A stretch of 35,692 nucleotides of DNA. Source: Solirubrobacteraceae bacterium. Lineage in GTDB: Bacteria; Actinomycetota; Thermoleophilia; Solirubrobacterales; Solirubrobacteraceae. Location: positions 1 through 35,692 of the forward strand of contig JADGIB010000002.1 of NCBI GenBank assembly GCA_019683665.1, in the 5' to 3' direction. Below the pieces are notes generated by a model. The model was not told the DNA's origin. It did not search any database and was given only the letters and a program-made list of their open reading frames with translations. The position numbers were made by a program, and so were the translations under genes. Positions 1-35,692 of the stretch are shown here, piece by piece. Position 1 is the first letter of the stretch. The number at the start of each line of letters is the position of its first letter.

Positions 1-1
1 G

Positions 2-1438
2 CTAGGCCTGCGCCAGCGGCGGCCGCCGGTCCGCCCACGGCCGCGCCCGCTCGATCTGGGCGCCGAGCGCGAGGAGGACGTCCTCGCGGGCCGGGCGCCC
101 GACGAGCTGGACGCCGATTGGCAGCCCGTCCGGGCCGTGCGCGAGCGGCAGCGCGATCGCCGGCTGGCCGGAGGCGTTCGCCCCGGCGGTGAACGGGGTG
201 AAGCGCGCGCCGCCCGCGAACGCGGCCAGCGGGTCCTCGTCGTCGTCGCTGTCGAGCGCGCCGATCGGCAGTGGCCGCTGGGCCAGCGCCGGGGTGAGGA
301 TGACGTCCCACGGGTCGAGCTCGACGAGCAGCGCGCGCATCGTCCCCTGCAGCTGCGCGGTGGCGGCCGCGTGATCGACCGCGGTCCAGCGGCGCGCCTG
401 CTCCCAGATCGCCCAGCTCATCGCCTGCATGTCCTCGCGGCGCGGCTCGCGTCCGGCCAGGAGGGCGGTCCAGCCGATCGACGTCGCGATCGCGGTCATG
501 AACGCGGTCGAGAAGAGGCCGAGCAGCGCCGGGTTCGCCCAGCTCGGCTCGATCTCCTCGACCTCGTGGCCGAGCTCGGCCAGCAGCTCCGCCGCGTCGC
601 GCACCGCCGCCAGCGCGATCGGGTCGACCCCGGCGTCGGGCAGCGGCGGGTTCACCGCGACCCCGACGCGCAGCCGCGCCGGGTCGCGCTCGACCGCGGC
701 CGCGAACGGCGCCGCCGGCGGCGGCGCCCACGTCGCGTCGCCGACCTCCATCCCGGCGAGGACGTCGAGCAGCCGCGCGGTCTCGGCGACGGTGCGGGTG
801 AGGACGCCGTCCTGGACGAGCGGGTGGTCGCCGAGCTCGGGGCCGAGCGAGATCCGTCCGCGCGCCGGCTTGAGCCCGACGAGCCCGCAGCAGGCGGCCG
901 GGATCCGCGTCGAGCCGCCGCCGTCGTTGGCGTGGGCGACCGGCACGAGGCCGGCGGCGACCGCGGCGGCCGAGCCGCCCGACGAGCCGCCGGGCGTGCG
1001 CTGCGGGTCCCACGGGTTGCGGGCCGGCGGGAAGCGGCGCGGCTCGGTCACCGGCTGGATGCCGTACTCGGGCAGGTTCGTCGTCCCGACGACGACGAAC
1101 CCGGCGTCCTTCAGCCGCCGCACGACGTGGCTGACGACGTCCGGCACGTGGTCGCCGGCGAGGTCGCAGGCGAGCGTCAGTCGCCAGCCGCGGACGGCGC
1201 GGTTGTTCTTGATCGCGATCGGGACGCCGGCGAACGGCCGCGGGTCGCCCGGGCCGATCGCGTCGGCCTCCGCGAGCGCGCGGTCCCCGTCGACGTCGAC
1301 GAACGCGCCCAGCTGCGCGTCGAGCGCCTCGATCCGTCGCAGCGACGCCTCGACGAGCTCGCGGGCGGCCAGCTCCCCGCGCCGCACGAGCGCGGCGAGC
1401 TCGTCGACGGGGCGGAACATGAGGTCGGCGTCGGACAT
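2..1438 (-). CDS. Amidase (amidase signature family)
   Basis: 478 aa with AS-family Ser-cisSer-Lys motifs: [49 protein letters not shown] at 1438, stop at 2-4. Confidence 0.93.
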
Positions 1439-1524
1439 GGCCCGGGAACCCTACGAGCCCGGCCGGGCGCGTGCGCCGGGCCGCGACCCTCGTCTCGTAA
1501 CCGGTTTGATGCGATCATGGGGTT

Positions 1525-2169
1525 ATGGACCTGCCGGACGACCTCGACCTCCCCCTCGAGCGCGGCGAGCCGTACTGGTACTGGCTCGGCGGCCGTCCGG
1601 CGCTGGACTTCGTCAACACCCTGCGCGAGCGCTGGTGGCGGCGGGTCGAGACGCTCGTCACGCCCGGCGACCTCGCCCGCTGGCTCGTCGCCGCCGGGGT
1701 CGCCGACGCGCCGCCGCCCGCCGGGCCCGCCGACGTCGAGCGCGCCCGCGCCCTGCGCGAGGCGATCGACGCCGCCGTCGTCGAGACCGTCGCCGGGCGC
1801 GACGTCCCCGCCGCCTGCGCCGAGGCGATCGACGGCGCGCTGCGCCGCGCCCCGCTGCGCGAGGCGGTCGCGCTCGAGCCGTCCGGCGCGCTCGCGCTGA
1901 CGACCGGGCGCGACGGGCCGCCCGTCGACCGCGCCCTGGCCGCCGTCGCCGCCGACGCGGCCGCGATGCTCGGCGCCGCCGAGCGCGGCCGGGTGCGCAT
2001 CTGCGCCTCCGAGACGTGCAGCGCCCGCTTCTTCGACCGTTCCCCGGCCGGCGCCCGCCGCTGGTGCTCGATGCGGCTGTGTGGCAACGTGGCCAAGGCC
2101 CGTCGCCACCGCCGCCGGCACCGGGCCGCGGCCGGCCGCACTCCCTCCGATCCCAGGAGCAGCACATGA
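1525..2169 (+). CDS. CGNR zinc-finger (ABATE-type) putative stress-induced transcriptional regulator
   Basis: C-terminal [40 protein letters not shown] matches the CGNR zinc finger; N-terminal [12 protein letters not shown] is typical of ABATE domains. Confidence 0.9.
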
Positions 2170-3251
2170 CCACCGACCCCGACGTCCAGTCCGGCCTCGA
2201 GGGCGTCGTCGCCTTCGCGACCTCGATCGCCGAGCCCGACAAGGCCGGCGGCGCGCTGCGCTACCGCGGCGTCGACATCGAGGACCTCGTCGGCCGCGTC
2301 CCCTACGAGCAGGTCTGGGGCCTGCTCGTCGACGGGACGCTGAAGCCCGGCCTGTCGCCGGCCGAGCCGTGGCCGCTGACCGTCCGCTCCGGCGACGCGC
2401 GCGTCGACGTGCAGGCCGCGCTGGCGATGCTCGCCCCCGCGTGGGGCTTCCGGCCGCTCATCGACATCAGCGACGAGGAGGCGCGCACCGAGCTCGCCCG
2501 CGCCTCGGTGATGGCGCTCTCGTTCGTCGCCCAGTCCGCGCGCGGCGTCGGCCGCCCGCCGGTCCCCCAGAGCGAGGTCGACGCGGCGACCTCGATCCCG
2601 GAGCGGTTCCTCATCCGCTGGCGCGGCGAGGCCGACCCCGATCACGTCAAGGCGATCGACGCCTACTGGATCTCGGCCGCCGAGCACGGCATGAACGCCT
2701 CGACGTTCACCGCGCGCGTCGTCGCCTCGACCGGCGCCGACGTCGCCGCCGCGCTCTCCGCCGCCGTCGGCGCGCTCAGCGGGCCGCTGCACGGCGGCGC
2801 CCCGTCGCGCGTCCTGAAGATGCTCGACGAGGTCGAGCAGCTCGGCGACGCCGAGGCGTGGGTGAAGCGGGCGCTCGACCGGGGCGAGCGGATCATGGGC
2901 TTCGGCCACCGCGTCTACCGCGCCGAGGACCCGCGCGCCCGCGTGCTGCGGCGCACGGCCCGCGAGCTCGGCTCGACCCGGTTCGAGGTCGCCGAGGCGC
3001 TCGAGCGGGCGGCGCTGGCCGAGCTGAAGGCGCGCAAGCCCGACCGCGTGCTCGCCACGAACGTCGAGTTCTGGTCGGCGGTGCTGCTCGACATGGCCGA
3101 GGTGCCGCCGGAGATGTTCACCCCGATGTTCACGTGCGCGCGCGTCGCCGGCTGGTCGGCGCACATCCTCGAGCAGAAGCGCGAGGGGCGCCTGATCCGC
3201 CCGACGGCGAAGTACGTCGGCGAGGGGCCGCGCCCGCTGCCGCAGGAGTAG
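2166..3251 (+). CDS. Citrate synthase family protein
   Basis: 361 aa with [50 protein letters not shown] overlaps the CGNR stop (ATGA). Confidence 0.93.
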
Positions 3252-3258
3252 GCCGGGG

Positions 3259-3702
3259 TCAGTCCCCGTCGCGCCCGAGCGCCTTGCGCAGGAGGTCCCG
3301 CAGCGTCCGCTGCTCGTCGGGATCGAGGCGCTCGAGCTGCTCGGGCGCCTGCTCCATGCGCTCCTTGATGCGGGCGCGCAGCTCCTGGCCCTTCGGGGTG
3401 ACGACGAGCATCTTCACCCGCCGGTCGTGGGGCGCCGGGCGGCGCTCCACGAGGCCGCGGTCCTCGAGGCGGTCGATGATGCCGGTGACGTTCGAGTTGT
3501 CGCAGTTCAGCGCGGCGGCCAGCTCGCGCATCGGCTTGGGCGACTCGGGGTCCAGCCACTTCAGGGCGTGCAGCTGGCCCGGGGCGAGGTCCAGCTCCGC
3601 GCACACGCACATCGTGCGGTGCCGCTGGCTGACGACGAGGTCCGCCATCAGCACCCAGGCCTCGCTCGCCGCGCTGCGGCGAGCCGGAGCGATGCTGGTC
3701 AT
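3259..3702 (-). CDS. MarR family transcriptional regulator
   Basis: wHTH pattern PKPMRELAAALNCDNSNVTGIIDRLEDRGLVERRPAPHDRRVKMLVVTPKG. Confidence 0.92.
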   Translation of the reverse strand: MTSIAPARRSAASEAWVLMADLVVSQRHRTMCVCAELDLAPGQLHALKWLDPESPKPMRELAAALNCDNSNVTGIIDRLEDRGLVERRPAPHDRRVKMLVVTPKGQELRARIKERMEQAPEQLERLDPDEQRTLRDLLRKALGRDGD

Positions 3703-3714
3703 GGGCGCGATGGT

Positions 3715-3747
3715 ACTTGCTGGCGGCGAAGGTTGACGTCGGCAAGT
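3715..3747. promoter_or_regulatory. Candidate MarR autoregulatory inverted repeat
   Basis: ACTTGC-N21-GCAAGT just upstream of marR, abutting its candidate -10 (TACCAT, minus, 3710-3715). Confidence 0.4.
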
Positions 3748-3806
3748 TGTCGGGCGGCCGCCGGCGCCGGTCGCGCGCGGCCGGCGAACCTGGCAGGGTA
3801 CGGGCC

Positions 3807-5086
3807 GTGGAGTCCGCACCGACGCCGCATCCGATCCAGATCGTCGTGCGCGACCGGGCGCTGGAGCGCCGCCGCCTGACGGTCGTCCTCCGCCTGATCC
3901 TCGCGATCCCGCACATCATCTGGTGGTGGCTGTGGGGGATCGCGATCGTCGTCGTCGCGCCCGTCCTGTGGGCGTGGGCGCTCGTCACCGGCGGGCCGAC
4001 CGGCCTGCACGGCTTCTACGGGGCGTACGTCCGCTACAGCGTCCACCTGCACGCGTACGTGAGCCTCGCCGCCGACCCGTACCCGGGCTTCCTCGGCGAG
4101 CCCGGCTACCCCGTCGACCTCGAGCTGCCCGCGCCCGCGCGCCAGAACCGGTGGACGATCGCCTTCCGGATCGTCCTCTGGCTGCCGGCCGGCGTGCTCG
4201 CCTCGGCGCTCGTCGGCGGCGGCAGCTGGAGCGGCGGGACCGGCACGTCGACGAGCGACGGCGACTGGTCGTGGACGTACGGCGCGTCGTTCGCCGGCGT
4301 CCTCGCCCTCGTCGCGATCGGCGCCTGGTTCGTGATCCTCGCCCGCGGGCGCACGAACCCGGGCCTGCGGGATCTCGCCGTCTACTGCCTCGGCTACGCC
4401 GCCCAGGCCTACGGCTACCTCGCCCTCCTCACCGACCGCTACCCCGACAGCGCCCCCGCGCTGTCGCGGCCGTGGCCCCAGGCGGCCCACCCGGTGCGGC
4501 TGACCGTCGACGACGACCGGCGCCGCAGCCGCCTCACCGTCCTCTTCCGGCTCCTGCTCGCGCTGCCGCACCTCGTCTGGCTGACGCTGTGGGGCGTCGT
4601 CGCGCTCCTGGCGGCGATCGCGAACTGGGTCGCGACGCTCGTCGCCGGCCGCTCGCCGGACCCGCTGCACCGCTTCCTCGGCGCGTACGTCCGCTACCGC
4701 GTCCACGTGGGCGCGTTCCTGTCGCTGGCCGCCAACCCGTTCCCGGGCTTCGTCGGCCGCCCGGGCACGTACCCGGTCGACCTCGAGATCGATCCCAGTG
4801 CGCGCCAGAGCCGGTGGATCACCGGATTCCGGATCGTCCTCGCGATCCCGGCCGCGTTCCTCAGCTCGGCGCTCGGGAGCGCGGCGTTCGTCGCCGCCGT
4901 CCTCGGCTGGTTCGCCGCCCTGGTCACCGGGCGGATGCCGCGCGGCCTGCGCGACCTGCTCGCGTTCTGCCTGCGCTACGACGGGCAGCTGTCCGCGTAC
5001 GCGAACCTGCTCACGGACCGCTACCCGTACAGCGGCCCGACGCTCGAGACCGGGCCGGTGCCCGCCGCGCGGCGTGGGCGGCGGTG
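3807..5086 (+). CDS. DUF4389 protein with two tandem DUF4389-like units (3' end uncertain)
   Basis: Two repeats of the pattern RRRLTVVLRLILAIPH..GFYGAYVRY..YPVDLE..RWxxxFRIVL..LTDRYPYSGP in one frame. That ORF formally runs to 5426, but the Arg/Ser-rich tail after about 5080 looks like out-of-frame translation. End given is approximate. Confidence 0.7.
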
Positions 5087-6286
5087 GCGGTGGTCGTGGC
5101 GGTCGCCGCCGTCGTCGCCGGGCGCGCGCTGTGGTCGACGATCGTGCCCGCCGGGCTGCCGCGGCCGGCGGTCGACGTCGACGCGACGTTCGGGGCCGCG
5201 GCGGTCGCCGAGGCCGAGTCGTTCGAGGCGTTCCTGCGCGTCCTCTCGATCGCCGGGATCGTCGCCACCGTCGTCACGCTCGGGCTGTACGCCTGGCGCG
5301 GCGCCCGCTTCGCGCGCGAGTCGGCCGCCGGCCCGGTCGGGACCGGCTTCCTGCTCGGGATGCTCGGGCTGGCGATCCTGTGGCTGGTCGAGCTGCCGTT
5401 CTCGGTCGTCGAGCTGTGGTGGCTGAAGCGCCACGACGTGACCGACGTCGGCTACCTCGAGGCGATCGGGATGCAGGTCGCCGCGCTCGGCGGGACGTTC
5501 CTGGCCATCTGCCTGGCCCTGCTCGTCGCGATGGGCCTGGCGCGGCTGCTGGGCGCCGCGTGGTGGCTGCCGGCGGCCGCGGTGTTCGTCGGGATCATGG
5601 CCGGGCTGACGTTCGCCTCCCCGTACCTCGTGCCCGGCCAGGAGCGCCCGCCGCGGTGGGCCCAGCGCGAGGTCGACCGCCTGGCCCGGGCCGAGGGACT
5701 GGACCGGACGGTGCCGCTGCGCGTCGAGGAGGTGAGCGAGTTCACGAGCGCGCCGAACGCGTACGCGACCGGCCTCGGCTCGTCGCAGCGCGTCGTGCTG
5801 TGGGACACGCTCGCCGACGGGTTCCCGCGCGACCAGGTCCGCGTCGTCCTCGGCCACGAGGTCGCCCACCTCGCCCGCCGCCACCTCCCGAAGTCGATCG
5901 GCTGGTTCGCGGTGACGATCGTGCCGACCGCGCTGGCGATCGCGTTCGTCACCCGCCGCCGCGGCGGGATGGGCGAGGCGGCCGCGGTGCCGGTCGCGCT
6001 CTTCGCGTTCGTCGTCTGCGGCCTGCTGGCGACCCCGCTCGACAACGCCCTCAGCCGCCGCTACGAGGCCGAGGCCGACTGGACGGCGCTGCAGGCCACC
6101 CGCGACCCGCGCGCGATGGAGGGCCTGTTCGTCGGCTTCACCCGCCGCGGCCTGTCGGACCCGGACCCGCCGGGCTGGTGGCACGTCCTCTTCGACAGCC
6201 ACCCGAGCGGGCGCGAGCGGGTGCAGATGGCGCGGGCCTGGGCGCAGCTCCACGGCGGCGCGAGCGGCGATACTCGGGCGCCGTGA
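5084..6286 (+). CDS. M48 family metallopeptidase (start uncertain; frame break with upstream DUF4389)
   Basis: VVLGHEVAHLARRHLPKSIGWF (HExxH), NALSRRYEAEADWTALQ, DSHPSGRERVQMA are typical of M48. Credible sequence appears in frame 2 from about 5060; first in-frame GTG codons 5084/5090/5096. Confidence 0.8.
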   Translation: MAVVVAVAAVVAGRALWSTIVPAGLPRPAVDVDATFGAAAVAEAESFEAFLRVLSIAGIVATVVTLGLYAWRGARFARESAAGPVGTGFLLGMLGLAILWLVELPFSVVELWWLKRHDVTDVGYLEAIGMQVAALGGTFLAICLALLVAMGLARLLGAAWWLPAAAVFVGIMAGLTFASPYLVPGQERPPRWAQREVDRLARAEGLDRTVPLRVEEVSEFTSAPNAYATGLGSSQRVVLWDTLADGFPRDQVRVVLGHEVAHLARRHLPKSIGWFAVTIVPTALAIAFVTRRRGGMGEAAAVPVALFAFVVCGLLATPLDNALSRRYEAEADWTALQATRDPRAMEGLFVGFTRRGLSDPDPPGWWHVLFDSHPSGRERVQMARAWAQLHGGASGDTRAP

Positions 6287-6615
6287 TCACCGTCTACGAG
6301 AAGCGCACCTGCACGACCTGCCGCAGGCTGGCGAAGCTCCTGGAGGAGCGCGGCGTCCCGTTCGAGCGGGTCGAGTACCACGTCGAGGGCCTCACCGAGG
6401 ACCAGATCCGCGACCTGCTGCGCAAGGCCGGCCTGCGGGCCGCCGAGGCGCTGCGGATGCGCGCGGAGGGCGCCCGCGAGCTGCGCGACGCCGACGAGGA
6501 CGCGATCGTCGCCGCGATGGCCCGTCGCCCCGAGCTCCTCCAGCGCCCGATCGTCGTCAACGGCGACCGCGCCGTCCTCGCCCGCCCCGTCGAGCGGGTC
6601 CTCGAGATCCTCTAG
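6283..6615 (+). CDS. ArsC/Spx-family thioredoxin-fold protein (arsenate reductase-like)
   Basis: ITVYEKRTCTTCRRLAKLLEERGVPFERVEYHVEGLT...RPELLQRPIVVNGDRAVLARPVERVLEIL. GTGA overlap with the M48 stop. Confidence 0.88.
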   Translation: MITVYEKRTCTTCRRLAKLLEERGVPFERVEYHVEGLTEDQIRDLLRKAGLRAAEALRMRAEGARELRDADEDAIVAAMARRPELLQRPIVVNGDRAVLARPVERVLEIL

Positions 6616-6703
6616 CGCCCGGCCCCGCCGGCGCGAGTGGCGATCTCGATCCACCCCCTGGATGCGGATCGCCGCTCGTCGCGGGCCCGGCCCACGACGC
6701 AGA

Positions 6704-6729
6704 AGGGCCCGGCGCGAACGCCGGGCCCT
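6704..6729. terminator. Bidirectional hairpin terminator between convergent arsC-like gene and groEL
   Basis: Perfect 11-bp stem AGGGCCCGGCG-CGAA-CGCCGGGCCCT in the 3'-3' intergenic gap; no strong T-tract. Confidence 0.8.
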
Positions 6730-6759
6730 CCGAAAGCGACGTGCAGGCGCCGAAGCGGC

Positions 6760-8382
6760 CTACATCATCCCCGACATGTCGGGCATGTTGCCGCCGCCGG
6801 ACTCCTTCTCCGGGATCTCGGCGACGACCGCCTCGGTCGTGAGGATGTTCTTGGCGATCGAGGCCGCGTTCTGCAGCGCCGAGCGCGTGACCATGGCCGG
6901 GTCGATGACGCCGGCCTTGACGAGGTCGACCATCTCGCCGGTGGCGGCGTTCAGGCCCTCGTTGCCCTTGGCCTTGCGGACGTCGTTGACGACGACCGAG
7001 CCCTCGAGGCCCGCGTTGAACGCGATCTGACGCAGCGGCTCCTCGAGCGAGCGCAGGACGATCTTCGCGCCGGTGCGCTCGTCGTCGTCCTCGAACGCGT
7101 CGAGCGAGACGGAGTCGGCCGCGCGCAGGAGCGCGACGCCGCCGCCCGGCACGATGCCCTCCTCGAGGGCCGCGCGGGTCGCCTGCAGCGCGTCCTCGAC
7201 GCGGTGCTTCTTCTCCTTGACCTCGGTCTCGGTGGCCGCGCCGACCTTGACGACGGCCACGCCGCCCGACAGCTTCGCGAGGCGCTCCTGGAGCTTCTCG
7301 CGATCGAAGTCGGAGTCGGTCGTCTCGATCTCGGACTTGATCTGGTTGATGCGGCCCTTGATCGCGTCGACGTCGCCGGCGCCGTCCACGATCGTCGTCG
7401 TGTCCTTGGCGACGACGACGCGGCGGGCGCGGCCGAGCTGCGAGATCTGGGTGTTCTCGAGCTTGAGGCCGAGATCCTCGGTGATGACCTCGCCGCCCGA
7501 CAGGATGGCGATGTCCTCGAGCATGCGCTTGCGGCGATCGCCGAAGCCCGGCGCCTTGACGGCGACGCCGGTGAACGTGCCGCGCAGCTTGTTGACGACG
7601 AGCGTCGCCAGGGCCTCGCCCTCGACGTCCTCGGCGATGATCAGCAGCGGCTTGCCCGACTGGATGACCTGCTCGAGGATCGGGAGGAGGTCACGGACGG
7701 AGCCGATCTTCTGGTTGGCGATGAGGATGTAGGGCTCCTCCAGGACGGCCTCCATGCGGTCCTGGTCGGTGACCATGTAGGGCGAGATGTAGCCCTTGTC
7801 GAACTGCATGCCCTCGGTGAACTCGAGGTCGAGGCCGAACGTCTGGCCCTCCTCGACGTTCACGACGCCGTCCTTGCCGACCTTCTCGATGGCGTCGGCG
7901 ATGACGTCGCCGATCTCCTCGTCGCCGGCCGAGATCGTCGCGACGCGGGCGATCTGGTCCTTGCCGTTGACCTCGGTCGCCTGCGACTTGATGTTCTCGA
8001 CGATCTGGTCGACGGCCTTCTCGATGCCGCGCTTGAGCGCGAGCGGGTTGGCGCCGGCGGCGACGTTCTTCAGGCCCTCGCGGACGATGGCCTGCGCCAG
8101 GACGGTCGCCGTCGTCGTGCCGTCGCCGGCGACGTCGTTCGTCGCCGTCGCGACCTCGCGCACGAGCTGCGCGCCCTGGTTCTGGAAGACGTCCTCCACC
8201 TCGATCTCACGAGCGATGGTCACGCCGTCGTTCGTGATGGTCGGGGCGCCGAACTTCTTGTCGAGGACGACGTAGCGACCCTTCGGGCCGAGGGTGACCT
8301 TGACCGCATTGGCCACGGCGTCCACGCCCGCCTGGAGCGCGTTGCGCGCCTCGGCGTCGTACTTCAGTTCCTTGTGAGCCAT
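6760..8382 (-). CDS. groL: Chaperonin GroEL (Hsp60)
   Basis: [36 protein letters not shown]...[24 protein letters not shown]...[12 protein letters not shown]; 540 aa. Confidence 0.98.
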
Positions 8383-8398
8383 GTCGGTTCGCGTTCTC

Positions 8399-8692
8399 CT
8401 AGGACTCGATCTTGGCGAGGACGTCCGACTCGCGGAGGACCAGGAGATCCTCGCCGTCGACCTTGATCTCGGTGCCGCCGTACTTCGAGTAGAGGATCTC
8501 GTCACCCACGGCGACGTCGAGCGGGATGCGCTTCTCGCCGTCCTCGTCGTACTTGCCGTCGCCGACGGCCAGCACCTTCCCCTTCTGCGGCTTCTCCTTG
8601 GCGGTGTCGGGGAGCACGAGACCGCTGGCGGTCGTCTGGTCCTCCTCGATCGCCTGCACGATCAGCCGATCGCCCAGGGGCTTGAGCTTCAT
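8399..8692 (-). CDS. groS: Co-chaperonin GroES
   Basis: [46 protein letters not shown]...[35 protein letters not shown]-like CCGGAGGTC upstream. Confidence 0.98.
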
Positions 8693-8728
8693 GAGATGTT
8701 GACCTCCGGAATGGGACTCTTGCGTCCG

Positions 8729-8755
8729 CTGGCACTCTCGGATCGAGAGTGCCAG
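8729..8755. promoter_or_regulatory. CIRCE element 1 (HrcA operator), groES-proximal
   Basis: CTGGCACTC-N9-GAGTGCCAG, perfect 9-9-9 inverted repeat matching CIRCE (TTAGCACTC-N9-GAGTGCTAA). Confidence 0.93.
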
Positions 8756-8766
8756 ACTCGTGGACG

Positions 8767-8772
8767 ATGCTA
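8767..8772 (-). promoter_or_regulatory. Candidate groES -10 (TAGCAT) between the CIRCE sites
   Basis: Minus-strand TAGCAT between the two operators, giving a leader of roughly 70 nt for groES. Confidence 0.4.
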
Positions 8773-9522
8773 GCAATCCTGGCACTCTCGGGCCAGGCGT
8801 GCCAGCGGAGTGTCAGGCCCGGGCTCTGCGCCGAGGGGCGCCGGGGAGACCGTGACCGTGACGTCGTAGCGCAGCGTCCCGCGCATCCCGGCCGACCGCA
8901 GCCGCCGCGTCCCCGACGCCGTCAGCGTCACCGGGCCGGCGCGCAGCGCGTCGAGCGTCGTCGTCGCGACCGGCAGCGACCCGGTCGCCTGGAGGTCGGC
9001 CAGGCGCGGCCCGGCGCAGCGGGTCGACAGCGGGTCCTCGGAGCCCTCGATCTCGGCCCCGGCGGCCGCCGCGGGCGACAGGAAGACGACCTCGACCGCG
9101 TCGCCGCTGCGGCGCACGCCGAACGTCGTGACCGTGTGGGCGATCCGGTCGCGGCAGCGCTGGCCGCGGTCGCGCACGCGCGCGACCGTCCGCCCGGCCG
9201 GGTCGTAGAGACCGCCGCCGCCGGCGACGAGGTCGCCCATCGTCACGACGAACGCACCGCCCACCCCGCCCGAGCGGTGGCGGACGCGGCCGCGCAGCCC
9301 GCAGCGCCCGACGCGGCGGCAGGTCGCGCGGTCGCTGCGGAAGTCGAGCCGCAGGGCCGCGCGGGCGTCCTGGGCGAGGAGGGAGATCCCGCCGGCGGCG
9401 GGCTGGGCGTCGGCGGGGACGGGCTCCGGCGTCCCGTCCTGGGCGTGGGCGGCCGCGGGCGCGGCGGCCGCGAGGAGGAGGGTCGTGAGCGCGCCGACGA
9501 TCCGGGTCGATGCGTAGGTCAT
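8770..9522 (-). CDS. Hypothetical secreted protein
   Basis: 250 aa with signal peptide [28 protein letters not shown]; no family recognised. Confidence 0.7.
8779..8805. promoter_or_regulatory. CIRCE element 2 (distal)
   Basis: CTGGCACTC-N9-GCGTGCCAG, 9-9-9 architecture with one mismatched arm position; 50 bp centre-to-centre from CIRCE 1; inside the 3' end of the adjacent minus-strand CDS. Confidence 0.85.
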
Positions 9523-9532
9523 GGGGGCGGGC

Positions 9533-9560
9533 AGCCTACCCGCCGTCCTGCCGCTACCGT
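9533..9560. promoter_or_regulatory. Interlocked divergent promoter pair
   Basis: Minus -10 TAGGCT (9533-9538, 10 nt from ATG 9522) and plus -10 TACCGT (9555-9560, 9 nt from ATG 9570). Confidence 0.45.
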
Positions 9561-9569
9561 CGCGCGCCG

Positions 9570-10634
9570 ATGCGGCCCCGCCTGATCCGCCATCCGACCC
9601 GCGACGCCGACGCGATCGCGCTGCTGGAGACCTTCCTCGTCTCCGGCGTCGCGACCGTCCTCGTCATCCGCACCCAGCTGTGGGCGACGAACTACCCGCA
9701 GCTCGGCGGCCACGGGCTCCACATCGCCCACCTCCTCTACGGCGGCATCCTCATGGCGATCACGATCGCCCTGCTGCTCGTCTACCTGAACCGGTCGCTG
9801 CGCCGCCCGGCCGCGGTCCTCGGCGGCATCGGCTTCGGCTTCTTCATCGACGAGCTCGGCAAGTTCATCACGTCCGACAACGACTACTTCTTCAAGCCGG
9901 CGGCGGCGCTCATCTACCTGACGTTCGTCGTGATGTACCTGCTCATCCGCACGTTCGAGCGCCGGCGCGGGCTGACCGAGATGGAGCGGGTCGTCAACGC
10001 GCTCGACCTCGCGGCCGAGGCCGCCCGCCACGACCTCGACGAGCGCGACAAGCAGCGGGCCCTGCGGCTCCTCGACGGCGCCGACCCGTCCGACCCGCTC
10101 GTCGCGCCCGTCCGCGACCTCATCGCCCGGCTCGACGCGCTCCCGCCCCGCCCGCCGCGCTGGCCGGCGCGCACCGCGCTGCGCATCCGCGACGCCTACC
10201 TCGCCTTCTCGCAGACGCCGCTCTTCACCCCGCTCGTCATCGCGGTCATCGTCGGCTGGGGCGTGCTCAGCCTCCTCGTCACCTTCGAGCTCGTGCTCTC
10301 GATCGGCCTGGACCTCGGCGGCGCCCGCCCGGGGGCCGAGAGCGACGCGCTCAGCGACCTGTCGGTCGTCAACTGGCTCAGCCTCGCCTCCTCGACGGCC
10401 TCGGGCGTGCTCGTCGCGGCCGGCGTCGTGCGCCTGCGCCGGGGCCGCGTCGAGGCCGCCTACCGCTCGTTCGAGCGCGCGCTGCTCGTCTCGATCCTCC
10501 TCACGCGCACGTTCTCGTTCGTCGAGTCCCAGTTCGGCGCCGTCTTCGGCCTCGGGATCGACCTGCTGCTGTGGGTCAGCCTCGGGCTCATGACCCGCGG
10601 GGAGCGCCAGCGCGCGAGCGTGGCGGCGGGCTGA
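9570..10634 (+). CDS. Multi-pass integral membrane protein, unknown function
   Basis: 354 aa with several hydrophobic helices (LVSGVATVLVIRT, LLYGGILMAITIALLLVYL, ALIYLTFVVMYLLI, PLVIAVIVGWGVLSLLVTF). Confidence 0.75.
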   Translation: MRPRLIRHPTRDADAIALLETFLVSGVATVLVIRTQLWATNYPQLGGHGLHIAHLLYGGILMAITIALLLVYLNRSLRRPAAVLGGIGFGFFIDELGKFITSDNDYFFKPAAALIYLTFVVMYLLIRTFERRRGLTEMERVVNALDLAAEAARHDLDERDKQRALRLLDGADPSDPLVAPVRDLIARLDALPPRPPRWPARTALRIRDAYLAFSQTPLFTPLVIAVIVGWGVLSLLVTFELVLSIGLDLGGARPGAESDALSDLSVVNWLSLASSTASGVLVAAGVVRLRRGRVEAAYRSFERALLVSILLTRTFSFVESQFGAVFGLGIDLLLWVSLGLMTRGERQRASVAAG

Positions 10635-11033
10635 CTAGTTCTGCGCGCCGCCGATGCCGAGGCGCCGGTCGGTGAACTCCGACGGCGAGTCGACGATCTG
10701 GCTGAACCGCACGACGGTCACGACGTCGTCCATCGAGACCTCCCGCCCGTAGATCTGCTCGAGGAAGTGGATCATCTCCTCGTGGCGGCGGAACTCGGGG
10801 TTGTCGTGCTCGATGTCGCGCGGCGAGAGCTCGCGGACGCGCTTGACCTCGACCTGGTCGATGACCGCCTCGAAGATCCGCTCGCGCGGCGAGTACTGGT
10901 AGCCGATCGTGACCAGGACGAGCTGGTTCTTGCGGTACTTGTGGGACTTGTCGCCGAGCCGGATCGTGGCGGTCTTGCGCCCCCGCTTCAGCTGGTCGGC
11001 GAAGATGCGTGAGTAGAAGTTCAGTACCTGCAC
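10635..11033 (-). CDS. ASCH domain-containing protein
   Basis: MQVLNFYSRIFADQLKRGRKTATIRLGDKSHKYRKNQLVLVTIGY...VIDQVEVKRVRELSPRDIEHDNPEFRRHEEMIHFLEQIYGREVSMDDVVTVVRFS resembles ASCH folds; GTG start. Confidence 0.7.
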   Translation of the reverse strand: MQVLNFYSRIFADQLKRGRKTATIRLGDKSHKYRKNQLVLVTIGYQYSPRERIFEAVIDQVEVKRVRELSPRDIEHDNPEFRRHEEMIHFLEQIYGREVSMDDVVTVVRFSQIVDSPSEFTDRRLGIGGAQN

Positions 11034-11055
11034 AGGCGGGCGTGACTCTAGCGCG

Positions 11056-11493
11056 TCAGGGGGCCGCCCGTTCCCGCCGGACCCGCTCCAGCGCGCGCTG
11101 CACCATCTCCCGCTCGCCGCGGTAGGAGAGCTCGTCCAGCGCGCGCTCCAGCGGCACCCAGCGGGCCTCCTCGACCTCGGCGTCGTGGTCGGCCACGTCG
11201 CCCGACCGGTAGTCGAACAGGTAGAAGGCGACGACCTTCGCGATCCGCTTGCCGTCGCGCTGGTACCAGTAGCGGACGTCGCCGAGCTTCTCGACGAGCT
11301 CGGCCTCCACGCCGGTCTCCTCGCGGACCTCGCGCACCGCCGCCTGCGGCGGCGTCTCGCCCGGGTCGACGTGCCCCTTCGGCAGCGCGACGACCGCCCG
11401 CCCGTTCGCGGCCCGGCGGCGCGGGACGATCACGATCGTCTCGTCGCCGCGGATGACGACGCCGCCGGCGCTGAACTCAGTAGACGTAGCCAC
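11056..11493 (-). CDS. NUDIX hydrolase
   Basis: Nudix box GHVDPGETPPQAAVREVREETGVEAELVEKLG. Confidence 0.95.
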   Translation of the reverse strand: MATSTEFSAGGVVIRGDETIVIVPRRRAANGRAVVALPKGHVDPGETPPQAAVREVREETGVEAELVEKLGDVRYWYQRDGKRIAKVVAFYLFDYRSGDVADHDAEVEEARWVPLERALDELSYRGEREMVQRALERVRRERAAP

Positions 11494-12172
11494 GCAGCGC
11501 GGCGGGGTCGTTGACGACGATGCGGCCGCGGCCCTGCGTGATGACCCCGGCCCGCTCGAGCACGGCCAGGAAGCGACTGGCCGACTCGCGCGAGGAGCCG
11601 GCGAGCTGGGCGATGTCGGCCTGGGTGATCGTGACGAGCACGTCGCGCTCGCCGGCGCCCTCCTTGCGGGCGGCCTCGACGAGCTCCCCGAGGACGGTCG
11701 CGACGCGGCTCTGCACGGTCTGGAACGACTGGCGCGTGAGGCGCTCGTTGGCCTCCCGCAGCCGCCGGCCGAGCGACACCGCGAGCTTCACCGCCATCGA
11801 CGCGTGCTCCTCGAGCAGGCGCCGGAAGTCCGGGCCGGAGATCGCGATCGTCTGCAGCTCGTCGAGCGCCTCGAGCGTCGCCGAGCGCTTCTCGTCGTCG
11901 AAGATCGCGAGCTCGCCGAAGATGTCGCCGGGGCCGAAGTGCGCGAGCGTGATGGTGCGCCCGTCGGCGTGCTCGCGGATCGCGCGCGCGTGCCCGCTGC
12001 GGATGACGTAGCACGTGTCGCTCGCGTCGCCCTCCCGGAAGATCACCTCGCCGGGCGCGAACGCCCGCGGGACGGCGACCCGGGCGATCTGGCGCAGATC
12101 GGGCTCGGCCAGGGTCTCGAAGACCCCGACCCCGTGGAGCAGCGCGACGGCCTCCTCGGTGGTGGCACCCAT
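11477..12172 (-). CDS. Crp/Fnr family transcriptional regulator
   Basis: cNMP domain GEVIFREGDASDTCYVIRSGHARAIRE...FGPGDIFGELAIF and HTH ITQADIAQLAGSSRESASRFLAVLERAGVI. GTG at 12175 is an alternative start. Confidence 0.95.
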   Translation of the reverse strand: MGATTEEAVALLHGVGVFETLAEPDLRQIARVAVPRAFAPGEVIFREGDASDTCYVIRSGHARAIREHADGRTITLAHFGPGDIFGELAIFDDEKRSATLEALDELQTIAISGPDFRRLLEEHASMAVKLAVSLGRRLREANERLTRQSFQTVQSRVATVLGELVEAARKEGAGERDVLVTITQADIAQLAGSSRESASRFLAVLERAGVITQGRGRIVVNDPAALRGYVY

Positions 12173-12182
12173 CACCCCCGTC

Positions 12183-12213
12183 AGGATATGCGACGGCGGG
12201 CCGCCGCTATGGT
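12183..12213. promoter_or_regulatory. Interlocked divergent promoter pair (Crp/Fnr gene and secreted protein)
   Basis: Minus -10 TATCCT (12183-12188) and plus -10 TATGGT (12208-12213), 7-10 and 6 nt from their start codons. Confidence 0.45.
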
Positions 12214-12219
12214 CGGGTC

Positions 12220-12720
12220 ATGGCCCGCTCCGCGCTCGCCGTCGCGCTGGCGGCGCTGGCGCTCGCCCCGGCCGGGGCGCAGGCCGCCGCGCCGAAGCCG
12301 TGGGCGACGGTCAACGTCTGCGACACCGCCAAGCACCCGAACACGATCGGGATCCGCGCCTCGATGCCGGGCGCCCGCCGCACGGGGGTCCGGCTCTACA
12401 TGCGCTTCCGGGTCCAGTGGCGCGACCGCACGGACGGCCGCTGGCACAACCTCCTCGAGGGCCGCGGCGGCGACTCCGGGTGGGTGTCGCTCGGCCGCTC
12501 GCGCGGCGGGCGCGGCCGCCAGGCCGGCCAGCTGTTCCGCTTCGCCGCGCCGGAGCCCGGCAGGCCGCAGGTCCTGCGTGGGCGGGTCGACTTCCAGTGG
12601 CGGATCGGCCGCGACGTCGTGCGCCACGCCACGGCGATCACTGAGAAGGGGCACCGCTCGGCCGCCGGGAGCGACCCGAAGGGCCACTCCGCGGCGACCT
12701 GCGTGCTGCGGGCGCCGTAG
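12220..12720 (+). CDS. Hypothetical secreted protein
   Basis: 166 aa with signal peptide MARSALAVALAALALAPAGAQAAA. Confidence 0.7.
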   Translation: MARSALAVALAALALAPAGAQAAAPKPWATVNVCDTAKHPNTIGIRASMPGARRTGVRLYMRFRVQWRDRTDGRWHNLLEGRGGDSGWVSLGRSRGGRGRQAGQLFRFAAPEPGRPQVLRGRVDFQWRIGRDVVRHATAITEKGHRSAAGSDPKGHSAATCVLRAP

Positions 12721-12726
12721 CGGCGC

Positions 12727-13317
12727 TCAGCGCCCGTCGATGCGGCGCGCCAGGCGCCAGGCCGACGGCATCGCGACCGCGGCGATCGCGGCCTTGATCA
12801 GCCCGCCGACGATGAACAGCGTGAAGCCGTTGTGGACGGCCGTCGACCAGTCCGAGCCGGCCCAGACCTTCAGCCACGGCACGCCGATCCCGAAGACGAT
12901 CAGCTGCGCGAGGCAGAACGACGCGAACGCGATGAGCGGTCGGCGGTCGGCGCCCAGCTCGGCCAAGCGGCCGACGACGTACGTGGCGACGACGAAGCCG
13001 ACGAGGTAGCCGCCGGTGGCGCCCAGCAGGTGGTCGATGCCCATGCCGCCGTCGGAGTAGACGGGCATGAACAGGCCCATGACGACGTACAGGGCGACGG
13101 CGGTGACCCCGCGGTTGGCGCCCAGGGCCGAGCCGATCAGGACGACGCCGAGCGTCTGCCCGGTGATCGGGACGGGGGACGGCGGGACCTCGATGGCGAT
13201 CTGGGCCATGAGCGCCATGAACAGCGCCCCGGCGAGGACGAGCACGGCATCGCGGGCGCGAGCGCCCGGCAGGGCGTCGGCCAGCACGAGGCGGCGCGGC
13301 GCGGCGTATGACGTCAA
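12727..13317 (-). CDS. bioY: BioY family biotin transporter (ECF S component)
   Basis: [32 protein letters not shown]...[22 protein letters not shown]...[25 protein letters not shown] start with SD AAAGGAG. Confidence 0.92.
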
Positions 13318-13404
13318 GACTGCTCCTTTCTGCGCGACCAGGCCGGTATTGGTAGCGGCTCCGGCCGCCGGATGTCGCGGAGTTCGACGCCGGGACCGCG
13401 CCCG

Positions 13405-14118
13405 TCAGGCGTCGAAGAGCCGCGGGTCGTTGGAGATGACGCCGTCGACGCCCAGCGCCTCCAGGCGCGCGATCGTCGCCGCGTCGTCGACCGTCCAGAC
13501 GTAGAGCTCGCCGCCCGCCGCGTGGACGCGGCGCACGAGCGCGGCGGTCACGAGCCGCCACTGGGCCATGAGCGCGTCGGCGCGGCCGGCCCGGATCGCG
13601 GCGGCCGCCCGCCGCGGCAGCGCCGTGCGGTAGGCCAGGCCCCAGCCGATCGCGGGGACCCGCGTCCACGGCGAGCGCATCGGGTCGCGCCGCAGCCGCG
13701 GGACCGACCAGCCGAGGCGCAGCGACGGCTCGGCCGCCCGCAGGCGCGCCAGCGACGGGATCTCCATCGTCGACACGAGCGCGCGCTCGAGCAGGCCGTG
13801 GCGGCGCAGCGCGTCGAGGACCCGCAGCTCGTAGCCCTGCAGCTTGAGGTCGACGTCGAGCTCGACGCCGGCGAACGCGTCCTGCGCGAGGTGGGCCAGG
13901 CCCTCCTCGAGCGTCGGGGCGGCCCCGGCGCGCAGCGCGCCGTAGTCGTGGGCGAGGTACAGCTCGCCGGTGCCGTCGGGGCGCTCGGAGAGGACGTCGA
14001 ACTCGATCATGTCGACGCCGTGGGCGACGGCGGCGTCGAACGAGGCCGGCGTGTTGCCGGGCGCGATGTGGTCGGCGCCCTTGTGGCCGACCCGGCGGGG
14101 GCGGGGCGGGCGGCTCAC
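13405..14118 (-). CDS. Glycerophosphodiester phosphodiesterase family protein
   Basis: [35 protein letters not shown]...LAHDYG...[37 protein letters not shown] start overlaps the upstream glycosylase stop. Confidence 0.9.
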
Positions 14119-14891
14119 CGCTGGCACCCCGGACACCAGAACGTCGTGCGGTTGTCGTCGCCCATCCCGCGCGCGGCGATCGGCGTGCCGCAGCGCGGGC
14201 ACGGCCGGCCGGCGCGGTCGTAGACCTGGACGTCGCGGGCCGCGAACCCGTCGAGCGCGGAGCGCTGCATCCGCGGGCGGGTCGCGCGGACGATCGCCAG
14301 CGCCTCCTCGTCGCTCACCCGCCCGGTCGGGCGCCACGGGTCGATCCCGGCCGCGAAGCAGCCCTCGGCCTTCCACAGGTTCCCGATCCCGGCGATCGTC
14401 CGCTGGTCCAGGAGCGCGTCGCCGATCGGGCGGGTCGGGTCGTCGGCGCGCAGCCGGGCCAGGAAGCCGCGCTCGTCGAGCTCGGGGGCGAGGATGTCGG
14501 GGCCGAGGCGGGCGATGCGCGGGTCGGTGCGGGTGCGCGCCTCGGTCATCAGCTCGAGGACCGGCCCGTCGAACTGGACCGCCTCGCCGCCGCGGGCGCG
14601 CGCGACGAGCCAGGCCCGCCGCGGCGCGCGGCGCCATCGCTCACCGGCCGCGTACACGCCCCACGCGCCGGTCATCCGCAGGTGCGAGTGGATGACGAGG
14701 CCGCCCTCGAAGCGGACGAACAGGTGCTTGCCGTACGGGTCGACCGACGTGACCGCCTGCCCGGCCAGCCGCTGCGGCCAGCGGTCGCCGCGCAGGCGCG
14801 GGTGCGGCGTGAGCAGCTCGTCGGGCACGGTGCCCTGCAGGAGCGGGCGCAGCCGGTTGGCCGCGTGGTGGATGGTGTCGCCCTCGGGCAT
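14115..14891 (-). CDS. Fpg/Nei family DNA glycosylase (Nei2-like, with zinc finger)
   Basis: [18 protein letters not shown]...[24 protein letters not shown]...[17 protein letters not shown]...[28 protein letters not shown]. Confidence 0.93.
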
Positions 14892-14917
14892 TCCCCGCCG
14901 CCGAGGGTACGCGGCGG

Positions 14918-17900
14918 CTACGCGCTCAGGGTGAGCCGGCGCGGCCCCGGCCGGAAGCCGAGCTCGATGAGGACCGGCTCCATCTCGCTGCCGACGACCG
15001 GCTCGCCGTCGACCTTCTCCAGCGACAGGCGCCCGCCGCGGCCGGCGCGGACGAAGTCGGCCAGCGCCTCCAGGGCGGGCCGCACGCGCGGGTCGTCGCG
15101 GTCGGTGAGGATCTGCAGGCCGCGCCCGCCCTTCTCGACGAACACGACCGGCTCCGCGCCGGCGAGGACGACGTAGGCGCCGCGGACGCGGCGGGCGCGC
15201 GGCGCGCTCTCGCCGTCGCGGCGCGGCCACGGCAGCGCCGCCCCGTACGGCTGGGCGGGGTCGGTGGCGGCGAGCACGAGCGGGGCCGCCTCCTCGGCCT
15301 GGCGCTGGGCCCGCAGCCGCTCGACCGCGCCCGGCAGCGCGAACTGGGCGCCGCCGAGGCCCTCGACGAAGTAGCCGCGCCGGCAGACGCCGAGCGTCTC
15401 GAGGTTCGAGAGCGCGTCGTAGAGCGTCGAGAAGCCGCCGGGGATCCCCTCGGCCAGGACCTGCTCGCGGGTGACGATCCCGTAGCGCTCGAGCAGCAGC
15501 TCGGCCAGCGTGCGCCGCCACGCGCCCGGCTCGGGCCGGGTGCGGAAGATCGTCGAGGTCAGCGACCAGCGGCCCTGGACGGTCGGGGCGGCGCCGCGGC
15601 GGCGGGCGCCGAAGCGCCGGGCGGCGGCCCGCGTCGGCTGGGCGGCCCGCTGGGCGCGGGCGAGCGTGAGGCGCGGCGCGCGCAGCGGCGCCCAGGCGTC
15701 GTTCGTCACCTCGCCGGACCAGACGAGGTCCCACAGCGCCTCCTGGACCTCCTCGGGCGCGAACGGCAGGTCGGCGAGCAGGTCGGTGAAGAAGCAGGGC
15801 GCGGCGGCGATCCGCTCGCGCACGGCGACGTGGACGGGCTCGCCGGGGCCGGCCGGCTCGGCGAGGCGCTCCCACCCGCCGGGCGGGCCGATCGCCTCGG
15901 CGTCCTCGCGGAAGTAGAGGGCGACCTTCCCGGTCGTGCGCCCGAGCGACCCGGCGCCGACCCAGACGATCTCCCCGGCCGCGCACAGCTGGTCCATCCA
16001 GGCGGGCGAGTAGGCGCCGACGCGGCGGGGCAGCACGTCGCGCTCCCACACCTCGGCGGGCAGCGCGAGCCCCTGGAGCGGGACGAGCGCCTCGCGCAGC
16101 CGGTCGACGCCGGCGCCGGCGGCCGGGTGGCGGTCGACGCCCTGCCAGGAGGGCAGGAAGGCGGCGAGCTCGCGCTGGTCGGCCGGCTCGATCTCCCGGC
16201 GCAGGACGGCGAGCGACGCGCGCCGCAGCCGCCGCAGCACCTCGGGGTCGCACCACTCGCGCTCGGTGCCGCCGGGGCGCAGCTCGCCGCGGACGAGCTC
16301 GCCGCGCGCCTCGAGCTCGCGCAGGGCCGGCTCGACGTCGACCCGGTAGCGGGCGCGCAGCTCGGCCGTCGTGAACGGGCCGTGGGTGCGCGCCCAGCGG
16401 GCGACGAGCGTGCGCAGCGCGTGCTCGACGTCGGCGGTGAACGCGGCCGGCAGCCCGCCGGGCGGGACGACGCCGAGCGCGTCGCGGTAGAGCCCGGCGT
16501 CGTCGGCGGCGATCCAGCGCTCCTCGCCGCCGACGCGGACGCGCACGGCGCGCCGCTCGCCCTCGAGCGCCTCGAGCATCGCGGCCGCGTCGAGGTCGGG
16601 CAGGACGCGCTCGCGCACCTCGGCGTCGGTGAGGTCGCCGACGCGGCGCAGGACGTCGGCGAGCGCGTCGCGCGAGGCCGCCCGCGTCCGCGGCGAGCGG
16701 TGCTGGAGGTCGTCCTCGACCTGGGCCAGCGCGCCGGCGTCGATGAGGTCGCGCAGCTCCTCCTGGCCGAGCAGCTCGCGCAGGAGGTCGCGGTCGAGCG
16801 AGAGCGCGGCCGCCCGCCGCTCGGCGTTCGGCGTGTCGCCCTCGTACATGTACGTCGCGACGTAGTCGAACAGCAGCGACGACGCGTACGGCGAGGCGGT
16901 CGGCGTCTCGACCTCGACGAGCGACAGCTCGCGGCGATGCAGCGCGGTCAGCAGCTCGACGAGGCCGGGCAGGTCGAGGACGTCGCGCAGGCACTCGCGG
17001 TACGTCTCGAGGACGATCGGGAAGTCGGCGTAGCGCTTGGCCACCTCCAGCAGCGACTGCGCCTTCAGCCGCTGCTGCCACAGCGGGGTGCGCCGGCCCG
17101 GGCGGGCGCGCGGGATGAGCAGCGCCCGGCCCGCGTTCTCGCGGAAGCGGGCGCCGAACAGGGCCGACGCCCCGAGCTCGGCGACGACGAGGTCCTCGAT
17201 CTCGTCGGGCTCGACGAGGACGAGCTCGGCGCTCGGCGGCTCGTCGGCGTCGGGGAGGTGGACGATGATCCCGTCGTCGGACCAGATCGCGTCCGACTCC
17301 AGCCCGTACACGTCGCGGATGCGGGCGCTCAGCGCCAGCGACCAGGCGGCGTGGACCCGCCCGCCGTAGGGGGACAGGACGCACAGGCGCCAGTCGCCGA
17401 TCTCGTCGCGGAAGCGCTCGACGACGATCGTGCGGTCGCTGGGGACGACCCGGGTCGCGGCCTGCTGCTCGCGCAGGAAGTCGAGGAGGTTCTTCGCCGC
17501 GAGCGGGTCGAGGTCGTAGTCGCGCTCGAGCACCTCGGCGGGCTGGTCGACGGCCCAGCGCGCGAAGGCGCCGATCTCGATCCCCAGCTCCTTCGGGCGC
17601 CCGACGCCGTCGCCCCGCCAGAACGGCACCGCGGCCGGGACCCCGGGGGCGGGGGTGACGACGACGCGGTCGCGCTGGATCTCCTCGATCCGCCACGACG
17701 AGGCGCCGAGCAGGAACGTCTGGCCGGGGCGCGCCTCGTAGACCATCTCCTCGTCGAGCTCGCCGACCCGGCGCCCGTCGGGGAGCGTGACCGCGTAGAG
17801 CCCCCGGTCGGGGATCGTGCCCGCGTTCGTGATCGCGAGCTGGCGGGCGCCGCGGCGGGCGCGGATCGTCCCGCCGACGCGGTCCCAGACGATCCGGGGG

Positions 17901-19312
17901 CGCAGCTCGCCGAACTCGGCCGACGGGTAGCGGCCGTCGAGCATGTCGAGGACGTTCTCCAACAGGGTGCGCGGCAGCTCCGCGTACGAGTGGGTGCGGG
18001 TGACGAGCGCGTGGAGGTCGTCGACGGCGACCGGCTCGTCCTCGGGGGCGGAGGCGGCGATCGCGACGATCTGCTGCGCGAGGACGTCGAGCGCGTTGCG
18101 CGGCACGACGGTCGGCTCGATCCGCCCCTCGCGCATGAGCTTCGCGACGACCGCGCACTCGAGCAGGTCGCTGCGGAACTTCGGGAAGATCCGGCCCTTG
18201 CTGACGTCGCCGACGTTGTGGCCGGCGCGGCCGATGCGCTGCAGGCCGCGGGCGACGGACTTCGGCGACTCGACCTGGAGGACGAGGTCGACGGCGCCCA
18301 TGTCGATCCCGAGCTCCAGCGACGAGGTCGCCACCAGGCACGGCAGCTCGCCCGCCTTCAGCATCTCCTCGACGACCGTCCGCTCCTCGCGCGCGAGCGA
18401 GCCGTGGTGGGCGCGGGCGAGGTCCTCGCCGGCGAGCTCGTTGAGGCGCAGGGCGAGGCGCTCGGCGCCGCGGCGGTTGTTGACGAAGATGATCGTCGAG
18501 CGGTGCGCCCGGACGAGCTCCAGCAGCTGCGGGTACATCGCCGGCCAGATCGAGCGGCGGGTCGCCTCCTGGCCGGTGCCGTCGAGCGGGTCGAGGACGA
18601 CGCCGGCGTCCGGCTCGACCATCGACTCGACCGGCACCTGGATCCTCAGGTCCAGCGGCTTGCGGACCCCGGCGTCGATGACCCGGCAGGTGCGCCGCGG
18701 CCCGACGAGGAAGCGGCCGATCTCCTCGAGCGGGCTCTGCGTCGCGCTCAGCCCGATCCGCTGGACGGACTCGCGGTCGGAGGCCGCCTCCAGGCGCTCG
18801 AGCGTGAGCGCGAGGTGCGCGCCGCGCTTCGTCGAGGCGACGGCGTGGATCTCGTCGACGATGACCGCCTCGACGGCGCGCAGCATCTCCCGCGCCTGCG
18901 AGGTGAGGATGAGGTAGAGCGACTCGGGGGTCGTGATGAGGATGTCCGGCGGGTGGCGGCGCATCGCCGCGCGCTCGCGCTGCGGCGTGTCCCCGGTGCG
19001 CAGCCCGACGCGCAGGTCGGCCCCGATCCCGCGCAGCGGCGCGCGCAGGTTGCGCTCGACGTCGTAGGAGAGCGCCTTCAGCGGCGAGACGTAGACGAGC
19101 CGGGTGGCGCCGGGGTTCGGCTCCTGGGCGAGCCTGTCCAGGCCCCACAGGAACGCGGCGAGCGTCTTGCCCGAGCCGGTCGGCGCCGACAGCAGCACGT
19201 GCTCGCCCGACGCGATCGCCGGCCACGCCTGTGCCTGCGCGGGGGTCGGCGCCTCGAACGCCGCGGCGAACCACTCGCGGACCCGGGGGGAGAAGTGGGC
19301 GAGCGCGTCCAC
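14918..19312 (-). CDS. lhr: Lhr-type ATP-dependent helicase
   Basis: 1464 aa; VLLSAPTGSGKTLAAFLWGLDRL, VDEIHAVASTKRGAHLALTLERL, LGIDMGAVDLVLQVESPKSVARGLQRIGRAGH; long Lhr C-terminal region. Confidence 0.95.
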   Translation of the reverse strand: MDALAHFSPRVREWFAAAFEAPTPAQAQAWPAIASGEHVLLSAPTGSGKTLAAFLWGLDRLAQEPNPGATRLVYVSPLKALSYDVERNLRAPLRGIGADLRVGLRTGDTPQRERAAMRRHPPDILITTPESLYLILTSQAREMLRAVEAVIVDEIHAVASTKRGAHLALTLERLEAASDRESVQRIGLSATQSPLEEIGRFLVGPRRTCRVIDAGVRKPLDLRIQVPVESMVEPDAGVVLDPLDGTGQEATRRSIWPAMYPQLLELVRAHRSTIIFVNNRRGAERLALRLNELAGEDLARAHHGSLAREERTVVEEMLKAGELPCLVATSSLELGIDMGAVDLVLQVESPKSVARGLQRIGRAGHNVGDVSKGRIFPKFRSDLLECAVVAKLMREGRIEPTVVPRNALDVLAQQIVAIAASAPEDEPVAVDDLHALVTRTHSYAELPRTLLENVLDMLDGRYPSAEFGELRPRIVWDRVGGTIRARRGARQLAITNAGTIPDRGLYAVTLPDGRRVGELDEEMVYEARPGQTFLLGASSWRIEEIQRDRVVVTPAPGVPAAVPFWRGDGVGRPKELGIEIGAFARWAVDQPAEVLERDYDLDPLAAKNLLDFLREQQAATRVVPSDRTIVVERFRDEIGDWRLCVLSPYGGRVHAAWSLALSARIRDVYGLESDAIWSDDGIIVHLPDADEPPSAELVLVEPDEIEDLVVAELGASALFGARFRENAGRALLIPRARPGRRTPLWQQRLKAQSLLEVAKRYADFPIVLETYRECLRDVLDLPGLVELLTALHRRELSLVEVETPTASPYASSLLFDYVATYMYEGDTPNAERRAAALSLDRDLLRELLGQEELRDLIDAGALAQVEDDLQHRSPRTRAASRDALADVLRRVGDLTDAEVRERVLPDLDAAAMLEALEGERRAVRVRVGGEERWIAADDAGLYRDALGVVPPGGLPAAFTADVEHALRTLVARWARTHGPFTTAELRARYRVDVEPALRELEARGELVRGELRPGGTEREWCDPEVLRRLRRASLAVLRREIEPADQRELAAFLPSWQGVDRHPAAGAGVDRLREALVPLQGLALPAEVWERDVLPRRVGAYSPAWMDQLCAAGEIVWVGAGSLGRTTGKVALYFREDAEAIGPPGGWERLAEPAGPGEPVHVAVRERIAAAPCFFTDLLADLPFAPEEVQEALWDLVWSGEVTNDAWAPLRAPRLTLARAQRAAQPTRAAARRFGARRRGAAPTVQGRWSLTSTIFRTRPEPGAWRRTLAELLLERYGIVTREQVLAEGIPGGFSTLYDALSNLETLGVCRRGYFVEGLGGAQFALPGAVERLRAQRQAEEAAPLVLAATDPAQPYGAALPWPRRDGESAPRARRVRGAYVVLAGAEPVVFVEKGGRGLQILTDRDDPRVRPALEALADFVRAGRGGRLSLEKVDGEPVVGSEMEPVLIELGFRPGPRRLTLSA

Positions 19313-19361
19313 GACCCAAGGGTACGCCCGGGCCGCCCCGGTCCTCGGGGCGGCTCGCGGG

Positions 19362-20120
19362 TCACGCGCACCCGCCGGGCCCGGCCGCGCACGGCGCGGG
19401 CCTGCCGGACGCCGAGCGCCTCGCGATCGCGCGCGCCCGCGCGAACACCGCGTCGGTCATCTCCTCGGTGAGCACGCCGGTGAACGTGTTCTGCTGGGAG
19501 ACGTGGTAGCAGCCGAGCAGCGTGCGGCCGGCGACCTCGACCTCGGCGCCGTGGGCGAAGCGCGGCTTGGGCCGCACCGGGCCGAGGATGCGCAGCGCCG
19601 CGTCCCAGGCGAACGCGCCGAGGCAGACGATCACCCGCACGTTCGGCAGCAGCGCCAGCTCCTCGCGGGCGAACGGCAGGCAGCGGTCGCGCTCGTCGGG
19701 CGTCGGCTTGTTCGCCGGCGGCGCGCAGCGCACCGCGGCGGCGATCCACATGTCGCGCAGGCGCAGCCCGTCGTCGACCGACACCGACGTCGGCTGGTTG
19801 GCGAAGCCGGTGCGGTGCAGCGACGCGTACAGCCAGTCGCCGGAGCGGTCGCCGGTGAACACGCGCCCGGTGCGGTTCGCGCCGTGGGCGGCGGGCGCCA
19901 GCCCGAGCACGAGCACGCGCGCCTGCGGGTCGCCGAAGCCGGGCACCGGCCGCCCCCAGTACGTCCAGTCGGCGAACGCGGCCCGCTTGACCCGCGCCAC
20001 CTCCTCGCGCCACGCGACGAGGCGCGGGCAGGCGCGGCATGCGACGATCCGCGCCTCGAGCTCGGCCAGCGACGCCGCGGGGGCGGGCGCGGCCGGCGGG
20101 TCCGCCGGGGCGCCCGCCAT
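19362..20120 (-). CDS. Uracil-DNA glycosylase family protein (type-5/UdgB-like)
   Basis: [38 protein letters not shown]..., CACPRL Cys motif, [19 protein letters not shown]. Confidence 0.9.
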
Positions 20121-20755
20121 CACTGCGGCTCGCGGAGCAGCCCGAGCGCGAGGCGCTCGATCACCGGCTCCAGGTCCATCAGCGACGGCGGGATCCCGAG
20201 GCGCAGCTGCCGGGAGGCGAGCTCGACGACCGCGCCGACGATCGCGTGCGCGTCGTGCTCTTGGAAGCGCCGCGTCCCGTGGCGCCGGTGGGCGGTCGCG
20301 TTCTCGGCGTCGATGAGCGACGCGAAGTGCTCGAGCATCGCGTCGCGGCGCTCGACCGCCCGCGGCCCGGCCCCGATGATCTCCACGAGCAGCGTCTGGG
20401 CGCGGTCGGGGTGCTCGGCCAGCGTCTCCAGGAACGCCCGCCCGCCGGCGCGGATCTGCGCGCCCGGCTCCTCCGGCACCTGGCTCGTCGCCTTCGCCAT
20501 CCGCTCGGCCAGCAGCGCGGCGGACGCGTCGAAGACGGCGATGATCGCGTCCTCCTTGTTCGTGAAGTGCTCGTAGAAGGTCGCCTTCGACATGCCGGCC
20601 TCGCGCGCGATCGCCTCGGCCGTCGCCTTCGCGTAGCCCTCGCGCGCGAAGACCGCCGCCGCCGCGTTCAGCAGCCGCTCGCGCTGGACCTCGAGGCGCA
20701 CCTCGAGCGGCGGGGCGTGGCGCCCGCGCGGGATCGGGACCGGCGAGGAGGACAC
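20120..20755 (-). CDS. TetR/AcrR family transcriptional regulator
   Basis: [53 protein letters not shown] start; ATGA overlap with UDG. Confidence 0.94.
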
Positions 20756-20764
20756 GGCGTCCCG

Positions 20765-20797
20765 AGTGTAGGGCGGCGCGACCCGATCGAATACGCT
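20765..20797. promoter_or_regulatory. Interlocked divergent promoter pair (tetR and lipoprotein gene)
   Basis: Minus -10 TACACT (20765-20770, 9 nt from GTG 20755) and plus -10 TACGCT (20792-20797, 7 nt from GTG 20805). Confidence 0.45.
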
Positions 20798-20804
20798 GCG
20801 GGCC

Positions 20805-21221
20805 GTGCGCACCGCCGTCCTCGCCTCCGCCGCCGCCGTGGCCGCGCTCGTCGCGGGCTGCGCCGGCCAGCAGACCTCGAACAACGCCGACGACTACAGC
20901 GGCGAGCAGAAGGCCGTCGCCCAGGTGATCGACGACCTCGCCGAGGCGGGCATGAAGGGCGAGGCCGGCGACATCTGCAACACGCTCTTCACCTCCGAGC
21001 TGGCCGACGCCCTCAACCAGGACAACCGCAACTGCCGGGACGCGGTCTCCGACCAGCTCGAGGACGCCAGCAGCTTCAGCCTCGACGTCGAGCGCATCGA
21101 GGTCTCGGGCGACACGGCGACCGCCGTCGTCCGCTCGGACTTCGACGGCACCGAGGAGCCGCGCACGCTCCGCTTCCAGAAGGTCAACGACACCTGGCGG
21201 ATCGCCGGCCTCGGCGGCTGA
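20805..21221 (+). CDS. Putative lipoprotein
   Basis: 138 aa; [23 protein letters not shown] has a lipobox (LVAGC). Confidence 0.75.
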
Positions 21222-21243
21222 GCGGCGCGGCCCCGCGCGCCGC
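21222..21243. terminator. Candidate bidirectional hairpin terminator
   Basis: GCGGCGCG-GCCCCG-CGCGCCGC in the gap between convergent lipoprotein gene and rfbB. Confidence 0.5.
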
Positions 21244-21248
21244 GCCCG

Positions 21249-22244
21249 CTACGACAGCCTGCGCCCGTACTGGCGCTCGTAATACTCGCGGTACTCGCCG
21301 GAGCGGATCGGCTCCCACCAGTCCCGGCGCTCGCGGTACCACTGGACGGTCCGCTCCAGGCCCTCCTCGAAGCGCACCTGCGCCTCCCAGCCGAGCGCGC
21401 GGATCTTCTCCGACGCGAGGCTGTAGCGGCGGTCGTGGCCCGGGCGGTCGGCGACGTACTCGATGATCGACGGGTCGGCGCCGGTCAGCTCGACGATCCG
21501 CTTGACGACCTCGATGTTCGGGCACTCGTCGGGGCCGCCGACGTTGTAGACCTCGCCCGGCGTCCCGTGCGCGAGGACGTGGCCGATGCCGCGGCCGAAG
21601 TCCTCGACGTAGAGCCAGTTGCGCACCTGCATCCCGTCGCCGTAGACCGGCAGCGGGTCGCCGTGCAGGGCGTTGAGGATCATCAGCGGGATGAGCTTCT
21701 CCGGGTACTGGTACGGCCCGTAGTTGTTCGACCCGCGGCAGATGAGCGCCGGCAGCCCGTAGGTGTGGAAGTAGCTGAGGACGAGGAGGTCCGCCCCCGC
21801 CTTCGACGCGCTGTACGGGCTGGACGGGACGATCGGCGACTCCTCGGTGAACGAGCCGACCTCGATCGAGCCGTAGACCTCGTCGGTCGAGATCTGCACG
21901 TAGCGCTCGACCTCGTGGCGGCGCGCCGCCTCCAGCAGCTGGTACGTGCCCTGGCCGTTGGTCGTGATGAACGCGTCCGGCTCGGCGATCGAGCGGTCGA
22001 CGTGCGTCTCGGCCGCGAAGTTCACGATCGCGTCGACGCCGTCGCCGATCGCCTCGTCGACCGCCTCGCGGTCGGCGATGTCGCCGACGACGAGCGGCAC
22101 CTCGGGCAGGTCGGCCAGGTTCTCGCGCCGGCCCGCGTACGTGAGCTTGTCGAGCACGACGACCTCGTCGCCGTGGTCGCGCACGCGCAGGCGCACGAAG
22201 TTGGAGCCGATGAAGCCGGCCCCGCCGCAGACGAGCAGCCTCAT
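21249..22244 (-). CDS. rfbB: dTDP-glucose 4,6-dehydratase
   Basis: GGAGFIGSNFVR, NFAAETHVDRSI, STDEVYGSI, SPYSASKAGADLLV, GRGIGHVL. Confidence 0.96.
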   Translation of the reverse strand: MRLLVCGGAGFIGSNFVRLRVRDHGDEVVVLDKLTYAGRRENLADLPEVPLVVGDIADREAVDEAIGDGVDAIVNFAAETHVDRSIAEPDAFITTNGQGTYQLLEAARRHEVERYVQISTDEVYGSIEVGSFTEESPIVPSSPYSASKAGADLLVLSYFHTYGLPALICRGSNNYGPYQYPEKLIPLMILNALHGDPLPVYGDGMQVRNWLYVEDFGRGIGHVLAHGTPGEVYNVGGPDECPNIEVVKRIVELTGADPSIIEYVADRPGHDRRYSLASEKIRALGWEAQVRFEEGLERTVQWYRERRDWWEPIRSGEYREYYERQYGRRLS

Positions 22245-23092
22245 CTCGGGGATCCCACCTTTCTCTCGCTCAGATGCGCGCGCACGCCCTCCGGCCACGG
22301 CGGCAGGAGGATCGGGTCGTTCCGCTCGGTGCCCAGCACGCTGTAGGCCGGGCGCGGGGCCGGGCGCTTGAACGCCTCGCTCGTGGTCGGCAGCACGCGG
22401 CACGACACGCCCGCCTGGTCGAACACCTCGATCGCCAGCTCGTTCCACGAGCACGAGCCCTGGGCGGCGAGGTGGTGGATGCCGTCGTCGTCCGGCCGCT
22501 CGGCCAGCTCGATCAGCGCCTCGGCCAGGTGGCCGGTCCACGTCGGGCAGCCGACCTGGTCGGTGACGACGCTGACCTCGTCGCGCTCCTCCGCCAGGCG
22601 CAGCATCGTGTCGACGAAGTTCGGGCCGCCGACCCCGAACAGCCACGCCGTGCGCGCGATCGCGTGGCGCGGGGTCGCGTCGGCGACGAGCTCCTCGCCG
22701 CGCAGCTTGCTCAGCCCGTACACGGACTGCGGGTCGACCGGGTCGGACTCGACCCACGGCTCGTCGTGCTCGCCGTTGAAGACGTAGTCGGTCGAGACGT
22801 GGACGATCCGCGCCCCGATGGCGGCGACCGCGCGGGCGACGTTCCCGGCGCCGGTCGCGTTGACCGCCATCGCCAGGTCGCGCTCGTGCTCGGCGTCGTC
22901 GACCTTCGTGTACGCGGCGCAGTTGATGACGACCTCCGGCTCGGCCGCCTCGACGACGCGCGCGCAGGCGTCCGCGTCGGTGATGTCGAGCCGCTCGCGG
23001 TCGCAGGCGATCACGTCGTGGCCGAGCGCGCGGGCGCGCGCGCAGACGCGATGGCCGAGCATCCCGCCGGCCCCGGTCACGAGCAGCCGCAT
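22241..23092 (-). CDS. rfbD: dTDP-4-dehydrorhamnose reductase
   Basis: MRLLVTGAGGMLGHRV, VVINCAAYTKVDDAE, HVSTDYVFNGEHDEPWVE, VYGLSKLRGEE, DQVGCPTWTGHLA. Confidence 0.94.
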   Translation of the reverse strand: MRLLVTGAGGMLGHRVCARARALGHDVIACDRERLDITDADACARVVEAAEPEVVINCAAYTKVDDAEHERDLAMAVNATGAGNVARAVAAIGARIVHVSTDYVFNGEHDEPWVESDPVDPQSVYGLSKLRGEELVADATPRHAIARTAWLFGVGGPNFVDTMLRLAEERDEVSVVTDQVGCPTWTGHLAEALIELAERPDDDGIHHLAAQGSCSWNELAIEVFDQAGVSCRVLPTTSEAFKRPAPRPAYSVLGTERNDPILLPPWPEGVRAHLSERKVGSPR

Positions 23093-23117
23093 CAGAGACC
23101 ACCCACGGGGGCCCGCC

Positions 23118-23137
23118 TCCGGTGGCCGGCCACCGGA
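23118..23137. repeat. Perfect 20-bp palindrome in the rfbA-rfbD gap
   Basis: TCCGGTGGCCGGCCACCGGA; flanks extend the stem imperfectly. Confidence 0.8.
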
Positions 23138-23177
23138 AGCCCGCTGTCACACCGTCTCGGGGCCACCGTCGCCACCC

Positions 23178-24251
23178 CTAGAGGATGCCGATCTCGCTGT
23201 TGTCGCCGACCATGAAGCGGTAGGCGCGCGGCTGGCGCCCCTCGTCGCGGCTGATCTTCACGTTGCGCCCCAGCAGCGACGACTCCATGCGCCCGGCGAG
23301 GTTGCGGACCTGGCTGCCGGCGAGCAGGATCGAGTGCTCGATCTCGGCCTGCTCGACGAGGCAGTCCTCGGCGATCGCCGTGTACGGGCCGACGTAGGCG
23401 TCGACGAGGCGGGTGCCGGTGCCGATGATCGCCGGGCCGCGGACCGTGCAGCGCTCCAGGCGCGCGCCCGGCTCGATGACGACGCGCCCCTCGACGGTCG
23501 AGTCGACGAGCTCGCCCTCGACCCGCGTCTGGAGGTTGTCGAGGATGAGCCGGTTCGCCTCGAGCATGTCGTCGAGGCGGCCGGTGTCCTTCCACCAGCC
23601 CTGGACGATGTGCGGCTCGACCCGGGCGCCGGCGTCGACGAGGTGCTGGATCGCGTCGGTGATCTCCAGCTCGCCGCGGGCCGACGGCTCGATCGCGCGG
23701 GCCGCGTCGTGGATGCGCGGGCTGAACAGGTAGACGCCGACGAGCGCGAGGTTCGTCTTCGGCTCCGGCGGCTTCTCGGCCAGCGCGACGACCCGGTCGC
23801 CGTCGAGCTCGGCCACCCCGTAGTGCTCGGGGTCGGGCACCGGCGTCAGGAGGATGAGCGCCTCCGGCTCGTTGCGCTCGAACGCCTGGACGAGGTCGGA
23901 GATGCCGCCCTGCAGGAGGTTGTCGCCCAGGTACATCACGAACGGGTCGGAGCCGAGGAACGGCTCGGCGGTGAGGACCGCGTGCGCGAGGCCGGCCGGC
24001 TCGTCCTGGACGATGTACGTGATGCGCACCCCGAAGCGGCTGCCGTCGCCGGCGGCGGCGCGGATCTCGTCGCCGGTCTCGGGGGCGATGATGATCCCGA
24101 CCTCCTCGATGCCGGCCGCCGCCATCGCCTCGATGCCGTAGAACAGCACCGGCTTGTTGGCGACGGGGACGAGCTGCTTGGCCGACGTGTGCGTGATCGG
24201 CCGCAGCCGGGTGCCCTTGCCGCCCGACAGGATCAGTCCCTTCAGGGCCAC
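23178..24251 (-). CDS. rfbA: Glucose-1-phosphate thymidylyltransferase, long (StrD-like) form
   Basis: LKGLILSGGKGTRLRPITHTSAKQLVPVANKPVLFYGIEAM plus a C-terminal left-handed beta-helix-like region; GTG start. Confidence 0.94.
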   Translation of the reverse strand: MALKGLILSGGKGTRLRPITHTSAKQLVPVANKPVLFYGIEAMAAAGIEEVGIIIAPETGDEIRAAAGDGSRFGVRITYIVQDEPAGLAHAVLTAEPFLGSDPFVMYLGDNLLQGGISDLVQAFERNEPEALILLTPVPDPEHYGVAELDGDRVVALAEKPPEPKTNLALVGVYLFSPRIHDAARAIEPSARGELEITDAIQHLVDAGARVEPHIVQGWWKDTGRLDDMLEANRLILDNLQTRVEGELVDSTVEGRVVIEPGARLERCTVRGPAIIGTGTRLVDAYVGPYTAIAEDCLVEQAEIEHSILLAGSQVRNLAGRMESSLLGRNVKISRDEGRQPRAYRFMVGDNSEIGIL

Positions 24252-24716
24252 TTAGTCGACACCTCCGAGCTTGCGGTGGTCCCAGGTGATGCGCGCCTCC
24301 TCGACGAACTGCAGGCCGACCCGCTTGGGCGCCTGCCTGGCGATCATCGCGCGGGTCGCGTCGTCGAGCGGGTGGCCGCCGGAGTAGCGCGTGAAGATCT
24401 CGGTGCCGAGCGCGGCGACCGCGTCGGGGTCGCGGTGGATGACCGCGCGGGCGCGCAGCATGACGCCGCGGAGCTGGTCGTAGGTCTCGCCCGCCTCGAC
24501 CTGCAGCGTCACCCGCGGGTCGCGCTCGAGGTTGCGGACCTTCTGCGACTTCGCGTACGTCCACGACCACAGCTCGTCGTCGCGCAGGACGTACCAGAGC
24601 GGCATGAGGTGCGGCCAGCCGTCGCGGCCGTTCGTCGCGCACGTCACGGTGCGCTCCTCCTCGAGGAAGGCGCGCACCTCGTCGTCGGACATCCTGATCT
24701 GGTCGCGGCGGCTCAC
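24252..24716 (-). CDS. PPOX/FDOR-type (split beta-barrel) F420-dependent oxidoreductase family protein
   Basis: MSDDEVRAFLEEERTVTCATNGRDGWPHLMPLWYVLRDDELWSWTYAKSQKVRNLERDPRVTLQVEAG. Confidence 0.85.
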   Translation of the reverse strand: MSRRDQIRMSDDEVRAFLEEERTVTCATNGRDGWPHLMPLWYVLRDDELWSWTYAKSQKVRNLERDPRVTLQVEAGETYDQLRGVMLRARAVIHRDPDAVAALGTEIFTRYSGGHPLDDATRAMIARQAPKRVGLQFVEEARITWDHRKLGGVD

Positions 24717-24747
24717 GGCAGCAGGGGAGGCTAGTGCCCTCGGGGGC

Positions 24748-25530
24748 CTACCCGCCGAGCGCGTCGCGCCACGCGACCATCTCGCGCAGGGGGCCGAGGT
24801 CGTAGTCGGGGCCGCTCGCGCTGACGACGAACTGGCGCACGCCCGCCTCCAGGTAGGCGTCGGCGTGCCGCGGCAGCTCGCGGTCGAAGCGGCTGACCGA
24901 GTGCTCGATCTCGCCCGGGTCGCGCCCGATCCGCGCGCAGTGCTCGGCCAGCACCCGCGCCTTGTGGCGGTACGTGTCGAGATCGGCGAAGACGTGCCAG
25001 GCGTCCGCGTGCTCGGCGACGATCCGCAGCGTCACCCGCTCGCCGCCGCCCCCGACGAGGATCGGCATGTCGCGCAGCGGCGGCGGGTTCAGGCGGGCCA
25101 GGCGGTCGCGGATGACCGGCAGGTCGCGCCGCAGCGCCTGCAGCCGGTCGGCCGCCGTCCCGAACGCGTAGCCGTACTCGTCGTAGTCCTTCTGGAACCA
25201 GCCGGCGCCGATCCCGAGCACGACCCGCCCGCCGGAGATGTGGTCGATCGTGCGGTGGGCGTCGGCCAGCAGGTTCGGGTTCCGGTACGAGTTGCACATG
25301 ACGAGCGCGCCGACCTCGGCCCGCTCGGTGCTCGCCGCCAGCGCGGCCAGGCAGGCGAGGCCCTCGAAGTGGCGCCCCTCCGGCTCGCCGCGCAGCGGGA
25401 AGAAGTGGTCCCACGTGTAGATGCAGTCGGCGCCGATCTCCTCGGCCTCCTGCCAGGCGCGGCGCATGCTCGCGAAGTCCGCGTGCTGGGGCTGGACCTG
25501 GATGCCGGCCCGCACCCGCATCGCGCTCAC
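24748..25530 (-). CDS. LLM class F420-dependent oxidoreductase
   Basis: IQVQPQHADFASMRRAWQEAEEIGADCIYTWDHFFP...LADAHRTIDHISGGRVVLGIGAGWFQKDYDEYGY...ILVGGGGERVTLRIVAEHADAWH. GTG at 25530 or ATG at 25521. Confidence 0.92.
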   Translation of the reverse strand: MSAMRVRAGIQVQPQHADFASMRRAWQEAEEIGADCIYTWDHFFPLRGEPEGRHFEGLACLAALAASTERAEVGALVMCNSYRNPNLLADAHRTIDHISGGRVVLGIGAGWFQKDYDEYGYAFGTAADRLQALRRDLPVIRDRLARLNPPPLRDMPILVGGGGERVTLRIVAEHADAWHVFADLDTYRHKARVLAEHCARIGRDPGEIEHSVSRFDRELPRHADAYLEAGVRQFVVSASGPDYDLGPLREMVAWRDALGG

Positions 25531-27575
25531 CGCACTGGGGCCAGGCGCGACACGGCGGCGAGCACCGCCTCGCGCGCGTCCTCGGGCTCGAGGACGACCG
25601 CGTCGCCGGCCTCCTTGAGCACCTCGCGGACGAGGTAGTCGACGCCCTTGAACGGCAGCTCGACGACGATCGCGCCGTCGGCCAGCTCCTCGGCGACGCG
25701 CCGCTCCTCGCGCACCCAGCGCGCCCGCTCCGGGGCGATCCACACGCGCGCGGTCCGCGACGCCTCGACCTCGCCGGTGCGCAGCCAGCCGTCGACCTCG
25801 GCGGCCGGGTCGACCTCGGGGCGCGGCACGTACGTCTCGTCGAGGACGGTCGCGCGCCGGATGCGGTCGAGGCGGAAGTGGCGCACGTCGTCGCGCGACG
25901 GGTCGAAGGCGGCCACGTACCAGCCCTCGCGGCCGTTCGTCAGCGCGTACGGCTCGACGCGGCGGACCGAGAACTCGTCCTCGTTGGCCTTGTAGTAGTC
26001 GAGCTCGAGCATCCGCCGCTGGGCGATCGCGTTCGACACGACCTTCGCGATCTCCGAGTCGTCGCCGCCGGCGCTGGCGATCTGCAGGCCGGCATGGGTG
26101 GGGTCCTCGCCGAGGGCGGCGACGATCTTCTCGCGGGCCGAGGCGAGCGACCCCTCCGGGATGTGGTCGCCGATGAGGTCGATCGCCGCGATCAGCGCTT
26201 TCGCCTCGACCGGCAGCAGCCGGGCCGGGCGGGCGAAGTTGTCCGAGTACGGCTCCGGGTCGACCTCGATCTCGCCGTCCTCGGTCACCTCGGCGTAGAG
26301 GACGTACGAGCCGCCGCCGAAGTTCACGACGTTGAGGACGTTGATGTCCTCGCGCAGCTCGGCCTCGGAGACCTTCAGGCGCTCGAGCACCTCCTCCAGG
26401 CGCAGCCGGCGCCCGGCGCGGCCGGCCTCGATGAGGACCGACGCGAGCGTGACGAGGCGGGCGAAGCGCTCCGGCCGGATCGCCGTCTCGCGCCTGCCGC
26501 CGCCCGAGGGCGCCTCGTCCTCGGACGCGACGGGCCGCCCGGTGGACGGGGCGGTCTCGAACGTGCCCTCGTGGCGCTCGGCCACGCGCGCGGCCCGCTC
26601 GGCCACCTCGGCGGCCAGCTCCGGCGGCCCGAGGACCCGGGCGTGCTCGCCGAGGCCGAGGACCCAGCCCGACAGCAGCCGCGGGTCGGCGTACTCGGTC
26701 TCGAGGACGATCGCGCCCTCGTCGGCCGGGCGCACCGTGCCGAAGCGGCCGAAGTGGCGCTCGACCTGCCACGCGATCCGCTCGGAGATGCGCACCTCGG
26801 CCGTCCCGACCGGGTCGCCGAACTGCCACGGGGCGCGGCGCGCGAACGGCCGCGGGTCGAAGTCGGCCGGGCGCTTGAAGTCGTGCTCGGCCTTCGTCGC
26901 GTAGGCGACCTTGCCGCGCATCCGCGACAGGCGGAAGACGCGCAGCGCCTGGCGCTCGTGCGAGTAGCCGAGGAGGTAGAACTGCCCGCCCTGGTAGAGC
27001 AGGTGGTACGGGTCGACCTTGCGGCGGCCGACCTCGTCGCGGGCCATCGTGTAGTAGTCGAACGTGATCGTCTTCTGGCGGAAGATCGCCGTCTCGACCT
27101 TCGCCAGGCGCTGCGACAGCTCGTGGCCGCCGGCGCTGGCGGTGAGCCCGAGCGCGACCGAGCGCTGGTCGGGCGCCTGCAGCGGCGACGGGCGGCCCCA
27201 GGTGATCTGCTGCAGCGCGAGCCGCAGCGGCTCGGCGTAGGCGAACTCGCCGTCGAGCAGCGACAGCGCGGTCTGCAGGGCGGCCAGCTCCGCGTCGGTG
27301 AACTCGATCGCGGGCAGGTGGAAGTTCTCGGGGCGCAGGGAGTAGTTCTCCTGCTCGGCGACCCCGTCGGCCGGCTTGTCGACGGTGAGCTGGATCCCGA
27401 GCGACTCGAGCTCGGCGCGGTCGGCGTAGAAGCGGCGGGCGAACGCGTCCTCGTTCATCCCGCTGTAGCCCTCCACGTCCCGGCGGATCTCCGTCGCCGT
27501 GACCGGCCGCCGCTCCGCCATCAGGTACGAGATCAACGACAGCTGGCGGATGAGCTTCTCGGTGTCCTTCGCCAT
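25527..27575 (-). CDS. pafBC: Fused double-WYL transcriptional regulator (PafB-PafC type)
   Basis: 682 aa with two wHTH-WYL units: LISYLMAERRPVTATEIRRDV...FRQKTITFDYYTMAR...GGQFYLLGYSHERQALRVFRLSRM, and LVTLASVLIEAGRAGRRLRLEEVLERL...RRMLELDYYKANEDEFSVRRVEPYALTNGREGWYVAAFDPSRDDVRHFRLDRI. Confidence 0.85.
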   Translation of the reverse strand: MAKDTEKLIRQLSLISYLMAERRPVTATEIRRDVEGYSGMNEDAFARRFYADRAELESLGIQLTVDKPADGVAEQENYSLRPENFHLPAIEFTDAELAALQTALSLLDGEFAYAEPLRLALQQITWGRPSPLQAPDQRSVALGLTASAGGHELSQRLAKVETAIFRQKTITFDYYTMARDEVGRRKVDPYHLLYQGGQFYLLGYSHERQALRVFRLSRMRGKVAYATKAEHDFKRPADFDPRPFARRAPWQFGDPVGTAEVRISERIAWQVERHFGRFGTVRPADEGAIVLETEYADPRLLSGWVLGLGEHARVLGPPELAAEVAERAARVAERHEGTFETAPSTGRPVASEDEAPSGGGRRETAIRPERFARLVTLASVLIEAGRAGRRLRLEEVLERLKVSEAELREDINVLNVVNFGGGSYVLYAEVTEDGEIEVDPEPYSDNFARPARLLPVEAKALIAAIDLIGDHIPEGSLASAREKIVAALGEDPTHAGLQIASAGGDDSEIAKVVSNAIAQRRMLELDYYKANEDEFSVRRVEPYALTNGREGWYVAAFDPSRDDVRHFRLDRIRRATVLDETYVPRPEVDPAAEVDGWLRTGEVEASRTARVWIAPERARWVREERRVAEELADGAIVVELPFKGVDYLVREVLKEAGDAVVLEPEDAREAVLAAVSRLAPVR

Positions 27576-27664
27576 GCCCACCGAACGATAGGGCGCGGCG
27601 AGCGGCGGAAGTCATGCCATTTGTTCCCTGTTTGCGGCAATCGCGCAGTACGGTGGCACCCGAG

Positions 27665-28294
27665 ATGACGCGCTTGGCCATCGTCGACGACCACGAGGCG
27701 CTGCGCGACGGGTTGGAGTCGCTGCTGAACGGCAGCGGGCTCGACGTGGTGGGGACCGCCGGGAACGTCGCGGCGGCGATGGACCTCGTCGAGCACGAGC
27801 GCCCCGACGTCGCGCTCGTGGACATCCGCCTGCCCGACGGATCGGGCATCGACCTCGCGCGCATGCTCCTGGCCACCCGGCCGGAGCTGCGGATCGTCCT
27901 CTACACCGGCGAGACCGACGCCGACCTGCTGTCGGAGGGGCTCGACTCCGGCGCGCAGGGCTACGCGCTGAAGGCGGGCTCGACCCGCGAGCTCGTCGAG
28001 GCGATCACCCGCGTCGCCGACGGCGGCACGTACGTCGACCCGCGCCTCGACGGCGTGCTCGCCCGCCAGCGGGAGGCCGCCCGCGTCCCGCGGCTGTCGC
28101 CGCGCGAGCGGGAGGTGCTCCAGCTCATGGCCGAGGGGCAGACCGCCGAGGGCGTCGGCGAGGCGCTCGGCGTCTCGGTCGAGACCGTCCGCACCCACGT
28201 CCGCAACGCGGTGCGCAAGCTCCAGGCGCGCAACCGCGTCCACGCGATCGCGCTCGCGGTCGCGCGCGGCGAGATCGCCGTCGACGACGAGTGA
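27665..28294 (+). CDS. NarL/LuxR-family response regulator
   Basis: Receiver residues present (VDDHEALRDGLESLL, VDIRLPDGSG, YTGE, LKAGS); LuxR HTH LSPREREVLQLMAEGQTAEGVGEALGVSVETVRTHVRNAVRKLQARNR. Confidence 0.95.
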   Translation: MTRLAIVDDHEALRDGLESLLNGSGLDVVGTAGNVAAAMDLVEHERPDVALVDIRLPDGSGIDLARMLLATRPELRIVLYTGETDADLLSEGLDSGAQGYALKAGSTRELVEAITRVADGGTYVDPRLDGVLARQREAARVPRLSPREREVLQLMAEGQTAEGVGEALGVSVETVRTHVRNAVRKLQARNRVHAIALAVARGEIAVDDE

Positions 28295-28488
28295 TGGACC
28301 CCCGCGAGCGCGACCCGGTCGCCGCCCTCGTCCACGACCTGCGCACGCCGCTGGCCGTCGTCTCCGGCTTCGCCGAGCTGCTGCGCGCGAAGGCCGACGC
28401 GCTCACCGACGAGCAGCGCGCCGAGTACGTGGCCCGGATCGCCGAGGGCGCCCGCCAGATGGACGAGATCCTCAGCCGCGCGCGCTGA
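28294..28488 (+). CDS. Stand-alone HisKA (DHp) mini-protein without an ATPase domain
   Basis: 64 aa: MDPRERDPVAALVHDLRTPLAVVSGFAELLRAKADALTDEQRAEYVARIAEGARQMDEILSRAR. H-box HDLRTPL; start overlaps the response-regulator stop. Confidence 0.82.
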   Translation: MDPRERDPVAALVHDLRTPLAVVSGFAELLRAKADALTDEQRAEYVARIAEGARQMDEILSRAR

Positions 28489-28495
28489 GCGCCGG

Positions 28496-29479
28496 TCAGG
28501 CCGCCCGCGCGCCCGCCGGCTCGGTCGCGACGCGGCCGGCCGGGAAGTAGGCGCCGGTGCCCAGCGCCCGGTCGTAGGCGCTCCAGCGCTGCCCGTCGCG
28601 CAGCTCCTTCTCGAGCCGGTCGAACGAGCCGAGCCGCCCGCCGAGGTTGTCGACGAAGTGGACGAGCGTCGCCTCGCGCGTGCAGGGGACGACCGGCGAG
28701 CCGTGCTCGAGCGACCCGTGGTGGCTGAGGATGATGTGGAGCACCGCCTCGGCGCGGTCGGCCGGGAACCCCTCGATCGCCTCGATCGTGCGCCGCACGC
28801 GCGTGTAGCCGAGGACGATCTCGCCCTGCAGGCGGCCCGCGTCGGTCATGTGGATGCGCAGGCCGTCGGTGCGGTAGGCCTCGAGCTTGCCGATGTCGTG
28901 GAGGATCGCGCCGGTCACGGCGACGTCGTGGTCGATCCCCGGGAACGTCGCGCTCATCGCGTGGACGGCCTGGCCGACGGTGAGCGAGTGCTCCAGCAGC
29001 CCGTGGCGGTAGGCCTGGTGGTAGACCTTCGCCGCCGGCGCGTCGCGGAACGCCGGCCACGTCGGCGCCGACGGCCCGACGATCCGGTCCAGCAGCTCGG
29101 CCAGGTACGGGTCGCGGACCGTGCCGATGAGCTCGCGCAGGTCGGCCTCCATCGCCGCCGCCGGGCGCAGCGGCCCGTCGAGCAGGTCGGCCGGGTCGAA
29201 GCTGCCGTCGGCCGGGCGGCGCAGCGCCCGGATCGTGATCTCCGCCCCGTAGCGGGGATGGTCGGAGTAGCGGCCGATGACCCGCACCGGCACCCCGGGG
29301 CGGATGTGGGGCCGCAGCTCGGCGACGCCGTCCCAGATCGTCGCCGCCACCGTGCCCGTGCGGTCGCCGAGCACGAGCTTGAGGAACTCGCGCCCGTCGC
29401 GCTTCTGGCCGACCTCGACCTCGCGGACCAGGAGGACCTGGTCGATCTCGCATCCGTCGGTCAGCTCACGCACGAGCAT
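28496..29479 (-). CDS. OB-fold plus HD-domain protein, YhaM-like 3'-5' exoribonuclease
   Basis: GREFLKLVLGDRTGTVAATIWDGV (OB) and HGLLEHSLTVGQAVHAM...GAILHDIGKLEAYRTD...ILSHHGSLEHGSPVVPCTREATLVHFVDNL (HD). Confidence 0.9.
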   Translation of the reverse strand: MLVRELTDGCEIDQVLLVREVEVGQKRDGREFLKLVLGDRTGTVAATIWDGVAELRPHIRPGVPVRVIGRYSDHPRYGAEITIRALRRPADGSFDPADLLDGPLRPAAAMEADLRELIGTVRDPYLAELLDRIVGPSAPTWPAFRDAPAAKVYHQAYRHGLLEHSLTVGQAVHAMSATFPGIDHDVAVTGAILHDIGKLEAYRTDGLRIHMTDAGRLQGEIVLGYTRVRRTIEAIEGFPADRAEAVLHIILSHHGSLEHGSPVVPCTREATLVHFVDNLGGRLGSFDRLEKELRDGQRWSAYDRALGTGAYFPAGRVATEPAGARAA

Positions 29480-29540
29480 GCCGGCAACGTAGACGTGCGC
29501 GCGGACGAACCTTCGCGATCCGGGGTAGTGTCCTGCGCCC

Positions 29541-30233
29541 ATGGGACGCACCGCGATCGTGACGGGCGGGACCGGCGGGCTCGGCCAGGCGGTGACGGCC
29601 GCCTTCCTCGAGGACGGCTGGCGGGTCGTCGTGCCGTGGGTCTCCGAGGAGGAGGCCGCGCGGCTGGAGCCCCACGAGCGGCTCGCGCTGATCCGCGCCG
29701 ACCTGGGCGACGAGGCGTCGGTCGCCGAGGTCGTCGCGCTCGCCGCCGGCGACCAGGCGGCGCCGCTGCACTCGGTCGTCAACCTCGTCGGCGGCTTCGC
29801 CCAGGGCGGGCGCATCCACGAGACCCCGATCGAGGACTTCGAGGCCCAGTTCCGGCTCAACCTGCGCCCGACCTACCTCGTGACCGCCGCCGCGCTGCCG
29901 CACCTCGTCGCCGGCGGCGGCGGCTCCGTCGTCTGCGTCTCCACCCGCGCCGCCGTGCGCCCCGGGCCCGGCGCCGCCGGCTACATCGCCTCGAAGGCGG
30001 CGGTGCTCGCCTTCGTCGACGCCGCCGCGGTCGAGTACCGCAACGACAACGTGCGCGTGAACGCCGTGCTCCCCTCGATCATCGACACCCCGGCCAACCG
30101 GGCCGCCAACCCCGACGGCGCCTACGAGCGGTGGGTGCGCCCGGAGGAGATCGCGCGCGTCATCCGGTTCCTGTGCTCCGATGACGCGGCGCCGACGAGC
30201 GGCGCGCACGTCCCGGTGTACGGCAAGGCGTAG
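29541..30233 (+). CDS. SDR family oxidoreductase
   Basis: TGGTGGLGQAVTAAFL, SVVNLVGGF, GYIASKAAVLAFV, PVYGKA C-terminus. Confidence 0.93.
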   Translation: MGRTAIVTGGTGGLGQAVTAAFLEDGWRVVVPWVSEEEAARLEPHERLALIRADLGDEASVAEVVALAAGDQAAPLHSVVNLVGGFAQGGRIHETPIEDFEAQFRLNLRPTYLVTAAALPHLVAGGGGSVVCVSTRAAVRPGPGAAGYIASKAAVLAFVDAAAVEYRNDNVRVNAVLPSIIDTPANRAANPDGAYERWVRPEEIARVIRFLCSDDAAPTSGAHVPVYGKA

Positions 30234-30244
30234 GAGGAGCGGCG

Positions 30245-31195
30245 GTGCGAGGCGGAATCGACCTCGGCGGAACGAAGATCCAGGCGATCGTCGTCGACGA
30301 CGACCACGCGATCGTCGGCGAGGCGCGGCGCCCCACGCCGGCCACCGGCGGCCCCGACGACGTCATCGCCGCCCTCGCCGAGGCCCAGCGCGAGGCGGCC
30401 GCCGCGGCCGGGACGACGACCGAGGCCCTGGCCGGCGTCGGGCTCGGCTCGCCCGGCGACGTCGACGCCGGCGCGGGCACGATCGCCCAGGCCGGCAACC
30501 TCCCGAACTGGCGCGACCCGGTCCCGGTCGGGGAGCGCCTCGGCGCGCTGCTCGGCACGCGGGTGGCGATCGGCAACGACGTCTCCGTCGCGACGAAGGC
30601 CGAGTACGAGCTCGGCGCCGGCCGCCCCTACCGCTCGCTGCTCGGCGTCTTCTGGGGCACCGGCGTCGGCGGCGGGCTCATCCTCGACGGGCGCGAGTGG
30701 CTCGGCCGCGGCGCCGCCGGCGAGATCGGCCACATGGTCGTCAAGGAGGGCGGCGCGAAGTGCCCGTGCGGCCGCCACGGCTGCATGGAGGCCTACGCGG
30801 GCCGCAAGGCGATGGAGCTGACCGCCCGCGCGCGCCACGAGAAGGGCGAGCCGACGAAGCTGTTCAAGATCATGGAGGAGAAGGGCCGCGACCGGCTCAC
30901 GAGCGCGGTCTGGGCCAAGGCGATCGAGCACGAGGACACGCTCGCCGTCCACCTCATCGACCGCGCCTACCGGGCGATCACCACCGCCGTCGCGTCGGCC
31001 GTCAACCTCCTCGACCTCGAGGCGATCGTCCTCGGCGGCGGGCTCGGCGTGCGCTTCGGCGAGGCCGCCGCCCAGCGGCTGGCGGCCGAGATGCGCCCGC
31101 ACCTCTTCAACGACGACCGGCCCCCGGCGGTGAAGGTCGCCGAGCTGGGCGACTACGGCGGCGCGCTCGGCGCCGCGATGCTCGTCGGGCCATGA
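30245..31195 (+). CDS. ROK family protein (glucokinase-like)
   Basis: GGIDLGGTKIQAIVVD, GNDVSVATKAEYELG, GEIGHMVVKEGGAKCPCGRHGCMEAYAGR; SD GGAGGAG. Confidence 0.94.
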   Translation: MRGGIDLGGTKIQAIVVDDDHAIVGEARRPTPATGGPDDVIAALAEAQREAAAAAGTTTEALAGVGLGSPGDVDAGAGTIAQAGNLPNWRDPVPVGERLGALLGTRVAIGNDVSVATKAEYELGAGRPYRSLLGVFWGTGVGGGLILDGREWLGRGAAGEIGHMVVKEGGAKCPCGRHGCMEAYAGRKAMELTARARHEKGEPTKLFKIMEEKGRDRLTSAVWAKAIEHEDTLAVHLIDRAYRAITTAVASAVNLLDLEAIVLGGGLGVRFGEAAAQRLAAEMRPHLFNDDRPPAVKVAELGDYGGALGAAMLVGP

Positions 31196-32727
31196 GCGCC
31201 ACGCCGACGCGGACGCCGAACCCCAACCGCTGGTGGACCCTCGGCGTCGTCTGCGTCGGCATCTTCATGCTCCTGCTCGACATCACGGTCGTGAACGTCG
31301 CGCTGCCCGACATCGAGCGCGACCTCGGCGCCTCGTTCGCCGAGCTGCAGTGGGTCGTCGACGCCTACGCGCTCACGCTCGCCGCGCTCATGCTCACGGC
31401 CGGCTCGGTCGCCGACCGCGTCGGCCGCCGGCTCGTCTTCGCCGTCGGCCTCGGCGTCTTCGCGGGCTCGTCGCTGGCCTGCGGGCTGGCGCCGACCGCG
31501 ACGTGGCTCGACGTGCTGCGCGGGGTGCAGGGCGTCGGCGGGGCGATCATGTTCGCCTGCTCGCTCGCGCTCATCGGGACCGCGTTCCACGGCCGCGAGC
31601 GCGGCGTCGCCTTCGGGGTCTTCGGCGGCGTCGCCGGCGCGGCCCTCGCCGTCGGGCCGCTCGTCGGCGGCGCGCTCACCCAGGGGCTCGGCTGGCAGTG
31701 GATCTTCTTCGTCAACGTGCCGATCGGCGCGGCGGCGCTGGCGGTGATGCTGCGCCGCGTCGACGAGTCGCGCGACCCGCGCGGCGGCGGCATCGACGTG
31801 CCCGGCGTCGTCACCTGGTCGGCGGCGCTGTTCCTGCTCATCTTCGCGCTCGTGCGCGGCAACGCCGAGGGCTGGGGCAGCCTGCCGATCGCCGGCTCGC
31901 TCGTCGCCGCCGGCGTCCTGCTCGCCGCGTTCGTCGCGCGCGAGCTGACGACCGACCACCCGATGCTCGACCTGTCGCTGCTGCGGGTGCCGAGCTTCGC
32001 GGGCGCCGCGATCGTCGGGTTCACGCTCTCGGCGTCGCTGTACGCGATGTTCCTCTACATCACGCTCTACCTCCAGAACGTGCTCGGGCACTCGCCGATG
32101 GAGGCCGGTCTGCAGCTGCTGCCGCTGACGCTGCTGTCGCTCGTCGTCGCGCCGATCTCCGGGCGGCTGACCGCGCACGTCCCGCTGCGCCTCCCGCTCG
32201 GCCTCGCGCTCCTGCTGATCGCCGTCGCGCTCGTGCTCATGTCGCCCGTCGACGCCGGCTCGACGTGGACCGTCCTGCTGCCCGGCTTCCTCGTCGCGGG
32301 CGTCGCCAACGGGATGGTCAACCCGCCGCTGGCGTCGGTCCAGATCGGGGTCGTCGAGCCGAGCCGCAGCGGCATGGCGTCGGGGATCGGCAACACGTTC
32401 CGCCAGGTCGGGACGGCGACCGCGATCGCCGCCTACGGGGCGATCTTCGAGCACCGCGTCGCCGAGAGGACGCTGGCCGGGCTCGACGCCGGGGCCCGGC
32501 GCGCGCTCGCCGCCACCGGGGAGCTCGGCCAGGCGCTCGCCTCCGGGCACGTGACCGAGATCGCGGCGCGGCTGCCGCCCGCCGCCCGCGAGCCGTTCGA
32601 GCACGCGGTCCGCGTCGGCTTCACCGGCGCCCTGCACGAGCTGTTCCTCATCGCCGCCGCGGTCGCGCTCGTCGGCGCCGTCGGCGGGTTCGCGCTCGTC
32701 CGCGCCCGTGACCTCGTCTCGCACTGA
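31192..32727 (+). CDS. MFS transporter, DHA2 (EmrB/QacA) family
   Basis: FMLLLDITVVNVALPDIERDLGASFAELQWVVDAYALTLAALMLTAGSVADRVGRR, about 14 hydrophobic segments; ATGA overlap with the ROK gene. Confidence 0.95.
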   Translation: MSATPTRTPNPNRWWTLGVVCVGIFMLLLDITVVNVALPDIERDLGASFAELQWVVDAYALTLAALMLTAGSVADRVGRRLVFAVGLGVFAGSSLACGLAPTATWLDVLRGVQGVGGAIMFACSLALIGTAFHGRERGVAFGVFGGVAGAALAVGPLVGGALTQGLGWQWIFFVNVPIGAAALAVMLRRVDESRDPRGGGIDVPGVVTWSAALFLLIFALVRGNAEGWGSLPIAGSLVAAGVLLAAFVARELTTDHPMLDLSLLRVPSFAGAAIVGFTLSASLYAMFLYITLYLQNVLGHSPMEAGLQLLPLTLLSLVVAPISGRLTAHVPLRLPLGLALLLIAVALVLMSPVDAGSTWTVLLPGFLVAGVANGMVNPPLASVQIGVVEPSRSGMASGIGNTFRQVGTATAIAAYGAIFEHRVAERTLAGLDAGARRALAATGELGQALASGHVTEIAARLPPAAREPFEHAVRVGFTGALHELFLIAAAVALVGAVGGFALVRARDLVSH

Positions 32728-32800
32728 GCGGCGCTCCGACACCCGTCCAGCGGCCGCGCGCGGGGGCGCGGCGGGCCGCCCGGGCGCCGATGTCGGACGC

Positions 32801-33337
32801 GTGCTGTCGCGTTCCCTGCTCCCGACCCTCCTGACCGCCCTCGCGCTCGCCGCCCCGGCCGCCGCGGCCCCCGCCCTCGACGCGGACACGGGCCCGTACA
32901 CGAACCCGCCGACCGCGCCGGCGACGACCCCGGTGAGCGGCAGCGCCACGGCGAACCCGCTGGTGGCGAAGCTGTGGGCGGCGGCCGTCCGCTACTGGGG
33001 CGGCGCCCCCGCGAGCTGCGCGTCGGCCGGCGTGTCGATCCGCCTCTCGACCGAGGACCCGGAGGCGACCGGCGACGCCGACGAGGCCGTCTACAACGGC
33101 TGGGTCTACGACGACGACCTGTGCACGATGTACCTGAACGTGCGCAACGAGAGCTGGCCGATCCGCGCGCGCAACGCCGAGCTCTGGTGCCAGATCATCA
33201 CCCACGAGGCCGGGCACATGCTCGGCCTGAGCCACTCGCGCAACAAGCGCCACATCATGTACGAGGGCTGGATCCCGAACGCGAACCCGCACTGCCGGGC
33301 GTTCCGGCCCAAGGCGCGGTCGACGCGCCGCCGGTGA
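32801..33337 (+). CDS. Secreted metzincin-like metallopeptidase
   Basis: Signal peptide VLSRSLLPTLLTALALAAPAAAA; zinc motif THEAGHMLGLSHS (HExxHxxGxxH) followed by a possible Met-turn HIMYEG. Confidence 0.75.
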   Translation: MLSRSLLPTLLTALALAAPAAAAPALDADTGPYTNPPTAPATTPVSGSATANPLVAKLWAAAVRYWGGAPASCASAGVSIRLSTEDPEATGDADEAVYNGWVYDDDLCTMYLNVRNESWPIRARNAELWCQIITHEAGHMLGLSHSRNKRHIMYEGWIPNANPHCRAFRPKARSTRRR

Positions 33338-33377
33338 CCGGCGGGGCGGCGGCCCGCCGGACGCGATACTGGACGCG

Positions 33378-34481
33378 ATGCGCCTGCCGCCGACCCCGGC
33401 CGAGCTGACGGCCGCCGCCGCCAACCTCCACGACGCGATCTTCCGCGGCGGCGTCGCCGACCTGCGCCGGGCGCCGGCCTCGATCATCGACGAGGGGCCG
33501 CAGCGGACGGTGTTCCGCTACCACCCGGTCCACGACGCGCCCGCGGGCCCGCCCGAGCCGGTCCTCCTCGTCCCGCCGCTGGCCGCGCCGCCGACCTGCT
33601 TCGACCTGCGCCGCGGCTGCTCGTACGTCGCCCACCTGCTGGCCGGCGGCCGGCGCACCTACCTCGTCGACTACGGCGAGATCGGCTTCTCCGACCGCGA
33701 GCTCGGGCTCGAGCACTGGATCGACGACGTCCTGCCCGCCGCGATCCGCCGCGTCAGCGAGGACGCCGGCGGCGCGCCGGTCCAGCTCGTCGGCTGGTGC
33801 CTGGGCGGGATCATGACCCTGCTGGCCGCCGCCGCCGACCGGGACCTGCCGATCGACGCGATCGCGACGGTCGCGGCGCCGTTCGACGTCCGGCGCGTGC
33901 CGCTGCTGCAGCCGCTGCGGCTGCCGGTCAACGCGACCGGCGGCTGGCTGCTGTCGCCGATCTACCGCGCGCTCGGGACCGCGCCCGCGCCGATCGTGCG
34001 GCGCGTCTTCCAGCTCACGTCGATCGACAAGGAGCTGACGAAGCCGCTCGCCCGCCTGCGCCACCTCGACGACCGCGAGTTCCTCGCCCAGATCGAGGCG
34101 GTCGACGACTTCACCCGCCACATGCAGGCCTACCCGGGGCGGACGTTCGGCCAGCTCTACCACCGCTTCTTCCGGGTCAACGACCTCGCCGACGGGCGGC
34201 TCGCGCTCGACGGCCGGGTGCTCGACCTGCGCGACGTGACCGCGCCGGTCCTGGTGATCGCCGGCGACCGCGACGGCCTCGCGCCGCGGCCCGCCGTCCA
34301 CCACGTCGCCAAGCTGCTGCCCAACGCGGCGCAGGTGCGGCTGGAGACCGGCCCGGGCGGGCACCTCGGCGTCCTCGCCGGGCGCGCGGCGCGCACGACG
34401 ACGTGGGCCTGGATCGACGACTTCCTCGCCGGCCGCGCGGCGGCGGCCGAGGGCGGCGACGCGCTGCGCGTCGTCGCGTGA
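33378..34481 (+). CDS. PhaC-like alpha/beta hydrolase
   Basis: LVGWCLGGIMTLLAAA (G-x-C-x-G-G), VLVIAGDRDGLAP, GPGGHLGVLAG. Confidence 0.8.
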   Translation: MRLPPTPAELTAAAANLHDAIFRGGVADLRRAPASIIDEGPQRTVFRYHPVHDAPAGPPEPVLLVPPLAAPPTCFDLRRGCSYVAHLLAGGRRTYLVDYGEIGFSDRELGLEHWIDDVLPAAIRRVSEDAGGAPVQLVGWCLGGIMTLLAAAADRDLPIDAIATVAAPFDVRRVPLLQPLRLPVNATGGWLLSPIYRALGTAPAPIVRRVFQLTSIDKELTKPLARLRHLDDREFLAQIEAVDDFTRHMQAYPGRTFGQLYHRFFRVNDLADGRLALDGRVLDLRDVTAPVLVIAGDRDGLAPRPAVHHVAKLLPNAAQVRLETGPGGHLGVLAGRAARTTTWAWIDDFLAGRAAAAEGGDALRVVA

Positions 34482-34551
34482 GCCGGGGCTCCTGTCCGTG
34501 AAGGCGCACTTGCAGGCGGACCGGGGGCGGGTGACTACCCTGACCCGCCGC

Positions 34552-35691
34552 ATGGACGCTCGCCGCCGCATCCCGACCGCAGCCCTCGCCGTCGCCGCCG
34601 CGCTCGCCGCCGCCGCGCCGGCCGCCGCCGCGACCGACGACGACACCGCGGTCATCGCCCCGGGCACGCTCGTCGGCGGGATCGACCTCGGCGGGCAGAC
34701 GATCGCGCAGGCGGCCGCGACGCTCGACGCGCAGCTCAAGCCGCGGCTGCTCGCGCCGGTCACCGTGCGGATCGCCGGCAGGACGTTCCAGATCGGCGGG
34801 ACGCGGGCCGGCGTCCGGCTCGACGCGCTGCGCACCGCGCGCCGCGCCTACTACGCGGGCCGCGACGCCGCCGCGACGACGACGCCGACGCCGGCGCCCG
34901 CGACGCCGCCGTCGTCGACGACCACGCCGGCGGCGACGGCCCCGGCGACGACGACGAGCACCGGCCCGGAGACGCGGACGGCCGCCCGGCGCGACGGCGG
35001 CGCCGTCCCCGGCGTCAGCGTGCCGCCCGCCGTCTCGGTCTCGACGAAGGCGGTCCGCGCCTGGGCCGGCAAGGTCGCCGCCCGGACGAGCCGCGCCCCG
35101 CGCGACGCCCGCCTGCGGATCGGCGTGACGCGGATGCGCGTGATCCCGGCCCGCCGCGGGATGGCCGTCGACGCCTCCCGGCTCGCGTCGAAGGTCGTCG
35201 CCGCGTTCAAGGACCCGGCCGCGTCGCGCACGATCCGCCAGGAGCGCACGGCGGTCGACCCGAAGGTGACGGTCGCCGACCTGCGCCGCCAGAACGCGAC
35301 GATCGTCACCGTCGACCGCGGCCGCTTCACGCTGCGGCTGTTCAAGAACCTCAAGCTCGTCAAGCGCTACCCGATCGCCATCGGCATGGCGGGGATGGAC
35401 ACGCCGGCCGGCCTGTACTCGATCGCCAACAAGGCCGTGAACCCGGCCTGGCACGTCCCGAACTCCGCGTGGGCGGGCTCGCTGGCCGGCCAGGTCATCC
35501 CGGGCGGCGCGCCGAACAACCCGCTGAAGGCCCGCTGGCTGGGGATCGTCGACGGCGTCGGGATCCACGGCACCGCCGAGGAGTGGTCGATCGGGACCCG
35601 CGCCTCGCACGGCTGCATCCGGATGCGGGTGCGCGACGTCATCGACCTGTACCCGCGGGTGCCGGTCGGGGCGAAGGTCCTCATCCGCTAG
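34552..35691 (+). CDS. L,D-transpeptidase (YkuD) with N-terminal peptidoglycan-binding-like domain
   Basis: Signal peptide; HGTAEEWSIGTRASHGCIRMRVRDVIDLY; N-terminal GGIDLGGQTIAQAAATL resembling PG_binding_4; Thr/Pro-rich linker. Confidence 0.92.
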   Translation: MDARRRIPTAALAVAAALAAAAPAAAATDDDTAVIAPGTLVGGIDLGGQTIAQAAATLDAQLKPRLLAPVTVRIAGRTFQIGGTRAGVRLDALRTARRAYYAGRDAAATTTPTPAPATPPSSTTTPAATAPATTTSTGPETRTAARRDGGAVPGVSVPPAVSVSTKAVRAWAGKVAARTSRAPRDARLRIGVTRMRVIPARRGMAVDASRLASKVVAAFKDPAASRTIRQERTAVDPKVTVADLRRQNATIVTVDRGRFTLRLFKNLKLVKRYPIAIGMAGMDTPAGLYSIANKAVNPAWHVPNSAWAGSLAGQVIPGGAPNNPLKARWLGIVDGVGIHGTAEEWSIGTRASHGCIRMRVRDVIDLYPRVPVGAKVLIR

Positions 35692-35692
35692 G

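What the first reader, a model, noticed from the sequence alone, without database searches (positions are those of the whole stretch)
27665..28488. Stand-alone 64-aa HisKA mini-protein translationally coupled to a NarL-type response regulator
Immediately after a complete NarL/LuxR-type regulator, overlapping its stop (GTGATGG), is an ORF that is only a HisKA phosphoacceptor helix pair with an intact H-box (VHDLRTPLAVVSGFAELL). There is no sensor and no HATPase domain. A frameshifted ATPase cannot be hiding just downstream: a convergent YhaM-like CDS begins 7 nt later. HisKA normally pairs with OmpR-type regulators and NarL-type with HisKA_3, so the pairing is also mismatched. Options: phosphotransfer/Hpt-like relay, phosphate sink, dimerisation modulator of another kinase, or an anti-regulator.
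Basis: partly seen in the sequence, partly recalled or inferred. Interest (0 to 1): 0.6.

Follow-up and report, generated by a model that had tools for sequence, protein, structure and literature searches.

The report
Kinase-less DHp mini-protein beside a regulator
A family of soil actinobacteria keeps a tiny 57-82-residue protein that is only the phosphate-carrying hairpin of a histidine kinase, made by the same message as one gene regulator, which suggests a two-component system that runs without a linked kinase.

Summary
A 64-aa ORF (window 28294-28488, +; or 65 aa from GTG 28291) is a complete Pfam HisKA domain (E 4e-14) and nothing else. It overlaps the stop of an intact NarL/LuxR-type response regulator (27665-28294).

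It is not a local relic. Of 146 genomes of the same family, 26 (8 genera) carry an orthologue, always directly behind the orthologous regulator, which lies divergent to a WYL/PafBC-like gene. In 22 of 26 the start overlaps the regulator's stop; in the other 4 it lies within 7 nt. The histidine and the acid at H+1 are kept in 26/26; H+4 is Thr in 24 and Ser in 2. Close pairs show strong purifying selection. No catalytic (CA) domain lies in the stretches searched around any copy. AlphaFold gives a DHp hairpin like HK853. No orthologue appeared in sampled genomes outside the family.

I conclude it is a dedicated, kinase-less DHp partner of its co-translated regulator. It probably moves or removes that regulator's phosphoryl group, with ATP-dependent phosphorylation, if any, supplied in trans. 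The activity and its direction are inferred, not shown. The 'mismatched pairing' argument is weak, because FixL/FixJ-type pairs exist. New variant of a known kind.

The parts
27665..28294 (+). NarL/LuxR-type response regulator (209 aa), receiver plus GerE HTH, phospho-acceptor residues intact
   Evidence: Pfam Response_reg 3.6e-24, GerE 1.2e-17; orthologues in 32 genomes of the family at 53% identity or more; alignment
28294..28488 (+). Stand-alone HisKA/DHp mini-protein (64 aa from ATG; 65 aa from GTG at 28291), H-box VHDLRTPLAVVSGFAELL
   Evidence: Pfam HisKA 4.3e-14; 26 orthologues; AlphaFold pLDDT 93 hairpin; closest PDB structures HK853 DHp, TM 0.84
28291..28296 (+). Stop/start overlap (GTGATG) between regulator and mini-ORF; overlap kept in 22 of 26 orthologues, gap of 7 nt or less in the other 4
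27576..27664 (.). Divergent intergenic region between the WYL/PafBC-like gene and the regulator; most relatives hold a CCGCTCTTTGCGG-like palindrome here, degenerate in the window (about 27620-27640)
   Evidence: pattern not enriched genome-wide
25527..27575 (-). WYL/WCX/PafC-HTH regulator (PafBC-like fusion, 682 aa), divergent to the regulator at every orthologous locus
   Evidence: Pfam WYL 2.9e-40, WCX, HTH_PafC; synteny
28496..29482 (-). Convergent YhaM-like OB + HD exoribonuclease gene whose 3' end lies 7 nt after the mini-ORF; bounds the locus but is not part of the system
   Evidence: Pfam HD and tRNA_anti-codon; NCBIfam YhaM 3e-33, below its curated cut-off

Best explanation
The mini-protein is a dedicated, kinase-less DHp module for the response regulator with which it is co-translated. 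Shown: it is a conserved HisKA-only protein, genetically tied to one orthologous regulator, with no catalytic domain encoded nearby. Inferred: two copies form the usual four-helix DHp bundle, which docks on the regulator's receiver. The invariant His is phosphorylated in trans by the catalytic domain of an unlinked kinase (or through a mixed DHp dimer with it) and passes the phosphoryl group to the regulator; uncharged, the same surface dephosphorylates the regulator through the H+4 Thr. The chance that it acts on this regulator's phosphoryl group in some way is about 0.7; the phosphotransfer-competent form described here gets 0.4.
For: Always adjacent and in the same order in 26/26 genomes, 22 with overlapping stop/start; the mini-protein was never found without the regulator, while the regulator occurs without it in 6 genomes. 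H 26/26, acid at H+1 26/26, H+4 Thr 24/26 and Ser 2/26. In CrdS, HK853 and other HisKA kinases the acid at H+1 is needed for kinase but not for phosphatase activity, and H+4 Thr/Asn for phosphatase but not for kinase activity (PMC3510030); keeping both argues that the His is really phosphorylated. The fold is a DHp hairpin matching HK853 from HK853-RR468 complexes. The regulator's phosphorylation residues are intact. The genome has 5 other HisKA and 14 HisKA_3 domains, the HisKA ones followed by HATPase in the same contig, so possible partners exist. Precedent from memory: separate EnvZ DHp (67 aa) and catalytic domains reconstitute a kinase.
Against: No biochemical evidence. No candidate kinase is linked and I could not identify an unlinked partner. 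The regulator persists without the mini-protein in 6 genomes (about three losses), so it is not indispensable. Conservation of the acid at H+1 could reflect folding or docking rather than phosphorylation.
Confidence: 0.4

Rival explanations
1. Phosphatase or phosphate drain only. The mini-DHp binds its co-translated regulator and removes its phosphate (or takes it back onto His), setting a fixed, stoichiometric off-rate, while an unlinked kinase charges the regulator.
For: [quoted passage not shown] The isolated DHp of EnvZ, of similar size, is a phosphatase without its catalytic domain (Zhu et al. 2000, seen only as a title cited in PMC3510030). Coupled translation suits a stoichiometric brake. 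Needs no trans-kinase for the mini-protein itself.
Against: The acid at H+1, dispensable for phosphatase activity in PMC3510030, is kept in 26/26. H+4 is the position that does vary (Ser in genus g53). Acetyl phosphate is a doubtful donor here: no acetate kinase and only a weak partial PTA match in this genome, in G111 and in G101, so a cognate kinase is still needed.
Confidence: 0.3
2. Modulator of another histidine kinase: the mini-DHp forms a mixed bundle with, or competes with, the DHp domain of a full-length kinase and so dampens or redirects it, as RetS does with GacS.
For: DHp domains dimerise; the RetS/GacS DHp chains are among the closest solved sequences (7n0e, 6dk7). Five other HisKA domains exist in the genome.
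Against: Strict linkage to one regulator and never to a kinase. The closest HisKA domains of its own genome are only 32-34% identical over the matched stretch.
Confidence: 0.13
3. Phosphorylation-independent partner (anti-regulator or dimerisation aid): it binds the receiver and controls DNA binding without His chemistry.
For: Orphan regulators often act by protein contacts (PMC12471899). Overlapping genes often encode physical partners.
Against: The catalytic H-box is the best conserved part of the protein.
Confidence: 0.1
4. Remnant of a kinase gene, no longer functional or translated only by accident.
For: Lost about three times with the regulator left intact.
Against: Purifying selection, 26 orthologues in 8 genera at the same size, coding signature, and the start coupled to the regulator's stop in all of them.
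Confidence: 0.05

Closest known systems
Isolated DHp domain of EnvZ (domain A, 67 aa, laboratory construct; from memory and a title cited in PMC3510030)
   Same: Size, HisKA fold, HDLRTPL-type H-box; EnvZ domain A acts on its regulator without the catalytic domain
   Different: Here it is a natural separate gene, has no sensor or catalytic partner encoded nearby, and pairs with a NarL-type, not an OmpR-type, regulator
Spo0B and ChpT histidine phosphotransferases
   Same: Kinase-derived helical hairpin with a phosphorylatable His that would serve receiver domains and lacks ATPase activity
   Different: Those keep a degenerate catalytic-like domain and have their own Pfam families; the mini-protein has none and matches plain HisKA
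HPt domains (ArcB, YPD1 type)
   Same: Small stand-alone His phosphotransfer role
   Different: HPt is a monomeric four-helix bundle with a different motif; this is a DHp hairpin
M. tuberculosis Rv0600c/Rv0601c-TcrA split kinase (architecture from memory; PMC9274095 only says that the two kinases cooperate with TcrA)
   Same: A kinase whose DHp and catalytic domains are on separate proteins
   Different: There the two halves are neighbours; here no catalytic half is nearby
RetS/GacS kinase-kinase control
   Same: DHp domains as interaction modules
   Different: RetS is a full-length protein linked to no regulator in this way

Membership tests
HisKA (PF00512) DHp domain | Profile match above the curated cut-off, with H-box His | tested here: met
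   52.8 bits against a cut-off of 26.9; 17/17 aligned orthologues match at E 0.001 or better; His in 26/26
HisKA (PF00512) DHp domain | Two-helix hairpin like solved DHp domains | tested here: met
   AlphaFold pLDDT 93.4; best PDB matches are HK853 chains, TM 0.82-0.85 over the query, although Foldseek E-values are only 0.04-0.1 because the protein is small
HisKA (PF00512) DHp domain | Homodimeric four-helix bundle | not testable with these tools
   Only monomer prediction was available
Histidine kinase | HATPase_c catalytic domain in the same protein or an adjacent gene | tested here: not met
   None in the protein or in the fetched stretches (about 5-6 kb each side where contigs allowed) around the orthologues; the profile found the domain in 18/18 control kinase loci
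HPt phosphotransfer protein (PF01627) | HPt fold and family match | tested here: not met
   No HPt match; the only significant family is HisKA
Spo0B / ChpT (SPOB_a, HPTransfase) | Family match and degenerate catalytic-like domain | tested here: not met
   No match in Pfam up to E = 1; protein ends after HisKA
HisKA phosphatase-competent DHp | Thr or Asn at H+4 | tested here: met
   Thr in 24/26 including the window; Ser in two genomes of g53
Kinase-competent phospho-acceptor site | Acid at H+1 | tested here: met
   Asp 25, Glu 1 of 26
Dedicated partner of the NarL regulator | Physical or phosphotransfer interaction | not testable with these tools
   Only genetic linkage was shown

The most novel reading that the evidence does not exclude
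A natural minimal two-component system: a free-standing DHp domain, co-translated with its response regulator and shared in trans by the catalytic domain of unlinked kinase(s), so that one regulator is wired into the cell's kinases through a detachable DHp adaptor.
Probability: 0.3. Interest if true: 0.8.

Novelty: new variant of a known kind. Interest (0 to 1): 0.58.

Why it matters
Histidine kinases are dissected in the laboratory into DHp and catalytic parts; here a bacterial lineage appears to have kept only the DHp part as a separate gene, tied to one regulator. That offers a natural test of what an isolated DHp can do (phosphotransfer, phosphatase, or docking), of how 'orphan' regulators get their phosphate, and a 64-residue tool for tuning regulators. 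I found no description of such a protein in the open-access papers searched, which cover only part of the literature.

Tried and rejected
Local degenerate fragment: rejected by 26 orthologues of the same size and position. Hidden or frameshifted HATPase downstream: rejected; the convergent gene ends 7 nt away and a catalytic-domain profile finds none in the fetched stretches (control 18/18). Simple dN/dS (Nei-Gojobori) was uninformative because third positions are about 95% GC and near saturation; replaced by a fourfold-site comparison. Orthologues beyond the family: profile searches of 299 class-level and 397 phylum-level genomes gave only long-frame kinase-like hits at 45-63 bits against 77-122 for true copies; one apparent short frame (G572) turned out to be followed by a catalytic domain. 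Looking for regulator positions that track the presence of the mini-protein gave only weak candidates (for example Ile54 next to the acceptor Asp, 24/24 with, 2/6 without), too few independent losses to interpret. Acetyl phosphate as universal donor: disfavoured by missing acetate kinase in several carriers, though other routes such as phosphoketolase were not tested.

Full report
OBSERVATION. The window holds an intact NarL/LuxR-type response regulator at 27665-28294 and, overlapping its stop, a 64-aa ORF at 28294-28488 (65 aa if the GTG at 28291 is used). The small product is a Pfam HisKA domain (4.3e-14) and nothing else. A convergent YhaM-like gene ends 7 nt after it, so no catalytic domain can follow. 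Codon-position GC (0.83/0.47/1.00) is that of a gene.

CONSERVATION. A search of the order gave clear relatives (45-72% identity) in several genera, all ending right after the HisKA domain. A profile search of 146 genomes of the same family separates 25 true copies (77-122 bits) from ordinary kinases (52 bits or less); one more copy, cut by a contig end, was seen by eye. The 26 carriers belong to 8 genera. A matching contig is titled Solirubrobacterales MAG RYN_254. Sampled searches of the class (299 genomes) and phylum (397) found no orthologue outside the family; weaker, more divergent copies could be missed.

LINKAGE. In all 26 the mini-ORF lies directly behind the orthologous regulator, and wherever the sequence reaches, the regulator is divergent to a WYL/WCX/PafC-HTH gene. 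The start overlaps the regulator's stop in 22 of 26 and lies within 7 nt in the other four. Six genomes have the regulator and the WYL gene but no mini-ORF (G155, G169, G197, G156, G133, G127; for G197 only 106 nt are available). On the regulator tree these fall in about three places, with carriers (genus g15) branching outside them, so loss is simpler than repeated gain (several forks are weakly supported). The mini-ORF was never found without the regulator. Genes further downstream vary (YhaM in many, other genes in g15), so the conserved unit is WYL gene / regulator / mini-ORF.

SELECTION AND ACTIVE SITE. Between close pairs, fourfold sites differ at about 33-58% (saturation 54%) but codon positions 1 and 2 at only 3-8%, so the protein sequence is under purifying selection. 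The His is invariant, the acid at H+1 is Asp 25/Glu 1, and H+4 is Thr 24/Ser 2. In the HisKA kinases dissected in PMC3510030, the H+1 acid is needed only for kinase activity and the H+4 Thr/Asn only for phosphatase activity. Both are kept here.

STRUCTURE. AlphaFold on the 17-sequence alignment gives a confident helical hairpin (pLDDT 93.4, helices 8-32 and 39-63). The top PDB hits are HK853 structures, mostly its complexes with RR468 (TM 0.82-0.85 over the query; E-values 0.04-0.1, weak because of size). The sequence profile independently finds HK853, PhoR, RetS/GacS and EnvZ DHp domains.

PARTNERS. No catalytic domain is encoded in the fetched stretches around any carrier locus; the same profile found it in 18/18 control loci. 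The window's genome has six HisKA domains; the other five have a HATPase just downstream, so the mini-protein is the only one without. It also has 14 HisKA_3 domains. The genome lacks acetate kinase and has only a weak partial PTA match, as do G111 and G101, which makes acetyl phosphate a doubtful general donor and points to an unlinked kinase.

INTERPRETATION. Shown: a conserved, selected, kinase-less DHp protein genetically tied to one regulator. Inferred: it acts on that regulator's phosphoryl group (about 0.7). Because the kinase-specific acid at H+1 is kept in all copies, I slightly prefer a phosphotransfer-competent DHp charged in trans (0.4) over a phosphatase or drain alone (0.3). Kinase modulation, phosphorylation-independent binding and relic status are less likely. 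The HisKA/NarL pairing is not by itself odd: FixL/FixJ is one such pair, and G013 carries a distant paralogue of this regulator beside a full-length HisKA kinase.

NOVELTY. By family it is an ordinary HisKA domain; as a gene it is unusual: a natural, separate DHp co-translated with its regulator. It fails the defining tests for a histidine kinase, an HPt protein and Spo0B/ChpT, but may work like the last two. Literature searches in the open-access library found nothing equivalent; subscription papers were not searched.

Noticed in passing
L039:2971-3177 (Candidatus Sulfopaludibacter, Acidobacteriota MAG): A 68-aa HisKA-like ORF (HDLTNQLAVVSGFAEIL; Pfam HisKA 5.5e-5, 23.6 bits, just below the cut-off of 26.9) 18 nt behind an NtrC-type regulator: a possible independent case of a DHp-only protein beside a regulator, with Asn at H+4.
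   Followed up: partly
window 27576-27664 and the same intergenic region in 30 relatives: The divergent WYL-regulator intergenic region holds a conserved short palindrome (CCGCTCTTTGCGG and variants; degenerate in the window at about 27620-27640), also in genomes without the mini-ORF. It is not enriched genome-wide, so it looks like a local operator.
   Followed up: partly
window 27586-27591 and about 27654-27660: CGATAG (TATCG on the minus strand) directly before the WYL gene start and TACGGT-like hexamers shortly before the regulator start recur in relatives, suggesting very short or absent leaders on both messages.
   Followed up: no
genomes G000, G111, G101: No acetate kinase and only a weak partial phosphotransacetylase match, although related carriers G060, G005 and G107 have acetate kinase.
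   Followed up: partly
L131 (G201) and L043 (G150): The regulator gene is split between frames in G201, and its N-terminus does not align in G150; both are draft assemblies, so sequence errors are likely.
   Followed up: no
L135 (G013), 5624-6235 and about 6549-8045: A distant paralogue of the regulator (45% identity) lies beside a full-length HisKA+HATPase kinase, a possible model for the ancestral pairing.
   Followed up: partly
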